The translations under genes and the position numbers were made by a program. Of a DNA stretch of 64,000 nt, positions 1 through 64,000 are shown one piece after another. Each line of letters starts with the position of its first letter. Within the stretch, counting starts at the first letter, position 1. The stretch spans positions 1 to 64,000 of the forward strand of contig JAUSBK010000011.1 of NCBI GenBank assembly GCA_030652115.1, written 5' to 3'. A model generated the notes under the pieces. The model made no database searches. It saw nothing but the letters and a program-made list of their open reading frames with translations, and was not told where the DNA came from. The stretch is from Coriobacteriia bacterium. GTDB taxonomy: Bacteria > Actinomycetota > Coriobacteriia > Anaerosomatales > Anaerosomataceae.

Positions 1-1
1 C

Positions 2-763
2 CTGTGGATGCGGTTCAAGTTCAAGGAGAAGGACTCGGTGCAGCTGGCGACCGGCCTTCTCGGTCCGGCGGCCACCTCGGCCATCCTCTTCGGTATCCTG
101 TACGGCGAGTTCTTCGGCGGGCTGCTCTGGAATCATGCGGACTTCATGTTCCCGATGATCAACATCTTCGGCATCACGCTCCCGTACAACCGCGAGGTAT
201 TCGTGATGCCCCTGATGTTCGCGGCCCTCGGCCTCGGCGTCATCCAGATCACCTTCGGCCTGATACTCGGCCTGGTGAACGCTCTCAAGACTAAGCACAC
301 GAAGCACGCGTGGGTTAAGGGCGGTCTGGCCAGCCTCATGATCGGCCTCATCATCCTGATCGTCGCGATGGTTCTGTTGAACTCGAATCCTGTGGTCCGT
401 GCGATCGGAGCGATCGCGATGATGGGCGGGGCGGTCGCCACTATCTGGTTCGGCGGCATGATCGGGGTCGTCGAGATCATCGAGCTCATGTCTCACAGCG
501 CGAGCTACCTGCGTATCATGGCCATCGGTCTCTCGGACGCGATCTTCGCGAGTGCCATCAACGAGATGGCGGGGAACATGCCGGTCGCAGACGGTATCGT
601 CGCAGCACTCTTGTTCCACATCATCCACCTTGCCTTGGCGGTCATCACGCCATCAGTTCATGCCCTACGTCTCAACTTCCTGGAGTTCGGCGGGAAGTAC
701 TACGAGGCGAGCAAGTCAGAGTACAAGCCGTTCCACAAAACCGGAGGTGAAAAGAGCGCATGA
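2..763 (+). CDS. atpI: V/A-type ATP synthase subunit I, C-terminal part (5' truncated by window)
   Basis: Membrane stator subunit (a/I) of the V/A-type ATPase, which forms the ion half-channels against the K ring. Only the C-terminal ~253 residues are in the window; the frame is open to the left edge, so the ATG at 8 is not the true start. Several long hydrophobic helices are visible. The segment MSHSASYLRIMAIGLSDAIF contains the conserved arginine (SYLRI) that family knowledge assigns to ion translocation. The stop overlaps the next start (ATGA at 760-763), so it is translationally coupled to subunit K. Confidence 0.93.
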   Translation: MWMRFKFKEKDSVQLATGLLGPAATSAILFGILYGEFFGGLLWNHADFMFPMINIFGITLPYNREVFVMPLMFAALGLGVIQITFGLILGLVNALKTKHTKHAWVKGGLASLMIGLIILIVAMVLLNSNPVVRAIGAIAMMGGAVATIWFGGMIGVVEIIELMSHSASYLRIMAIGLSDAIFASAINEMAGNMPVADGIVAALLFHIIHLALAVITPSVHALRLNFLEFGGKYYEASKSEYKPFHKTGGEKSA

Positions 764-1083
764 TCAAGAACAAGCTCGCAAAGGTGGTGTTCGGGAGTAC
801 CTTCCTGGCTGCCATGATTGTCCCGGCGATGGCACTCGCCGAGGAGGGTGCCCAGGTAGCGGTCGACCCGTCAGTCGACATCGCCAAGTACGCCGCTGCA
901 GGCGCCTCGATGTGTGTGGCAGCACTGGCCACCGCGTACGCGCAGTCGAAGATCGGTTCCGCCGGTGCCGGCACGCTCGCCGAGCGCCCCGAGGCTGGCA
1001 CCACGCTGATCGTTCTCCAGGCTCTGCCTGAGACGATCATCCTCCTCGGCTTCGTTATCGCGTTCATGATCCAGGGCGGTTAG
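760..1083 (+). CDS. atpK: V/A-type ATP synthase subunit K (proteolipid)
   Basis: Rotor-ring proteolipid of the membrane domain. The 107-residue protein has an N-terminal hydrophobic stretch (about 8-27) ending MALA, like a signal peptide, followed by a single two-helix hairpin (about 41-63 and 80-104). The ion-binding carboxylate is Glu91 in LPETIILL. It is therefore a one-hairpin proteolipid, not the duplicated four-helix form of some V-ATPases. Its start overlaps the stop of subunit I by ATGA. Ion specificity (H+ or Na+) cannot be settled by eye. Confidence 0.93.
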   Translation: MIKNKLAKVVFGSTFLAAMIVPAMALAEEGAQVAVDPSVDIAKYAAAGASMCVAALATAYAQSKIGSAGAGTLAERPEAGTTLIVLQALPETIILLGFVIAFMIQGG

Positions 1084-1127
1084 TGGTCCAAGGTACGGCA
1101 GGACCCGACCCATGGAAGGATTGACGC

Positions 1128-1706
1128 ATGGCGATTGAGGACATCTTCAGAGCGCTTGAGGAACAGGCCGACGGCGAAGTGAACCACATACTGCACGTTG
1201 CCACGGTGCAGTCGGACACGGTCGAGCACGAGGCACGGGACGAAGCGCAGCGGATCACGGGAGCCAAGATCGAGGCCACCGATGCGGCGGTTCGCGCCAA
1301 GGCGACCAAGGCCGTCAATGCTGCTCGCCTGCAGGTCAAGCGAGACCTGGCCGAAGTGCGCGACGGCGCGGTCGATGCCGTCTTCGCTGAAGCGGCGAAC
1401 CACCTCGCAGCGATGCGAGGCACGGCCGAGTACGAGCGTGTCTTCACGGCGCTGGCGAAGGAAGCCTTCACCGGCATGGAGAGCGATTGTGAGCTCCAGG
1501 TGGCGCCCGCGGATGCCGATCTGGCGGCGAAGGTCGTTCGCGACCTCGGCTTGACGGCGAGTGTGTCACCGACGCTCGATACCATCGGAGGGCTCGTGGT
1601 ATCGGCGCACGGGGGTCGTGTGGTTCGCAGGAACACGTTCGAGAGCCGGATGATCAAGGCCCGCAGCCTTGCCGGCGCGAAGGTTGCCGAGGTCCTGACT
1701 TCATGA
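1128..1706 (+). CDS. atpE: V/A-type ATP synthase subunit E
   Basis: Peripheral-stalk subunit E of the V/A-ATPase. The 192-residue protein has a charged, alanine-rich N-terminal half of predicted long helix (about 1-110) and a compact C-terminal domain, with the family feature of a GGLVV segment near residue 150. The ATG at 1128 follows a GGAAGGA ribosome site. It sits between K and C as in other bacterial ntp operons, and its stop overlaps the next start (ATGA at 1703-1706). No separate G/H subunit gene is seen inside the operon, so E's partner is probably encoded upstream of the window. Confidence 0.9.
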   Translation: MAIEDIFRALEEQADGEVNHILHVATVQSDTVEHEARDEAQRITGAKIEATDAAVRAKATKAVNAARLQVKRDLAEVRDGAVDAVFAEAANHLAAMRGTAEYERVFTALAKEAFTGMESDCELQVAPADADLAAKVVRDLGLTASVSPTLDTIGGLVVSAHGGRVVRRNTFESRMIKARSLAGAKVAEVLTS

Positions 1707-2800
1707 GCGAGCGCGCGTCATCAGCAGACTACGTCTACCGGCCGCGGGGCCGGGAGTACGGCTACTCGAACGCCCGCATCCGCGGGATGCGTTCGCGTCT
1801 GCTGAAGCAGTCGTTCTTCGACGAGCTCATGTCGTCGAAGAACATCGGCGATGTCATCTCGAAGGTCATGCAGACGGAGTACGGTCCCGACCTTGAGGGA
1901 CGGATCTTGCACGGGCGCAATGCGACCCAGGTGGACGAGGCGCTGAAAGACAACATGACGCGCACGTTCCGCAAGGTCCTCTTGCACTCCAACGATGAGG
2001 CGACCGCGCTGGTGACGACGCTTCTCGGCAGGTGGGACCTGTTCAACGTCAAGACCATCATCCGCGGCAAGCATATGAGCCTTTCCGAGGATGAGATCGT
2101 TGATAGCCTCATGACCGTCGGCCAGCTCTCGCAGGTCGACGCGGACGAACTCGCACGACAGCCCGACATCCGCAGCGTGGTCGACACGCTTGCGACCTGG
2201 GGTCTTCCCTTCGCAGTCCCACTGCGGGAGGTCATGCCGCAGTACGAAGAGGAGGACGACCTGTCGCTTCTGGAGCTGGCGCTCGACCGCTACTACTATC
2301 AGTGGGCGGCCAAGCGCCTCAAGGGCCGACGGGAGAACACGCAGATCGCGCGGGTATTCCTCGGCGCGCAGGTCGACACCATGAACCTGCTGACGAGCAT
2401 CAGGTTGCTCAACGCCGATCTGGGCGAGGGCGACGCGTCACGGTTCTTCCTCCCCGGAGGCGATGTGGTCGACGAAGCGCTCTTCCTTGAGCTGTCCGCG
2501 ATGTCCGACGTTGACGAGGTGTTCAACCGCATCAAGAAGACGCCGTATGGCAAGCCGCTCGACGAGGCGGCCCTGCAGTACATGGAGCACGGTTCCATCT
2601 CGGTGTTCGAACGCGCGCTGGAGGACTACCTCTTCCGCATCGCATTCGATACGGGCAAGGGCGATCCGCTCGGCATTGGTCTCACCATCAGCTACCTGTG
2701 GGCGAAGGCGAACGAAGTCACGAACCTGCGCATCGTGGTGAAGGGCGTGTCTGTGGGCATGCCCGAGGGGCGTATGAGGGAGGAGCTCATCGTTGTATAA
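1703..2800 (+). CDS. atpC: V/A-type ATP synthase subunit C
   Basis: Subunit C (the d-subunit homologue) is the funnel-shaped socket linking the central stalk to the K ring. The 365-residue protein matches the usual family length and has the typical YGYSNARIRGMRSRLL start and repeated helical NVKTIIRGK-type segment (about residues 112-120). It overlaps subunit E by 4 nt and subunit F by 8 nt, so translation through E-C-F is tightly coupled. Confidence 0.92.
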   Translation: MSERASSADYVYRPRGREYGYSNARIRGMRSRLLKQSFFDELMSSKNIGDVISKVMQTEYGPDLEGRILHGRNATQVDEALKDNMTRTFRKVLLHSNDEATALVTTLLGRWDLFNVKTIIRGKHMSLSEDEIVDSLMTVGQLSQVDADELARQPDIRSVVDTLATWGLPFAVPLREVMPQYEEEDDLSLLELALDRYYYQWAAKRLKGRRENTQIARVFLGAQVDTMNLLTSIRLLNADLGEGDASRFFLPGGDVVDEALFLELSAMSDVDEVFNRIKKTPYGKPLDEAALQYMEHGSISVFERALEDYLFRIAFDTGKGDPLGIGLTISYLWAKANEVTNLRIVVKGVSVGMPEGRMREELIVV

Positions 2801-3125
2801 GCTCATCGTCCTCACCGACCCCGACACGGCAGATGGTTTCGGTCTCGCCGGCGTCACCGTACAGGTTGCCGATTCGCCGGAAGATGCGCGGCGCAAGCTC
2901 GCGGCGCTCATCGACGACGACGATAGCGGGATCGTGGCCGTGAACGAGGCGTTCATGGTCGATATCGACGAACGGACGCAACAGAAGATCAACCAGTCGT
3001 ACCGGCCGATCGTGATCTCCCTGCCGATACGCGAACAGCTGGCGACCGAAGAGGACCATAGGGCGTACCTCTCGCGCCTGATCAGACGGGCCATCGGATT
3101 CGACATTACACTGAGGCGAGGCTGA
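2793..3125 (+). CDS. atpF: V/A-type ATP synthase subunit F
   Basis: Central-stalk subunit F, a small alpha/beta protein. It has 110 residues with the family pattern: an initial hydrophobic strand ([20 protein letters not shown]), a mid-protein GIVAVNE strand and a late PIVISLP strand. The start is TTG at 2793, chosen because it gives the standard N-terminus directly; the gene overlaps C by 8 nt and its stop shares a base with the subunit A ATG. A weak TTG start within an overlap suggests dependence on translational coupling. Confidence 0.9.
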
Positions 3126-4879
3126 TGATTGTCGGAAAGCTCTCAAAGATCACCGGTCCTGTCGTCGTCGCCGACGGCATGACGGGGACCAAGATGTACG
3201 ACGTCGTCCGGGTCGGCGATGCCGGCCTCATGGGCGAGGTCATCAGGCTCGAAGGCGAACTCGCCACGATCCAGGTCTACGAAGACACGTCGGGCCTGCT
3301 CATCGGCGAGCCGGTCGAGTCCACCGAAGGCGCGCTCAAGCTCGAGCTCGGCCCCGGGCTGCTGACGTCGATCTACGACGGTATTCAGCGTCCGCTGCCG
3401 GTGATCGCGGAGGAAACGGGAAGCGACTTCATCGCCCGTGGAACCGTGGCGAGCGCGCTGAACCGCACCAAGCTCTGGGAGTTCACGCCTGTGGCGGAGG
3501 TCGGGCAGGCGGTGTCCGGAGGCGACGTGATCGGCACGACACCCGAGGGTGCGACGGTGTTGCATCGCGTCATGGTCCCGCCGAAGACGCAGGGGACCAT
3601 CGCGTCGATCGTTGCTGCGGGCTCGTACACGATCGACGATGTCATCGCGGTGCTCGACAACGGCACTGAGATCAAGATGAGCCAGTGGTGGCCGGTCCGG
3701 TACGGGCGTCCGTACAAGCGGAAGCTCGACCCGACGACTCCCTTCATGACGGGGATGCGTATCCTCGATACGTTCTTCCCGGTCGCGCTGGGCGGCAACG
3801 CCATCATCCCGGGGGGCTTCGGCACCGGCAAGACGGTCACGCAGCAGTCGCTCGCCAAGTGGGCCGACGTGGACATCATCATCTACGTGGGTTGCGGCGA
3901 GCGCGGCAACGAGATGACCGAGGTGCTCGCCGAGTTCCCGGAGCTTGACGATCCGCGTACGGGTCACAAGCTGATGGATCGTACCGTTCTGGTTGCGAAC
4001 ACATCGAACATGCCGGTGGCCGCTCGTGAAGCATCGATCTACACGGGCGTCACGCTGGCGGAGTACTACCGCGACATGGGCTACAACGTCGCTATGATGG
4101 CTGACTCCACCTCCCGCTGGGGCGAGGCGCTCCGCGAGGTCTCCGGCCGTCTTGAAGAGATGCCCGGTGAGGAAGGCTATCCGGCCTACCTCGCCACCCG
4201 ACTCGCGAGCTTCTACGAGCGCTCCGGTCGTGTTGAAGCTCTCGGCGATGGGGACCGGGTCGGCTCGGTCACGATGGTCGGCGCGGTCTCACCTCCGGGC
4301 GGCGACATGTCCGAGCCGATGACCCAGAACTCCCTGCGTGTCACGGGTGCATTCTGGGCGCTGGATACCTCGCTTGCCCACCGCCGTCACTTCCCGGCGA
4401 TCTCCTGGACCAAGTCCTACACGCTGTATCTCAGCCAGGTTCAGGACTGGTTCGAGAGCGAGGTCGCCGATGACTGGCGTGCGGTGCGCGAGCGCGCGAT
4501 GTTCATCCTCCAGAAGGAAACCGAACTCCAGGAGATCGTGCAGCTGGTCGGCCCAGATGCACTGCCGGAGACCGAGAAGATCATCCTCGAGGTCGCCCGC
4601 ATGATCCGCGAGGACTTCTTGCAGCAGTTCGCGTTCGACGCCATCGATGCGTACTGCCCGCCGAAGAAGGCGTACTGGATCTTGAAGACGATCCTCGCGT
4701 TCAACGACGCCGCCACCCAGGCGATGTCTCGCGGCGTGTCGCTCCGGCAGGTCCTGCAGCTCCCATCGCGCGACGAGATCTCGACCCTCAAGACCACACC
4801 GCACGACGAGGCGCTGGAGCGCATGCCCGTGCTGGTTCAGCAGATCGGTGAACAGATCGCCGGAATCGAGGTGATGTAG
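3125..4879 (+). CDS. atpA: V/A-type ATP synthase catalytic subunit A
   Basis: Catalytic nucleotide-binding subunit of the A3B3 head. The 584-residue length is normal. The P-loop GGFGTGKT lies near residue 231, followed by [11 protein letters not shown], the catalytic glutamate-containing region typical of A subunits. The extra non-homologous bulge domain between the N-terminal barrel and the nucleotide-binding domain is present (about residues 110-200), which separates it from F-type beta. Start ATG overlaps the stop of F; subunit B begins immediately after its stop. Confidence 0.97.
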
Positions 4880-6307
4880 ATGACCGTGGAGGCAACATTC
4901 GACCGTCCGCTGCTCTCCACCGAGTACCGAACGCTGACGTATGTCACCGGTCCTCTGATCTTTGTGGAGAACGTGCACCACGTCGCGTACAACGAGATGG
5001 TGGCCGTGCTCATGCCAGATGGCAGCGAGCGAAGCGGCCAGGTTCTCGAGGTGTCCGGGACGACCGCGGTCATCCAGGTCTTTGAGGGCACGCAGGGCAT
5101 CGACATCGATGGCACGCGCGTACGCTTCCTCGAAGAGGTCGCAAAGATCGACGTGGCCCCCGAACTACTGGGCCGCATCCTGAACGGCACCGGCAAGCCG
5201 ATCGACGGCGGCGCCCCGATCATCCCGGAGCGGCGCCTTGACATCACCGGTTCGCCGATCAACCCGTACCGTCGCGCGCAGCCTGCCGACTTCATCGAGA
5301 CCGGCATCTCGGCCATCGACGGTCTGAACACGCTCGTGCGCGGCCAGAAGCTCCCGATCTTCTCGGGTTCGGGTCTGCCGGCCAACGAGCTTGCGGCACA
5401 GATCATCCGCCAGGCTCGCGTCAAGTCGGGCGAGGAGTTCGCTATCGTCTTCGGCGCGATGGGCATCACCCATCGCGAAGCCGCCTTCTTCATGAACCAG
5501 TTCGAGACCACCGGTGCGCTCGAGCGAGTCGTGTTCTTCCTGAACCTCGCCGACGACCCGACGGTCGAGCGTCTGCTGACGCCGAAGTGCGCACTGACGG
5601 TGGCCGAGTATCTCGCGTTCGAGAAGGACCTGCAGGTGCTCGTAATCCTTTCGGACATGACGAACTACTGCGAGGCGCTTCGCGAAGTGTCGACCGCTCG
5701 TGAAGAGGTTCCGGGACGCCGCGGCTACCCGGGCTACATGTACACCGACCTCTCGACCATCTACGAGCGCGCCGGCCGTATCAAGGGCCAGAAGGGCTCG
5801 GTCACGCAGCTCCCGATCCTGACGATGCCCGACGACGACATCACGCACCCGATTCCCGACCTCACCGGCTACATCACCGAGGGCCAGATCGTGCTCTCGC
5901 GGCACCTGCATCGCCGCGGCCTCTTCCCGCCGATCGACGTGCTGCCGTGCCTGTCGCGCCTGATGAACCTGGGTATCGGCGACGAGAAGACGCGCGATGA
6001 CCATCGCGCGGTAGCCAACCAGCTCTATGCCGCGTACGCGCAGGGCCGCGACCTTCGCCGTCTGGTCGCCATCGTCGGCGAGGAAGCGCTCTCCGACACG
6101 GACCGCCGCTTCCTGCACTTCGCCGATGAGTTCGAGCACCAGATCGTCGGCCAGGGCGACGTAGGCAGGTCCATTGAAGAGACGCTTACCATCGGCTGGG
6201 AGCTCATGAGCGAACTGCCGATGGGCGAGCTGAAGCGTGTGCGTGACTTCATTGAGAAGTACCACCCCACTGCGGCAACCAACAGCGGAGAAACGGGCGA
6301 CATCTAG
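4880..6307 (+). CDS. atpB: V/A-type ATP synthase subunit B
   Basis: Non-catalytic regulatory subunit of the A3B3 head. The 475-residue protein has the diagnostic degenerate nucleotide site [15 protein letters not shown] in place of a P-loop, and the [15 protein letters not shown] signature (about residues 350-364). It starts at the base after the subunit A stop, so the two head subunits are made from one coupled message, consistent with 3:3 stoichiometry. Confidence 0.97.
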
Positions 6308-6339
6308 ACCCGCTGCCGGTGCGGCGGAGGAGGTGAGAC

Positions 6340-6987
6340 GTGGAAGAAGTCAGGCCGACCAGATCCGAGCTGCTTGAACGCAAGCAGCAGATCACGCTTG
6401 CCGAGCAGGGCATGGACCTGCTGAAGCAGAAGCGTGACGCCCTGCTGATCGAGTTCATGTCGGTCATGGACGAGACGCTGCGGCTGAGCAATGACTTGCA
6501 GCGCACGACGAACGAGGCCCAGCACAGCCTGGCGATCGCCAAGGCCGTTGACGGCACCGTCTCGGTCCGCTCGGCGGCATTCGCGACTCGCGGCGAGGTC
6601 ACCATCGACATGACCGGTACGAAGATCATGGGCATCGCGGTCCCGGTCGTGACCAAGGGCGAGAGCCCACTGCGCACGTCGTTCACGCGTGGATATTCGA
6701 TCACCGGCGTCTCCTCCCGAATCGACGAGACGGCCGACAAGTTCGAGCGGATCCTCGACGTCATCATCGAGTACGCCGACATCGAGACTCGCCTCAAGCG
6801 TCTCGGCGAGGAGATCCAGAAGACCAACCGGCGCGTCAACGCGTTGGAGCAGATCACGGTGCCCCAGCTCAGGGAGCAGGTGTCCTATATCCGCCAGGCG
6901 CTCGACGAGCGGGCACGCGAAGACCTCTTTCGCCTGAAGAAGGTCAAGAGGAAGATCGAAGCGAAGAAGGCCGCGCACGGAACCTGA
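6340..6987 (+). CDS. atpD: V/A-type ATP synthase subunit D
   Basis: Central-stalk rotor shaft subunit D. It has 215 residues, nearly all charged coiled-coil: an N-terminal helix (about 5-75, starting RPTRSELLERKQQI) and a C-terminal helix (about 135-210), with a short beta hairpin region between them. The start is GTG at 6340 after GGAGGAGG. It is the last gene of the operon and is followed by a 12-bp inverted repeat that probably ends the transcript. Confidence 0.94.
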   Translation: MEEVRPTRSELLERKQQITLAEQGMDLLKQKRDALLIEFMSVMDETLRLSNDLQRTTNEAQHSLAIAKAVDGTVSVRSAAFATRGEVTIDMTGTKIMGIAVPVVTKGESPLRTSFTRGYSITGVSSRIDETADKFERILDVIIEYADIETRLKRLGEEIQKTNRRVNALEQITVPQLREQVSYIRQALDERAREDLFRLKKVKRKIEAKKAAHGT

Positions 6988-7005
6988 TGTGTGCGTCTGC
7001 GTACT

Positions 7006-7049
7006 GTGAGGCGGCGCTGCCTACCGGGGGGTACTTGGCGCCGCCTCAC
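7006..7049 (+). terminator. Inverted repeat ending the ATPase operon
   Basis: Perfect 12-bp stem GTGAGGCGGCGC (7006-7017) with GCGCCGCCTCAC (7038-7049) around a 20-nt loop, 18 nt after the atpD stop. No U-run follows, so it may act as a Rho-assisted terminator or a 3' stability hairpin. Confidence 0.6.
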
Positions 7050-7095
7050 CGCATTCCCGGACACCGCGCGGCGTTGTCAGAGCCGAAGACGGAAG

Positions 7096-7115
7096 CGGCC
7101 GCCCGTGGGCGGCCG
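7096..7115. terminator. Short GC hairpin between convergent genes
   Basis: CGGCCGCC (7096-7103), loop CGTG, GGCGGCCG (7108-7115). It lies between the ATPase operon and the leftward gene at 7141-7485, so it could serve both directions. Confidence 0.6.
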
Positions 7116-7140
7116 TTCGGCATGTGTCATGGGTGTGCTC

Positions 7141-7485
7141 TCAGACGCTGCGCGCGCGGATGATGTCTCCGACCGCTTCGAGTGTCTCGACGGTGTTGTG
7201 CGGATTCTCGCGCAGACCGCGCGCCACTTCAACGATCTGCTGCACGTCTTCGGTGGTGAGCTTGCTGAAGTGCAGGTCTTCCCAGTCGGCACGCTTCTCG
7301 TACGACCACAACTCGCCGAGCATCCAGTCGAGATCGCTCAAGTCGTGCTGGGTGAACATCGGCCAGTCCTTCTTGATACCTTGCCGAATCCGGTCGATCG
7401 CCCGCTCCACGGCCTTGGCCTTGCGGATCTGGAACGCGCGCATGCCGATGTCTTCGTCCCTGACATCTGATCTGTTGCCATTCAT
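7141..7485 (-). CDS. Hypothetical protein, 114 residues
   Basis: I do not recognise this family. It is a charged, soluble, mostly helical protein with no signal peptide or membrane segment, and it contains no cysteine pattern. The start is supported by a strong ribosome site (AGGAGG, about 8 nt before the ATG at 7485). The long open frame, good ribosome site and hairpin downstream make it a likely real gene. It is convergent with the ATPase operon and divergent from the nitroreductase gene. Confidence 0.7.
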   Translation of the reverse strand: MNGNRSDVRDEDIGMRAFQIRKAKAVERAIDRIRQGIKKDWPMFTQHDLSDLDWMLGELWSYEKRADWEDLHFSKLTTEDVQQIVEVARGLRENPHNTVETLEAVGDIIRARSV

Positions 7486-7620
7486 CAGCTACCCACCTCC
7501 TGGGGCTATGTTCGCCACCCTGACCGGCAACTCCTGCATGGTTCGTCGCCGCACCTCACGCGCTGGGCTAGAATGGGCGCGTGCCGCGAGGCGCCCATCG
7601 TCCGTCCGGAAGGGATCTTG

Positions 7621-8136
7621 ATGGAGTTCACCGACGTCATAGCCAAGCGCCGCAGCGTGCGGCACCTGAACGCGAAGCTCACGGTCAGCGAGGAAGACAC
7701 CCGTGCGCTGCTGGAGGCGGCCGTGGCGGCGCCGAGCGCGGGGAACATCCAGCCGTGGCGGTTCTTCATCGTGCGATCGGCAGAGGCCCGTGAGCGTCTC
7801 GCTGCGGCGCTTCACCAGCGTTGGGCCGCTGCCGCCCCGCTCGTGATCGTCGTGGCGGTGGATCCGCGTCCATGCGCGGCGCGATACGGCGATCGCGGGG
7901 AGTATCTCTACGCGATCCAGGATACGGCTGCCGCAGCCGAGAACATCCTTCTCGCGGCTGTGGACCGCGGTCTCTCGTCATGCTGGATCGGCGCGTTCGA
8001 CCAGGCGGCCGTGGCCGAGGCAATCGGCGCGTCGGCTCCGATCACGCCGGTCGCCGTGCTGCCCATCGGGTACTCGGCCGAATCTGCCGGTAGGCCGGCA
8101 CGTCGTCCGCTCGCCGAAGTCACCACCTGGCTCTAG
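7621..8136 (+). CDS. Nitroreductase family protein
   Basis: FMN-dependent nitroreductase-fold oxidoreductase, 171 residues. The N-terminus FTDVIAKRRSVRHL is the classic FMN-phosphate binding RRSxR motif, followed by AAVAAPSAGNIQPW (flavin-contacting region) and a C-terminal segment around SSCWIGAF. Start ATG 7621 is chosen over an upstream in-frame ATG (7573) because GGAAGGG lies 6 nt before it and because it gives the standard family N-terminus. The substrate cannot be told. The gene is the first of a five-gene run leading to tsaD; the next gene starts 10 nt later. Confidence 0.88.
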   Translation: MEFTDVIAKRRSVRHLNAKLTVSEEDTRALLEAAVAAPSAGNIQPWRFFIVRSAEARERLAAALHQRWAAAAPLVIVVAVDPRPCAARYGDRGEYLYAIQDTAAAAENILLAAVDRGLSSCWIGAFDQAAVAEAIGASAPITPVAVLPIGYSAESAGRPARRPLAEVTTWL

Positions 8137-8146
8137 GGGGAACCGA

Positions 8147-8788
8147 GTGTCGGACGGGCCACCAGATGTTCCTCTTCGCACAGGTGCCGCGGACCTGGTC
8201 GCGCTGCGCCAGCTGATCGGCGACTGTCACCGCTGCGCTCTCGGCGACACGCGGACGACGCTCGTCTTCGGTGTCGGCGATCCGGGAGCGAGGCTCATGT
8301 TCATCGGAGAAGCGCCCGGTCGCAACGAGGACTTGAAGGGTGAGCCGTTCGTGGGGGCGGCGGGCAAACTGCTGGACGAGCTGCTCGAGAGTATCGGGCT
8401 CGACCGCAGCGAGGTCTACATCGCCAACGTGCTCAAGTGTCGTCCACCGGGGAACCGGGACCCGCTGCCCGCGGAGGTCGAGGTGTGCACCCCGTTCCTC
8501 AACGAGCAGGTGCGACTGATCTCGCCGGCCGTCATCGCGACGCTCGGCAACCACGCCACGCACCAGGTACTGGGCACCGAGCGCCCGATCTCCGCGCTCA
8601 GGGGCAGGCTGTTCCAGGTGGATGGCCGACGCGTGGTGCCCATATTCCATCCAGCGGCTGCGCTTTACGACCAGTCGAAACGCGGGATCCTGTTCGACGA
8701 CTTCAAGCGGCTGCGTGCGGTCCTCGACGCGGCCGCCGCCGATGAAGGCTCGGCGGCCGATGATCCCGAACAGCCGGCGCTCTTCTAG
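8147..8788 (+). CDS. udg: Uracil-DNA glycosylase, family 4 (4Fe-4S)
   Basis: Removes uracil from DNA (base-excision repair). The 213-residue protein has motif GEAPGRNED (residues 54-62), the later HPAAAL motif, and four cysteines at 27, 30, 98 and 114 placed as the iron-sulfur ligands of family 4 enzymes. GTG start at 8147 with AGGGGG overlapping the upstream stop. It is co-directional with the nitroreductase and tsaE genes and probably co-transcribed. Confidence 0.93.
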
Positions 8789-8793
8789 GGGAT

Positions 8794-9285
8794 GTGGCAG
8801 TGGATCTGGAGTTCATGACAGCGGATGAAGCTGCGACCGTCGGTGCGGGCGAGTTGCTCGGCCCCCTGCTGCGTGCAGGGGACGTCGTGGCGCTCGCCGG
8901 CGATCTCGGCGCGGGCAAGACCCAGCTGGTGAAGGGCGTGGCCCGCGCACTCGGCGTGGGCGATGCGGTCACCAGTCCCACGTTCAACCTGCTGCTCGTG
9001 CACCCGGGGTCGCTGCCCCTCTACCACTTCGACCTCTACCGCCTGGAGCGCGAGGAGGATCTCGAGGAGATCGGCTTCTACGAGACGGTCGAAGGGAATG
9101 GCGTGTCGATGATCGAATGGGGCGATCGCTTCCCCCTGTCGCTGCCGGATGATCGGCTGCTGGTGACGATCCACCGCACGGGAGATGACGAGCGTCTATT
9201 CGAGCTGCACCCGTGCGGCGCACGCGCCACCGCACTGGCTACAGCGTGGTTGAATGTGCTCGGCGCCGAGCGGACTTCCCGATGA
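8794..9285 (+). CDS. tsaE: tRNA threonylcarbamoyladenosine biosynthesis ATPase TsaE
   Basis: P-loop ATPase that works with TsaB and TsaD in making t6A37 on ANN-decoding tRNAs. The 163-residue protein has Walker A GDLGAGKT (36-43), the VTSPTFNL segment and the YHFDLYRLE segment, all family hallmarks. GTG start at 8794. Its stop overlaps the tsaB start by ATGA, so the t6A genes are coupled. Confidence 0.95.
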   Translation: MAVDLEFMTADEAATVGAGELLGPLLRAGDVVALAGDLGAGKTQLVKGVARALGVGDAVTSPTFNLLLVHPGSLPLYHFDLYRLEREEDLEEIGFYETVEGNGVSMIEWGDRFPLSLPDDRLLVTIHRTGDDERLFELHPCGARATALATAWLNVLGAERTSR

Positions 9286-10088
9286 GGCCGTTTCTCGCCC
9301 TCGACACGGCGACCGATCACCTCGCGCTCGCCATCGGCGACCTGGATGCGCCCGGGGCGGTGCTCGCGGCGGCCGACTTCCGGGCGCCTCGCGCGGCGAA
9401 CACGGTCGTACTACTGGCGGCGGAGCGGCTGATGGAGAGCATCGCGCTCGAGCCCGCATCGCTTGAAGCGGTGGCCGTCGGTCGTGGTCCGGGCTCGTTC
9501 ACCGGGGTCAGGATCGGCGCGGCGACCGCCAAAGGCCTGGCACACGGTCTCTGTGTGCCACTCGTCGGCTTCGGGACGCTCGACGCGGTCGCGCACAACG
9601 TCGGAGCCGAAGGGCTCATCGGAGTCGTGGGAGACGCCATGCGTGGCGAGGTGTACCCGGCGCTCTTCCGCGCCCACGCCGGCACGGTCGTGCGTCTCGT
9701 GCGGGACCGTGTCGCCCCCCCCGGTCAGATCGCGGCCGAGTGGGCGGCGCTCGGCGAGACCGTCTTGCTCACCGGAAACGGCGTTGCCAAGCACGAGGGC
9801 GTGCTTCTCGCTGCGCTCGGTGAGCGCGGCGTGCTCGCGTCCGAGCGCCTGCGCGTCCCGAACGGCCCCTCCATCCTCGCCGCGGCGTGGGCGGCGGATG
9901 GCGATCGCACGCTCATGGCGATTCGCGGACTCGAGCGCGACGCCGCATATGCCGCGGCCCATCCGGGAGCCATGCTGCCGATCTACACGCGCCTTTCCGA
10001 CGCCGAAGAGGCGGAACGTGTGCGCGCGGGCGGGGAGTCCTCGTTGCCGGACGGCGGCGTGGCCGGTCCGGGGGAGGCGCGAGCATGA
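9282..10088 (+). CDS. tsaB: t6A biosynthesis protein TsaB
   Basis: ASKHA-fold partner and scaffold for TsaD in t6A synthesis. The 268-residue protein begins MRPFLALDTATDHLALA and carries GRGPGSFTGVRIG and a KGLAHG segment typical of TsaB. The ATG at 9282 overlaps the tsaE stop; an upstream in-frame start (9213) would lie inside tsaE and is rejected. The C-terminal stop overlaps the next start (ATGA, 10085-10088). Confidence 0.94.
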   Translation: MRPFLALDTATDHLALAIGDLDAPGAVLAAADFRAPRAANTVVLLAAERLMESIALEPASLEAVAVGRGPGSFTGVRIGAATAKGLAHGLCVPLVGFGTLDAVAHNVGAEGLIGVVGDAMRGEVYPALFRAHAGTVVRLVRDRVAPPGQIAAEWAALGETVLLTGNGVAKHEGVLLAALGERGVLASERLRVPNGPSILAAAWAADGDRTLMAIRGLERDAAYAAAHPGAMLPIYTRLSDAEEAERVRAGGESSLPDGGVAGPGEARA

Positions 10089-11578
10089 CGATCCGCCAGC
10101 TCGTGGTGTCGGACATCCCTGGCGTGCTCGAGATAGAGAACGCGAGTTTCGCCGCACCCTGGACCGAGGGCATGCTGCGCAGTGAACTCGGCAGGGTGGA
10201 CCGGGCGTGGTACGTAGCGGAGCACGATGGCGACGTGGCGGCGTACGGCGGCATCATGGTCGTCGGTCCCGATGCACACCTGATGGACATCGCAGTCGAC
10301 CCTGCGCACCGGGGCCGCGGTCTCGCTCGTGCCCTGATCGCCGCCCTCGCTGCCGAGGCGGTGGCCCGCGGCGCAGCGCGGATGACGCTCGAGGTGTGCG
10401 AGTCGAACGCCGGGGCGCTCGCGGTCTACGCATCGTGCGGCTTTGACGCGACAGGCCGCCGGACGGGCTACTACCCCGAGACCGGTGAGGATGCGCTCGT
10501 GCTGTGGTCCAGGCCGCTCGTGCCGCAGGTGCGAGCCGTAGATGCGGCCCGTACGGGCGAGGACCTCGTGCTGGCCATAGAGACCTCCTGTGACGAGACG
10601 GCCGCCTCCGTCATGCGTGGCGGACGCGAGGAGCTCGCGTCGGTTGTGGCGAGCCAGGTCGACTTCCACGCACGCTTCGGAGGCGTGGTGCCGGAGATCG
10701 CTTCGCGCAAGCACACCGAGGCTGTCGTGGCCGTGGTCGACGAGGCGCTTGCGAAGGCCGGCGTACGCTTCAGCGATCTGCACGCGCTCGCCGTCACGCG
10801 GGGCCCGGGCCTCGTGGGCGCACTCGTCGTCGGCCTCGCGTACGCGAAGGGCGTCGCGCTCGCCACGGGCCTCCCGCTCGTTGGGGTGAACCACCTCGAG
10901 GGGCACATCTACGCGGCGCGCCTGCTCGACCCGAACCTCGAGGCGCCACTCGTGGCGCTGCTCGTTTCAGGGGGTCACACGGCGATCGTCCACGTGACCG
11001 AATGGGGTCGCTACGAGGTGCTCGGACGCACGCTCGACGATGCGGCGGGAGAGGCGTTCGACAAGGTGGCGAAGCTCCTCGGCCTGGGGTATCCGGGCGG
11101 GCCCGTCCTCTCGCGCCTCGCAGTTGACGGCGATCCGGCCGCCATACCCTTCCCGCGCGCGATGATGCGAAGTGGGAACCTCGATGTGTCGCTCTCGGGT
11201 CTCAAGACAGCGGTCATCCAGTACGTGGAGGCCGAGAGGGCGGCGGGCCGTGAACTGCGCGTGCCGGACATAGCCGCGTCGTTCCAGGCAGCGGTGGTCG
11301 ACGTCCAGGTGGCGAAGACCCTGCGTGCGGCAGTGGATCACGGTGCGCGGACTGTGGTGCTCGCCGGCGGCGTTGCGGCCAACCCCGCACTGCGCGAGGG
11401 GCTGCGGGCGGCACTCGCGGATGCGAGCATCTCGCTGTCGGTGCCGCCGCTCGAGTTGTGCACGGACAACGCCTCGATGATCGCGGCCGCTGCGCACGAC
11501 CGCCTTGCCGAAGGACGGGTGCTCGGACTCGGCGCGGATGCGATGCCGAACATGCGGCTTGGCGGACCCACGCACTAA
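10085..11578 (+). CDS. tsaD: RimI-TsaD fusion: ribosomal protein alanine acetyltransferase / t6A transferase
   Basis: Natural fusion of two enzymes, 497 residues. Residues about 1-145 are a GNAT of RimI type (S18 N-acetylation), with the acetyl-CoA loop VDPAHRGRGLARALI. After a short linker (about 146-156) a complete TsaD follows: ETSCDETAASV, the metal-binding NHLEGHIYA, LVSGGHT, and the late DNASMIAAA aspartate. TsaD transfers the threonylcarbamoyl group to A37 of tRNA. The ATG overlaps the tsaB stop. Many bacteria encode rimI between tsaB and tsaD, so fusion of these neighbours is a natural step. No stop or ribosome site separates the two parts. Confidence 0.95.
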   Translation: MTIRQLVVSDIPGVLEIENASFAAPWTEGMLRSELGRVDRAWYVAEHDGDVAAYGGIMVVGPDAHLMDIAVDPAHRGRGLARALIAALAAEAVARGAARMTLEVCESNAGALAVYASCGFDATGRRTGYYPETGEDALVLWSRPLVPQVRAVDAARTGEDLVLAIETSCDETAASVMRGGREELASVVASQVDFHARFGGVVPEIASRKHTEAVVAVVDEALAKAGVRFSDLHALAVTRGPGLVGALVVGLAYAKGVALATGLPLVGVNHLEGHIYAARLLDPNLEAPLVALLVSGGHTAIVHVTEWGRYEVLGRTLDDAAGEAFDKVAKLLGLGYPGGPVLSRLAVDGDPAAIPFPRAMMRSGNLDVSLSGLKTAVIQYVEAERAAGRELRVPDIAASFQAAVVDVQVAKTLRAAVDHGARTVVLAGGVAANPALREGLRAALADASISLSVPPLELCTDNASMIAAAAHDRLAEGRVLGLGADAMPNMRLGGPTH

Positions 11579-11601
11579 TCTGAGTGCCGAAGCATCAGAT
11601 T
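11577..11601 (+). terminator. Weak hairpin at end of tsa operon
   Basis: AATCTGA (11577-11583) and TCAGATT (11595-11601) form a 7-bp AT-rich stem starting inside the tsaD stop codon, with an 11-nt loop. It is a weak terminator candidate only. Confidence 0.35.
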
Positions 11602-11616
11602 CTCGCTCACGCCCCC

Positions 11617-11646
11617 TTGCGTTCGGCTCTGTGGTAGGCCTAGAAT
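11617..11646 (+). promoter_or_regulatory. groESL promoter
   Basis: -35 TTGCGT (11617-11622) and -10 TAGAAT (11641-11646) with 18-nt spacing, directly upstream of a CIRCE operator. A vegetative-sigma promoter by appearance. Confidence 0.75.
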
Positions 11647-11656
11647 CACCTTCGGC

Positions 11657-11681
11657 TGGCACTCGCACCCGTAGAGTGCCA
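11657..11681 (+). promoter_or_regulatory. CIRCE operator (HrcA binding site)
   Basis: TGGCACTC (11657-11664), nine-base spacer, GAGTGCCA (11674-11681). This matches the CIRCE architecture (TTAGCACTC-N9-GAGTGCTAA) with a G/C change in each arm that keeps the symmetry. It begins 10 nt after the -10 box, so bound HrcA would block initiation. HrcA control of groES-groEL is inferred from the site; hrcA itself is not in the window. Confidence 0.92.
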
Positions 11682-11773
11682 ACCGTGGTTAGAACGGGTA
11701 CATAGGTATCCGCCGCGGTGCCACGGCTCCGCGAGTATCCATGGGTCAGTCAACTGAAGTAGGAGGGTAGAGC

Positions 11774-12067
11774 ATGAACCTGAAGCCGCTGTTCGATAAC
11801 GTCGTCGTCAAGCCGGCGAAGGCCGATGAGCAGACCAAGAGCGGAATCTTCCTGCCCGATACGGCCAAGGAGAAGCCCCAGAAGGGCGAGATCGTGGCTG
11901 TGGGCGAGGGCCGCTGGGAAGACGAAGGCGTCAAGCGCCTGCCGATGGACGTCAAGGTCGGTGACGTCGTCATCTACAAGGAGTGGGGCAAGACTTCGAT
12001 CAAGATCGACGGCGAGGAGTACTTCATCATGTCGCAGAGCGACATCCTCGCGGTCGTGCAGGGCTAA
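11774..12067 (+). CDS. groES: Co-chaperonin GroES
   Basis: Heptameric lid of the GroEL chamber. The 97-residue protein begins MNLKPLFDNVVVKPAKADEQ and has the mobile-loop region around KSGIFLPDTA (residues 23-32) and VGDVVIYKEWGKTSIK. The ATG is preceded by AGGAGGG. It lies downstream of the CIRCE-controlled promoter and 41 nt before groEL. It is intact, in contrast with the interrupted groEL. Confidence 0.97.
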   Translation: MNLKPLFDNVVVKPAKADEQTKSGIFLPDTAKEKPQKGEIVAVGEGRWEDEGVKRLPMDVKVGDVVIYKEWGKTSIKIDGEEYFIMSQSDILAVVQG

Positions 12068-12090
12068 GTCACATCCGTCATCTCACCTAA

Positions 12091-13242
<1,152 letters not shown>

Positions 13243-13734
13243 GTGGGCGCGGCTACCGAAGTCGAGCTCAAGGAGAAGAAGCACCGTATCGAGGACGCGC
13301 TCCAGGCGACCCGTGCGGCCGTTGAAGAGGGCATCGTCGCCGGCGGTGGCGTTGCGCTCACTGACGCGGCTCCCGCGCTCGACGCACTTGTGCTCCCCGG
13401 TGACGAGCAGATCGGCGTCACCATCATCCGCAAGGCACTCGACGAGCCGCTGAAGCAGATCGCTGCCAACGCCGGCTTCGAGGGCTCGGTCGTGGTCGAG
13501 AAGGTCAAGGCGCTGGCCAAGGGCGAGGGTCTCAATGCCTCCACCGGCGAGTACGGCGACCTCGCAAAGATGGGCGTCATCGACCCGGTCAAGGTCACCC
13601 GTACCGCGCTGCAGAACGCAGCGTCGATCGCAGCACTCATCCTCATCACCGAGACCACGGTCTCGGACGTTCCCGAGAAGAACGACGCCGCTGCTGCCAT
13701 GGCAGGCATGGGCGGCATGGGTGGGATGATGTAG
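13243..13734 (+). CDS. groEL: Chaperonin GroEL, C-terminal part after the in-frame TAG
   Basis: The 163 codons continue groEL in frame, directly after the TAG. They encode the second intermediate hinge ([20 protein letters not shown], holding the catalytic aspartate of IEDAL), the ATP-domain segment VAGGGVAL, and the C-terminal GGMGGMM tail. With the upstream part and the missing residue the total is 541, a normal length. There is no sign of decay in this half. GTG at 13243 directly abuts the TAG, so reinitiation is formally possible, but no clear ribosome site precedes it. Confidence 0.88.
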
Positions 13735-13766
13735 CGTTCGCTCGCTTCTGAGCATGCGTGATCGAG

Positions 13767-13795
13767 CGGGGCCCCGGCAACGAGCCGGGGCCCCG
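13767..13795 (+). terminator. groESL terminator
   Basis: Perfect 12-bp stem CGGGGCCCCGGC (13767-13778), loop AACGA, GCCGGGGCCCCG (13784-13795), then TCTGGTGTT. It lies 33 nt after the groEL stop. It also rules out the earlier in-frame start (13754) for the GGDEF gene. Confidence 0.85.
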
Positions 13796-13830
13796 TCTGG
13801 TGTTCCCACCACCCCGGCAGCGGGACGAAC

Positions 13831-13876
13831 GGCACAGAAACGAGGGCTCCGGCTCAACTCGAACGGGGTTTGTGCC
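13831..13876 (+). promoter_or_regulatory. Structured leader upstream of the diguanylate cyclase gene
   Basis: GGCACA (13831-13836) pairs with TGTGCC (13871-13876). The stem can extend by AAC/GTT after a 2-nt bulge. It encloses a CGAG/CTCG stem (13841-13844 / 13858-13861). The strings CACAG..AAAC, GCTCCGGCTCAAC and CGGGGTT..CCGATG appear in the order of the conserved boxes of c-di-GMP class I (GEMM) riboswitches. However, the element is only ~46 nt and lacks one helix. It is a candidate only; it may be unrelated. Confidence 0.3.
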
Positions 13877-13939
13877 GATGAAGTACACAGAGAGTGCTTG
13901 TCACCGTATCTACCTCATGCCCTCAGAGGCGTTGACTAC

Positions 13940-15820
13940 TTGAAGACCAGACATCGCATCACCGCGTTCGCCGCAATCGGCGCGGTCATTGTTGCCCTCA
14001 TTGCTTTCGCTGCACTCGCCCCGGTGCGAGTGAACAGCGAGAGCATCCACGACGTGCACTTCGAAGCTGCCGTGTTGAGCGAGCAGATGGCATCACGCGC
14101 GCAGGAAGCGGGGCGCCTCGCTGCGGTCTACGTGGTGTCGGGCCGGTATGAGGATCAGCTCGCCTTCGAGGCAGCCGCTGGCCGGTTCGAGCGCGCAACC
14201 GCCGACTACGGGGACTCCCCGGGTTCACTTGGACGAAGCGAGGGCGTCTACACGGAGCGCATCCAGGCGTCGTGGACGGACGTGCGCGCCGCGGTGCGGG
14301 GACGCACCGTGGGTCTCAACGGCGCGCTTGACCGGATGGCCGTGCCCCTGGACGAGCTCGCCGAGCATGAGCTCGTGGAGGCTGCGGATGCCATGGATGT
14401 GCTCAACGCCAGCATCGCGCGGGCGCAAATTGTCATCGTGGCGCTAGCAATCGTGATGATCGCGGCCCTGATCGGTGCTGGGATCGTCGCGTCTCGCTCG
14501 GTAGCTCGCCCTCTGGCCATCCTGGACGTGGCGGTGAAGCGTCTTGCCGACGGGGAGTTGGATCAAGAGATTCCCCAGGTGGGCAGGGACGAGATCGGTG
14601 TACTCGCCGCCGCGTTCGAGATCGGGCGCGTGAATCTTCGTGCTGCTCTGAGCTCCCTGCACGACCGGATCGAGGAGCAGACTGCGACCGAGGAAGTCCT
14701 CGCGGAGGCAAACAGCGAGCTGCAAAGCCTGCTTGAGCGCGCGCGGCGCTCCGGCAATGAGATGGATCTCGCCGGCGAGATGGACGCGTTGCTGCAGGCC
14801 GACCTGTCCTGGTCCGAGGCCTATGCTGTCATCGCGAACTACGGCCAGCAGCTGTTCGCGGGGTTCCAGGGCGCCCTGTACCTGTTCGACGGGGACGGTC
14901 CCGTTCTCGCACGCGCAGTGGAGTGGGGCAACGCCGAGCCACTGGCGGAACGCTACGACGTGGACGAGTGCTGGTCGCTCAGGACCGCTCATGCCCACTG
15001 GACCCGCTTCAACGAGCCGGATCTTCCCTCGTGCGATCACGTGCACGCTGCGGGGGCATGCTCGGCCTGTGTGCCGCTGGTGGCGCACGGAGAGCGGCTC
15101 GGCACGATCGTGCTGGTGGGATGCAGCGGGTCGGACCCCTGCGCCGAACCCGGTTCGTACGAGCACGGCCGTGCCATACTGGCCTCGTTCGCCGGTCGCG
15201 TTGCGCTGGCAATCTCGAACATGCAGCTGCGGGAGACGCTGCGGGAGCAGGCTCTGCGCGATCCGCTCACGGGACTGTATAACCGCCGCCCCATGGAAGA
15301 GGGATTGAAACGCGAGATCGCGCGGGCCGGGCGAGAGTCAGCGCCGCTCGTGGTGGGCTTCGTGGACATCGACCACTTCAAGGACTTCAACGACACCTAC
15401 GGTCACGAGGCGGGCGACTACGTGCTCAAGCAAGTCGCAGGGTACCTCAGGGACCATACGAGGGCCGGCGACCTGGTGTCCCGGTATGGCGGCGAGGAGT
15501 TCGTGGCGGTCTGGCTGGGGGCCGATCTGGCCACGGCGTTCGCCCGTGCCGAGAGCCTGCGGGAAGGGGTTGAAGCACTTCACCTGGAGTTCAGGGGTGA
15601 GCCTCTGGGAGCTGTGACTCTATCGATAGGCATGTCTCTCCTTGGCGAACACGGCGACAGCGCGGAGGCCTTGCTGTCGGCCGCCGATGGCGCGCTCTAC
15701 GAGGCAAAGGGCGATGGGCGCAACGTAGTGGTGGTCGCGCCGGTCCCCGTATGCGAACTCGAGCGTCAGGCCCTGGCTGTCGCCGCCTCCGGGCTCGTCG
15801 AATCGCGCGCTTCGCGCTAG
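13940..15820 (+). CDS. Membrane diguanylate cyclase (HAMP-GAF-GGDEF)
   Basis: Probable c-di-GMP synthase, about 626 residues. There is an N-terminal membrane helix (AAIGAVIVALIAFAAL), a periplasmic four-helix sensor (about 30-160), a second helix (about 155-175), a HAMP segment, a coiled coil (EEQTATEEVLAEANSELQSL), a GAF-like domain (about 275-430) with several cysteines, and a C-terminal GGDEF domain. The active site is GGEEF in VSRYGGEEFVAVW, and an inhibitory I-site RxxD (RAGD) lies five residues before it, so the enzyme is probably active and product-inhibited. Start TTG 13940 (after AGAGG) is preferred because the open frame upstream runs through the groEL terminator; the start is uncertain. 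Confidence 0.85.
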   Translation: MKTRHRITAFAAIGAVIVALIAFAALAPVRVNSESIHDVHFEAAVLSEQMASRAQEAGRLAAVYVVSGRYEDQLAFEAAAGRFERATADYGDSPGSLGRSEGVYTERIQASWTDVRAAVRGRTVGLNGALDRMAVPLDELAEHELVEAADAMDVLNASIARAQIVIVALAIVMIAALIGAGIVASRSVARPLAILDVAVKRLADGELDQEIPQVGRDEIGVLAAAFEIGRVNLRAALSSLHDRIEEQTATEEVLAEANSELQSLLERARRSGNEMDLAGEMDALLQADLSWSEAYAVIANYGQQLFAGFQGALYLFDGDGPVLARAVEWGNAEPLAERYDVDECWSLRTAHAHWTRFNEPDLPSCDHVHAAGACSACVPLVAHGERLGTIVLVGCSGSDPCAEPGSYEHGRAILASFAGRVALAISNMQLRETLREQALRDPLTGLYNRRPMEEGLKREIARAGRESAPLVVGFVDIDHFKDFNDTYGHEAGDYVLKQVAGYLRDHTRAGDLVSRYGGEEFVAVWLGADLATAFARAESLREGVEALHLEFRGEPLGAVTLSIGMSLLGEHGDSAEALLSAADGALYEAKGDGRNVVVVAPVPVCELERQALAVAASGLVESRASR

Positions 15821-15837
15821 CGCATCTCTGATGCGTT
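15819..15837 (+). terminator. Small hairpin after the GGDEF gene
   Basis: AGCGCATC (15819-15826), loop TCT, GATGCGTT (15830-15837), 8 bp with one G-T pair. It begins at the stop codon and partly overlaps the -35 region of the next gene. Confidence 0.4.
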
Positions 15838-15857
15838 CCGCTTCGGCCGGCAGACGC

Positions 15858-15863
15858 TACAAT
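15858..15863 (+). promoter_or_regulatory. -10 element of the cysteine-ladder gene
   Basis: TACAAT, five of six consensus bases, 33 nt before the ATG at 15897. No good -35 is seen at 17 nt (GTTCCG). Confidence 0.45.
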
Positions 15864-15896
15864 AATCCGGTCGTGAAGGATAGCGAGGGGGCGCCG

Positions 15897-16253
15897 ATGA
15901 CGCAGAACGTCCACTTCCTGGCCGAGTGGCACCAGCTCAAGAGCGAGCACACGCACGACCGGGACAAAGACAACAACTACGGGTGTTTCAACACGGACGT
16001 GTGCCGCAACTGCAACTACGTCTACAACGCAAGGGGCTGCATCAGCTGCCACAACTGCGACAGCGTCGTCGAGTGCATCCAGTGTGTGGACTGCCGCGAC
16101 TGCGCTTACTGCGTTGGGCTCAACGGGGCCCGGTTCCACATCCTCAACAAGGAGCACACCGAAGAGGAGTACTACGCCAAGCTACGGGCGTTCGGCATCG
16201 AGTGGAATGTCGAGGCGTTCGACCCGCTCGACCCGTATTCGTCGCTCGAGTAG
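15897..16253 (+). CDS. Cysteine-ladder small protein (CxxC repeats)
   Basis: The 118-residue protein is not assigned to a named family. Eleven cysteines lie in residues about 30-73, mostly as consecutive CxxC steps (CRNC, CISC-HNC, CIQC-VDC-RDC-AYC), which suggests a narrow stacked or metal-binding fold. The C-terminal part contains FHILNKEHTEEEYYAKL. That resembles an [FY]xILNKxYTxEEY tail I associate with cysteine-repeat proteins of uncultured bacteria (memory, not searched). ATG 15897 is chosen for GAGGGG 6 nt upstream. It has its own -10 and no signal peptide, so it is probably cytoplasmic. Confidence 0.75.
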   Translation: MTQNVHFLAEWHQLKSEHTHDRDKDNNYGCFNTDVCRNCNYVYNARGCISCHNCDSVVECIQCVDCRDCAYCVGLNGARFHILNKEHTEEEYYAKLRAFGIEWNVEAFDPLDPYSSLE

Positions 16254-16268
16254 CGGGCCGGGGAGCGT

Positions 16269-16919
16269 CTAGATGAGGTCGAGCGAGCCGAGGAAGAAGC
16301 GCGCGCCGAGGTAGAGCAAGAACAGCGCGCAGGCGCCGATGATGAGCCGATAGGGGCGGTCGGCGAGCAGGCGCTTCCCGCGGGTTGTGGCGAAGATGAC
16401 CAGTCCGTACCATGTCACGTCAGCGAGCTGGTGGCCGATGAAGAACGCCGCGATGCCGGCCGGGCCGAGGGCCACTCCGTCGGATGCCAGTTTGACCCCG
16501 ATCGTCACCCACCACAGCAGCCAGTAGGGGTTCGAGAGGCTCACGGCGGCGCCGTGCAGGACCGGCCCGAGCTTCGATTCGGGCTGTGCGGGACCCGCGC
16601 TCGCGCTGATGGTGCCCGCGATCGCGCCACGCAGCAGGCTCCAGCCCATCCAGACGAGGAAGATGCCGCCCACGCCGGAGAGCACGTTCGACACGTGCAG
16701 GTTCTGCAGGATCTCCTGCAGGCCGAAGGCGAAGCCGACGAGAAGCAGTCCTTCGAGGAGCGCGTGGCCGATCAGCATGAGCGCGGCCGAACGCGGACCG
16801 CGCGTGACGGTGCGCGTGATAGTCACGGTGAGGTAGGGCCCCGGCGCCATGGCGCCGGTGAACGCGATGAGAAACGCGCTTCCGCCGAGAGCGAGTGCCT
16901 GTGTGAGGGTGTCGCTCAC
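16269..16919 (-). CDS. LysE family transporter
   Basis: Inner-membrane exporter of the LysE/RhtB superfamily, 216 residues with about six hydrophobic segments. The N-terminal GAMAPGPYLTVTI is the typical (G)xxxPGP motif of this family, and the central LSNPYWLLWWVTIG matches the NPxxxxxW motif. The substrate (amino acid or other metabolite) cannot be told. GTG 16919 is chosen because upstream in-frame sequence lacks family character and runs into ychF's leader. Divergent from ychF, convergent with the cysteine-ladder gene. Confidence 0.85.
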   Translation of the reverse strand: MSDTLTQALALGGSAFLIAFTGAMAPGPYLTVTITRTVTRGPRSAALMLIGHALLEGLLLVGFAFGLQEILQNLHVSNVLSGVGGIFLVWMGWSLLRGAIAGTISASAGPAQPESKLGPVLHGAAVSLSNPYWLLWWVTIGVKLASDGVALGPAGIAAFFIGHQLADVTWYGLVIFATTRGKRLLADRPYRLIIGACALFLLYLGARFFLGSLDLI

Positions 16920-17028
16920 CGCCGACCGGGCCCCTGTCCGCCGCGCATGGCGGCAACGATTTCGAGCGAGTCCATGGTGTATAGTATCGCAGGCCGCGCG
17001 GCCTTCCCGCGCGATGAAGGGAGCGAGC

Positions 17029-18093
17029 GTGGCACTTTCTATCGGTATCGTCGGCCTTCCGAACGTCGGCAAGTCGACGCTGTTCACCGCGCTCACCAAG
17101 AAGCAGGTGGATGCCGCCAACTACCCCTTCGCTACCATCGAGCCGAACGTGGGCCTCGTCCCCGTCCCCGATGCCCGTCTCGACCGGCTCGCCGAACTCG
17201 TGAGCCCGCAGCGTGTCGTGCCTGCCACTGTCGAGTTTGTGGACATCGCCGGGCTTGTGAAGGGTGCGAGCGAGGGAGAGGGACTCGGCAACCAGTTCCT
17301 CGCCACCATCCGCGAGACGGATGCGATCGCCGAGGTCGTCCGCTACTTCCGCGACCCGAACGTGATCCACGTGGATGGCAAGGTCGATCCGGCCGGAGAC
17401 GTGGAGACCATCAAGACGGAGCTCGTGTTGGCAGACCTCGGCACGCTCGAGCGGGCGTTGCCGCGCCTCGAGAAGGATGCCAAACGTGACGCCCCGGCGG
17501 CTCTCAAGCTCGACGTTGCCCGCAGGCTGAACGCATGGATGGAGCAGGGGCACCGGGCACGGACCATGGAGATGACCGACGACGAGCGCGCGATGGTCCG
17601 CGACCTCCACCTGCTCACCATGAAGCCGATGCTCTACGTCGCCAACGTGGACGAGAGCGACATCGGCGCGTCGCTCGCAAAGATCGACGGCATCGCGCCC
17701 GTGCCGATCTGCGCGAAGATCGAATCAGAGATGGCCGAGCTCGAGCCCGAGGAGCTCGCCGAGTACCTCGAGATGGAGGGCCTGGCCGAACCGGGTCTCA
17801 ACGCGCTCATCCGCGAGGCGTACCGGCTCCTGGGCCTTCAGTCGTTCTTCACCGCAGGCGAGCAGGAAGTCCGTGCGTGGACCGTGCGCGTGGGTGCGAA
17901 GGCGCCCGAGGCGGCCGGCGTCATCCATACCGACTTCGAGCGCGGCTTCATCAAGGCCGAAGTCATCTCGTTCGCCGACTACGATTCACTCGAGACTGAA
18001 GCGGCCGCCAAGGCCGCGGGCAAGCTCGGCATCGAAGGCAAGGAGTACGTCGTCGCCGATGGCGACGTCGTGCACTTCCGCTTCAACGTGTAG
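17029..18093 (+). CDS. ychF: Redox-regulated ATPase YchF (OLA1-type GTPase family)
   Basis: Obg-family nucleotide hydrolase that binds ribosomes and prefers ATP in characterised members. The 354-residue protein starts MALSIGIVGLPNVGKST (P-loop GLPNVGKS), has DIAGLVKGASEGEGLG as the switch II/G3 region, and ends with a TGS-like C-terminal domain (FTAGEQEVRAWTVRVGAKAP). GTG 17029 follows AAGGGAG at good spacing; an in-frame ATG 15 nt upstream (17014) is an alternative. Convergent with the amidase gene, only 12 nt between stops. Confidence 0.95.
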   Translation: MALSIGIVGLPNVGKSTLFTALTKKQVDAANYPFATIEPNVGLVPVPDARLDRLAELVSPQRVVPATVEFVDIAGLVKGASEGEGLGNQFLATIRETDAIAEVVRYFRDPNVIHVDGKVDPAGDVETIKTELVLADLGTLERALPRLEKDAKRDAPAALKLDVARRLNAWMEQGHRARTMEMTDDERAMVRDLHLLTMKPMLYVANVDESDIGASLAKIDGIAPVPICAKIESEMAELEPEELAEYLEMEGLAEPGLNALIREAYRLLGLQSFFTAGEQEVRAWTVRVGAKAPEAAGVIHTDFERGFIKAEVISFADYDSLETEAAAKAAGKLGIEGKEYVVADGDVVHFRFNV

Positions 18094-18105
18094 CATGCGA
18101 GCGCG

Positions 18106-19785
18106 CTACCTGCGGGCCTTGTCGATCATCGCATCGGCCACCGGCGGCAGCACGGACGTGTCGCCCACCATCGTGGTGTAGTAGACGCGCGGCGACTGGT
18201 TCTCGATCCACTCACGCTGGTAGGCGGACAGGATGCGGCCGTTGACGAGCGGCATCGTGACACCGTAGGTCCGAACGGCGACGGTGGTGGCGACCACGCC
18301 GTCGCTGACCGAGGCGGGGTTGTACGCAAGTAGCCATACCATGCCGGACGCCCGGGTAGCGCCGATGGCGGCCACCTGCGTGACGCCCGCATCGGCGTTG
18401 CCGATCCGCGTGCGGTTCGGCATGCCTGCGGTGACGGCGTCGGGTACCGGCCCGACGGAGACCGTGGTTGCGACGTCACCGGAGTGCGCTGCGAGGAATG
18501 CGACCGCCTCGGGTGGCAGCGACCAGTCGGCGCGTGTCAGCACGAGCGCCCCGCCGGGACGACTCGCCGCGACCAGGGCTGCTGCGAGGGCGTCGCTTGT
18601 GCGTGCGGCGCTGGCGAAGACCACGGTCATCGAGGTGTCCGCCGAGGCGAGCTCGTCGGAGAGCAGCGGCGCAACATCAGCGGGCTCGGTCCCGGCGAGC
18701 CGGGTCACAGCCGACGCGTCGATTCCCGCGGCCGCGGCGGCTTGCTCGAGGAAGGTGTCCGGCAGCATCTTGGTCGAACCCACTGCGATGATCCGGTCGG
18801 GGCTCAGTCGCGCGACCTCGGCAACAGCCTCGGCCGAGAGCCCCTTGGTGTCCGCATAGATCACCGGCGCGCCGAGGCGGGCAGTGGCAATCGGTGCTGC
18901 GAGTGCGCTCACGGGGTCGTACACCGAGGCAAGGACCATCGTCGACACGCCGCCTGACCAGAGCGAGCGGGATGCTATGACCGCCGTGCTCGAACGCGCG
19001 GAGCCTGCGTAGCGCGGGTAGAACGGCGCATAGGCGCCGCTCGCCATCCAGCGGTTGAGCCCGTTGACTATGCCCGCCACATAGCGGGTGCGCCACCAGG
19101 GGCTCGCGATGAGGCTGCCCTCGGCCGTGTTGCTCATGAAGCCGGTCTCGATGAGCAGTGCCGGCATGTTGGCCCACTTGGTCACGTAGAAGCTCTGTAC
19201 GCCGGAGCCGCGGTCACGCTGACCTGTCTGCTCGAGGACCGCGCCCTGGACATAGTCGCCCAGCTGCTGCCCGAGCAGGTCGTTTGCCGATGCCCAGTTC
19301 TCCGTGCCGCTCGCGGCCGAGGAGGAGGCGCCGTTGCAGTGGATCGAGATGAAGACGTCCGCGCCGAGGTTGTTGGCGACATCCGAGCGAGCTTGCAGGT
19401 CGTCACGCGGCACGCCGTCGTCGTACCAGACGATGCCATCCGGGGCGTACACCCAGCGACCCTCGGCATCGATCCAGTGCCACGTCGGGATGTCCGAGAG
19501 ACACACGGCGGTGTCGGTCGTCCTGGTATAGGCGATGCCGTAGCCCTGCTCGTGCAGACGGGCGCCAAGTTCGATCGCGAACAAGAGGTTCGCTGCCTTC
19601 TCGGTGAGCGACCCGTAGCGCGCGTGACTGTAGGGGCCGCCATGACCCGCGTCGATCGCCACCAGTGGGCCGGCAAGCGCGGGAGACGCAACGGCGAGAG
19701 CGACCAGGAGAACGGCTGCCGCGAGGGCTACCGTGGCCGCGCGTGACGTGCGCAGAGGGATTCGAGTGCTACGGCAAGGCTTCAT
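18106..19785 (-). CDS. Secreted N-acetylmuramoyl-L-alanine amidase with cell-wall-binding repeats
   Basis: Zinc amidase that cleaves the peptide stem from peptidoglycan glycan. The 559-residue protein has a signal peptide (about 1-38, ending ASPALAG) and an Amidase_3 domain (about 38-245). The zinc and catalytic residues are visible: DAGHGG, the glutamate of SLTEKAANL, SIHCNG and LLIETGFMSN. The remaining ~310 residues look like CWB2-type cell-wall-binding repeats, with segments such as DRIIAVGSTKMLPD and LVNGRILS. ATG 19785 is chosen over the longer frame because it begins the signal peptide and follows GGGGGT. Likely surface-bound and involved in wall remodelling. Confidence 0.9.
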   Translation of the reverse strand: MKPCRSTRIPLRTSRAATVALAAAVLLVALAVASPALAGPLVAIDAGHGGPYSHARYGSLTEKAANLLFAIELGARLHEQGYGIAYTRTTDTAVCLSDIPTWHWIDAEGRWVYAPDGIVWYDDGVPRDDLQARSDVANNLGADVFISIHCNGASSSAASGTENWASANDLLGQQLGDYVQGAVLEQTGQRDRGSGVQSFYVTKWANMPALLIETGFMSNTAEGSLIASPWWRTRYVAGIVNGLNRWMASGAYAPFYPRYAGSARSSTAVIASRSLWSGGVSTMVLASVYDPVSALAAPIATARLGAPVIYADTKGLSAEAVAEVARLSPDRIIAVGSTKMLPDTFLEQAAAAAGIDASAVTRLAGTEPADVAPLLSDELASADTSMTVVFASAARTSDALAAALVAASRPGGALVLTRADWSLPPEAVAFLAAHSGDVATTVSVGPVPDAVTAGMPNRTRIGNADAGVTQVAAIGATRASGMVWLLAYNPASVSDGVVATTVAVRTYGVTMPLVNGRILSAYQREWIENQSPRVYYTTMVGDTSVLPPVADAMIDKARR

Positions 19786-19839
19786 ATTCGTACCCCCGGA
19801 TGCGGGCTTGTGGTTGATTGTACCGCACGTCGCGCGGGT

Positions 19840-19868
19840 TTGACCCCCCTGGGACGCTGGCGTAGCAT
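19840..19868 (+). promoter_or_regulatory. guaB3-guaA promoter
   Basis: -35 TTGACC (19840-19845), 17-nt spacer, -10 TAGCAT (19863-19868). It is the best vegetative promoter in the window, and gives a leader of about 150 nt before guaB3. Confidence 0.8.
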
Positions 19869-19914
19869 AGACAGACCACGCACCCCGAAAACCCTCTTCG
19901 TCGCAGCATCTTTC

Positions 19915-19952
19915 GGACCAGGGCATCCTGCGCCGTGGCGCGGTCCTGGTCC
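19915..19952 (+). promoter_or_regulatory. Strong two-part hairpin in the guaB3 leader
   Basis: Outer stem GGACCAGG (19915-19922) with CCTGGTCC (19945-19952); inner stem GCGCC (19930-19934), loop GT, GGCGC (19937-19941). It is about 40 nt downstream of the predicted start of transcription, and the next gene upstream reads away, so it belongs to the guaB3 message. Only TTCG follows, so it may be an attenuator, a protein site or a stabilising hairpin. I see no purine-riboswitch core. Confidence 0.5.
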
Positions 19953-20024
19953 TTCGCGTATCGAGGGGCGTCTTGGATGGCACAGGATCATGTAGCGCGA
20001 ATCGACCGGGAGGAATCAGCGCTT

Positions 20025-21200
20025 ATGGAGATCGAGATCGGACGCGGCAAGACGGCACGTCAGGCGTATGGGTTCGACGACATCGCGATCGTGCCGAGCA
20101 GGCGCACCCGCGACCCCCGGGACGTGAACATCTCCTGGGAGTTCTCGTTCAAGGGCCGCGACTACGCGTTCCCGCTTCCGGTCCTTGCCTCCGCCATGGA
20201 CGGCGTGGTGGATCCCGCGTTCGCTATCACCCTCGGCAAGCTCGGCGGGCTGGCCGTGCTCAATCTCGAGGGCATCCAGACGCGCTACGCCGATCCCGCT
20301 CCGCAGCTTGACGCCATCGCGTCGTTCTCGCGCGAAGAAGCCACTCGCAGGATGCAGGAGATCTACGCCGCCGAAGACGTGAAGCCGGAACTCATCACGC
20401 AGAGGATCAAGGAGATCAAGGCTGGTGGCGTGCTCGCCGCCGCCTCGCTTACCCCCCAGAACGTCGAGAAGTTCATCGGCCCGGCGCTCGAAGGCGGTCT
20501 CGACATCCTCATCATCCAGGGCACGGTCATCTCCGCCGAGCACGTTTCGAGCTTCGACAAGCCGCTCGACCTGAACGCGTTCGTCGCCGGCCTCGACATC
20601 CCGGTCATCGTCGGCGGCTGCTGCAGCTACCAGGGCGCACTCCACCTCATGCGCACCGGCGCCGTGGGCGTGCTCGTGGGCGTCGGTCCCGGTCACGCGT
20701 GCACGTCGCGTCGCGTGCTGGGCATCGGCGTTCCGCAGTGCACCGCCGTCGCCGACGCTGCTGCGGCCCGCATGCGCCACCTGGACGAGACCGGCACCTA
20801 CTGCCACGTCATCGCTGATGGCGGCATGCGCACCGGCGGCGACCTGGCCAAGGCCATCGCCTGCGGCGCCGACAGCGTGATGATCGGCTCGCCGCTCGCA
20901 GCGGCCGCCGAAGCGCCCGGCCGCGGCTACCACTGGGGCATGGCGACCTTCCACCCGGACCTGCCGCGTGGCACGCGCGTCTTCGCCGGCCAGAAGGGCT
21001 CGCTCGCCGACGTGCTCATCGGCCCGGCGCACGAGAACGACGGCACGCTCAATCTCTGTGGCGGCCTGCGCACCTCCATGGCCACCTGCGGTTACGAGAA
21101 CCTGAAGGCGTTCCAGAAAGCCGAGGTCATGGTCGCGCCCTCCTTGCAGACCGAGGGCAAGACCCTCCAGCAGGCCCAGGGCGTCGGCATGGGCCGGTAG
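20025..21200 (+). CDS. guaB3: GuaB3 family IMP dehydrogenase-related protein
   Basis: TIM-barrel protein of the IMPDH/GMPR superfamily, 391 residues, lacking the CBS pair of GuaB. The N-terminus [20 protein letters not shown] with IVPSRRTRD is the GuaB3 signature. The active-site loop keeps an IMPDH-like cysteine (Cys226 in [13 protein letters not shown]) and GIGVPQ, and [15 protein letters not shown] forms the phosphate site. IMPDH oxidises IMP to XMP, the substrate of the next gene, guaA, only 9 nt away. ATG 20025 follows GGGAGGA; an in-frame ATG at 19977 with GAGGGG would add 16 residues. Enzyme activity is inferred from the retained cysteine and linkage. Confidence 0.9.
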
Positions 21201-21209
21201 GGGACGGGC

Positions 21210-22760
21210 GTGACCGACTATCACGGAGGACAGCCCACCGTCTTCGTGCTCGATTTCGGCGCGCAGTACGCGCAGCTGATCGCGCGTCGCGTTCGTGAGG
21301 CGCGCGTGTACTCGGAGATCGTGCCCCACGACATCAGTGCCGAGGAGATCGAGCGTCGCCGTCCGGCGGCGCTCATCTTGTCCGGTGGTCCCGCGAGCGT
21401 CTACGCTCAGGGTGCACCGAAGCTCGACCCGCGCATCTACGACCTCGGCATCCCGGTCCTCGGCTTCTGCTACGGCATGCAGCTGATGGCGCTCGACCTG
21501 GGCGGCGCGGTACCGCACACCGACATCGGCGAGTACGGTTTCGCCGAGCTTGCCGTGATGGAGCCCGAGTGCCGTCTGCTCGACGGCGTACCGGAGACCT
21601 CGCAGGTCTGGATGAGCCACCGCGACAGCGTGGGGACGCCGCCCGAAGGCTTCCTCGTGACCGCCCGCACGGCGATCACCCCGATCGCATCGATGGAAGA
21701 CCCCGAGCGTGGCCTGTACGCCACGCAGTTCCATCCCGAGGTGGCTCACACCGAATTCGGCCAGCAGATCATCAAGCGCTTCTTGCACGACATCGCCGGC
21801 ATCCCGCCGGTTTGGACGATGGTGAACATCATCGACGAGACGGTGACGCGCGTACGCGAGCAGGTCGGCACCGATCGCGTCATATGCGGCCTGTCAGGCG
21901 GCGTGGACTCAAGCGTCGTCGCGGCACTGCTGCACCGCGCCATCGGCGACCAGCTCACCTGCGTGTTCGTGGATCACGGCATGATGCGCCTGAACGAGGC
22001 CGAGCAGGTCGTGCGCACCTTCCGCGACCAGTTCCACATCGACCTCGTGCACGTGGATGCCGAGGAGCGCTACCTTTCGTTGCTCGCCGGCGTGACCGAC
22101 CCGGAGCGCAAGCGCACCATCATCGGCGAGGAGTTCTGGCAGGTCTTCTTCGAGGAGGCCACCACGCTCGAGGGCGTGAAGTGGCTCGCCCAGGGCACGC
22201 TTTATCCCGACGTGATCGAAAGCGGTAACAAGACCGCCGCGAAGATCAAGAGCCACCACAACCTCATCCCGTTTCCCGTTGGGGTGCACTTCGACCTCAT
22301 CGAGCCGCTCAAGGCGCTGTTCAAAGACGAGGTCCGCGCGGTCGGTTCCGAGCTGGGCCTGCCGGACGAGATCGTCCACCGGCAGCCGTTCCCGGGCCCC
22401 GGTCTTGCCGTGCGCATCATCGGCGAGATCACGCACGAGAAGCTCGAGACGCTCCGTCGCGCCGACGCGATCATCCGTGAGGAGATCGGGGACTGGGACA
22501 CCGAGCGCAGCGTGTGGCAGTACTTCGGCGTCCTTCCTGACATCCGTAGCGTGGGCGTGATGGGCGACGAGCGCACGTACGGGCATCCGATCATCATCCG
22601 GGCTGTGTCCTCGGCCGACGCGATGACCGCCGACTGGGCGCGCCTTCCGCACGACTTGCTCGCGAAGATGAGCAATCGCATCATCAACGAGGTCGAAGGC
22701 ATCAATCGGGTGGCGTACGACATCACGAGCAAGCCGCCCGGCACGATCGAATGGGAATGA
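21210..22760 (+). CDS. guaA: GMP synthase (glutamine-hydrolysing)
   Basis: Converts XMP to GMP using glutamine and ATP. The 516-residue protein has an N-terminal class I amidotransferase domain with nucleophile cysteine in GFCYGMQ and the histidine of QFHPE, an ATP-pyrophosphatase domain with P-loop LSGGVDSSV, and a C-terminal dimerisation domain with [13 protein letters not shown] and the terminal [12 protein letters not shown] start at 21210 with AGGGGACGG. Co-transcribed with guaB3, giving the two steps from IMP to GMP. Confidence 0.97.
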
Positions 22761-22779
22761 TACGCATACGGACCGCGCG

Positions 22780-22799
22780 AGCGCCGGGAGACCGGCGCT
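22780..22799 (+). terminator. guaA terminator
   Basis: AGCGCCGG (22780-22787), loop GAGA, CCGGCGCT (22792-22799), followed by TTCG. It lies 19 nt after the guaA stop and separates the purine operon from the aromatic genes. Confidence 0.7.
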
Positions 22800-22833
22800 T
22801 CGTGCACCTACCGGAAGTCGTGAGGAGAGGGCA

Positions 22834-23118
22834 ATGACCGACCAGCTGTCAGCCGAGGCCGCAGAGCAGATCGCCGCGCACCGGTCGCGCATCGACGAGA
22901 TCGACTGCGAGATCGTGAAGCTCCTGAATGAGCGTGCAGCCGAGTCGCTCGCGATCCGTGCGCTCAAGCCGCAGGTCCACTGGGGTCTGTACGACCCCAA
23001 GCGCGAGGAGGAGATCTTCGCCAACCTCGCCCAGTGCAACGCCGGGCCGCTTTACTCGGAGAACCTGCGCGAGATCTACGAGGCGGTTCTGAACGTCATG
23101 AAGGAGATGCGCGGATGA
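22834..23118 (+). CDS. Chorismate mutase, AroQ class
   Basis: All-helical chorismate mutase that makes prephenate for phenylalanine and tyrosine synthesis. The 94-residue protein begins with the long helix containing [20 protein letters not shown], whose Arg, Asp and Leu-Leu pattern is typical, and has a later IRALKPQ segment. The normal AroQ size is ~90. GAGGAGAGGG precedes the ATG. Its stop overlaps the DAHP synthase start (ATGA), so the pair mirrors the fused AroQ-DAHP synthases of other bacteria but as two chains. Confidence 0.9.
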
Positions 23119-23909
23119 GCGCTGTGGAAGTCGGCGGCTCTCCCATCGTGCGCGACGGCGCCGTCACCGTCATCGCCGGTCCGTGCTCGGTAGAGACGCG
23201 CGCGCAGATGGACGAGGTCGGAGCCGCGCTCAAGGATCTGGGCATCCGGGTCATGCGGGGTGGGGCGTACAAGCCACGCACGAGTCCGCACTCCTTCCAG
23301 GGCCTCGAAGAAGAGGGCCTGAAGATCTTGCGGGAGACGGCGGACAAGTACGGACTCATGTTCGTTACCGAGGTCACGGACTCGGCACATGCCGAAGTGG
23401 TGGACGCATACGCCGATGTCCTGCAGATCGGCACCCGCAACATGGCGAACTTCAGCCTGCTCAAGAAGATCGGGCAGGTGACCGCCGAAAGCCGCAAGCC
23501 CGTGGTGTTCAAGCGCGGCATGGCCGCGACGATCCAGGAGTGGCTGCAGGCGAGCGAGTACATCACCACCCTCGGCAACGAGAACGTGATCCTATGCGAG
23601 CGCGGCATCCGCACCTTCGAGACGGCATACCGCTTCACGCTCGACATCACGGCCGTCCCGGTCGTGAAGAGCCTGTCGCTGCTGCCCATCATCGTGGATG
23701 TCTCGCACCCCTCCGGCCGAGCGGACCTCGTCCCCGCGGTCTCGCGCGCGGCGGTGGCGGTGGGCGCCGACGGCATCATGGTCGAGGTACATCCCAATCC
23801 GCGTGAGGCGCTCTGCGACGGACCCCAGTCGCTCGACATCGAAGGACTGCAGGCGCTTATGGCCGAACTCGAGCCACTTGCTCGCGCGGTAGGGAGAGTC
23901 GTCGCGTGA
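23115..23909 (+). CDS. aroF: 3-deoxy-7-phosphoheptulonate synthase (type I beta)
   Basis: First enzyme of the shikimate pathway: PEP plus erythrose 4-phosphate to DAHP. The 264-residue core has [52 protein letters not shown] and VDVSHPSGR, all catalytic or metal-binding motifs of the I-beta/KDO8P-like group. There is no N-terminal ferredoxin-like regulatory domain, so feedback control may come through the coupled chorismate mutase. ATG 23115 overlaps the mutase stop. Confidence 0.95.
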
Positions 23910-24002
23910 ACCGCACCGTTCGTCGGATGAATCCTTAGGAAACCTTGCGGCCAGCGAGGATGGCTGTCAGAATCAGGGCAAGTGGGAAACTCGGCCAGTC
24001 AT

Positions 24003-24030
24003 TTGCTGCAACGACTCCTGCGAGTATTGT
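24003..24030 (+). promoter_or_regulatory. Promoter of the zinc-ribbon gene
   Basis: TTGCTG (24003-24008), 16-nt spacer, TATTGT (24025-24030), 21 nt before the ATG at 24052. The upstream intergenic stretch from 23910 shows no other feature. Confidence 0.5.
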
Positions 24031-24051
24031 TTGACCAGGGAGGTACGGCAG

Positions 24052-24258
24052 ATGGCCGACGGATTGTACACACGGGTGTGCATGCACTGCGGCTCCACCG
24101 GGGCGCAGCGCATCGGCTACTGCGACGAGTGCGGCACTGCCGTGTGCGAGAAGTGCGGCAACACGCAGATCTCCCTCGACAACCGTAAGGTCATGCACGA
24201 CAGCTGTCTCAAGCAGTGCGCCGAGAGCTCGTTCTCGATGATCAAGTTCGTGAAGTAG
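24052..24258 (+). CDS. Small zinc-ribbon protein
   Basis: The 68-residue protein has cysteine knuckles CMHCG, CDECG and CEKCG plus two later cysteines (DSCLKQC), consistent with one or two zinc sites. The function is unknown. ATG 24052 follows GGGAGGT with ideal spacing; an upstream in-frame start at 24031 lies on the -10 box. It is a single gene with its own promoter. Confidence 0.8.
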   Translation: MADGLYTRVCMHCGSTGAQRIGYCDECGTAVCEKCGNTQISLDNRKVMHDSCLKQCAESSFSMIKFVK

Positions 24259-24295
24259 GCGCTCCCAGCCGCTTCATCCCCCTCGCCGGGCAGGG

Positions 24296-24301
24296 TACAC
24301 T
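24296..24301 (+). promoter_or_regulatory. -10 element close to the pcrA start
   Basis: TACACT, with TTCATC 17 nt upstream as a poor -35. Only 8 nt separate it from the ATG at 24310, and no ribosome site is present, so the transcript may be leaderless. Confidence 0.45.
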
Positions 24302-24309
24302 GTCACCCC

Positions 24310-26550
24310 ATGACATTCTCTCCTGACGACCTCAATCCGGCGCAGCGCGACGCCGTCACCACCACGCAAGGACCGCTTCTCGTGCTTGCCGGCGCGGGCA
24401 GCGGCAAGACGCGCGTGCTCACGTATCGGATCGCGCACCTGGTGCGCGATCTTGGTGTCTCACCGGCGGAGATTCTCGCCATCACGTTCACCAACAAGGC
24501 CGCGCAGGAGATGCGCTCCCGGCTCGAGGGTCTGTGCGGCCATGCAGGCCGCGCGATGTGGGTGATGACGTTCCACGCGTTCTGCGGCCGCATTCTGCGT
24601 GCAGATGGTGAGCGGCTCGGGTTCTCCCGCGCATTCACGATCTACGACGAGGACGATTCTCGGCGGCTGCTCACCAGCGTCGCGGCGGAGTTCGACATCG
24701 ATCCCAAGCAGTTCCCCATCAAGGGCATCGCATCGAGGATCTCCTCGGCAAAAAACGAGCTCGTCGGACCCGCCGAGTACGAGGCGAAAGCAGCCATCCC
24801 GCCGGAGAAGATCACCGCGAAGGTGTACCGCCGCTACCAGCAGCGGATCGCCGAGGCGAACGCGATGGACTTCGACGACATGCTCGTGAACGCCGAGCGG
24901 CTGTTGCGCGAGCACCCCGAGGTACTCGAGTTCTACCAGGACCGGTTCCGCTACATCCTCGTGGACGAGTATCAGGACACGAACAAGGCGCAGTACGAGA
25001 TCGTGAATCGCCTCGCCGCGCGCGACCGCAACCTGATGGTCGTGGGCGACGACGACCAATCGATCTACTCGTGGCGTGGCGCCGATATCCGGAACATCCT
25101 CGAGTTCGAGCGCGACTATCCCGATGCCACGGTGATCCGTCTGGAGCAGAATTACCGCTCTACCGAGACGATCCTCGCAGCGGCGAACGCCGTGGTGGCG
25201 AACAACCGCGGGCGCAAGCCGAAGACGCTGTGGACGGCAAACGTCGGCGGCGAGGCGATTGTGCGCTACTCGGCCACCGACGAACGCGACGAGGCCCGCT
25301 TCGCGGCCGAGGAGATCGAACGCCTCCTGCGCGACGAGCACCGCTCCTATGCCGACTTCGCCGTCTTCTATCGCACGAACGCCCAGTCGCGCATCGTGGA
25401 GGACACGTTCCTGCGCGCTGGCGTGCCGTACCGGCTCGTGGGCGGAACGCGCTTCTTCGAGCGTGCCGAGATCAAGGACGTGATGGCGTGGCTGCGCGCC
25501 GCCGCCAACCCCACCGACGTCCAGTCGCTCGCGCGCGTGCTCGAGAAGCGGCAGGGCATCGGCAAGACCACCATCGACACGCTGAGGGCGCACGCGATCG
25601 AGCGGGGCATCTCGCTCTCGGATGCAATCGCGCTCGCCGCCGACGAAGGGTGGCTCGCGACCGCCCCTTCGCGCAAGGTCGCTGTGCTGGCCGAGGACCT
25701 TGCCGCGGCGCGGGCCGTCGAAGGCGAGTCGCTGAGAGCCAGGGTGGAAGCGGTAGTGGACCTCTCGGGCCTTCTCTCGGCGCTCGCTGCCGAGAGCACG
25801 CACGAAGCGGCGGGCCGCGCAGAGAACATCCGGGAGTTCTTCGGCGTGGTGGACGAGTACGACCAGCAGCACGAGGAGCCCGAGGCGCGAACGCTCGAGG
25901 CGTTCCTCGAGTGGGTGGCGCTGCGCTCCGACCTCGACGAGATCGAGGAGAGCGAACGCGCGGTCACGATGATGACGCTGCACTCGGCCAAAGGCCTTGA
26001 GTTCCCGGTCGTGTTCATGCTCGGCATGGAGGACTCGCTGTTCCCGCACGCGAGCTCGCTGTTCGACCAGTCCGGGCTCGAGGAGGAGCGCCGTCTGTGC
26101 TACGTGGGCATCACCCGCGCTCGCGAACGGCTGTACATCATCCACGCATCGATGCGGCAGCTCTTCGGCACCACGCAGTACAACCAGCCGAGCATGTTCA
26201 TCTCGGAGATTCCCGAAGAACACGTGCGCGCCGAAGGGATCGGCTCGGCCGGCTTCGGCACGTCGGCGCCGGGGCGGGGACGAGGCGACCGCGGCGGATC
26301 GGTGCGGTGGGCGCGCGACCGTGCACCGGATAGCACCGGCGGCGGACGCGTCTTCGGCTCGGGACAGTCGGTCCGGCGTGAGGCCGAGCCGAAGCTCGTT
26401 CTTGCCGCCGGCGACACGGTCGATCACAAGGTATTCGGCCGGGGTGTGGTGCAGTCGGTGAGCGGCGATAAGGTGGCCGTGACCTTCCCGGGTAGCGGGA
26501 CGAAGAACCTGCTTCTGGGGTACGCTCCGATACGCAAGGTCGAACCGTAG
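24310..26550 (+). CDS. pcrA: ATP-dependent DNA helicase, PcrA/UvrD type
   Basis: Superfamily 1A 3'-5' helicase for repair and replication restart, 746 residues. All motifs are seen in order: LAGAGSGKT (I), ITFTNKAAQEM (Ia), VDEYQDTN (II), GDDDQSIYSWRGA (III), QNYRSTETIL (IV), LHSAKGLEFPVVF (V), YVGITRARERL (VI). The C-terminal tail (about 690-746) holds the DHKVFGRGVV Tudor-like domain that in PcrA contacts RNA polymerase. The start has no Shine-Dalgarno sequence. Confidence 0.96.
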   Translation: MTFSPDDLNPAQRDAVTTTQGPLLVLAGAGSGKTRVLTYRIAHLVRDLGVSPAEILAITFTNKAAQEMRSRLEGLCGHAGRAMWVMTFHAFCGRILRADGERLGFSRAFTIYDEDDSRRLLTSVAAEFDIDPKQFPIKGIASRISSAKNELVGPAEYEAKAAIPPEKITAKVYRRYQQRIAEANAMDFDDMLVNAERLLREHPEVLEFYQDRFRYILVDEYQDTNKAQYEIVNRLAARDRNLMVVGDDDQSIYSWRGADIRNILEFERDYPDATVIRLEQNYRSTETILAAANAVVANNRGRKPKTLWTANVGGEAIVRYSATDERDEARFAAEEIERLLRDEHRSYADFAVFYRTNAQSRIVEDTFLRAGVPYRLVGGTRFFERAEIKDVMAWLRAAANPTDVQSLARVLEKRQGIGKTTIDTLRAHAIERGISLSDAIALAADEGWLATAPSRKVAVLAEDLAAARAVEGESLRARVEAVVDLSGLLSALAAESTHEAAGRAENIREFFGVVDEYDQQHEEPEARTLEAFLEWVALRSDLDEIEESERAVTMMTLHSAKGLEFPVVFMLGMEDSLFPHASSLFDQSGLEEERRLCYVGITRARERLYIIHASMRQLFGTTQYNQPSMFISEIPEEHVRAEGIGSAGFGTSAPGRGRGDRGGSVRWARDRAPDSTGGGRVFGSGQSVRREAEPKLVLAAGDTVDHKVFGRGVVQSVSGDKVAVTFPGSGTKNLLLGYAPIRKVEP

Positions 26551-26576
26551 AACGCCTCGTTCAGCGAGAGGGAGCC

Positions 26577-28205
26577 ATGGGACCGATCCTGGTCTTCGGA
26601 CATCGCAATCCGGATAACGACTCGATCTGCTCGGCGGTCGCCTACGCGCACCTGAAGAACGTGACCGATCCGGACGAGGTCTACCTGCCTGCCCGTTTGG
26701 GGCCCGTCCCGCCCGAGACCGCGTGGGTCTTCGAGCGCTTCGGCGTGGATCTGCCCGACGAGATCCCACACGTGCGCACCCGGGTCCGCGACGCCATGAG
26801 CGCCGGCGTCGTCACGGTCTCCCCGGAAGACAATATGCTCACCGCGGGACGCCTGATGCGGGAGCACAACGTGCGCGCCCTTCCGGTCACAGACGCCGAG
26901 GGCGGTGTTCGCGGGCTCATGAATCAGCAGATTCTCGCGGAGCTCTACATCGGCGAGACCGAGATGCTCGGCTTTGCGAAGCTGCCTCTGACGGTGGCCG
27001 AGCTGGCTGCCGTGCTTGGCGGTCGCGTTCTTGCCGGCGACGTCGCCAAGCGGCTGACCGGTTCTGTGCTCATCGGCGCGATGGAGCCGGAGACGATGGT
27101 GTCCTACATCCACGCCGGCGACACGCTGATCGTGGGCGACCGCCTCCGCACCCAGCCTCAGGCGCTCGAGGCGGGCGCAGCATGCCTGATCATCAGCGGG
27201 GGTTCGGAGCCGGACGCCGGCGTGCTCGACCTGGCCGCCGCGCGCGGCGCTGCCATCATCTCGAGCCCGCACGACACCTACGCCACCGCACGTCTCGTGA
27301 ACCTGGGGCACTCGGTGGGCGGCCTGATGGACACTTCGCCGTTGCTGGTGGGCCCGGACGCGCTGCTCGCCGAGGTGGCCGAGGACCTGATGGACAGCGT
27401 CCATCGCGAGGCGCTCGTCGTGGATGAAGAGGGTCGGCTCGAAGGCATCCTCACGAGGACCAACCTTGCGCGCGGCTTCCGTCGCCGGGTCATCCTGCTC
27501 GACCACAACGAGCTCTCGCAATCTGCACCGGGTGTCGAGGACGCCGCGGTGGTCGAGATCGTCGACCACCACCGCGTGGGCGACGTGCAGACTGCCGCAC
27601 CGATCCTGTTCCTCAACCTCCCGGTCGGCTCGACCGCGACCATCGTCGCCGAGCGGTACCGCGACCTGGGCGTCGCGCCGCCCGATGGTATGGCAGGCGT
27701 GCTGCTCTCGGCCGTGCTGACCGACACGGTGCTTCTGAAGAGTCCCACCACGACCCCGACCGATCACGAGGTGGCCGATCGCCTCGCCGCGCAGCTCGAG
27801 ATCGACCCGATCGAGTTCGGCCTCGAGATGTTCCGCGCACGTGCCGAGCGAGTGGACTTCTCTGCGCCCGATGCGGTAGGCCGCGACCTCAAGGAGTACC
27901 GCGCGGGCGATCTTGCGATCGGCGTGGCACAGGTGGAGACGGTGGATGTGGCCGAGTACCTCGACCGCTCGGCGGAGCTGGCCGCCGCCCTCGAGGAGCT
28001 GGCCGGGCGTCGGAGCCTCGACCTGGCGATGCTGCTCGTCACCGACGTGGTCCGCGAGGGGAGTCAGGTCTTCGCGGTCGGCAAGACCCGCATCGCCGAG
28101 CGCGCGCTCGGCATAGAGCTGTCGGCCGGTCCGGCGTGGGTCGACGGTCTTCTCTCGCGCAAGAAGCAGGTCGCGTCACGCCTGCTCGAGACTGCGGGGG
28201 CGTGA
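26577..28205 (+). CDS. ppaC: Manganese-dependent inorganic pyrophosphatase with CBS and DRTGG domains
   Basis: Family II pyrophosphatase of the DHH superfamily with a regulatory insert, 542 residues. The N-terminal catalytic part has GHRNPDNDSICSA. The insert (about 65-300) holds a CBS pair split by a DRTGG domain. Catalysis resumes with IVDHHRVG and TDTVLLKSPTT. Family knowledge: the CBS pair binds adenine nucleotides and tunes activity, and the DRTGG form can bind diadenosine polyphosphates. ATG 26577 after GAGAGGGAG. The PAP2 gene follows 4 nt later. Confidence 0.93.
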   Translation: MGPILVFGHRNPDNDSICSAVAYAHLKNVTDPDEVYLPARLGPVPPETAWVFERFGVDLPDEIPHVRTRVRDAMSAGVVTVSPEDNMLTAGRLMREHNVRALPVTDAEGGVRGLMNQQILAELYIGETEMLGFAKLPLTVAELAAVLGGRVLAGDVAKRLTGSVLIGAMEPETMVSYIHAGDTLIVGDRLRTQPQALEAGAACLIISGGSEPDAGVLDLAAARGAAIISSPHDTYATARLVNLGHSVGGLMDTSPLLVGPDALLAEVAEDLMDSVHREALVVDEEGRLEGILTRTNLARGFRRRVILLDHNELSQSAPGVEDAAVVEIVDHHRVGDVQTAAPILFLNLPVGSTATIVAERYRDLGVAPPDGMAGVLLSAVLTDTVLLKSPTTTPTDHEVADRLAAQLEIDPIEFGLEMFRARAERVDFSAPDAVGRDLKEYRAGDLAIGVAQVETVDVAEYLDRSAELAAALEELAGRRSLDLAMLLVTDVVREGSQVFAVGKTRIAERALGIELSAGPAWVDGLLSRKKQVASRLLETAGA

Positions 28206-28209
28206 GACC

Positions 28210-28914
28210 ATGCTTCCCGGACGCCGAGAGCGCTGGCAGCGTGACCCGAGGGTGGGCGTGCTCGTGGTGGTCGCGTTCTCGGCGCTCGCCGCGTTCATTG
28301 CGCTCGGCCTCGCGCTCATCATCGCTCCGGCGTGGATCCAGCTCGACATCGCCGTTTCCGAGGCGATCAGGTCCATCGAACTGCCGGGTCTCGAGGCGTT
28401 CGCGCGTTTCGCCACCAGGCTGGGCGACTTCTGGCCGATGGTCATCCTCACCGTGGGGACGGCGATGCTCTTCTGGGCGCGAGGCAATCGGACGTCGGCG
28501 GCCACGCTCGTCATCGGGGTGCTGTCGGGCTCTGCGTTCGGTGTGCTGCTGAAGCTGCTCTTCGCGCGTCTGCGCCCGGCCCTTGAGGTCGCGCGCATTC
28601 CGATCCCCGAGACGTACAGCTTTCCGTCGGGCCACGCGCTCGCAAGCCTGCTCTTCTTCGGGTCGCTCGCGTTCCTCATCATCCTCCACGAGCGGAGCCT
28701 TCGGCGCGCACTGATCGCGACGGTGCTCTGCGTGCTGGCCGCGCTCACGATCGCCATGGCGCGCGTCTATCTGGGCGTCCACTACCTCGGCGACGTGGTC
28801 GGTTCCTGGCTGCTCGGCGCGTCGTGGCTCGCGGCAGTGGTGCTCGTGTCCGCGCGCTGGGGCGCCGGCTCCTCGGAGGCGGACTTCAGCGAGCCCGGGG
28901 AAGACGCACCGTAG
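28210..28914 (+). CDS. PAP2-family membrane phosphatase
   Basis: Integral membrane lipid or undecaprenyl-pyrophosphate phosphatase-like protein, 234 residues, five to six hydrophobic segments. The three PAP2 motifs are present: KLLFARLRP, PSGHALAS and ARVYLGVHYLGDV, with catalytic histidines in the last two. The substrate cannot be told. Directly downstream of the pyrophosphatase. Its 3' end overlaps the convergent sensor kinase gene by 29 nt. Confidence 0.9.
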   Translation: MLPGRRERWQRDPRVGVLVVVAFSALAAFIALGLALIIAPAWIQLDIAVSEAIRSIELPGLEAFARFATRLGDFWPMVILTVGTAMLFWARGNRTSAATLVIGVLSGSAFGVLLKLLFARLRPALEVARIPIPETYSFPSGHALASLLFFGSLAFLIILHERSLRRALIATVLCVLAALTIAMARVYLGVHYLGDVVGSWLLGASWLAAVVLVSARWGAGSSEADFSEPGEDAP

Positions 28915-30649
28915 CGGTCGTTCCAGCGCCGGGGTCCGAGGTGATCCTAGCCGTTCCGCCCGCGCGCTCCACGGTGTTGCGGACGAGCGCCAGGCCGAGT
29001 CCCGTGCCGCCGCTCGTGCGGGACCGTGCGCGGTCGACACGGTAGAAGCGCTCGAAGACGCGCTCCACGTCGGCCGTGGGGATTCCGATGCCCGTGTCTG
29101 CGACATCGATCGTCACCGTCTCGTCGTCTGCCGAGACACGCACGGTCACCCCGCCGCGCTCGGTGTAGGCGATAGCGTTCGAGAGCAGGTTGTCGAGGAC
29201 GATCGCGAGGTCGGTCGTACCGCAACGCACGGCGACGTCTGCACCCGCGACCGCCTGAAGCTCGGCAGCGAGCGAGAGACCCTTGGCCGAAGCCGCGCGA
29301 CGGTGCCCCGCAAGCGCCAGCTCCACGGCCCGCCGGACGTCGGCTACCTCGGCCTGGCCGGGTACGCTCTCGACGCGCGAGAGATCGAGCAGTTCGGCTA
29401 CGAGCCGCTTGAGGCGCGCTGCCTCGCCGGCGATCTGCGGAACGAACGCGAGCGCCTGCTCGCTGTCGCCATCGCTCACCGCGTTCTCGGCCGACTCGGC
29501 GAGGAGCAGGATGCCGGCGACCGGCGTCTTCAGCTCATGCGAGGCGTTGGCCACGAAGTCCCGCCGCACCGCATCGAGCCGCATCCGGTCGGTGACGTCG
29601 CCGATGACGGCGAGCGTGCGCTGCGAGCCGTCGGTCTCGCCGAGCGGGACGACCAGCACGCGATGGTAGCGGTGATACGGGTCCGGCCCGAGGTCCGCGC
29701 TCGCGCCGTCTCCCGACGCAAGGCCGTCGGCTATCGCCGCCTCGACCGGGGCGGGCAGGCCGAGGTCCGAAAGCGGTCGGCCACGGAGGTCGCCGGGTAC
29801 CACGCGGAACATCGTCTTGAGCGCGCGGTTCGCGAGGCGCACGGTGTTCCCGTCGAACAGCAGCACTGCGTCCGACAGACCGTCGAGTGCGTGGCGCAAG
29901 GTACGCTGCTCGCCCTCAAGGGCATCGAGACGCTCGCGGAGCTGGTCGCGCAGGTCCCCGAGGGAGCCCGCAAGCGGTGCGAGGGCACCGTCGCTCTCGG
30001 GCACGGGCGAGCTGAGGTCACCGTCGGCCATGGCGCGTGCCGAGCCGGCGAGACGCTCCACAGGGCCTGCGGCGTCGCGGGTGACGAACCAGCCTACGGC
30101 GGTCGCGATGACGAGCACCGCAAGGAGCGGCAGCACTCCGGCACGGCGCATCGACGCCGAGATGTCGTCGATCTGCTCGAGGGACTCCGAGACGCGAAGC
30201 ACCACCGGCGCGTCGTGGTAGGTCGCGGGAACCGCGACGTACATGCGATCGACGCCTTGTGTGTCCGAGCGGCGCACGTCGCTGCCTGTCTCGCCGCGAA
30301 GCGCGGAGCGCACCTCGGGCCGATCACCGTGGTTCTCGAGCGTGGAGGTCTCCTCCTCGCTGTCGGCGAGTACCGTCCCGTCGGCGGCGATGACGGTCGT
30401 CCGGACGCCGCTCGTGCCGGCGAGTCCCGAGACGCTCGCCTCAAGCGAGAGATCGGTGTGCGTGAGCATCATCGTTCCGGCTCGTGCGAGGTCGGCAAGC
30501 CGCGCTTCCTGCTGGTCCATGACCGCGTCGGTCACCGGTCCGGTGAGGCTCCACGCCCAGGCGCCCGCGACCACGCCGATCGCGACGACGAAGCCGACGA
30601 TGAGCCGCACCCGGTAGGCCGACGAGCGTGGGATGAGCGGTCGCCTCAC
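28886..30649 (-). CDS. phoR: PhoR-like sensor histidine kinase
   Basis: Membrane kinase, 587 residues. There are two transmembrane helices (about 12-32 and 172-190) around a periplasmic sensor, then HAMP (about 190-240), PAS (about 255-350), and the DHp/ATPase core. The phosphorylated histidine is in SHELKTPVAG, and the N, G1, F and G2 boxes read DNLLSNAIAYTE, DTGIGI, FERFYRVD and GTGLGLALV. The HAMP-PAS-HisKA order and the adjacent regulator and pst operon identify it as the phosphate sensor. GTG 30649 overlaps the regulator stop. Confidence 0.93.
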   Translation of the reverse strand: MRRPLIPRSSAYRVRLIVGFVVAIGVVAGAWAWSLTGPVTDAVMDQQEARLADLARAGTMMLTHTDLSLEASVSGLAGTSGVRTTVIAADGTVLADSEEETSTLENHGDRPEVRSALRGETGSDVRRSDTQGVDRMYVAVPATYHDAPVVLRVSESLEQIDDISASMRRAGVLPLLAVLVIATAVGWFVTRDAAGPVERLAGSARAMADGDLSSPVPESDGALAPLAGSLGDLRDQLRERLDALEGEQRTLRHALDGLSDAVLLFDGNTVRLANRALKTMFRVVPGDLRGRPLSDLGLPAPVEAAIADGLASGDGASADLGPDPYHRYHRVLVVPLGETDGSQRTLAVIGDVTDRMRLDAVRRDFVANASHELKTPVAGILLLAESAENAVSDGDSEQALAFVPQIAGEAARLKRLVAELLDLSRVESVPGQAEVADVRRAVELALAGHRRAASAKGLSLAAELQAVAGADVAVRCGTTDLAIVLDNLLSNAIAYTERGGVTVRVSADDETVTIDVADTGIGIPTADVERVFERFYRVDRARSRTSGGTGLGLALVRNTVERAGGTARITSDPGAGTTATVRLPRAR

Positions 30650-31356
30650 GAGAGCTGATGCGCTCCCTTCGGCCGGGGATCGAACCGGTAGCCGGCACCG
30701 TGGACCGTCTGGATGTAGTTATAGGCCGAGGGCTCCTCGACTGCCTGTCGTACGCGGCGGATGTGCACGTCGATCGTGCGGGACGAGGGGAGATGATCGT
30801 AGCCCCACACCTCGTGCGCGAGACGCTGGCGGGACATGAGCGAGCCGGCGTTGCGGGCGAGTGCGACGAGCAGCTGGAACTCCTTCAGGCGTAGCGCCGC
30901 GTGCTCACCGGCCACCGAGACCCGCAGCTCGGCAGGCTCGATCACGAGGTCCCCGACCTCGATGACCTCGTTGCTGTCCACAACCGCCCGCGCCCGCACA
31001 CGGCGCAGGTTCGCCCGCACGCGTGCGAGCAGCTCCTCCATTGAAAACGGCTTGCCGATGTAGTCGTCGGCGCCGGCGTCCAGACCGCGTACCGCGTCCC
31101 GTTCGGTGTCGAGCGCGGTCACCATGATGATCGCCACTTCGGCGCTTGTGCGGCGCACCTCCTCGGCAAAGCGGTACCCGTCGATGCCCGGCAGCATGAG
31201 ATCGAGCACGATCAGGTCGGGTCTGTCGCGAAGGGCCATCTCGAGCCCCTCAAGGCCGTCGGCCGAGCTCGACACCTCAAAGCCCGCGCGGCGCAGCGCG
31301 TACTCCTCGGTCTGCCTGATGATCGGGTCGTCCTCGACGATGAGAATCCTGGACAC
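30646..31356 (-). CDS. phoP: PhoP/PhoB-like response regulator
   Basis: OmpR-family regulator, 236 residues: receiver domain (about 1-118) with acidic EDD, phospho-acceptor aspartate in LDLMLPGIDG and lysine in GKPF, then a winged-helix DNA-binding domain (about 135-230) with SSRTIDVHIRRVRQAVE. GTG 31356 is chosen because it starts the receiver fold and GGAG lies 8 nt upstream. It is divergent from pstS across a region carrying Pho-box-like repeats, so it probably controls pst and itself. Confidence 0.93.
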   Translation of the reverse strand: MSRILIVEDDPIIRQTEEYALRRAGFEVSSSADGLEGLEMALRDRPDLIVLDLMLPGIDGYRFAEEVRRTSAEVAIIMVTALDTERDAVRGLDAGADDYIGKPFSMEELLARVRANLRRVRARAVVDSNEVIEVGDLVIEPAELRVSVAGEHAALRLKEFQLLVALARNAGSLMSRQRLAHEVWGYDHLPSSRTIDVHIRRVRQAVEEPSAYNYIQTVHGAGYRFDPRPKGAHQLS

Positions 31357-31415
31357 GCGCGTCACTCCTTCGCTCACGCACGGCTTCCCGGCCATTCTGG
31401 CAGGCCCGGCGGCGA

Positions 31416-31433
31416 TGTGAAATGAATTTCACA
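31416..31433. promoter_or_regulatory. Perfect palindrome between phoP and pstS
   Basis: TGTGAAATGAATTTCACA: two 8-bp arms around GA. It shares its right arm with the first Pho-box-like repeat, so one regulator or two competing ones may bind here. Confidence 0.6.
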
Positions 31434-31449
31434 ATCAATTCACAAGAAG
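31428..31449. promoter_or_regulatory. Pho-box-like tandem repeat
   Basis: TTCACAATCAA (31428-31438) followed directly by TTCACAAGAAG (31439-31449): two 11-bp direct repeats with TTCACA-N5-TTCACA. PhoP/PhoB boxes are 11-bp-spaced direct repeats of similar sequence. The site lies between phoP and pstS. Confidence 0.75.
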
Positions 31450-31557
31450 CGGTCGGGTGTTACACGTATGCAACCATTGGTTCCGGCGTGACGACTAGGG
31501 TGAGTGCGGTCAGCGATGCGCTGGCACCGATGCTGTCACCAAGTAAAGGAGCGAGGA

Positions 31558-32448
31558 GTGAACCTCAAGAAGTACCTTGCGTCAGGGCTTGCGATCGCGA
31601 TGCTCGCGGGCACCGTTGCGCTCGCCGGTTGCACCGCCGAGGAGGAGCCGACCACCGAGGAGCCCGCGGCCGGAGAGACCGTAGAGCTCGAAGGCTCGAT
31701 CACCGTCCAGGGCTCGGACACGCTCCTGAACGTCGCCACGGCGTGGAGCGACGGGTTCATGGACGCCAACCCCGGTGTGGACATCTCGGTCCAGGGCGGC
31801 GGCTCCGGCACCGGCATCGCGGCGCTCATCAACGGCACCGCCGAGTTCGCCAACGCCTCTCGTGGGATCAAGGACGAGGAGATCACCGAGGCCGAGGCCA
31901 ACGGCGTGGATCCCGTCGAGCACAAGGTCGCGATCGACGGCATCGCCGTGGTCGTGAATCCTGCGAACGACGTCGAGGAGCTCACCCTGGAGCAGCTCGG
32001 CCAGATCTTCCGCGGTGAGATCACCAACTGGAAGGACGTCGGCGGCGCGGACAAGCAGATCGTCTTGCTCTCGCGCGACAGCTCCTCGGGCACCTACGAG
32101 TACTTCAAGGAAGAGGTCGTGGCTGCCGAGGACGAGAACGCCGAGTACGCCGCGAGCGCCAAGCTGCTCCCGTCGAACCAGGCGATCGCCGATGAGGTAG
32201 CGGCCAACGAGGCCGGCATCGGCTACATCGGCCTCGGCTACCTCACCGATGATGTGAGCGTCGTTGCGATCGATGGCGTCAAGGCGTCGATCGAGACCGC
32301 TACCGACGGTTCGTACCCGATCAGCCGCTACCTGTACATGTACAGCAACGGCGAGGTCGATGGTGTCATGCAGGCCTACCTCGACTGGATCCTCGGCGCC
32401 GAGGGCCAGCAGCTTGTCGAGGACGAGGGCTTTGTGCCGCTGCCGTAA
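31558..32448 (+). CDS. pstS: Phosphate ABC transporter substrate-binding lipoprotein PstS
   Basis: High-affinity phosphate-binding lipoprotein, 296 residues. The signal ends in a lipobox LAGC, followed by an acidic linker (EEEPTTEEPAAGE) and a PBP fold with QGSDTLLN and SRDSSSGTYEYF, the phosphate-contacting loops. GTG 31558 follows AAAGGAG-GAGGAG. First gene of pstSCAB; expression is probably induced by phosphate limitation through the upstream repeats. Confidence 0.95.
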   Translation: MNLKKYLASGLAIAMLAGTVALAGCTAEEEPTTEEPAAGETVELEGSITVQGSDTLLNVATAWSDGFMDANPGVDISVQGGGSGTGIAALINGTAEFANASRGIKDEEITEAEANGVDPVEHKVAIDGIAVVVNPANDVEELTLEQLGQIFRGEITNWKDVGGADKQIVLLSRDSSSGTYEYFKEEVVAAEDENAEYAASAKLLPSNQAIADEVAANEAGIGYIGLGYLTDDVSVVAIDGVKASIETATDGSYPISRYLYMYSNGEVDGVMQAYLDWILGAEGQQLVEDEGFVPLP

Positions 32449-32454
32449 CCGGAG

Positions 32455-33381
32455 ATGACAACGCCTCCCTCCATCTCCGGGCGCAGACTCGGCCGCACGA
32501 CTTCGCGTCGTGCGGCCGAGGCCGTCGTCCGGGGACTCATCTACTTCTGCGGCTGGCTCGCGATCATCATCCTCGCGGCCATCGCAGGCTTCCTGCTGTG
32601 GAATGCGCTTCGGGCGATCAACGAGGCCGGCGTGGGCTCGATGCTCTCCGGCACGGCGTGGTATCCCACGTCGAGCCCGGGTAAGTTCGGGATGTTGCCG
32701 CTCATCATCGGCTCGCTGTTCGTCACGGGTGTCGCACTGCTCGTGTGTGTTCCGGTCGGTGTGGGGGCGGCGCTCTACATCTCGGAGTTCTCCGACCGAA
32801 GGGTGAAGGAGGTCATGAAGACGATCATCGAGTTCATGGCCGCCGTTCCCTCGGTGGTCTACGGTCTGATCGGTGTGGCGGTGCTCATCCCGCTCGTGAA
32901 GAGCGTGTTCGTGCTGGACAGCGGCATGACTGCGCTCACGGGCGGTATCGTGCTCGGGGTCATGTCGATCCCCACCGTGATCTCGATATCGGAAGACGCG
33001 CTGCATGCCGTCCCCTCCGACCTCCGGCGAGGCTCCGCGGCGCTTGGCAACACGCGCTGGCAGACCACCTACAAGGTGACGCTGCCGGCCGCGGGCTCGG
33101 GCATCTTCGCCGCGACGATGCTCGGACTCGGACGGGCCATCGGCGAGACCATGGCCGTGCTCATGCTCACCGGCAACGCCGCTATCATGCCTGGCTCCCC
33201 GCTCGAGTCGGTGCGGACCATGACCGGCACGATCGCCGCCGAGATGGGCGAGGTCGTTCAGGGCGGTCTGCACTACTCGGTGCTGTTCGCGGTCGGCCTG
33301 GTCCTGTTCATCATCACGTTCACCATCAATCTGGCCGCCGATATGGTGCTCGAGCGTCAGCGGAAGCGGTGGCGCCGATGA
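32455..33381 (+). CDS. pstC: Phosphate ABC transporter permease PstC
   Basis: Inner-membrane permease of the phosphate transporter, 308 residues and six hydrophobic segments. The EAA-like coupling loop for PstB is near [16 protein letters not shown]. An N-terminal cytoplasmic arginine-rich stretch precedes the first helix. It starts 6 nt after pstS and overlaps pstA by ATGA. Confidence 0.93.
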
Positions 33382-34244
33382 GTACGCGCTCCACCATCAG
33401 GCGGGCCCGCGTGACCGAGGTCGTGGCGCACATCGTGCTCGGTGCGATGGCCGCGAGCGTCGTCGCGCTCGCGCTCTTCGTGCTCGGCTACATCGTCTAC
33501 CACGGCGCGGCTGCCATCGATTGGACGTTCCTCACCCAGGTGCCGAAGGACCGGGGCCGCGACGGCGGCATCTTCCCGGTCATCGTCGGCACGCTCTACG
33601 TCACCCTCGGCACCGCTGCGCTCACGCTGCCGATCGGCATCCTTGCGGGCATCCACCTCGCCGAGTACGCTCCCCGGAACTTCACGACACGGGCCATCCG
33701 GCTCGCCATCACCAACATGGCGGGCGTTCCGTCGATCGTCTACGGACTGTTCGGCCTTGCGGCCTTCGTGCTGCTCGCAGGGTTCGGCCGCTCGATCATC
33801 GCGGCGGCGCTCACGCTCACCTGCATGACGCTCCCGGTGGTCATCACGGCTACCGAGGAAGCGCTGCGGCAGATCCCCCAGGACCTGCGGCAGGCATCGC
33901 TCGCGCTCGGCGCCACGAGGCTCCGGACCATCTACAAGGTGGTCCTGCCCGCCGCCGCGCCCGGTATCATCACCGGCTCGATCCTCGGCCTCGCGCGGGC
34001 TGCGGGCGAGACGGCGCCGATCCTGTTCACCGGGGCGGTCTTCCAGATGCGCCGCATCCCGGATGGACCGGGCTCGCAGTTCATGGCCCTCCCGTACCAC
34101 ATCTACGCACAGGTCACATCAGTCCCCGGATGGGACCCGACCCTCGTCTGGGGCACCGCGCTCGTGCTCGTGGTCGGCATCAGCTTCGTCAGCATCATCG
34201 CCGCCTGGTGGCGGTCGGCACAGAGGAGGAAGGTCCAGTGGTGA
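33378..34244 (+). CDS. pstA: Phosphate ABC transporter permease PstA
   Basis: Second permease of the phosphate transporter, 288 residues, six hydrophobic segments. The coupling loop is [17 protein letters not shown], followed by [16 protein letters not shown], typical of PstA. ATG 33378 overlaps the pstC stop; longer upstream frame lies inside pstC and is rejected. Confidence 0.93.
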
Positions 34245-35131
34245 TCGCGCTGCAGTTGCCCGAGAACGGGAGCGCCGCGATGGTGGCTCCGAACGTCCCG
34301 GCAAGCGAGCGGGCGGCTGAGCGTGTCGCCGACCGCGCGCTTGCGACGTCGGCCGAGGCAGTTGGCTCCTTTTCGCTGTCGGACGTCTCCGTCGCGTACG
34401 GGCGCGATCGCGTGATCGAGGGTGTCAGCATGCAGATCGCCGCGCGCGCCGTCACTGCGCTGATCGGGCCTTCGGGGTGCGGCAAGTCCACGCTGCTCCG
34501 GTGTCTCAATCGAATGAACGACGAGTTCGGCAACGTACACGTCGGCGGTCGTATCACACTCGACGGACAGGACATCATGGGCAAGGCGATGGACCCGGTC
34601 GAGCTCAGGATGCGCGTGGGCCAGGTGTTTCAGCGGCCGAACCCGTTTCCGATGTCCATCTTCGACAACGTCGCCTACGGTCCCCGAACGCAGGGCATTC
34701 GCAACAGGGGAGACCTCGCTGACCTTGTCGAGCAGTCCCTCAAGGGGGCCGCGCTGTGGGAAGAGGTGCGCAACAGCCTCAAGAAGCACGCGTTCGAGCT
34801 CTCGGGCGGGCAGCAGCAGCGTCTGTGCATCGCGCGTGCGCTTGCCACGAAGCCGGAGGTCATTTTGATGGACGAGCCGGCCTCGGCGCTCGACCCGATC
34901 TCCACGCAGCAGATCGAGGACACCATCGCTGTGCTGAAATCCGAGGTGACGATCGTGATCGTCACGCACAACATGCAGCAGGCTGCGCGGATCTCGGACC
35001 AGACGGCCTTCATGCTGCGCGAGAGCCTGGACGCGCCGGCGTTCCTCGTGGAGATGGGCGACACCAAGCGGATGTTCACGAATCCCGACGACGTGCGCAC
35101 CGAGTCGTATATCACCGGCCGCTTCGGTTAG
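34238..35131 (+). CDS. pstB: Phosphate ABC transporter ATP-binding protein PstB
   Basis: ATPase of the phosphate transporter, 297 residues. Walker [11 protein letters not shown]-loop [15 protein letters not shown], signature ELSGGQQQR, Walker B VILMDEP, H-loop VTHNMQQ. About 40 extra N-terminal residues precede the usual PstB core. GTG 34238 is 8 nt from GGAGG; a second GTG follows at 34241. The operon ends here with a strong hairpin; no phoU is present. Confidence 0.94.
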
Positions 35132-35152
35132 GCCGAGACCCATCAGGACAAA

Positions 35153-35185
35153 GACAGAGGCCCGGCGAGATGCCGGGCCTCTGTC
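35153..35185 (+). terminator. pst operon terminator
   Basis: Perfect 14-bp stem GACAGAGGCCCGGC (35153-35166), loop GAGAT, GCCGGGCCTCTGTC (35172-35185), then GTTCC. It is 21 nt past the pstB stop. Confidence 0.85.
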
Positions 35186-35217
35186 GTTCCAGGCAGGGGG
35201 GTGCCCGGAATAAGGAG

Positions 35218-35242
35218 CGAGGCGCGTGGGGGACGCGCCTCG
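35218..35242 (-). terminator. Second hairpin between pstB and the SDR gene
   Basis: CGAGGCGCGT (35218-35227), loop GGGGG, ACGCGCCTCG (35233-35242), 10 bp perfect. It is likely the terminator of the leftward SDR gene. The rest of 35186-35392 shows no gene. Confidence 0.6.
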
Positions 35243-35392
35243 ACTCAGGTGAGCGGCGATTCCCCGCGTCCGAGGGGGGGAGGGATAGCGGGTCGCACTA
35301 CTCGCGCGTCCTCTTGCAACACCCGTGCCAAAACAGACAGAATCCCGCGGATCGCGGCAGACAGAGCGCGACCCGCAGGACTCCGGATGCTG

Positions 35393-36154
35393 CTACTGGC
35401 AGGTGTAGCCGCCGTCGACGGCGACGTTCGAGCCCGTCATGAACGAGGCCTCGTCGGAACAGAGCCAGACGATGAGGTTCGCGACCTCGTCTGCGGTGCC
35501 GAGGCGGTTCATCGCGTGCTTGCTCGCGATGAAGGTGTACCCATCGCTGCCGGGAGTGATCCCGGCCTTGGTGAGCAGCGGTGTCTCGATGAAGCCAGGA
35601 TGCACGGAGTTCACGCGGATGCCCTGCTGCCCGTACTCGGTGGCAGCGGCCTTCGTGAGGCCGGATACCGCGTGCTTGGCGGCAACGTAGGCGGGAGCCG
35701 AGGCCCAGCCCACGAGTCCGAGGATGCTCGAGACGTTGACGATCGCGCCGCCGCCAGAGGCGAGGATCGCGGGAATCGCGTAGCGCATGCCGTAGAAGAC
35801 GCCGTGCAGGTTGATGTCGATCACCTTGTGCCAACCCTCGAGCGAGTAGTCGCCCGTCATGTTGGCCTCACCGCCGATGCCGGCGTTGTTGATGATGATG
35901 TTGAGGCCGCCGAATTCGGCAACCGTCTGCGCCACAGCCGCCTCGACCTCTTCGGCCTTGGAGACATCGGCCTTCACGAAAGTCGCGGTGCCACCGGCGC
36001 TCGCAATCATACTGACGGTTTCGTTGCCGCCGGCTTCATCAACGTCGGAGACCACGACTTTCGCGCCGCCGCGGGCGAGTCCGAGGGAAGTGTCCCGGCC
36101 GATGCCTGAGCCGCCGCCGGTGACCAGTGCGACCTTACCGTCGAATCCTGCCAC
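35393..36154 (-). CDS. SDR family oxidoreductase
   Basis: Classical short-chain dehydrogenase/reductase, 253 residues, NAD(P)-dependent. Cofactor loop TGGGSGIG, NNAG, catalytic YVAAK with upstream serine in VNVSSILG, and PGFIETPL. The acidic end of the second strand (VVVSDVDEAG) suggests NAD preference. The substrate is unknown. GTG 36154 is chosen for AAGGGG at 6 nt and for starting right before the Rossmann fold. A palindrome overlaps its promoter. Confidence 0.92.
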   Translation of the reverse strand: MAGFDGKVALVTGGGSGIGRDTSLGLARGGAKVVVSDVDEAGGNETVSMIASAGGTATFVKADVSKAEEVEAAVAQTVAEFGGLNIIINNAGIGGEANMTGDYSLEGWHKVIDINLHGVFYGMRYAIPAILASGGGAIVNVSSILGLVGWASAPAYVAAKHAVSGLTKAAATEYGQQGIRVNSVHPGFIETPLLTKAGITPGSDGYTFIASKHAMNRLGTADEVANLIVWLCSDEASFMTGSNVAVDGGYTCQ

Positions 36155-36193
36155 AGTAGACCCCTTTCGTAGGAACGAGCGTACGAAGAGGGA

Positions 36194-36211
36194 TTGTAAC
36201 AAGAGTTACAA
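36194..36211. promoter_or_regulatory. TetR-like palindromic operator at the SDR promoter
   Basis: TTGTAAC (36194-36200), AAGA, GTTACAA (36205-36211). On the leftward strand the sequence includes a -10-like TACAAT, about 40 nt before the SDR start, so a bound repressor would cover the promoter. Confidence 0.6.
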
Positions 36212-36221
36212 GTGAATGCTC

Positions 36222-37583
36222 TCACGAGCGGGAGGGGCACTCCGGGTCCGTCCGCGGGCACAAGATCGCCGGTCTGGCCAACAGATACAGCGCCCATAGG
36301 AGCAACACCAGGCCGCCGGTCAGGACCGCCCGGCTCGGGCCCACGAGGTCGCCCAGCGCACCGAACGCGAGCGCGCCGAACGGCATCATGCCCATGAAGG
36401 CGATGACGAACAGCGCCATGATCCGTCCGCGCAGGTAGTTTGGCGCTGCGGTCTGCAGGTTCGTGTTTATGCTCGAGACGCATGCGAGGAATGCGGCGCC
36501 CAGTACCGTGAGCAGGACGCAGGACAGCGCGTACGAGCGCGAGAACGACAGGGCCACCGAGCCGAGCGCCATCGTGGTGAGGCCGTACCCGATGATGCGT
36601 TCCCTGCGGAAGCTCGCTGGCAGCGAGGCCACGGCCAGCGCGCCCACGAGTGCTCCCGCACCGTTGAAGATCATCAAGGACGAGTACCCGGTGCTGCCGA
36701 GTCCGAGAACGTCCACGGCGATGGCCGGCAGAAGCGTCATGAACGGCATGCCGAAGATCGTGAGCATCGCCGCGGTGAACAGGTGCGCCGCCACATGTCT
36801 GTGGTCGCGCGCGTAGGCGAGTCCCGCGCCGAGCGTCCGACGCACCGACTGCCCTTCGACATGCCGTTGCATCTCCTGCGCGGGACGGATGACCGCAAGC
36901 GCCCAGATGACGAACAGGAAGCTGGCCGCGTTGAACGCGAACACCAGCGTGATCCCCAGGCTCTCGTTGGCGGCGAACGCGGCCATGATCGTTGCGGTCA
37001 CCATCGGCCCGACCAGGCGCGCTGCGTTGAACTGCGCCGAGGACAGGGCGACGGCGTTGAGCAGCGACGAGCGCGGCACGAGGTCCGGGACCATCGCCTG
37101 CCATGCCGGGAACATGAACGCAGACACGACGCCGGCAGCGAGCGTGAGGCTGTAGATCCACTCCATGGTGATGTGGCCCGTGTAGTTCAGATATGCGAAG
37201 GCGACGGCCTGACCCATCATGATGAACTGCGACCAGATGAGCAGCTTGCGGCGGTCGACGTGATCGACGAGCGAGCCAGCAAAGAGCGTAAGGAAGAAGA
37301 TTGGAATGCCCGATAGGAAGTTGACGATGCCGAGCGAGGCGGACGAACGCGTGAGCGCGTAGATGACCCAACCGAGTGCTACGGTCTGCGTCCACGTCCC
37401 GATGTTCGACAGCAAGGCCCCGAAGAAGAAGAACGTGTAGTCGCGGTGTTTGAACGACTCGAACGTGCGGATGCCGCGCAGGATCCGTCGCGGCGGGCTC
37501 GAGGTGTCCGCCTCGAGCGTGGGGGTGTCGGCAGGAAGCGGCGCCTGCGGCTCGGGTACGCGGGTGTGGGATTTTGCGGTCAT
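36222..37583 (-). CDS. MFS transporter (EntS/MFS_3-like)
   Basis: Twelve-helix major-facilitator exporter, 453 residues, with the loop 2-3 motif GSLVDHVDRRKLLIW and a matching loop in the second half (FRRERIIGYG). The N-terminal ~40 residues are cytoplasmic and proline-rich. It resembles the MFS_3 group of small-molecule exporters; the substrate is unknown. ATG 37583 is chosen for AGGAGA upstream and because earlier frame crosses a strong hairpin. Same direction as the SDR gene, 67 nt upstream of it. Confidence 0.88.
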   Translation of the reverse strand: MTAKSHTRVPEPQAPLPADTPTLEADTSSPPRRILRGIRTFESFKHRDYTFFFFGALLSNIGTWTQTVALGWVIYALTRSSASLGIVNFLSGIPIFFLTLFAGSLVDHVDRRKLLIWSQFIMMGQAVAFAYLNYTGHITMEWIYSLTLAAGVVSAFMFPAWQAMVPDLVPRSSLLNAVALSSAQFNAARLVGPMVTATIMAAFAANESLGITLVFAFNAASFLFVIWALAVIRPAQEMQRHVEGQSVRRTLGAGLAYARDHRHVAAHLFTAAMLTIFGMPFMTLLPAIAVDVLGLGSTGYSSLMIFNGAGALVGALAVASLPASFRRERIIGYGLTTMALGSVALSFSRSYALSCVLLTVLGAAFLACVSSINTNLQTAAPNYLRGRIMALFVIAFMGMMPFGALAFGALGDLVGPSRAVLTGGLVLLLWALYLLARPAILCPRTDPECPSRS

Positions 37584-37608
37584 CTCTCTAGGCTCTCCTG
37601 CAATGAGA

Positions 37609-37640
37609 AGCGCCGCCCCCGGATGTCCGGAGGCGGCGCT
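37609..37640 (-). terminator. Terminator of the glutamate-synthase-like gene
   Basis: AGCGCCGCC (37609-37617) with GGCGGCGCT (37632-37640), enclosing CCGGA-TG-TCCGG. It is 25 nt past the leftward stop at 37666 and separates that gene from the MFS gene. Confidence 0.8.
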
Positions 37641-37665
37641 GGTGCGCCGGGTTGCTAGCTTACAC

Positions 37666-39258
37666 CTACTCGTTGATGATCCGCATCGCCTCGTCGCGAT
37701 ATGCATCCATGATGTAAGGGAGCCCCGAGATGTCCGCAGACTCGTGCGTGAGCGCGGCCACGTCTGCGCGGCTGATCGTGTCGAGCTTCATAGTGCGCGA
37801 GCCGCTCATCAGCTGCTGCAGGCCGACCTGGATCTTGTCGGCGAACGTGTACACCGCGATGGCGCCGAGCGGCATGTTGTCGACCTCGTCGCCGTACTTG
37901 GCCCGAAGCGTCTCGTAGGAGACGAAGATCTCCTCCTTGGTGCCGCCAAACTCGGAGACCGTCTTCGGCAGGTCGTTCGCGGCCAGCCAGTTGCCGATGT
38001 TCTTGCCCACGAAGCCGGGGATCATCAGCGCGCGGCCCATGCAGACGGCCTTCGCGTACGGGGCGCCCATGGCGAGTACCTTGAACACGTGGTCTTCGGT
38101 GGAGAAGCCACCGGCGATGGCGATATCCGGAACACGCTCGCCCTTGGCGGCGAGTGTGTCGCACAGCTCCTGCGTCATGCACTGCAGGTAGAAGGTGGGG
38201 ATGCCCCACTCCTCCATCATGCGCCACGGGCTCATGCCGGTGCCGCCGGGCGCGCCGTCGATGGTGAGCAGGTCGATGCCGTACTTGCTCGACCACTTGA
38301 TGGCCATGGCAAGCTCGCGCATCGCATAGGCGCCGGTCTTGAGCGTCACGCGCTTGGCGCCGAGATCGCGAAGGCGCTGCACCTCGGCCGCAAAGCTCTC
38401 CTCATCGATGAAGCCGAGGCGGCTGTGGCGCTCGAAGTGCTTGATGGCGCCCTCACGGTAGCTTGCCTGGATGGCCGGATTCGACGGGTCGGGGGTCACG
38501 AGGTAGCCGCGCTTCTGCAGCTCGAGCGCGCGGTCGAGGCTGTCGACTTTGATCTCGCCGCCGATGCACTTGGCGCCCTGGCCCCACTTGAGTTCCATCG
38601 TGGTCACGCCGAGCTTCTCGACGCAATACTCGGCCACGCCGAGGCGGGTGTCTTCCACGTTCATCTGCACGAGGATGTCGCCGTAGCCGTCTTCCTGGTA
38701 GCGGCGGAACAACTCCACGCGGCGCTCCATGTCGGGAGCCTTGGTGACCTTGCCGTTGGCGTCACGCTCGAGGCCGGGGTCGATGCCGCAGACGTTCTCG
38801 CCGCACACGATCGAGACGCCGGAGATAGCAGCGCCGATGGCGAAGTGCTCCCAGTTCTTCCGGGCGATCTCCGTGGAGCCGAGCGCGCCGGTGAAGATCG
38901 GCACCTTCATCTTCACGCGGTTGGTCACGCCGAAGGAGGTCTCGGTGTCGACCATCGGGAACAGCGTGTTGTCGGGGTTGCCCTCAACGCCCTCGGGGAG
39001 GCCCTTCGTGCCGAGCGCGTAACCCATGATCTGGAGGTGCGAGTAGTCGATCGGGTAGTCCTTGTCGCCGCCTGCGGTGATCTCGCCGAAGGGGCCGGGG
39101 TAGATGACCTCACGGCCGCGGAACGACGACTTGAAGACCTCGCAGTTGCCACGGCAACCGTCGATGCAGCGTGTGCAGATGCCCGAGCCGGGGACCACGC
39201 TGCGTGATCGGTTGGTGGTCTGGGTGGCGTCGTTGGCGTTGGGCTGCTGAAGCGTCAT
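37666..39258 (-). CDS. FMN-binding glutamate synthase family protein
   Basis: GltB central/FMN-domain protein, 530 residues, without the N-terminal glutaminase domain. An N-terminal cysteine cluster CTRCIDGCRGNC (about 28-39) suggests an iron-sulfur site. The TIM-barrel FMN and substrate region includes LKWGQGAKCIGGE, TIDGAPGGTGMSP and IAGGFSTEDH. In this family ammonia or a partner amidotransferase supplies nitrogen and ferredoxin-like proteins supply electrons. It is divergent from glnA, pointing to nitrogen assimilation. ATG 39258 is chosen because upstream frame lies on the promoter. Confidence 0.9.
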   Translation of the reverse strand: MTLQQPNANDATQTTNRSRSVVPGSGICTRCIDGCRGNCEVFKSSFRGREVIYPGPFGEITAGGDKDYPIDYSHLQIMGYALGTKGLPEGVEGNPDNTLFPMVDTETSFGVTNRVKMKVPIFTGALGSTEIARKNWEHFAIGAAISGVSIVCGENVCGIDPGLERDANGKVTKAPDMERRVELFRRYQEDGYGDILVQMNVEDTRLGVAEYCVEKLGVTTMELKWGQGAKCIGGEIKVDSLDRALELQKRGYLVTPDPSNPAIQASYREGAIKHFERHSRLGFIDEESFAAEVQRLRDLGAKRVTLKTGAYAMRELAMAIKWSSKYGIDLLTIDGAPGGTGMSPWRMMEEWGIPTFYLQCMTQELCDTLAAKGERVPDIAIAGGFSTEDHVFKVLAMGAPYAKAVCMGRALMIPGFVGKNIGNWLAANDLPKTVSEFGGTKEEIFVSYETLRAKYGDEVDNMPLGAIAVYTFADKIQVGLQQLMSGSRTMKLDTISRADVAALTHESADISGLPYIMDAYRDEAMRIINE

Positions 39259-39310
39259 TACTGGGTTCCCCCCTGGGGACAGAGGCCACACGGCCCGGTG
39301 GATTTCGGCT

Positions 39311-39338
39311 ATTGTAACGCGTAGGAAATCCAGCACAA
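39311..39338 (-). promoter_or_regulatory. Promoter of the glutamate-synthase-like gene
   Basis: On the leftward strand: -35 TTGTGC (39338-39333), 16-nt spacer, -10 TACAAT (39316-39311). It sits in the 122-nt gap shared with glnA. Confidence 0.65.
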
Positions 39339-39380
39339 ATGCTTTGGAAACAACCAGCGCGACGAATACGAGGAGAGGTC

Positions 39381-40709
39381 ATGCCCCAGGAGCTTCGCAA
39401 TGATGTGGTCCAGACGATCAAGGACCAGAAGATCGAGTTCATCCACCTCTGGTTCACCGACGTTCTCGGCTTTCTCAAGAGCTTCACGATGGACGTGGCC
39501 GAGCTCGAACTGGCGATGACCGAGGGGATGGGCTTCGACGGCAGCTCCATCCAGGGCTTCGCGCGCATCCAGGAGTCGGATATGGTTGCGTACCCCGACC
39601 CCACGACCCTCAAGATCCTGCCCTGGCGCACGGGAGGACAGCTCGTGGCGACGATGTTCTGCGACATCGTGCGTCCGGACGGTACGCCGTACGAGGCGGA
39701 TCCGCGCTTTGTGCTCAAGCGCCAGCTCAAGCGCGCTGCAGCCATGGGCTACGCGATGTTCGTGGGCCCCGAGCTCGAGTACTACTACTTCAAGGACGAC
39801 ATGGGCACCGAGGTGCTCGACCATGGCACCTACTTTGATCAGACGACGCGCGATCTCGCGATCGACCTGCGCAAGGACACGGTTCGCGCGCTCAAGCGCT
39901 TCGGCATCCAGGTGGAGTACAGCCACCACGAGGTGGGCCCGAGCCAGCACGAGATCGACCTGCGCTACGCCGAGGCGCTCAACATGGCCGACAACGTCAT
40001 GACCTACCGCGTCGTGGTCAAGGAAGTCGCGCAGCAGAACGGGGTCTACGCCTCGTTCATGCCGAAGCCGATGTTCGGCGAGGCGGGCAGTGGCATGCAC
40101 GTGCACCAGTCGCTGTTCAAGGACGGCAAGAACGCGTTCTACGACGCGAACGACCCGTTCCACCTCTCGGCCACCGCGAAGAGCTACATCGCCGGCATCC
40201 TCGCGCATGCGCGCGAGACGACGCTCATCACCAACCAGTGGGTGAACAGCTACAAGCGGCTCGTCTCGGGCTACGAGGCGCCCGTGTACATCTGCTGGGC
40301 GCACCGCAACCGCTCGGCGCTGGTGCGCGTGCCGATGTACAAGCCCGGCAAGGAGAACGCGACGCGCGTGGAACTGCGCTCGCCCGATCCGGCGTGCAAC
40401 CCATACCTGGCGTTCGCCGTGATGCTGGCCGCCGGACTCGACGGTATCGAGCGTGGCCTCACGCTTCCCGCCGACGTGACCGATGACGTTTACGAGATGA
40501 CGCAGGCCGAGCGCGACGAATGCGGCATCGGCACACTCCCCGGCGACCTCGACGAGGCGATCGTGGAGATGGAGAAGAGCACGCTCGTGCGCGAGGCGCT
40601 CGGCGACCAGGTCTTCGAGTACATCCTGCGCAACAAGAAGGCCGAGTGGATGAACTACCACACGCGCGTGACACCCTACGAGCTCGAGGAGTACCTGCCG
40701 CTCCTCTAG
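39381..40709 (+). CDS. glnA: Glutamine synthetase, type I
   Basis: Makes glutamine from glutamate, ammonia and ATP. The 442-residue length and lack of a ~25-residue insert fit the GSI-alpha group. Motifs: GFDGSSIQGFARI, the metal-binding VGPELEYYYF, and SGMHVHQSL near the catalytic site; NRSALVRVP contacts substrate. ATG 39381 follows GAGGAGAGG. Divergent from a GltB-like gene, so together they may run a GS/GOGAT-type cycle. Confidence 0.97.
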   Translation: MPQELRNDVVQTIKDQKIEFIHLWFTDVLGFLKSFTMDVAELELAMTEGMGFDGSSIQGFARIQESDMVAYPDPTTLKILPWRTGGQLVATMFCDIVRPDGTPYEADPRFVLKRQLKRAAAMGYAMFVGPELEYYYFKDDMGTEVLDHGTYFDQTTRDLAIDLRKDTVRALKRFGIQVEYSHHEVGPSQHEIDLRYAEALNMADNVMTYRVVVKEVAQQNGVYASFMPKPMFGEAGSGMHVHQSLFKDGKNAFYDANDPFHLSATAKSYIAGILAHARETTLITNQWVNSYKRLVSGYEAPVYICWAHRNRSALVRVPMYKPGKENATRVELRSPDPACNPYLAFAVMLAAGLDGIERGLTLPADVTDDVYEMTQAERDECGIGTLPGDLDEAIVEMEKSTLVREALGDQVFEYILRNKKAEWMNYHTRVTPYELEEYLPLL

Positions 40710-40731
40710 GTGGCCGGTGTCGAGAACACGA

Positions 40732-40757
40732 GGAGGGCGCCCCGAGGGGCGCCCTCC
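40732..40757. terminator. Terminator between glnA and the large secreted gene
   Basis: GGAGGGCGCCCC (40732-40743) and GGGGCGCCCTCC (40746-40757), 12-bp arms; the two-base gap means inner pairs open to form the loop. It lies between two convergent stops and can serve both. Confidence 0.8.
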
Positions 40758-40780
40758 GTCGTTCATTGCAGGCAGGGCTG

Positions 40781-43700
40781 CTACTTGAAGAACACCAGTC
40801 CGCCGCTGTAGTCGGCCACGTACACCCGCCCCTGGCTCACCGTGACTGCGTTGCACTCTCCGGCGGTGGGAGCCAGTGCGGCCAGCTGCGGAGCGGCGGG
40901 GTCGTCCCACGCGATCTTGGCAAGGCCCGCCGCGCCGAATCCTACGTAGAACACGAGCTTACCGTCGACGAGTGTGTAGTCGGCCTTGAAAGCGCCTCCG
41001 TCGACATCCTCGTAGCCGGGCACCCACTGGAGCTTGAAGCGACCGGTCTCGACTGGCCGGTAGTCGTACACCAGCTGGCCGGTGAGGCTCTTCTTCCAGG
41101 TCTCAGTGGGCTTGGTCCCCTCGGGCAGCGGTTCGATCAGATCCGCAAGTGAGTAGCACACCACGCCGAAGCTGTCGTAGCTGAAGTAGGCGTAGTCGCC
41201 AACGACGAGAACATCGGTGGCCTGGCCGTCAGCGGCGCCGACCTTGCCGTCCTCGAGCTTGATGGGTTCGAACACCTTCACGAGGTACATGTTGCGAACG
41301 TCAGTCACATCGACCACACCCACGCCACGAGGTCCGCACGCCACGAACGCGTAGACGCGGGCCGTGTCGGGATTGGTCCACAGCGCGATCCCCGAAGCGG
41401 TGCCGAGCGGCGGCTGGAGCATACCCGCGCCGACATTGCCCACCACGAAGCCGCCCTTGGGGTTGGTCGGGTTCTTCGTGGTGTCGTAGACCGTGATGCC
41501 GTTGCTACCGTCCGCGGTGTAGGCGTAGTTGCCCTTGATGACCGCGTCGTAGGCGTGATCCTGGTACTGAAGGCCCTTCACGGTGCCCCACTCGGCGTTG
41601 TGCTCAAAGCAGTCCGTGAGCGCGAGCGGCAGCAGGACCGGCGAACCTACCGCACCAGTGCCGCTCTCAACGGCCCCGACCTTGACGCGCCTCAGTCCGA
41701 GGCTGGCGCTTCCCGTCCACACAGTGTCGGTGGCGTCATCGAACACGACGTTGGTGGCGTGCGATGCGGGATAGATCTTCGTCGTCCCGACCGTGATCGG
41801 ATACTCGTCCTGCAGCGTGTTGCCTACGACGTGGACGGCGTCGGTGGCGTACCCGTCGGCATCAGTGATGTTCCACGCCGAGACACCGTGAGGACCGTCG
41901 GCAACGTAGATGTACTCATCCGAGCTCGCGATGCCCTGGGCGTGTCCGATGGACATCGTCTGAGTGGGCGATCCATCGGGCGCCGCACCGATCTCCGGGG
42001 TCGACGGGAAGTAGACCGGCACCGCGAAGCGGTCCTCCATCGCTGCGGCATTCAGATCGAAGATGTCCACGAAGTTGAAGCCGCCTGCGCCCGCGCACTC
42101 CAGCAAGTCGACCTGTCCTGCGGACGTGACGTCCATGCCGTCCATGAGCAGCAAGCTGTTGCCGTGGCCGTTGATCTCCGTCGTGGCCAGCAGGCACGGG
42201 TACTCGTACATCCACTTCGGCATCGACTCGTTGTCGCTCGGATCCCACGCCGACATGTCGAAGCTGGTGATGAACTCGAAGTCCGGCCAGTGGTTGCCGA
42301 GGATGTCATCGGTGTCGTTGTCGTAGGGCGCGCCTGCGCCCTGCCAGTTCTCCGGCGTCGCCGCGTCCTCGATGATCATCAGGCCTGCGAAGTGCTCGGT
42401 GAGGAACACCCTGCCGTCGGCCACCTCCACGTCCACCACGCCCGACTCCTTGAGCATCCCTGCGCCGAAGTAGGGGAGCAGGCTGCGCGACTGCTCGCCG
42501 GTTGGCTCGTCCGGCCCGTTAGCCGGAACAGCCGGCACGTAGCCGAGGTAGTCAGCCGTGAGGAAGGAGTCGGCTGTAGCCGTCTGGCAGCCGGTGACAT
42601 CGACGGCTACCATCCCGCCGAGTGAGTACGCGATGTAGGCGATCTGCCGGGCACCGTAGTCCACCACATCGACGCCCTGCGCCTTGTAGTAGAACTTACC
42701 GTAGCGGTCGAAGTCAGCCCACGGAGTGGGCGCAACCACATCGTTCTTCATGACGTTGGTGATCTCGAAGCTGGTCTGCCGGTAGTCGGGCAGGCCCGTG
42801 AAGCTGTCCAGGAATGGCTCCCCGGTGGCGGGATCGGTGGCGACCTGCGTGGCCACGTCCATGCCACAGAACCAGTCTTCGGCTACGGACGCATCGGTGT
42901 AGAGGTTGTACCGGCCTACCTGCTCGAGCGTCGCCGGATCGAAGATGCCAAGGCCCAGGCTCCCCATCGGAACGAACAGCCGGTTGCCCACGAGGTCGAT
43001 GCCCATCGGGCCGCCCCACGCGTTCTCGCCTGCGTACTGCAGCGTGTAGACCTCGGCGTCGATGGCGAGCGTGTCGTCGGCCTCAAGCACCGGACCTGTC
43101 TGTGCAAGCACGTTCGCGAGCGCCGTGCGGTGGATACCGTACCCGTAGTCGGCGATCCACAGCGTGGTGCCGTCGGTGACGAGGCCGGTGACCGGAGCGG
43201 TCGTGCTCTCGACGACGTTGCCATACAGGATGGCTCCACCGCCTTCGGTGAACGTCACGCCGTCCTTGTAGTAGTTCAGTCGGACCGCAGGCTTGAGCGC
43301 TATCGCACGCGGGTCCGTGATATCAGCCACCACGATGCCCGCGGTACCGCACGACAGCAGCGCGTAGCGGGCCATGCCCACCGCGACGACATCGATGTCG
43401 GTGATGAACCCGGGGGCGTATGCGGAGTACTGTTCACCTTTGGCGGTGCCGACAGTGGTGGCTACCAGATGGCTGCCGATGTTGAAGAGCGTCCACGTGC
43501 CGCCCTCGAATTCGAAGGTCGCGACAGCCGTTGATGAGCCGCCGACCTGGACGTTCTGTCCGAGGAACGGGTACAGGTCAGTTGGCTGCACGAATACGGA
43601 GACCTCAGACTCGGACGGCACATTGTCCGCTCCGGTCACGGATAGTTTGAAGATGAGTTCGGCGTCGGCGGCTACTTCGAGCGCACTGACGTCGGCTGTT

Positions 43701-44467
43701 GCCTCCGTGGAACTGACTGTCTGGAGCGGGACTTTGGGGCCGGATACCTGCGTCCACTGGTATGCGGCCGGTTCGCCCGAGAGCGTTGCGGTGAGCGTGA
43801 CGGTGGACGTGCTCTGTTCGACGAAGCGCACTGGATCGGCCGCAAGCGCGTCGATCGAGACGCCGCCGGAGGCCACCCGGGAGAGTGCCACGTCGTAGAC
43901 CGCGGTCTGCCCGCCGGTGATCGCTACCGGGCCGCTCGTGAAGTTGGAGTATCCGGTCCGGGTGACACTGACAGCAACCTCGCCCGCGGGGACGTTGACG
44001 ATCGTGTAGATGCCGGATGAGTCGGTCAGGCCGGTGCCGCCGCCGGGAGTGACCGTCACCATGGCGGCGCTGAGCGGCGCCATGGTAGTGGCGTCAGTGA
44101 CGCGGCCCGTCAACGTCCCCTTGAGCGAGATCAGCTTCACGTCGAGTGTATTGGCCCGTCCTGCCTTGACCGCGAAGCCCGTCCGCGTGAACGGGGAGTA
44201 GCCGTTGGCGGTGCACGTGACGCTGAACGTTCCCCCGGTCACGGTCATGCTGTAGCGGCCGCCGGCGTCAGTTGTGGCTCTGAACGTACCTTGGCCTCCG
44301 GTACCGGTTGCCGTGATCACGGCACCGCCGATCGGGGCGCCGCTGTCCATATCGGTGACGGTGCCCGAAAGCGTCGTAGCGCGCGCGGCCGAGGCCGGCG
44401 CTGCGAACGCGGTGAGCATGACCGCTGCCAAGACGATTGAAAGCAGGCGTCGAGAAAGTGGATGCAT
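40781..44467 (-). CDS. Large secreted protein with carboxypeptidase-regulatory-like and LVIVD-type repeats
   Basis: The 1228-residue exported protein has a signal peptide (1-28, ending APASAA). Two carboxypeptidase-regulatory-like beta domains follow (about 32-110 and 113-190; GTVTDMDSGAPIGGAVI, GRVTDATTMAPLSAAMV), then an Ig/PKD-like domain (about 205-295; YQWTQVSGP). The remaining ~900 residues form a beta-propeller-like region with recurrent segments such as YALLSCGTAGIVVADITDP, close to LVIVD repeats. No sortase motif, C-terminal membrane helix or DUF5648-like repeat is seen. Ligand and role are unknown; an extracellular surface or matrix protein is inferred. GAGGGGGG precedes the ATG. 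Confidence 0.85.
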   Translation of the reverse strand: MHPLSRRLLSIVLAAVMLTAFAAPASAARATTLSGTVTDMDSGAPIGGAVITATGTGGQGTFRATTDAGGRYSMTVTGGTFSVTCTANGYSPFTRTGFAVKAGRANTLDVKLISLKGTLTGRVTDATTMAPLSAAMVTVTPGGGTGLTDSSGIYTIVNVPAGEVAVSVTRTGYSNFTSGPVAITGGQTAVYDVALSRVASGGVSIDALAADPVRFVEQSTSTVTLTATLSGEPAAYQWTQVSGPKVPLQTVSSTEATADVSALEVAADAELIFKLSVTGADNVPSESEVSVFVQPTDLYPFLGQNVQVGGSSTAVATFEFEGGTWTLFNIGSHLVATTVGTAKGEQYSAYAPGFITDIDVVAVGMARYALLSCGTAGIVVADITDPRAIALKPAVRLNYYKDGVTFTEGGGAILYGNVVESTTAPVTGLVTDGTTLWIADYGYGIHRTALANVLAQTGPVLEADDTLAIDAEVYTLQYAGENAWGGPMGIDLVGNRLFVPMGSLGLGIFDPATLEQVGRYNLYTDASVAEDWFCGMDVATQVATDPATGEPFLDSFTGLPDYRQTSFEITNVMKNDVVAPTPWADFDRYGKFYYKAQGVDVVDYGARQIAYIAYSLGGMVAVDVTGCQTATADSFLTADYLGYVPAVPANGPDEPTGEQSRSLLPYFGAGMLKESGVVDVEVADGRVFLTEHFAGLMIIEDAATPENWQGAGAPYDNDTDDILGNHWPDFEFITSFDMSAWDPSDNESMPKWMYEYPCLLATTEINGHGNSLLLMDGMDVTSAGQVDLLECAGAGGFNFVDIFDLNAAAMEDRFAVPVYFPSTPEIGAAPDGSPTQTMSIGHAQGIASSDEYIYVADGPHGVSAWNITDADGYATDAVHVVGNTLQDEYPITVGTTKIYPASHATNVVFDDATDTVWTGSASLGLRRVKVGAVESGTGAVGSPVLLPLALTDCFEHNAEWGTVKGLQYQDHAYDAVIKGNYAYTADGSNGITVYDTTKNPTNPKGGFVVGNVGAGMLQPPLGTASGIALWTNPDTARVYAFVACGPRGVGVVDVTDVRNMYLVKVFEPIKLEDGKVGAADGQATDVLVVGDYAYFSYDSFGVVCYSLADLIEPLPEGTKPTETWKKSLTGQLVYDYRPVETGRFKLQWVPGYEDVDGGAFKADYTLVDGKLVFYVGFGAAGLAKIAWDDPAAPQLAALAPTAGECNAVTVSQGRVYVADYSGGLVFFK

Positions 44468-44484
44468 CGGTGTTCCCCCCTCAG

Positions 44485-44504
44485 AGTGTGACGTGCATCA
44501 CACT
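44485..44504. promoter_or_regulatory. CRP-like palindrome upstream of the large secreted gene
   Basis: AGTGTGA-CGTGCA-TCACACT, containing TGTGA-N6-TCACA, the exact CRP half-site spacing. It is 18-37 nt before the ATG at 44467. A -10-like TACTCT (leftward) lies just upstream, so bound protein would probably repress. Confidence 0.6.
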
Positions 44505-44596
44505 GAGAGTACCGCACCGGCGCGAACGGTGGAAGCGATCTGGCCCAGAATCGTGCAGCAGTCCGTCGAACGGGCCGTTCCGGTCGTTGAGCGGAT

Positions 44597-44616
44597 GCCG
44601 CTGGGCCCCCAGCGGC
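44597..44616 (-). terminator. Hairpin downstream of the protease-like operon
   Basis: GCCGCTGG (44597-44604), loop GCCC, CCAGCGGC (44609-44616), 63 nt past the leftward stop at 44679. The rest of 44505-44678 shows nothing else. Confidence 0.6.
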
Positions 44617-44678
44617 TTGCGAGCAGCAGTGTGGTTTCTGCGGCTACCGGTGTCGACCGCGTGCCGCGGGTGCGGGCA

Positions 44679-44957
44679 CTAGTCTTGTGCCTCCGGTCGT
44701 CCGACGTCCTGAATCACGACCGGCACGCCCTCGACCTCGCGGGGGATGTTCTCGGGAATCGCCAGCGGGTTCTCGAGGCCGACGACGATCGCTGTATCGC
44801 CGTTCTCATCCCGGCCGAGTCCGACGCTCAGAACTCCGCGGAGACGCATCAGCTTCTCGGCATGACGTGTGAGCACGTCGGTCGCATGCGGGGAGTCAGG
44901 CTTGCTTCCCCCGCCGAACCAGCCGCTGATGGTGTCCAGAATGCCGCGTCGTGTCAT
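44679..44957 (-). CDS. Stand-alone propeptide-like domain next to the trypsin-fold gene
   Basis: The 92-residue protein has no signal peptide. After a tryptophan/glycine-rich start (GWFGGGSK), its fold-bearing part reads LMRLRGVLSVGLGRDENG, then AIVVGLENP, then IPREVEGVPVVIQDVG. The same pattern (VxxxGIG, IVxxV, hP...pV.V..G) appears at residues about 22-78 of the upstream 330-residue protein. I infer a free copy of that N-terminal domain. The start lies 1 nt past the upstream stop, so the two are translated together. It may act as an inhibitor or chaperone for the neighbour; untested. Confidence 0.75.
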   Translation of the reverse strand: MTRRGILDTISGWFGGGSKPDSPHATDVLTRHAEKLMRLRGVLSVGLGRDENGDTAIVVGLENPLAIPENIPREVEGVPVVIQDVGRPEAQD

Positions 44958-44958
44958 T

Positions 44959-45951
44959 TCACAACCCTACGTCGAGTCCGGCAAAGACGTGCTCGATCCG
45001 ATTGACGAGCGTGCTCGTCTCACTGCCTGCGAACAGCAGCCCCACTATGTTGTTCCCCAGGTCGACCACTGCCGAGCCGCTGTCGCCGCCCTGGCTCATC
45101 GCCCCGGCCATCAGCTGGTCCGAGAAACGGGCGACACGGTCGGCGCTGTAGCCCACGTCCACCGTTACGTCCACCTGCTCGATCTCACCCATGGTGAGCC
45201 CGGTCGTGCGGCCGCTCTTGCGGATGCGCATGCCCAGTTCGGCTGCGGCCTGCCCGGTGATGGCGCCGATTCCCAGGATCTCCGAGGAGACCAGTGCGGA
45301 ATCGTCCGGCAGGGCGGTTGCAGCGTCGACGAGGTTCGCGGCCGACCGCTCGCTCACGACCTGCATGCGCGCACTGCTGCCTGCAAGACGGGCGAGAGCA
45401 TTGAGTCCCGAGGCTACGCCCTTCGCGAAGGCGCACGAGCTGTCCCCGCCGGCCATCGTGATGGGCACGAAGCGATCGAGCGTGGCGATGCGATCGGCAG
45501 ACGCCCCCCCGTCGATCGGGCCGGGCTGGAGGATCACGTCACCCGGTGCGCCGGCGTTGCAGTCGGCGAACACGTGGTTGTTGGAGAGGAGCAGGACCTG
45601 CTCGCCGCGGTGCACGACGCAGCCGAGCGTGCCTGCGGTGATAGAGGCATGGCCGATGCTCACACCGCCCTCGGCCGGTCGCCAGCGCTCGGTGGGCGCC
45701 TTGAGCGCGCGGAACGGGCCGGTCGCGACCACATCGGTCGGGAAGTCCCCGAGACGGACAGGGACCATGTCGGCAGCGGAAAGCGCCGAAACGGGCACCT
45801 TCTCGGTGACCGAGCAGACGATCGAAAGCTGGTCTGTGCGCACGCCATCGCTCACCTTGTAGCCGATGCCGGTGGCGACGACGTTCGCGCGAGCGTGTAG
45901 TTCGTCGCGAGCCGCCGCAAGCGCGTGCGTGAGTCCCTCGGATGCGAGCAC
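44959..45951 (-). CDS. Trypsin-fold serine protease-like protein
   Basis: The 330-residue protein has a chymotrypsin-like core: histidine in LLLSNNHVFA and nucleophile serine in GGDSGSAVVD, about 120-310. The region before it (1-100) is a propeptide-like alpha/beta domain. No signal peptide is seen, so it may act inside the cell or leave by another route. GTG 45951 follows GGAGAGGGGG. The catalytic aspartate cannot be assigned by eye, so activity is not proven. Confidence 0.8.
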   Translation of the reverse strand: MLASEGLTHALAAARDELHARANVVATGIGYKVSDGVRTDQLSIVCSVTEKVPVSALSAADMVPVRLGDFPTDVVATGPFRALKAPTERWRPAEGGVSIGHASITAGTLGCVVHRGEQVLLLSNNHVFADCNAGAPGDVILQPGPIDGGASADRIATLDRFVPITMAGGDSSCAFAKGVASGLNALARLAGSSARMQVVSERSAANLVDAATALPDDSALVSSEILGIGAITGQAAAELGMRIRKSGRTTGLTMGEIEQVDVTVDVGYSADRVARFSDQLMAGAMSQGGDSGSAVVDLGNNIVGLLFAGSETSTLVNRIEHVFAGLDVGL

Positions 45952-46070
45952 CGTGCCCCCTCTCCGGGCGAGTGTACCCGAGCGGAAGCGCAGTTAGTGC
46001 GTCATAACGTGGCTGCTCTGCGGTGCGTGTAAGCGGTCGTTTCGGTGACGCTTCGGTACGGGCTCTGCCG

Positions 46071-47612
46071 CTACCGCGCGAACCATTCCCTGACGGCGTT
46101 CTCGATGCCCTCGCGGCCGGCGTCGACCACGGCGCCAAAGCGCTCGGGGAGCATCGCGATCTCAGCGAGGGGAGCGGGAACGGGACCTGCGTCGGGCGCG
46201 AGGCGACGGACTTCGTCGAGCAGCTCGAGCCCCGAGAGTGTGGCGGCATCGGCGGCAAGAGGCGCGGCATACGCGGTCTGTGTAAGCGCCCGGAAGACGT
46301 CTGCGCCGAACTTCGCCCAGTGGGCCGTCGAGACCACAAGCACCGGGTCCTCGCCGCGCAGACGTTCGGCCACTTCCCATGCCACCGCCGTGTGCGGGTC
46401 CATCAGGTAGCCGTACTCGTCGTAGACGCGCTTGATGATGTCGAGGCTCTCGTCGTTGGTGACCCAGTCGGCGATCATCAGCTCGCGCACCGCGGCGAAC
46501 GTGTCGCGGTCCACGGTGAACCGGCGGTTCTCGGCAAGCTCGGCCATCCAGCCGCGCACCGCTTCGGCACCCGCGAGCTCGTAGAGCAGGCGCTCGAGAT
46601 TGCTCGATATGAGGATGTCCATGCTCGGGCTGGGCGTGGTCACAAACGCGCGGTCCGAGATGTCGTACGTGCCGGTCGCGATGAAGTCCACGAGCACGTT
46701 GTTCTCGTTGCTCGCGCACAGCAGCCGGCCGATCGGCACACCGATGCGCCTGGCGTAGTACGCGCCTAAGATGTTGCCGAAATTGCCGGTGGGCACGCAC
46801 ACGTCCATCGGCGAGCCCGGCTTCACGCCGCCTTCGGCCACCATGTCGGCGTACGCGCTCACGTAGTAGGCGATCTGCGGAAGCAGCCGGCCCCAGTTGA
46901 TGGAGTTCGCCGAGGAGAGCCTGAGCCCGCGCTCGGCGTGCAGTTCGGCATTGAACGCCGCATCGTTGAACGCGGCCTTGACCGCGTTCTGGCAGTCGTC
47001 GAAGTTACCGCGCACGCCAAAGACGCCCACGTTGTCCCCACGCTGGGTGACCATCTGGAGGCGCTGGATGTCGGAGACGCCGCCAGCAGGGTAGAAGACC
47101 ACGATTCCCGTATGTGCCCGGTCGGCGAAACCCTCCAGCGCGGCCTTGCCGGTGTCGCCTGATGTCGCCACGAGCACGAGATAGTCGTCGGCGAGTCCGC
47201 CGGAGGCCTGCATGCGATCCACCGCTTCGGAGAAGAAGAGCGGCATGCACTGGAGGGCCATGTCCTTGAAGGCACTCGTGGGACCGTGCCAGAGTTCGAG
47301 AATGTGGGTGTCGGCGACGACCTCCACGACCGGCGCGATGCGTTCGTCGTCCCACTGGGAGCCGTATGCGGACTGCACAAGCGCAGCGATGCGCTCTTCC
47401 GGAACGTCCACGCCGAAGCGTGCGAAGACGGCGGCGGCGCGGCGCCAGTACGGCTGGCCGGCGAGCTCGAGTATCTCGGGCAGCGTGAACGACGGGAGCC
47501 GCTCCGGCACGTAGAGTCCGCCGCCCGGCGCGATGCCGCGCACCACGACCTCGCTGAACGTGGGCCGCGAGTCGTCGAGACCACGGCTATCGATGTAGGT
47601 GACCGGCTGCAT
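46071..47612 (-). CDS. thrC: Threonine synthase
   Basis: PLP enzyme that converts O-phosphohomoserine to threonine. The 513-residue protein has the PLP lysine in GPTSAFKDMALQ, ATSGDTGKAALEG and the phosphate-binding VPTGNFGNILGAYYA. Length and the YIDSRG start fit the longer thrC class. Start ATG 47612; ATG 47624 four codons upstream is an alternative. Neither has a clear ribosome site, and TACGAT just upstream may be a -10. Divergent from the methyltransferase gene with a gap of only 66 nt. Confidence 0.94.
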   Translation of the reverse strand: MQPVTYIDSRGLDDSRPTFSEVVVRGIAPGGGLYVPERLPSFTLPEILELAGQPYWRRAAAVFARFGVDVPEERIAALVQSAYGSQWDDERIAPVVEVVADTHILELWHGPTSAFKDMALQCMPLFFSEAVDRMQASGGLADDYLVLVATSGDTGKAALEGFADRAHTGIVVFYPAGGVSDIQRLQMVTQRGDNVGVFGVRGNFDDCQNAVKAAFNDAAFNAELHAERGLRLSSANSINWGRLLPQIAYYVSAYADMVAEGGVKPGSPMDVCVPTGNFGNILGAYYARRIGVPIGRLLCASNENNVLVDFIATGTYDISDRAFVTTPSPSMDILISSNLERLLYELAGAEAVRGWMAELAENRRFTVDRDTFAAVRELMIADWVTNDESLDIIKRVYDEYGYLMDPHTAVAWEVAERLRGEDPVLVVSTAHWAKFGADVFRALTQTAYAAPLAADAATLSGLELLDEVRRLAPDAGPVPAPLAEIAMLPERFGAVVDAGREGIENAVREWFAR

Positions 47613-47678
47613 AGTGACACGCATCGTACCAAATGGGACGACGTGTGCGAGAATCGGCGCAACGCGAGGAGGCACGCA

Positions 47679-48263
47679 ATGGCGCACCTGAAGTTCGATA
47701 TGGCTAAGCTTGAGCGGCTGAATGACCCGGGCAGGTTCGACACGCTGCCGCCTGACGTGTTCTGGTCGGCGCTCGGCTCGCTCTCGGGCGCACACACCAT
47801 CGTGGAGATCGGCGCGGGCACCGGGCTGTTCGCCGCCGCCTTCGCCGCGCGTGCGCCGGAGGCGACCGTCTACGCGGCCGACACGGCAGACCTGATGCTG
47901 GAGTGGATGCGCGAGCATCGGCCCGAGGTGGCCGAAGGCCGTGTGGTGCCGATCAAGGCGGCCGAGACGCACGTCCCTCTCGCCGACGGTGTCGCGGACG
48001 CCGTCTACATGATCAACCTGCACCACGAACTCGCAGACCCTGCTGCGTCGTACGGCGAGGCGTTCCGGCTGCTCAGGCCGGGCGGACGACTGCTTGTGGC
48101 CGACTGGGCGCCGCGCGACACGCCGAAGGGGCCTCCGCAGGAGGTGCGCGTCACCGCCGGCGAGCTGGAGGCGCTGCTCCTCGCGGCAGGATTCACCGGG
48201 ATTGCAATCGACGATACGACGCTCGTGTGGCATCTTATGGCCACGGCGATCCGTCCGGAGTAG
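47679..48263 (+). CDS. Class I SAM-dependent methyltransferase
   Basis: Rossmann-fold methyltransferase, 194 residues. SAM-binding motif I is IVEIGAGTGLFAAAFA, with acidic residue in YAADTAD and a later LLRPGGRLLVADW motif. The substrate is unknown. ATG 47679 is preceded by GCGAGGAGG; the longer frame would overlap thrC. Single gene. Confidence 0.88.
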   Translation: MAHLKFDMAKLERLNDPGRFDTLPPDVFWSALGSLSGAHTIVEIGAGTGLFAAAFAARAPEATVYAADTADLMLEWMREHRPEVAEGRVVPIKAAETHVPLADGVADAVYMINLHHELADPAASYGEAFRLLRPGGRLLVADWAPRDTPKGPPQEVRVTAGELEALLLAAGFTGIAIDDTTLVWHLMATAIRPE

Positions 48264-48289
48264 CGGCTGCAGCGCGCGGTGCGTGTGCG

Positions 48290-48526
48290 TCAGTCGTGCG
48301 TGCCGAGCGAGGCGGAAAGCCCCCGCCCCACGATCGCGCTGTTCAGCTGGTCGCACAGCCGCAGGCGCGTGTAGCGCCCGGGCGGCAGGCCGTTCACGAC
48401 GTCCATCGCCTCGGCTGGCAGGTCGAACGTCTCGGCGCGGACGATGGCATCCAGCTGCGTGACGACCTTCGTATCGCGGTAGAGCGAGTCGAGCCAGCGG
48501 CGTATCTGCTCGCGATCGTCCTCCAT
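48290..48526 (-). CDS. Hypothetical protein, 78 residues
   Basis: I do not recognise this family. It is a small, soluble, helical protein beginning MEDDREQIRRWLDSLY, with no metal or membrane signature. Its ATG overlaps the upstream acetyltransferase stop (ATGA), so it is made with that gene. An alternative start 17 codons upstream lies inside the acetyltransferase gene and is rejected. Confidence 0.65.
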   Translation of the reverse strand: MEDDREQIRRWLDSLYRDTKVVTQLDAIVRAETFDLPAEAMDVVNGLPPGRYTRLRLCDQLNSAIVGRGLSASLGTHD

Positions 48527-49053
48527 CAGCCCTCGAACTCCCCGGCGAGCAGGTCCATGAGCAGTCCGTCGTGCCACGCCCCGGTGATGTCTCGCTCGTA
48601 CGCGCGCATCACACCCACGGGCCTGAAGCCGACCTTCTCGTAAACGCGGATGGCGCGCGCATTGTCCGTTGCCGGGTCGATCGTGATGCGATGGTGGCCG
48701 CGCTCATCGATGAGGTACCGGATGAGCCGCTTGAGCGCCTTCGTGCCGAGCCCGCGGTCCTGGTACGCCTCGCCCAGCGTGACGTCGACGCCCGCGCTCT
48801 TGTAGTCGGGGTCGGGGACTTCATGGAACTGCAGAATGCCGGCGAATGCTCCGTCGACGATCACGAGGTACGTGTACGCCCACGCCGGATCGAAGAAGTC
48901 GCGCTCCAGCTTCTCGGCGTCGTACGCGCCCCACCACCGCGCCACCCCGGGCTCCCGGAGCAGGGCGAGCATCGCTTCGGCGTCGGCGCGCCGAAGCGGG
49001 CGGAGCTCGAAGCCATCACCTTGGAGGATGGGCAGTCCGGCGTTGAAGTCCAT
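48526..49053 (-). CDS. GNAT family N-acetyltransferase
   Basis: Acetyltransferase, 175 residues, of the RimJ/AAC(6')-like type (Acetyltransf_8 layout). The acetyl-CoA loop is YQDRGLGTKALK, with later ITIDPATDNARAIRVYEKVGF. Start ATG 49053 after GGGAGA. Proteins with this layout acetylate aminoglycosides or small amines or protein N-termini; no choice is possible here. Divergent from apgM. Confidence 0.87.
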   Translation of the reverse strand: MDFNAGLPILQGDGFELRPLRRADAEAMLALLREPGVARWWGAYDAEKLERDFFDPAWAYTYLVIVDGAFAGILQFHEVPDPDYKSAGVDVTLGEAYQDRGLGTKALKRLIRYLIDERGHHRITIDPATDNARAIRVYEKVGFRPVGVMRAYERDITGAWHDGLLMDLLAGEFEG

Positions 49054-49138
49054 GGGTCTCCCGGCTCGTCGGTTTGTGCGGAGGGCACGCAGGCAGGTAC
49101 GATTCTACCGCCCGCACGGTGATGCAAGGAGGGGACCT

Positions 49139-50320
49139 TTGAAGCACGTCATCCTGATCCTCGACGGCGCGGCCGGCTGGCCTCTCGATGAGCTGGGCTC
49201 CCGCACCACGCTGGGCTACGCGAATACTCCCAACCTCGACGCGATCGCCGCTGCCGGCATGGTGGGTCTCGCCCAGACCGTCCCACCGGGAGCGGAGCCG
49301 TCCTCCTCGGCAGCGTGCACGTCGATCCTCGGCTACGACCCGATCGCCAACTACGTGGGCCGAGGCGCGATCGAGGCGGCGAGCATGGGGATCTCGCTTG
49401 CCGACGACGAGGTCGCGCTCCGCATGAACACCGTGAGCATCACCGACGGCGTCATGACCTCGTACGCGTGCGGACACATCACCACCAACGAGTCGCGGGC
49501 GATCGTCTCCGAGCTCGGCGAGGCGCTCGGCGACGGAACCTTCACCTTCTATCCGGGGGTCGCGTACCGCCACATCCTCGTGGTGAAGGGCCATCCGGAG
49601 TTGCTCGAGTGTGCGTACACGCCGCCGCACGACATCAGCGACCAGCCCATTGCCGACAAGACGCCGCAGGGGGAGGGCGCAGGGCTGCTCGCCGATCTCA
49701 TGGAGCGTGCGCGACCGGTGCTCGCCACCTCGGCGGTGAACGCCGCGCGTATCGCACGTGGTGGGCTTCCCGCCACCGACATCTGGCCGTTCTGGCCGGG
49801 CGCCGCGCCGAAGGGCCTTACGCCATTCGGCGAGTTGCGCGGCATCCCGGCGGCCATGACCTCCGGCGTGGACCTGCTGAACGGCCTCGCGGTGCTCTTC
49901 GGCATCGACCGGCTGGATATCCCCGGCGTGAGCGACGGGCCGGACAACGACTACCGCGCGCAGATCGAAGGCGCACTCGCGGCGCTCGATGACCACGATC
50001 TGGTGATCGTGCACGTGGAGTCGCCGGACGAAGAGGGCCACGCCGGCAACGTGGAGGGCAAGATCGCCGCCATCGAGGCGATCGACCGGGAGATGGCGAG
50101 CGTGCTGCGCGACCGGCTCGGCGAGCTGCGCGTGCTTGCGATGCCCGACCACCCCACGCCCATCGAGCTCAAGACGCACGTGGGAGAAGCGGTCCCCTTC
50201 GTGCTCGCAGGCCCCGAAATCGGCGTGAACGGCGGCGTCGGGTTCCGCGAGACCGCCGCTGCGGCCACCGGGCTTGTGGTCGACCCCGGCCGCCGCGTGG
50301 TGGACCTGCTCCTCGGCTAG
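49139..50320 (+). CDS. apgM: Cofactor-independent phosphoglycerate mutase, archaeal type
   Basis: Alkaline-phosphatase-superfamily mutase interconverting 3- and 2-phosphoglycerate (or a homoserine-kinase-like relative). The 393-residue protein starts MKHVILILDGAAGWP with metal-binding aspartate, has the serine loop PSSSAACTSILGYDP, and later VHVESPDEEGH and PDHPTP metal sites. TTG start at 49139 follows AAGGAGGGG; it gives the standard N-terminus, and the upstream frame runs through the divergent GNAT gene. Confidence 0.92.
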   Translation: MKHVILILDGAAGWPLDELGSRTTLGYANTPNLDAIAAAGMVGLAQTVPPGAEPSSSAACTSILGYDPIANYVGRGAIEAASMGISLADDEVALRMNTVSITDGVMTSYACGHITTNESRAIVSELGEALGDGTFTFYPGVAYRHILVVKGHPELLECAYTPPHDISDQPIADKTPQGEGAGLLADLMERARPVLATSAVNAARIARGGLPATDIWPFWPGAAPKGLTPFGELRGIPAAMTSGVDLLNGLAVLFGIDRLDIPGVSDGPDNDYRAQIEGALAALDDHDLVIVHVESPDEEGHAGNVEGKIAAIEAIDREMASVLRDRLGELRVLAMPDHPTPIELKTHVGEAVPFVLAGPEIGVNGGVGFRETAAAATGLVVDPGRRVVDLLLG

Positions 50321-50391
50321 CGCGTCCGCGTGACCCGCGCAGCCTCCACGGGTATCTCCTGGTTCAGACCCCGAACCGGGAGGTTGTGCGC

Positions 50392-51198
50392 ATGCCACGC
50401 TCCATCTGGACCGGCGACATCAGCTTTGGCCTCGTGACCATCCCTGTGGAGGTCCGTCCCGCCGAGGAACCCCGCGAACTCGCCTTCCACCAGCTCGATC
50501 GTCGCGACATGGCGCCGGTGAAGCAGCGGCGCGTGAACGCCGCCACCGGCGAAGAGGTGCCGTGGGAGGAGGTCGTGAAGGGCTACGAGTACGAGCCGGG
50601 CCAATACGTGGTGGTCACCGACGACGATCTCGCGGCCGCAAACGTGAAGGCCACGCGCACGATCGACATCGTGTCGATGGTGAAGGCCGAGGAGATCGCG
50701 CTCAGCTACTTCGACAAGCCCTACTTCCTCACGCCGGCGACCACCGCCGCACGAAAGGCGTACGCGATCCTGCGCGAGACGCTCGCACGCTCGGGCTACA
50801 TCGCGCTCGCCTACGTGGTGATTCGCACGAAGCAGCGTGTGGCTGCTCTCGTTCCAACGGGCGACGCGCTCATGCTCGAGATCCTGCGCTACCCGCACGA
50901 ACTGCGCTCCACCGAAGGGCTCGACCTGCCTTCGGCGGACCTGAAGACGCTCGGCGTGACCGACAAGGAGGTCGCACTCGCGGGGCAGCTCGTGGAGGCG
51001 ATGGTCGAGCCGTTCGATCCGTCCAAGCTCACCGACAGCTACCGCGACGACGTGCTCGATCTCATCGAGCGCAAGGTCACGACCGGCGAGGTGACCGCGG
51101 TCGCGGCGCCTGCCGAGGTGCCGCAGAGCGAAGGTGGGGAGGTCATCGACATGATGGCGCTCCTGAAGCGCAGTCTCGAGGTTGCGAAGGGGGCGTAG
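50392..51198 (+). CDS. ku: Ku protein for non-homologous end joining
   Basis: Bacterial Ku homodimer subunit that binds DNA ends and recruits LigD. The 268-residue protein begins MPRSIWTGDISFGLVTIPV, the family hallmark, and spans the single Ku core with a short C-terminal extension (SEGGEVIDMMALLKRSL). ATG 50392 is 8 nt after GGGAGG. ligD begins 7 nt after the stop. Confidence 0.96.
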   Translation: MPRSIWTGDISFGLVTIPVEVRPAEEPRELAFHQLDRRDMAPVKQRRVNAATGEEVPWEEVVKGYEYEPGQYVVVTDDDLAAANVKATRTIDIVSMVKAEEIALSYFDKPYFLTPATTAARKAYAILRETLARSGYIALAYVVIRTKQRVAALVPTGDALMLEILRYPHELRSTEGLDLPSADLKTLGVTDKEVALAGQLVEAMVEPFDPSKLTDSYRDDVLDLIERKVTTGEVTAVAAPAEVPQSEGGEVIDMMALLKRSLEVAKGA

Positions 51199-51205
51199 GC
51201 CGCCG

Positions 51206-53683
51206 ATGCCGCTGGATCGCTACCGCGAGAAGCGCGACTTCGCGCGCACGCCCGAGCCTGACGGCGGCACCGCAGCGCCGGCCGACGCGCCGCGCTTCGT
51301 GATCCAGAAGCATGCTGCCTCGCGCCTGCACTACGACTTCCGTCTCGAGATGGAGGGCGTGCTGCGTTCGTGGGCCGTGCCGAAGGGGCCGAGCTTCGAC
51401 ACCACCGAGAAGCACCTCGCCGTGGAGGTAGAGGACCACCCGATCGAGTACGGGAGCTTCGAAGGCACGATCCCGGCAGGCGAGTACGGCGGCGGCACGG
51501 TGATGCTGTGGGACTTCGGCACCTACACGCCGCGGGGCGACGCGCTGGAGATGTACCGTGCGGGCAACCTCAAGATCGACCTGCACGGCCACAAGCTCGA
51601 AGGCGGCTTCGCGCTCGTGCGCATGAAGCGCCGGCCGAAGGAGACCAAAGACAGCTGGCTCCTCATCAAGGAGCGCGACGCGCGCGTTCGGCCGCACGCC
51701 GAGTACGACGTGCTCGCGGCGCTCCCGCTCTCGGCCAAAACCGGTCGCAGCATGGAGGAGATCGCTGCCGCGGGTGTCGAGACGCCCGCCGAGGGGGACG
51801 ACGCCGACCCGTCACAAGCGCCCGGCGCCCTCAGCGCGCCGATGCCCGAGACGTTCGCTCCGGAGCTCGCGACGAAGGTCGCCCGCGTGCCGGCGGGCGC
51901 GGAGTGGCTCCACGAGATCAAGCTCGACGGCTACCGTGCGCTCGTGCGCGTTGAAGGCGACGACGTCCGCTTCTTCACCCGCAACGGCATCGACTGGACG
52001 ACGCGCTTCGCTGCGCTCGTGGAGCCGGTGCGCGCGCTCGGCCTCAGCAGCGCCTGGCTCGACGGCGAGGTGACCGTGCTCATGCCGGACGGCCGCACCA
52101 GCTTCGGCGCGCTCACGGCCGAGCTCAAGCGCGGCTCGGCGGCCGACCTCACCTACCACGTCTTCGACCTGCCGTACCTCGGCGGCTACGACCTGCGCGG
52201 AGCGCCGCTGCGCGATCGCAAGCGTCTGCTCGAGCACGTGCTCGCTCCCGCCGGTCCGCGGGTGCGCTACGTGGGCCACGTGGCGGGCGAGGGCGAAGCG
52301 TTCCATCGGCAGACGTGCGCGTTCGAGCTCGAGGGGTCGGTGGCCAAGCGCGCTGACAGCGTTTACCGCGCCGGCCGCGGGCGCGACTGGCAGAAGCGCA
52401 AGTGCACCGGCCGCGAGGACTTCGTAGTGGTCGGCTACACCGTGCCTTCGGACGGCACGCCGGGTGTCGGCGCGCTCGCGCTTGCCGCGCGCTCGTCGGC
52501 TGGCGTGCTCGCGTACGCGGGGCGCGTGGGCACCGGCTGGAACGCCGAAGAGTCGCGGGCGCTCCGCACGCGCCTGGAGGCGATCGCGAGCGACGGGCCG
52601 TCACTCGACGTGCCCGCAGCAGACCGCACCGGCGTCATGTGGGTGCGGCCCGAGCTTGCCGTGGAGGTCGCGTTCGCCGAGTGGACCGCCTCGGGTGTGG
52701 TGCGTCACGCGTCCTTCGAGGGCGTTCGGGAGGACCTCGGCACACTGCAGGCGGCTGCGCCCGACACCGTCGCCGGCGTCAAGCTCACGCATCCCGACAA
52801 GCTGCTCTTCGCCGGCCTCGGCGTGACCAAGCGCGAGCTGGCGGCGTACTACGAGCGCCAGGCCGAGTGGATGCTCCCGCATCTCGAGAACCGGCCGCTC
52901 GTGCTCGTGCGCTGTCCGCACGGCGCGGACACGAAGTGCTTCTACCAGAAGAACACCGAAACGGGCTTCCCCGCGAGCATCGGGCACGTGGTCGTGCAGC
53001 ACGACGACGGCCCGGTCTCCTATGCGCTCGCCGGTTCGGCCGAGGCGCTGGTCGCGCTCGTGCAGCTCGGCGTGCTGGAGATCCACACTTGGGGGTCGCT
53101 CGCCGACGACGTGGAGCGTCCCGATCGGCTGATCCTCGACCTGGACCCCGGCCCGGACGTTGCATGGGAGGCTGTGCGCGACGCGGCGCTGCTCGTGCGC
53201 GAGCATCTCGAGGCGCTCGGGGCGACGGCCTTCGCCAAGACCACCGGCGGCAAGGGGCTTCACGTGGTGACGCCGTTGCTGCGCACGGCCGACTGGACGC
53301 GCGCGCGCGACGTGGCGAAGGCGATCGCCGAGGCTGTGGCGGCCAGCGCGCCCGACCGCTTCACCACCAATCCGCTCAAGAAGCACCGGCAGGGCCGGAT
53401 CTTCATCGACTACATGCGCAACACGCGGGGCGCGACCGCGGTCGCCGCATTCTCCACGCGGGCCCGCGGACAGGCACCGGTGTCGGTGCCGATCCGCTGG
53501 GACGAGCTGCGCGCAGGGGTTCGGAGCGACGGCTACGACATCCGGAGCGTGCCGCACCGGCTCGCGGCGCTTGGCACGGACCCGTGGGTGGGCTACGACG
53601 AGGCCGCGGTGGACCCTGCCGCGCTCGCGCGGGCATTCGGCCTGGCAGAAGAGCCGAAACTGCCGCTCATCGACGAGGTGTGA
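51206..53683 (+). CDS. ligD: Multifunctional DNA ligase D (phosphoesterase-ligase-polymerase)
   Basis: End-joining enzyme, 825 residues, in the order 3'-phosphoesterase (about 1-170; HYDFRLEMEG, HPIEYGSFEGTIPAGEYGG), ATP-dependent ligase (about 205-505; adenylated Lys239 in EIKLDGYRA) and AEP primase-polymerase (about 525-825; acidic metal motif LILDLDPGP). This is the Pseudomonas order, not the mycobacterial one. Motif IV reads EGSVAKR where EGIVAKR is usual. ATG 51206. Coupled to ku. Confidence 0.95.
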   Translation: MPLDRYREKRDFARTPEPDGGTAAPADAPRFVIQKHAASRLHYDFRLEMEGVLRSWAVPKGPSFDTTEKHLAVEVEDHPIEYGSFEGTIPAGEYGGGTVMLWDFGTYTPRGDALEMYRAGNLKIDLHGHKLEGGFALVRMKRRPKETKDSWLLIKERDARVRPHAEYDVLAALPLSAKTGRSMEEIAAAGVETPAEGDDADPSQAPGALSAPMPETFAPELATKVARVPAGAEWLHEIKLDGYRALVRVEGDDVRFFTRNGIDWTTRFAALVEPVRALGLSSAWLDGEVTVLMPDGRTSFGALTAELKRGSAADLTYHVFDLPYLGGYDLRGAPLRDRKRLLEHVLAPAGPRVRYVGHVAGEGEAFHRQTCAFELEGSVAKRADSVYRAGRGRDWQKRKCTGREDFVVVGYTVPSDGTPGVGALALAARSSAGVLAYAGRVGTGWNAEESRALRTRLEAIASDGPSLDVPAADRTGVMWVRPELAVEVAFAEWTASGVVRHASFEGVREDLGTLQAAAPDTVAGVKLTHPDKLLFAGLGVTKRELAAYYERQAEWMLPHLENRPLVLVRCPHGADTKCFYQKNTETGFPASIGHVVVQHDDGPVSYALAGSAEALVALVQLGVLEIHTWGSLADDVERPDRLILDLDPGPDVAWEAVRDAALLVREHLEALGATAFAKTTGGKGLHVVTPLLRTADWTRARDVAKAIAEAVAASAPDRFTTNPLKKHRQGRIFIDYMRNTRGATAVAAFSTRARGQAPVSVPIRWDELRAGVRSDGYDIRSVPHRLAALGTDPWVGYDEAAVDPAALARAFGLAEEPKLPLIDEV

Positions 53684-53738
53684 GCACCGCCAACTGGTCT
53701 GCCGCCTGTCCGCTGCGCGGGCAGCATGGCATCGATGC

Positions 53739-53747
53739 TGCTATAAT
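53739..53747 (+). promoter_or_regulatory. Extended -10 promoter of secreted gene 1
   Basis: TG-C-TATAAT, a perfect -10 with the extended TG, 47 nt before the ATG at 53795. No -35 is needed for extended -10 promoters, and none is clear. Confidence 0.7.
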
Positions 53748-53794
53748 CTGGTGTTGTGCAGCTTTGCCAATCGCCCTGGAGGTATTCGTAGCCT

Positions 53795-54973
53795 ATGTTG
53801 AAGCCGTCTCCAGCGGGTTTCGTCGCGCGCCTGGCGCGCATCTCACGTCTCACAGCCGCCGTTGCGCTTGCGTGCGCGCTGCTCGCGCCGGGGATCGCCT
53901 CGGCGGCCACCGCGCCGCCCTTCGTGGCCGAGATCATCATCAGTGATGACGTCATGCGTGCATCCGGATCACTCTCGGCTGCCGACATCCAGGCCTTCCT
54001 CGAGCGGTACACCGGCGTGCTCGACACCACGCTCGCAGCGCGCCACTCGGACGGGACGATGCAGCCCGTGTCGCTGCTCATCTGGGAGGTATCCCAGGAG
54101 TTCAACATCAACCCGAAGGTGCTGCTCACGATGCTCCAGAAGGAGCAGAGCCTGATCACCAAGACCGCCCCGTCGCAGACCACGCTCGACTGGGCGCTCG
54201 GCTTCGGCTGCTACGACGGCTCGACGCCCGAGACCCGCAATCCGATCTACTGCGGCCTCGGCAACCAGATCTGGTATGCGGCGCGCGCGCTCGATAGCTA
54301 CGCCGAGACTTCGTGGACGCCCGGTCTCAAGCGGACGATCTGCATCAACTGCGTCACGCAGCCGTACACGCCGAACACCGAGTTCGTGCCGCAGAACCTC
54401 GCAACGTACAAGCTCTACGTGTACACGCCGCACTCGCACGGTCCCACCTCGGACATCTACGGCGGCAACTACTTGTTCTGGACGATCTACTGGAAGTACT
54501 TCGACGAGGGGCCGCTCGCCGATCCTTCGGTGAAGCCCGTGTACCGCTTCTTCAACAAGGCCAACGGCAGCCACTTCTACACCGCCTCGGAGACCGAGCG
54601 CTACACGGTCATTCGGCAGTGGGCGGCCACGTACACGTTCGAAGGCCCGGCCTACTGGGTGAACACCGCGAATCCGGCAAACGCCGTGGCGCTCTACCGC
54701 TTCTACAACAAGAAGAACGGCAGCCACTTCTACACCGCGTCTGCCGAAGAAGCGGACAACGTGATCGCCAGGTACGCGGCCACGTACACGTTCGAGGGCC
54801 CGGTCTACAACGTGTCGATGAACGCCGAGAACGGTACGCCGATGTACCGCTTCTTCAACAAGAAGAACGGCAGCCATTTCTACACCACGTCGGCCGAGGA
54901 ACGGGACAGCGTCATCGCCAAGTACCCGTCTACCTTCGCCTACGAGGGTGTCGCCTACTTTATCGGGAACTAG
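53795..54973 (+). CDS. Secreted lysozyme-like protein with three C-terminal DUF5648-like repeats
   Basis: The 392-residue protein has a signal peptide (about 1-38, ending IASAA) and a lysozyme/transglycosylase-like domain (about 45-245) with NPKVLLTMLQKEQSLIT, whose glutamate is the likely catalytic acid. Three tandem repeats follow, from about 249, 297 and 346, each with YRF[FY]N...GSHFYT. The protein ends after the third (AYFIGN). Similar lysozyme-like domains occur in actinobacterial surface proteins. Predicted to act on or attach to the cell wall. Paralogue of the next gene. Confidence 0.88.
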   Translation: MLKPSPAGFVARLARISRLTAAVALACALLAPGIASAATAPPFVAEIIISDDVMRASGSLSAADIQAFLERYTGVLDTTLAARHSDGTMQPVSLLIWEVSQEFNINPKVLLTMLQKEQSLITKTAPSQTTLDWALGFGCYDGSTPETRNPIYCGLGNQIWYAARALDSYAETSWTPGLKRTICINCVTQPYTPNTEFVPQNLATYKLYVYTPHSHGPTSDIYGGNYLFWTIYWKYFDEGPLADPSVKPVYRFFNKANGSHFYTASETERYTVIRQWAATYTFEGPAYWVNTANPANAVALYRFYNKKNGSHFYTASAEEADNVIARYAATYTFEGPVYNVSMNAENGTPMYRFFNKKNGSHFYTTSAEERDSVIAKYPSTFAYEGVAYFIGN

Positions 54974-54991
54974 CCGGCTGTCCGTCGGGCG

Positions 54992-55011
54992 ACGCCGCTG
55001 ACCTGCGGCGT
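54992..55011 (+). terminator. Terminator of secreted gene 1
   Basis: ACGCCGC (54992-54998), loop TGACCT, GCGGCGT (55005-55011), then TCG; 18 nt past the stop. Confidence 0.6.
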
Positions 55012-55031
55012 TCGCGCCGCACTTGGGCGGC

Positions 55032-55040
55032 TGGTATGCT
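55032..55040 (+). promoter_or_regulatory. Extended -10 promoter of secreted gene 2
   Basis: TG-G-TATGCT, 44 nt before the ATG at 55085. The layout is the same as for the paralogous gene upstream. Confidence 0.55.
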
Positions 55041-55084
55041 CTTAGCCCGTGGTCCGGCCCCTGACCACCCGTGGAGGTCGCAGC

Positions 55085-56338
55085 ATGATGTTGAAGCTCA
55101 CTCCCGCCAGCAAGCCCGCGCCGTCATTCGGCCGCTTCGTCTTCTCCCTGGCGCTCGTCCTCGCGCTGGTGGCTCCGGGCGTTGCGCTCGGCGCCTATCC
55201 CGGCGCGGAGGGCTACTTCCCGCCCGGCTACGATCCGGCCAACTATGCGCCCAACTACAACCCGTACATCATCATCTCGGACGACAACTGGCGCGCCGCC
55301 ACGTCGATGTCCGAGGCCGACATCCAGGCCTTCCTCGAGGTCAACAACAGCGTGCTCAAGGACTACTACTGTGCCGAGGGCGGACCGAACGGGGCGCACA
55401 GCCCCGTCGTCAAGCGCGCTTCCACGATCATCGCCGAGGCTGCCCTGTACTGGAACGTCACGCCGAAGCTCATCCTGGCGACCCTCGAGAAGGAGCAGTC
55501 GCTCATCACGCAGGCCTGGCATACGGGCACGTACGACGGGCCCTACCCGATGCCGGCGGGAACCACGCACAGCACGTGGTACCACATCATCAACGCGATG
55601 GGCGTCGGCTGCTATCCAGGCTCGCCGGACACGCACCCCGGATTTGGCGATCAGGTCTGGACCGGCACCCAGAAGCTCGGCTCGGCGCCCACCGATACGA
55701 GCTCTCCGTACTACTGGACGCCGGGCAAAGTGAAGAACGTCTACAGCTATCCGAGCGCGGCGCGCGTCGACATCGTGCCGATGAATCAGCCTACCTGGAA
55801 CGCGTACACGTACACGCCATACTTCCCGCAGATCAGCGTGTGGAACATCTACAGCCGGTTCTTCGGCGATCCGCTCGCGTATCCCGGCAAGGCGCCTATC
55901 TACCGCTTTTACAACGTGAAGAACGGCAGCCACTTCTACACGACCTCGGAGGCCGAGCGGTACGCGGTCATCAGCAAGTGGTCGTCCACGTATCGCTTCG
56001 AAGGCGCGGCCTACTCCATCAACACCACATCGCCGGTGATGACTCAGCCGCTCTACCGCTTCTACAACAAGACCAACGGCACGCACTTCTACACGGCGTC
56101 GCTCGACGAGGCCAACTTCGTGATGGCCAACTGGTCACGCACCTACGCATATGAGGGACCGGCGTACTTCGTGTCGCTGAACGCTGCAGACTGCGTCCCT
56201 GTCTACCGCTTCTACAACGTGCGTAGCAAGAGCCACTTCTACACGATCTCGCTGCAGGAGGCGGATATGGTGATCGCCACCTGGTCGAACGTCTACGCGT
56301 ACGAAGGCGTCGCGTACTTCGTGGCGCTCGGCAATTAG
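55085..56338 (+). CDS. Secreted lysozyme-like protein with three C-terminal DUF5648-like repeats (paralogue)
   Basis: The 417-residue paralogue of the upstream gene has a signal peptide (about 1-37), a proline/tyrosine-rich linker (YFPPGYDPANYAPNYNP), a lysozyme-like domain with TPKLILATLEKEQSLIT, and three repeats from about residue 270 to the end. Shared ISDD and EADIQAFLE segments confirm the duplication. ATG 55085 follows GGAGG by 7 nt; an ATG 12 codons upstream lacks a ribosome site. Likely exported to the envelope. Confidence 0.88.
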   Translation: MMLKLTPASKPAPSFGRFVFSLALVLALVAPGVALGAYPGAEGYFPPGYDPANYAPNYNPYIIISDDNWRAATSMSEADIQAFLEVNNSVLKDYYCAEGGPNGAHSPVVKRASTIIAEAALYWNVTPKLILATLEKEQSLITQAWHTGTYDGPYPMPAGTTHSTWYHIINAMGVGCYPGSPDTHPGFGDQVWTGTQKLGSAPTDTSSPYYWTPGKVKNVYSYPSAARVDIVPMNQPTWNAYTYTPYFPQISVWNIYSRFFGDPLAYPGKAPIYRFYNVKNGSHFYTTSEAERYAVISKWSSTYRFEGAAYSINTTSPVMTQPLYRFYNKTNGTHFYTASLDEANFVMANWSRTYAYEGPAYFVSLNAADCVPVYRFYNVRSKSHFYTISLQEADMVIATWSNVYAYEGVAYFVALGN

Positions 56339-56342
56339 CACG

Positions 56343-56361
56343 GCCCCGGCGTGGCCGGGGC
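56343..56361 (+). terminator. Hairpin after secreted gene 2
   Basis: GCCCCGGC (56343-56350), loop GTG, GCCGGGGC (56354-56361), directly after the stop. Confidence 0.65.
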
Positions 56362-56386
56362 GCTTCCGAGGACCTCAGATACGGGC

Positions 56387-56420
56387 GCAGGGCGGGACCG
56401 GTGATCCGGTCCCGCCCTGC
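56387..56420. terminator. 15-bp terminator between convergent genes
   Basis: GCAGGGCGGGACCGG (56387-56401), loop TGAT, CCGGTCCCGCCCTGC (56406-56420). Perfect; it lies between the rightward secreted gene and the leftward SHOCT gene. Confidence 0.8.
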
Positions 56421-56451
56421 TCGCGAGGGAGGGAAGGGTAGGGAGGGGGGT

Positions 56452-56787
56452 CTACCCTTGAGGGGCTGTGGTCGCCTGGCCGTTCAGGGCCGCGACGATG
56501 GCGGTGTACTGATCCGGGTCGATCTCGCCGCGGGCCAGTCGCTCACGAGCGATGGCGAGCGCGGCATCCTCGGAGAGGATGGTCGGCTGCGCTGAGGGAA
56601 CGGCCGCCGAACCGCTCGGCGACTTGCGGGCGATGGCCCAGATGATGACTGCCACGACGACCGCCGCGATCACGACGAATCCGATGAGCGCCGCGATGCC
56701 GAACCCGCCGAAGCTGTTCATGCCGAGCGGAGCTCCGCCCATCATGCGCTGTCCGCCTGCGATCGCCTCGCCGTACTGAGTGAACAT
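56452..56787 (-). CDS. SHOCT-domain membrane protein
   Basis: The 111-residue protein has one membrane helix (about 31-52; IAALIGFVVIAAVVVAVIIW) and a C-terminal SHOCT domain (about 75-100; AIARERLARGEIDPDQYTAI), a short helical module found on many small bacterial membrane proteins. Glycine- and methionine-rich N-terminus. The specific role is unknown. AAAGGAG precedes the ATG at 56787. Confidence 0.85.
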   Translation of the reverse strand: MFTQYGEAIAGGQRMMGGAPLGMNSFGGFGIAALIGFVVIAAVVVAVIIWAIARKSPSGSAAVPSAQPTILSEDAALAIARERLARGEIDPDQYTAIVAALNGQATTAPQG

Positions 56788-56899
56788 GGTGTGTCTCCTT
56801 TCGTGGGCACGTCAGGAGTATCTCCAGCCCGTGTGCGCTCGCTGTGCGACGCGCGTGGAGATGTCGTGGAGGTCGGTGGCTCGACTTAGAGCGTGTCGC

Positions 56900-57898
56900 T
56901 CAGGAGCCGGACGCATCCACTTCGGCGGCGGCGGACTCGGCCTCCGGTACCGGCGCGGACAGCACGCCGGGGCGGGAGGGAGCGCTCGTCGTAAGCGCGA
57001 CGCCGGCCACGATGATCGCCATGCCTGCCAGCACCCATCCGTCGATCGGCTCAGGCGGCACGAGCCCGATGCGACCCGCCACCCATCCAAGGAAGACAGC
57101 GATGACGGGGTTCACGTACGCGTACGTCATCACCTTCGAGGCAGGCGCGTGCCGCAGGAGCCACACGAATGCGGTGAACGCGATACAGCTGCCGAAGATG
57201 ATGAGGTATGCCAGCGCGAGCGCGCCCGATGTGCTCAGCGTGAACGCGGGCCACTCGCCCTTGACGGTGCCGATCACGAGCAGGACCGCGCCCGCGGTGA
57301 GCATCTCGTAGCCGGTCGCCACGAGGGCATCGGACTTGATCGGGCGTCGCTTGGAGAGGATGGAACCCGCCGACCACAGCCAGGTGCCGACGATCTGGGT
57401 TGCGACTCCGATCAGCTCACGCGGCGTGCCGGCTATCCCCGTGAGACGCGGCGCCATGAGCACGCCAAGGCCCGCGAAGCCGACCACGAGCCCCACGTAT
57501 CCGCGCGCCGACGGGCGATCCATCCCGGGGATCATCGACTCGGCGAGCGCGACCCACAGAGGGAGCAGTGCCACGATCAGCGCGGCGAGCCCCGAGGGTA
57601 TGGAGCGCTCCGAGAGGAAGGTCGAGTACATACCCCCGACGAGGAGCAGGATGCCGACGGTGGCGATGATGCGGTACTCATCGAAGGCGATCCGAAGGCG
57701 CGCGCCCCGCGCGCGGGCGAACGCGAGCAGCAGCAGACCGGCGGGTACGAGGCGCATGCCCGCGAACAGGGCCGGGGGCATGTCTGCCTCGAGCCCGATG
57801 CGGATGGCGAGGTACGTCGACCCCCACACCACGTAGAGCGCGGCGAACGCGGCGATGAGCTTTGCGCGATGGGACCACCGAAGGGGGTTGAGTGTCAC
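56900..57898 (-). CDS. EamA family (drug/metabolite) transporter
   Basis: Ten-helix DMT-superfamily exporter, 332 residues, with two EamA halves (about 12-145 and 160-300). The N-terminal YVVWGSTYLAIRIGL and the second-half YVNPVIAVFLGW motifs are typical of the RhtA/YedA group. The C-terminal tail is acidic and alanine-rich. The substrate is unknown. GTG 57898 follows GAGGAG. Confidence 0.9.
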   Translation of the reverse strand: MTLNPLRWSHRAKLIAAFAALYVVWGSTYLAIRIGLEADMPPALFAGMRLVPAGLLLLAFARARGARLRIAFDEYRIIATVGILLLVGGMYSTFLSERSIPSGLAALIVALLPLWVALAESMIPGMDRPSARGYVGLVVGFAGLGVLMAPRLTGIAGTPRELIGVATQIVGTWLWSAGSILSKRRPIKSDALVATGYEMLTAGAVLLVIGTVKGEWPAFTLSTSGALALAYLIIFGSCIAFTAFVWLLRHAPASKVMTYAYVNPVIAVFLGWVAGRIGLVPPEPIDGWVLAGMAIIVAGVALTTSAPSRPGVLSAPVPEAESAAAEVDASGS

Positions 57899-57978
57899 GC
57901 CGGCTCCTCGTCAGGACAGGTCATGCCAGGATACGCCCGGGTGCCTGCGTTCGGAAGCCTCGGGCACAACGGTTGCGC

Positions 57979-57984
57979 TACACT
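57979..57984 (+). promoter_or_regulatory. -10 element next to the Nudix start
   Basis: TACACT, 6 nt before the ATG at 57991, with no ribosome site between. Transcription would start at or just before the ATG, giving a leaderless message. No -35 is evident. Confidence 0.4.
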
Positions 57985-57990
57985 CGGCGC

Positions 57991-58419
57991 ATGTACGCCT
58001 ACCACTTTCCGAGACCCGCGCTCACCGCTGACACCGTCGCCATCCGCGGCGAGGCAGGCGCACGCGAGGTACTGCTCATCCTTCGCGGTCACGGCCCGTT
58101 CAAGGGCGAGTGGGCGCTCCCCGGCGGATTCGTAGACGAGTACGAGCAGGCCGAGGACGCGGCGCGCCGCGAGTTCGCCGAGGAGACCGGCGTGGTCTGG
58201 GACGGCGAGCTCACGATCGTCGGCGTCTTCGGCAAGCGCGGACGCGACCCGCGCGGCTGGACGGTCGCCACCGCGTGGCTCGCGCGCGTGGGCGACGCCG
58301 AGCTCTCACCCGTGGCCGGAGATGACGCCGCCGAGGTCTCCTGGCACCCCGTGGACGCGCTACCGCCCGTGGCGTTCGATCACCACGAGGTCATCGAGGC
58401 GGCGCTCAAGCTGCTCTAG
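57991..58419 (+). CDS. Nudix hydrolase
   Basis: Nucleoside-diphosphate-linked substrate hydrolase, 142 residues. The Nudix box begins GGFVDEYEQAEDAARREFAE and continues ETG, matching GX5EX7REUXEEXGU. The N-terminal HFPRPALTADTVAI start resembles ADP-ribose/ADP-sugar pyrophosphatase-type members, but the substrate cannot be set. Convergent with secreted gene 3, 6 nt between stops. Confidence 0.9.
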   Translation: MYAYHFPRPALTADTVAIRGEAGAREVLLILRGHGPFKGEWALPGGFVDEYEQAEDAARREFAEETGVVWDGELTIVGVFGKRGRDPRGWTVATAWLARVGDAELSPVAGDDAAEVSWHPVDALPPVAFDHHEVIEAALKLL

Positions 58420-58425
58420 CGCGCG

Positions 58426-59301
58426 CTACAGGCCGAGGTAGAAAGCCGGACCCTCGAGGCGGTAGACGTTCGACCATTGCAGTATCACTGCGTTCGCCTC
58501 GTCGAGCGACGCCGTGAAGAAGTGGCTTCCGTTCCGCATGTTGTAGAAGCGGTAGACCGCCGTCTTGCCCGCCTCGACAGCGGGCGTCACCTTGTACGTC
58601 TCGCCCTCGTAGGTGAAGACGTTCGAGTACGCGGCGATCACGCGGTCGCGCTCGTCGGCCGATGCGGTGTAGAAGTGGCTCCCGTTGCGACGGTTGTAGA
58701 AACGGTAGAGCGGCTGGGTGTTCTTCGACGCCCTCGTGTAGTACGCGATCCCTTCGTAGCTGAACACGTTCGCGTAGTTCGCCAGTACCGAGTTCGCCTC
58801 GTCGAGCGACGGGGTGTAGAAGTGCGTGCCTGTGCGGACGTTGTAGAAGCGGTAGATGGAGACGAGGGGCTCCGGCAGGACCGACCAGCTGAGGGTGGTG
58901 TTGGCAGTGCCCTCGGAAGCGTAGACCTCGATGTAGTAGGTGCCCGCTGTGGGGGCGGTGTAGGTGATCGTCTCGGGATAGTAGGCGGGGAGCGCCGATT
59001 TGGCGACTGCGGACGCGTGGTTCGGGACGCCCGCTGGCGTGCCGGGGCCATACAGATACAGGTCGAAGTCGCTGAGCGGTTCGCTCGATGCGAGGCTCAA
59101 CACAAGCGTCTCTGCGACGCCGAGCTGGACGTAGTAGACGTCACGCGCATCGGTCGTCGCGTCAAGCGAGCCCGCGATCGGAGAGGCTGACAGGGCGTCA
59201 CCCGGTAGGGAGTCGTCGGTGGCCGCAAAGGCTGCCGGGACCGTCGCCAGGACGAAGAGCGTTGCGAGGAGGAGGACGGTCCACGGAGTACTGCGCGTCA
59301 T
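58426..59301 (-). CDS. Secreted PPC-domain protein with three C-terminal DUF5648-like repeats
   Basis: The 291-residue protein has a signal peptide (about 1-27), a bacterial pre-peptidase-C-like beta domain (about 30-140; DVYYVQLGVAETLVLSL, FDLYLYGPG, GTYYIEVYA), and three repeats from about residue 145 to the end (YRFYNVRTGTHFYTPS, YRFYNRRNGSHFYTAS, YRFYNMRNGSHFFTAS). ATG 59301 is chosen because AAAGG lies 7 nt upstream; an in-frame ATG at 59316 is an alternative. Function unknown; extracellular. Confidence 0.87.
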   Translation of the reverse strand: MTRSTPWTVLLLATLFVLATVPAAFAATDDSLPGDALSASPIAGSLDATTDARDVYYVQLGVAETLVLSLASSEPLSDFDLYLYGPGTPAGVPNHASAVAKSALPAYYPETITYTAPTAGTYYIEVYASEGTANTTLSWSVLPEPLVSIYRFYNVRTGTHFYTPSLDEANSVLANYANVFSYEGIAYYTRASKNTQPLYRFYNRRNGSHFYTASADERDRVIAAYSNVFTYEGETYKVTPAVEAGKTAVYRFYNMRNGSHFFTASLDEANAVILQWSNVYRLEGPAFYLGL

Positions 59302-59354
59302 CGGCGGGCCTTTCATCGGCGTGGGTCTGCGGCGTACGAGCGCTGCTCCTCGTA

Positions 59355-59383
59355 ATCCTAGGGGGTCAGGGCGATACGGGCAA
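59355..59383 (-). promoter_or_regulatory. Promoter of secreted gene 3
   Basis: Leftward: -35 TTGCCC (59383-59378), 17-nt spacer, -10 TAGGAT (59360-59355), 53 nt before the start. Confidence 0.65.
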
Positions 59384-59426
59384 CGCGCGGGTCGTGCGAG
59401 ACCAGCGCCAAACGCAACTGGCGACG

Positions 59427-60782
59427 CTACTGGCCGATCCAGAACGCGGCCCCTTCGAAGCGGTACACGCTCGGCCAGGTTGCGATAACCATGTCCGCCT
59501 CTTCTGCCGAGGCGGTGTAGAAGTGGCTGCCGTTGCGCAGGTTGTAGAAGCGATAGACCGGCGAGCTGCCTGCCACCGGCGCCGGGTTCACGGCGTAGGT
59601 CTGACCGTCGAGGGTGTAGGTGGCCGAATAGCGCAGCAGGATGGTGTTCGCTTCGTCAAGGCTTGCTGTGTAGAAGTGGCTCTTGCTCACCCGGTTGTAG
59701 AAGCGGTAGAGCGGCTGTGTGTTGTTGGCGGGATTCGTATAGTACGCAACGCCTTCGTACCGGAACACGTTCGACCAGGTGGCGAGGACCATGTTCGCCT
59801 CGTCGAGCGACGGCGTGAAGAAGTGCGTGTTGTTGGTGAAGTTGTAGAAGCGGTAGACGGGCGAGGAGACCTTCCAGGAGAGGTACGCTTCGCCCTGCTC
59901 GTGAGTTGCGGCGAACTCGTAGATGTCCACGTAGTAGTAGCCGGACGAAGGGACGCCGTATGTGATGGTCTTGGGGAAGATGGTGCCTTCCGCGCCCGCG
60001 ATAGCCGCCTCGTCCCAGACGTTCGCGGTGCCGGGTGCGTAGAGATAGAGGTTCGGGTAGAAGCCCGCGGTGAACGTGCTGCCGCGTGTGAGCGAGAGGG
60101 TGAGAACGTCTCCGGCGTTGAGCCAGACGCGGTAGACGTCGTCCCAGTCGCTGTAGGAGTCGAGCCAGGTCTGGACTCGCGTGGGCGGGATGGGAACCGC
60201 CGGGACGTTGTCGTCCGGCGACTCGAACAGGCCGTACAGCTCGTAGGTGCCCGATCCCGAGACGGCCTGCACCCCGATCGACCAGATGCCTGCCACATTG
60301 GCGATGCCCGAGATCCACTCATCGGCGCCGAGGTCGTTGCCGTCATCGTCTTGGGCCGGAAGCCCGGCGGGGTCGTAGAGGAACAGGTCGAAGTTCGCGT
60401 CCACATCGGGTCCGTAGAGCTCGAAGTCGACCGCTTCTCCAGCTTCAAGGTAGATGGTGAAGTAGTTCCAATTGATGCCGGCCGTATCGACGGTGCCAAT
60501 GATCGGTTCCTGCCACGCGTCGATCCACTGCACGGGGTCGCCCGGGAAGGTATCCGCTGCCAGCGCGCTGATATCGCCGGAGGTCTGAGGCAGTGGCTTG
60601 CCTGACGGTGGCGTACCACCGGTGGGCGTGAACGAGGAGCCCGTCGGCGGGGCTGTCACGTCGATGCCGAGATCGAGGGATGGAGCGGTCCGGACCGGTC
60701 TCGCGAGTGCGGCCGAGGGTGCGATCGCGACGGCTACGATGAGCGCGACTGCACACGCGGTGCTGAGCATCTTGCGATTCAT
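59427..60782 (-). CDS. Secreted protein with two PPC-like domains and three DUF5648-like repeats
   Basis: The 451-residue protein has a signal peptide (about 1-27; ALIVAVAIAPSAALA), a proline-rich linker, two pre-peptidase-like beta domains (about 75-175 with FDLFLYDPAG; about 180-300 with YLYAPGTANVWDE), and three repeats from about 305 to the end (YEGAAFWIGQ). Start ATG 60782 is about 8 nt from AGGG; ATG 60791 is an alternative. The last repeats are very close to those of the gene at the right edge (NTQPLYRFYN, LDGQTYAVNPAPV), indicating recent duplication. Confidence 0.87.
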   Translation of the reverse strand: MNRKMLSTACAVALIVAVAIAPSAALARPVRTAPSLDLGIDVTAPPTGSSFTPTGGTPPSGKPLPQTSGDISALAADTFPGDPVQWIDAWQEPIIGTVDTAGINWNYFTIYLEAGEAVDFELYGPDVDANFDLFLYDPAGLPAQDDDGNDLGADEWISGIANVAGIWSIGVQAVSGSGTYELYGLFESPDDNVPAVPIPPTRVQTWLDSYSDWDDVYRVWLNAGDVLTLSLTRGSTFTAGFYPNLYLYAPGTANVWDEAAIAGAEGTIFPKTITYGVPSSGYYYVDIYEFAATHEQGEAYLSWKVSSPVYRFYNFTNNTHFFTPSLDEANMVLATWSNVFRYEGVAYYTNPANNTQPLYRFYNRVSKSHFYTASLDEANTILLRYSATYTLDGQTYAVNPAPVAGSSPVYRFYNLRNGSHFYTASAEEADMVIATWPSVYRFEGAAFWIGQ

Positions 60783-60840
60783 GTTGCACATCCCTAGCTC
60801 AGGCAGCGATCGGTCGGTCGCCGGGGGCTGAGCGCACGAT

Positions 60841-60867
60841 CGCGACCGAATCCCATCATAGGTCGCG
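60841..60867 (-). promoter_or_regulatory. -10 element inside an inverted repeat, secreted gene 4
   Basis: Leftward -10 TATGAT (60860-60855) lies between the arms CGCGACC (60841-60847) and GGTCGCG (60861-60867). The 7-bp palindrome around the -10 is a candidate repressor site. The start codon is about 60 nt downstream. Confidence 0.45.
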
Positions 60868-60888
60868 GCACGGCATATCGCCAGACAC

Positions 60889-60924
60889 ACCAGGGCCCGT
60901 ACGGCGAACCGTACAGGCCCTGGT
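60889..60924 (-). terminator. Terminator of secreted gene 5
   Basis: ACCAGGGCC (60889-60897) with GGCCCTGGT (60916-60924), enclosing GTACGG-CGAA-CCGTAC with one mismatch between the two stems. It lies downstream of the stop at 60997 and of the repeat remnant. Confidence 0.75.
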
Positions 60925-60949
60925 CCCTTCGGTCAGCAGCGCTCGGACG

Positions 60950-60979
60950 CTACTGACCCAGGTAGTACGCGATGCCGTC
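60950..60979 (-). pseudogene. Remnant of a DUF5648-like repeat C-terminus
   Basis: On the leftward strand, 18 nt beyond the stop of the next gene upstream, ten codons read DGIAYYLGQ-stop. This matches the ends of complete repeats (EGEAYYLPM-stop, EGPAFYLGL-stop, EGPAFWIGQ-stop). It is in a different frame from the upstream gene and has no start. I infer a leftover tail of an older gene end displaced by recombination or deletion. Confidence 0.5.
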
Positions 60980-60996
60980 TATTGCAGACTGTGCCG

Positions 60997-63348
60997 CTAC
61001 ATCGGCAGGTAGTACGCCTCGCCCTCGTAGCGGAAGACATTCGGCCAGGTGGCGATGACCATGTCACGCTCGTCGGGACTTGCGGTGAAGAAGTGACTGC
61101 CGTTCTTCAAGTTGTAGAACCGGTAGACGGTTCCTCCGGCAACCGGCGTGTCCGACACGCTGTAGGCCGGGCCCTCAAACGTGTACACGTTCGACCACTT
61201 GGCGATCACGGTGTTCGCCTCCTCGAGGGAGACGGTGTAGAAGTGGCTGCCGGTCACCCTGTTGTAGAAGCGGTAGAGGGGCTTGGTGGCCTTGAGGCCG
61301 TCGTACTCGTAGCCCACGCCCTCGTACTTGTAGATGTCCGGCCACGTCTTGATGATGTTGATCTTCTCGTCGTAGGAGGCAGTGTAGAAGTGCGTGCCGT
61401 TCTTCATGTTGTAGAAGCGGTAGACCTTGGTGGTCTCGTACGAGTAGTTGGACATCACGCGTCCGTTGGAGGCGCACGCCCAGACGTACTCGCCGCCGAC
61501 GACCGAGATATCCGACATGTTCGTGTCCATGGCGGTGCCATAGGTCCAGGTGTTGCCGCTGTCGGTGGTGTACGCGACACTGCCGTCGGAGAGCGCCGCC
61601 CAGCCAGTGGTGCCGCTCGAGAACGACAGGGCGTTTACGCTGCCGTAGTCCATGAACTCGTTGCGCTTGGTGAGGTCGACGGGTACGAGAGCGCCCCATA
61701 CGGCGCCACCGTTGGTGGACTTGAGCATCGTCGTGTCGCCCGCTGCGAGGATCGTCCTGCGGGCCCCGCCGATGTACAGGGCGTTCGCGGCCGCGTAGTC
61801 GATCGCGTCCAGATCGAGGCTGCCGCCCGAACCGGTCGGGCCACCGGCGACCCAGTTGCCGCCGTTGGTGCCACCGTTGCTCGTCACGTAGACCGCGCCG
61901 TTGCGTCCTACTACGGCGCCGAGATCCGAGCCGAAGAAGTCCATGGCCATGAACGACTCAGTGCCAAGCGTAGTGGGGTTCCACGTGCCACCGCCGTTGT
62001 TCGTCCACAGCAGCCGCCCGTTACCACCGGCCGCCCAGCCGTGGGTCGCGTCGGTGAAGTAGACCGCGTTCAGCTCGTCGGTGACACCGCTCGTCTGCGG
62101 CGTCCACGAGGTCCCACCGTTGACGGTCTTGAGGATCCGGCCGTTGCCGCCGACCGCCCATCCGGTGTTGGCATCGAGGAAGTGAAGGTCGTACAGGATG
62201 CCGCCGGCGGGGGTGGGCGTGGAGACCCAGTCGATTCCGGCGTTGGTGGATTTCCAGACCCCGCTACCCGCGCACAGGTAGCCGGTGCGGAAGTCGAGGA
62301 ACTGGATCGATGTCAGGTAGTCACGGGGGGCCTTCTGAGCGCGGTGGCCCCAGGTTGAGCCGCCGTCTTCGGTGAAGGTGACCTGACCGCCGACCCCGAC
62401 GGCGAGCAGCTTCGTGCCGGACGAGCAGTCGATGCCCCAGATCGGCATGTCCTTGCCGTAGTCGGAGTCGTTGTAGACCTCGATGGATGGAACGGTGCCA
62501 TCGGTGACCTTGCCGATGTGGTCGGGCTGGCTGTTCATGCCGCCCAGCCACACGACGTTCGAGCCACCGCCCGCGCACTCCACGGCGTACCAGGAGGTGC
62601 CTGCGGTCACCGTGTTCCAGGTGGCGCCGCCGTCGTCGGTCTTCCAGGGGCTGCCGGTGCCCGATGCGATCCAGCCGATCTGCGGATCGTCAGGGTCGAA
62701 GGAGATGTCCTCGAAGGAGACGGCGTCGCCCTTGTCGATGTGCGTCGGCCAGCTGGCGCCGCCGTCGGTCGAGACGAAGATGTCGCCGTTGGCCGAGATG
62801 ACGAACCCCTTCGTAGCGCTCACGAAGTAGACCTCGGTGAAGTAGTAGTCGCCGAGGTCGACAAGCGCCCAGGTGGTGCCCCCGTTGGTGGTGCGGAGCA
62901 CGTCGCCGCCGGTCGTGCACGCCCATCCAAGGTTGCTGTCGCGGAAGAAGATGCCGTGAACATCATTGGCCGTGCCGCTGGTCTGCTGCTGATAAGAGGC
63001 CCCATCGGTCATCTTCAGGATGACGCCGCCCTGGCCTGCCGCCCAGCCGTGCGAAGAGTCGATGAATGAGACCGCGAAGAGGTCCGTCGAAACGGGGCAG
63101 CTCTTCTGCACCCAGCTGTTGCCTCCGTCATAGGTCTTGATCGTGGCTCCGTTGTTCCCCACGGCGTACGCCACTTCACCGTCGGCGCTCGCCATGCTCA
63201 CCGCGTTGAGCGTTTCCCCGCGCGGGAGGGGGTTGAGCCAGTGGAGATTCGTGTTGCACGCCGAGGCGATGCCCGGTGGCGACACCGCCACCATGGATGC
63301 CACCAGGATGCTGCACAGCAAAATCCGTGAGATCGCTGATCCCCGCAT
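60997..63348 (-). CDS. Secreted YCF48/BNR-type beta-propeller protein with three DUF5648-like repeats
   Basis: The 783-residue protein has a signal peptide (about 1-31; LLCSILVASMVAVSPPGIASA). About 600 residues of YCF48/sialidase-like propeller blades follow, with recurrent GWAxGxxGxILKTxxGGxxW patterns (for example GWAVGGNGRILKTVNGGTSW). Three repeats from about 638 to the end close it. YCF48 propellers in secreted proteins are usually binding scaffolds; no enzyme motif is seen. ATG 63348 follows GGAGGAGGG by 7 nt; a start ten codons upstream lacks one. Confidence 0.88.
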   Translation of the reverse strand: MRGSAISRILLCSILVASMVAVSPPGIASACNTNLHWLNPLPRGETLNAVSMASADGEVAYAVGNNGATIKTYDGGNSWVQKSCPVSTDLFAVSFIDSSHGWAAGQGGVILKMTDGASYQQQTSGTANDVHGIFFRDSNLGWACTTGGDVLRTTNGGTTWALVDLGDYYFTEVYFVSATKGFVISANGDIFVSTDGGASWPTHIDKGDAVSFEDISFDPDDPQIGWIASGTGSPWKTDDGGATWNTVTAGTSWYAVECAGGGSNVVWLGGMNSQPDHIGKVTDGTVPSIEVYNDSDYGKDMPIWGIDCSSGTKLLAVGVGGQVTFTEDGGSTWGHRAQKAPRDYLTSIQFLDFRTGYLCAGSGVWKSTNAGIDWVSTPTPAGGILYDLHFLDANTGWAVGGNGRILKTVNGGTSWTPQTSGVTDELNAVYFTDATHGWAAGGNGRLLWTNNGGGTWNPTTLGTESFMAMDFFGSDLGAVVGRNGAVYVTSNGGTNGGNWVAGGPTGSGGSLDLDAIDYAAANALYIGGARRTILAAGDTTMLKSTNGGAVWGALVPVDLTKRNEFMDYGSVNALSFSSGTTGWAALSDGSVAYTTDSGNTWTYGTAMDTNMSDISVVGGEYVWACASNGRVMSNYSYETTKVYRFYNMKNGTHFYTASYDEKINIIKTWPDIYKYEGVGYEYDGLKATKPLYRFYNRVTGSHFYTVSLEEANTVIAKWSNVYTFEGPAYSVSDTPVAGGTVYRFYNLKNGSHFFTASPDERDMVIATWPNVFRYEGEAYYLPM

Positions 63349-63506
63349 TGCCGAGCCCTCCTCCACGACATGGGCCAAGGCGGTCGCCTACGCGCGGCCC
63401 CTCATGAACACATCATCGGCTTACAGTGCACCACGACGCATCCCGAAGTGACAAACGGACGGGTTGTGAATCAGTCACGCCTCGCCGAGGAGCGGCAGGC
63501 CCAACG

Positions 63507-63535
63507 CGAAAGGCCGACGTTGTGTCGGCCTTTCG
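63507..63535 (-). terminator. Terminator of the right-edge secreted gene
   Basis: CGAAAGGCCGAC (63507-63518), loop GTTGT, GTCGGCCTTTCG (63524-63535), 12 bp perfect. On the leftward strand it ends CCTTTCG, close to a factor-independent terminator. Confidence 0.8.
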
Positions 63536-63563
63536 GAGGTGCGCGGCGTCTGGGGAGCGACCG

Positions 63564-64000
63564 TTACTGCCCGATCCAGAACGCCGGACCCTCGAAGCGG
63601 TACACGTTCGGCCAGGTGGCGATCACCATGTCGGCCTCTTCGGCGGAGGCGGTGTAGAAGTGGCTGCCGTTGCGCAGGTTGAAGAACCGGTAGACCGGCG
63701 CGCTGTTGGGGACCGGCGCCGGGTTCACGGCGTACGTCTGGCCGTCGAGCTGGAAGATGGTCGGCCAGGTGGCCAGGATGTGCGCGGCTTCTTCGGCGGA
63801 GGCCGTGTAGAAGTGGCTCGCGCTCACCTTATTGTAGAAGCGGTAGAGCGGCTGCGTGTTGTTGTTGAGGTTCGTGTAGTAGCAGATGCCCTCGTACCGG
63901 AAGACCTTCGGGTAGTTCACGATGACCGAATTCGCCTCGTCGAGCGACGAGGTGAAGAAGTGCGTGTTGTTGGTGAAGTTGTAGAAGCGGTAGACGGGGG
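63564..64000 (-). CDS. C-terminal end of a secreted DUF5648-like repeat protein (5' truncated by window)
   Basis: The last ~145 codons of a leftward gene entering from the right edge. All visible sequence is repeat: YRFYNFTNNTHFFTSS, YRFYNKVSASHFYTAS and YRFFNLRNGSHFYTAS, ending YRFEGPAFWIGQ-stop. Each unit matches the same-position unit of the gene at 59427-60782, so the two are close paralogues. The N-terminal module is outside the window; the frame is open to the edge and the ATG at 63920 is internal. Confidence 0.88.
   Translation of the reverse strand, partial: PVYRFYNFTNNTHFFTSSLDEANSVIVNYPKVFRYEGICYYTNLNNNTQPLYRFYNKVSASHFYTASAEEAAHILATWPTIFQLDGQTYAVNPAPVPNSAPVYRFFNLRNGSHFYTASAEEADMVIATWPNVYRFEGPAFWIGQ

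Follow-up and report, generated by a model that had tools for sequence, protein, structure and literature searches.

A gene for a NAL1-like serine protease and, one nucleotide downstream, a gene for a 92-residue protein homologous to the protease's own N-terminal domain were found on the minus strand of a Coriobacteriia contig, of which a stretch of 64,000 nucleotides (hereafter the window) was analysed. The pair is conserved across phyla, and the small gene was retained in several genomes that have lost the protease. Our preferred reading, held tentatively, is that the small protein acts in trans as a prodomain-like regulator of the protease. If this is correct, a protease family that is widespread among prokaryotes, and akin to plant NARROW LEAF 1 (NAL1), has a built-in partner, which would explain the safekeeping of a cytosolic trypsin-like enzyme and would offer a simple bacterial model for work on NAL1.

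Gene layout and the NAL1-like protease

The protease gene (45951-44959, minus strand, GTG start, TGA stop) encodes 330 amino acids and the small gene (44957-44679, minus strand, ATG start) encodes 92. The junction reads TGA-A-ATG (44955..44961), with a single A at 44958 separating stop and start. Re-reading of the sequence confirmed the coordinates, strand, sizes and 1-nt gap given for the two genes in an earlier note on this DNA. The order on the minus strand is thrC (threonine synthase; 46071..47432, start approximate; PALP E 1.5e-14, THR4_C E 6.8e-4), the protease gene, the small gene and a gene for a 1228-residue protein; downstream of the pair, the gene for glutamine synthetase (39339..40709, plus strand; Gln-synt_C E 3.6e-130; neighbour cluster c0) runs convergently. 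Synteny within the window's family places thrC upstream of the pair at most loci, and the glutamine synthetase gene also adjoins it at most loci.

The 1228-residue protein (40781-44467, minus strand), whose gene separates the small gene from that for glutamine synthetase, has a start that by eye resembles a signal peptide, carboxypeptidase-regulatory-like stretches, a PKD-like domain and an LVIVD repeat; among the loci compared, its cluster was common only to the G002:C23 locus. A methyltransferase-like frame with a VEIGAGTGLFAAAF pattern recognised by eye (about 47680-48263, plus strand) is divergent from thrC. A 95-residue protein with no Pfam match (48290-48577, minus strand) overlaps the end of a GNAT acetyltransferase gene, and its cluster (c10) was found again at three other loci of the window's family.

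Searches of the 330-residue protein against Pfam gave NAL1_N (E 5e-5), Trypsin_2 (E 0.0034) and Nal1_C (E 0.016), all below the curated cut-offs, and PHROG 20754 ('protease') was matched with E 7e-65. A profile of 11 protease relatives matched NAL1 chains in the PDB over residues 21-131 (E 1.4e-5). The protein consists of an N-domain (residues 1-85, 45697..45951) and a protease domain (residues 91-330, 44962..45681). Within the latter, H126 (45574-45576), D209 (45325-45327) and S291 (45079-45081) were invariant in the protease alignments, and the NNHV, NLVDAA and GGDSGS motifs in which they stand suggest that these are the catalytic residues. The protease and the small protein were modelled jointly (mean pLDDT 87.2), and residues 91-333 of this model matched streptogrisin and alpha-lytic proteases with Z 19-22 at 1.6-2.2 A (alpha-lytic protease, Z 20-21 at about 2.1 A); the protease part gave Z 15.8-18.1 with NAL1 and up to 15.2 with Deg proteases. 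The double beta-barrel with His-Asp-Ser of S1 enzymes, and with it the trypsin fold proposed earlier, is thus borne out by the fold matches and the motifs.

The subthreshold Pfam matches, the PDB profile and the structural matches also place a NAL1_N-type domain (PF25608) before the trypsin-like domain, the same order as in NAL1. The window protease differs from NAL1 in its length (330 residues vs 362-586 in the solved NAL1 constructs) and in that its NAL1_N and Nal1_C matches fall below the Pfam cut-offs. Oligomer form and plant-type substrates are among the features of NAL1. No free N-domain partner of NAL1 was found in the titles and abstract openings of the open-access papers surveyed.

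The small protein and the protease N-domain

The motifs of the two domains are in register (VLSVGLG, IVVGLE and IPREVEGVPVVIQDVG in the small protein vs VVATGIG, IVCSVTEK and VPVRLGDFPTDVVATG in the protease). Pairwise BLASTP gave no similarity between the small protein and the N-domain (best E 3.0, elsewhere in the protease) and a shallow profile comparison was weak (Prob 27, E 6.5e-4); both were too weak to decide the matter, which was settled by deeper alignments only. When an alignment of 74 small proteins was compared with the N-domain using hhalign, Prob 97.4 and E 9.5e-12 were obtained over 73 columns with 18% identity. As controls, none of nine other 85-residue stretches did better than E 0.019, and among 40 column-shuffled N-domains the lowest E was 0.0043. 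An HMM built from small proteins only matched the protease N-domain (E<1e-3) at 64 of the 80 chromosomal loci and at 31 of the 78 on viral contigs. In the joint model both domains have the same alpha-beta-beta-beta order (H5-19/E24-34/E37-48/E70-76 in the N-domain and H354-368/E373-380/E386-392/E409-415 in the small domain), so that the structural similarity whose absence would have spoken against the earlier proposal was found. To judge from these comparisons, the small protein is an ancient, distant paralogue of the protease N-domain; the resemblance reported in the earlier note is real, and the word "copy" used there is generous. The pTM of the joint model (0.73) does not fix the docking of the two proteins.

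Modelled alone, the small protein (mean pLDDT 77.7) contains an N-terminal segment of low confidence (residues 1-20, 44898..44957, including ILDTISGWFGG; residues 1-12 and 14-17 under 50) and a predicted folded domain (residues 23-90, 44688..44891) with the elements H23-37, E42-49, E55-61 and E78-84. No family of Pfam, NCBIfam or PHROG reached significance with this protein. Its best structural match was the NAL1 N-domain (8pmm_C, Z 7.4 over 70 residues). The first six Foldseek matches were alpha-lytic protease pro regions (E 0.008-0.023, prob 0.99-1.0), with Z 5.4-5.6, a level that a common arrangement can give. Against the pro region family PF02983, hhalign gave E 0.77 for the small domain and 0.16 for the N-domain, and shuffled versions scored better (0.053 and 0.031). 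Sequence kinship to the pro region was rejected on this E of 0.77 and on the lack of a Pfam match. Since the Z scores may reflect a frequent arrangement of elements and a link at the sequence level was not found, the pro region is used here as an analogy only.

Conservation of the pair and loss of the protease

A GTDB scan gave at least 453 relatives of the protease, of which the best 80 were taken, a sample biased to close relatives (50-73% identity). Their titles included Coriobacteriia, Gamma-, Beta- and Deltaproteobacteria, Chlorobiota, Bacteroidota groups, Caldithrix/Calditrichota, Armatimonadetes, Gemmatimonadetes, Rokubacteria, Chloroflexi and, among the archaea, Methanomicrobiales. A free-domain match was obtained at 78 of these 80 loci, and L171 and L175 end at a contig edge. 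The free domain was directly downstream on the same strand, with its start within about 120 nt, at 75 of the 78 testable loci, a tally that takes in L116, L159 and L177 after their protease frames had been confirmed; a 4-nt NTGA stop/start overlap is possible at 45 of the 74 loci scored. At L176 the free domain is divergent and at L183 it lies 1.4 kb away. In the Chloroflexi locus L173 it is a separate 112-residue frame directly upstream (2872-3207, plus strand), and the protease beside it retains its own N-domain. This copy matched the protease profile better than the small-protein profile (3.5e-16 and 3e-12) and may be a separate duplication.

Within the window's order, a protease match was present in 19 of 69 genomes (two split over contigs, one a remnant only), and by coordinates the small gene adjoined the protease in all 19. 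Class-level matches in G182, G183 and G339 were discarded because they were located in unrelated long proteins, and G011 and G021 gave weak or partial matches. An evenly drawn sample of 369 gammaproteobacterial genomes contained 23 with a match (G1032:C197 was outside the matches inspected). Of 22 small-type matches, 16 had a protease within about 1 kb and one was fused to a protease; the others were at contig ends (G901:C243, G833), non-adjacent (G900:C10, G889) or ambiguous (G882). Eight of the 23 genomes overlap the best-80 set, and in the 15 outside it 9 of 13 small-type matches were beside a protease. For the proteases of G789 and G412:C83, no small gene was seen in the contig sequence examined.

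More distant relatives were inspected in 6 of 13 plasmid matches and in 2 of 3 phage records (H3, a RefSeq copy of H2, was left out). The pair is present on a Rubrobacter plasmid, and on a Rhizobium plasmid the small gene is divergent and upstream of the protease. Gemmatirosa gave N-domain-like matches only, in long frames, and no free copy was seen in Clostridiaceae, Paenibacillus, Natronococcus, an uncultured phage or Aeropyrum coil-shaped virus. The protease of this last virus (HE681887.1), annotated as a putative serine protease, is a relative of the NAL1-like family (31% identity) and had no recognisable small partner. The partner was also mostly absent at 78 viral-contig loci, of which only L187, L253 and L255 had less than 300 nt downstream: at most three had one, a possible small domain lying directly downstream at L260 and L262 and about 1 kb downstream at L248. 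Viral contigs were also searched with patterns able to detect only close relatives, and neither the window's small protein nor the fused protein described below had a match there. The protease frame of L225 is broken. Because viral-contig proteases are mostly unpartnered, the G789 and G412:C83 proteases stand without a partner in the sequence examined and NAL1 was solved alone, the partner is dispensable for folding in general.

One natural fusion was found. The second protease of G404:C45 (Acidiferrobacterales title) is a single frame with a hydrophobic leader, a protease domain and a C-terminal small domain, and it has no N-domain. This single case is suggestive of a joint function and is no proof of one; no other match covering both parts was obtained in 57 genomes of the same order. 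The fusion, in which the small domain is present in place of the N-domain, also fits a structural subunit, that is, a small domain fixed in a mixed protease oligomer, where it would fill N-domain positions and would not be an inhibitor. Homology to the N-domain, the near-constant pairing and the coupled starts are likewise consistent with such a subunit. We regard it as unlikely, since the small gene stays under selection after loss of the protease and leader-bearing forms of its product occur in many diderm bacteria.

Loss of the protease was seen in the window's own family, where, of 27 genomes, 18 carry the small gene and 10 have an intact or split protease. Eight of the 18 lack an intact protease: seven retain the small gene with no protease match at all, and in G022, next to an intact small gene, only the last ~47 codons of the protease remain, distributed over two frames. 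At G002:C23 a weak protease vestige (E 0.21) was found in the right place. At most family loci the small gene has thrC and the gene for glutamine synthetase nearby, whether or not the protease is present; in the seven protease-less genomes, thrC is close by in all seven and the glutamine synthetase gene in six (the G003 contig ends). Rough dN/dS estimates, several with high dS, were 0.12-0.26 for six pairs of solitary small genes and 0.17-0.22 for three pairs of protease-paired ones. These values indicate that the solitary small genes tested are under purifying selection, and the small protein therefore has some role in the absence of this protease. The fixed complex that had been offered as one possibility is, in its strict version, unlikely for the same reasons, eight of 18 genomes being without an intact protease and solitary copies being under purifying selection.

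The same seven genomes, the one with a remnant only, the persistence of the small gene in the neighbourhood of thrC and glutamine synthetase, and a solitary leader-bearing small gene in G900 would also agree with separate roles, in which the small protein would be a domain that binds or senses some other target and is paired with the protease by chance. Pairing across phyla and the gene fusion weigh against this, and we consider chance pairing slightly less probable still than a fixed subunit; gene surroundings were compared within the window's order only.

Leaders, internal starts and possible roles

A hydrophobic stretch upstream of the domain was detected in 46 of 76 small genes scored. Such leader-like segments occur in many diderm relatives, at the place of residues 1-20 of the window's small protein. 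None was scored in the window's relatives or in two archaeal, two Armatimonadota, four Calditrichota-titled and seven Bacteroidota-group members. The leader sets (46 genes with a 40-residue window, 45 with a 26-residue window) were picked by hydrophobicity in their own frame, so that the other two frames are the only control; in the 45-gene set, these were hydrophobic in 0 and 2 cases and contained stops in 38 and 16. The leader-bearing sequences are related and form 34 clusters at 70% identity. K or R was present close to the N-terminus in 41 of 45, and a lipobox-like Cys followed the leader in 22 of 45 (three by the strict pattern). Tat-type hitch-hiking export was set aside, as RR was present in only 4 of 46 leaders.

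An in-frame internal ATG (36 genes) or GTG (10) was found within two codons of the domain start in all 46 leader-bearing genes. Where the aligned residue at the internal start is Val, the codon was GTG in 8 of 9 cases; in L180 the neighbouring Val is GTA and an ATG is one codon away. Anti-Shine-Dalgarno energy at the internal starts had a median of -5.9, with 65% at -5 or lower, vs -2.4 and 15% for 752 control ATG/GTG codons within protease genes (p 8e-11; the sequences are, however, related). At six of the 46 internal starts a ribosome site is practically absent (energy 0 or above), and the upstream (leader) starts gave -2.9. The simplest reading suggested by the two starts is that an exported and a cytosolic small protein are made; if the dual start is real, one regulator would be made for two compartments.

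The regulator that we favour would work as follows. The two genes would form a translationally coupled module, in which the first encodes a leaderless NAL1-like serine protease that retains its N-domain in cis and the second a free version of this domain. No signal peptide was seen by eye in the 71 readable protease N-termini among the best 80 of 453 relatives, and the enzyme is presumably cytosolic. The free domain would most probably dock on the protease, at the catalytic domain or against the N-domain, and there restrain or shape its activity, as propeptide-like inhibitors do with subtilisins and cathepsins; translational coupling would hold the two proteins in step. In many diderm bacteria the two starts would give a leader-bearing exported form beside the cytosolic form, so the free domain might have a role in the cell envelope as well. 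Domain homology, the shared order of elements, the pairing, the fusion, the fold matches and the internal starts count for the regulator, to which we give somewhat less than an even chance. It is weakened by the family genomes that keep the small gene without an intact protease, by the viral-contig and gammaproteobacterial proteases for which no partner was seen, by the lack of a sequence match to the alpha-lytic pro region and by the fact that the leader-bearing form and the leaderless protease would sit in different compartments. A bolder version would have one gene guard the leaderless protease in both compartments, the internal start giving the cytosolic copy and the upstream start the exported one, and the guards outliving the protease. 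The protease would then be restrained inside, and any released protease would be met in the envelope; this version is doubtful, a little more so than chance pairing. The coupled propeptide-like domain of the earlier note stands in part: it is the same domain, coupled, with conserved pairing and one fusion, and its modelled fold resembles that of the NAL1 N-domain, the likeness to a pro region being weaker.

Secretion-system immunity genes look like coupled downstream leader-bearing genes. A pair of this kind, in which the leaderless protease reaches other cells or the envelope, an exported downstream guard meets it and orphan guards persist, would agree with the coupled order, with the frequent leaders and lipobox-like Cys (22 of 45) and with the solitary small genes, but is improbable, since the protease is widely conserved, mostly with one or two copies per genome (50 genomes searched), since the pair also occurs with leaderless small proteins in Coriobacteriia, Armatimonadota and archaea, and since the enzyme and its partner share a homologous domain, which to our knowledge is not so in the usual effector-immunity pairs.

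The prodomain-like regulator consists of parts of known kinds, namely a NAL1-like protease and a free propeptide-like domain. Stand-alone homologues of a protease's N-terminal domain are known among the free propeptide-like inhibitors of subtilisins (I9) and cathepsins (I29), such as POIA1 and CTLA-2; crammer and an I29 protein are also described as such. These inhibitors act on proteases of another class and fold, and differ from the window's small protein in that its gene is coupled to that of the protease. The alpha-lytic pro region, which also inhibits in trans, differs in that the free domain here is a separate gene, with no known cleavage site and no profile match. This pro region is described as speeding the folding of its protease (PMC2829044).

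A coupled pair with an apparent dual start was not found in the titles and abstract openings of the open-access papers surveyed. One gene giving two products through an internal start is described for two-polypeptide endolysins and ClpB isoforms (PMC9430671, PMC6168691); unlike these, the upstream start here would, to judge from sequence, add a signal-peptide-like leader. In a gammaproteobacterium (L368, G900:C10), where no protease frame was seen in 582 nt upstream, the small protein is solitary and has a leader, an internal Met and a CNGAPCIKI motif.
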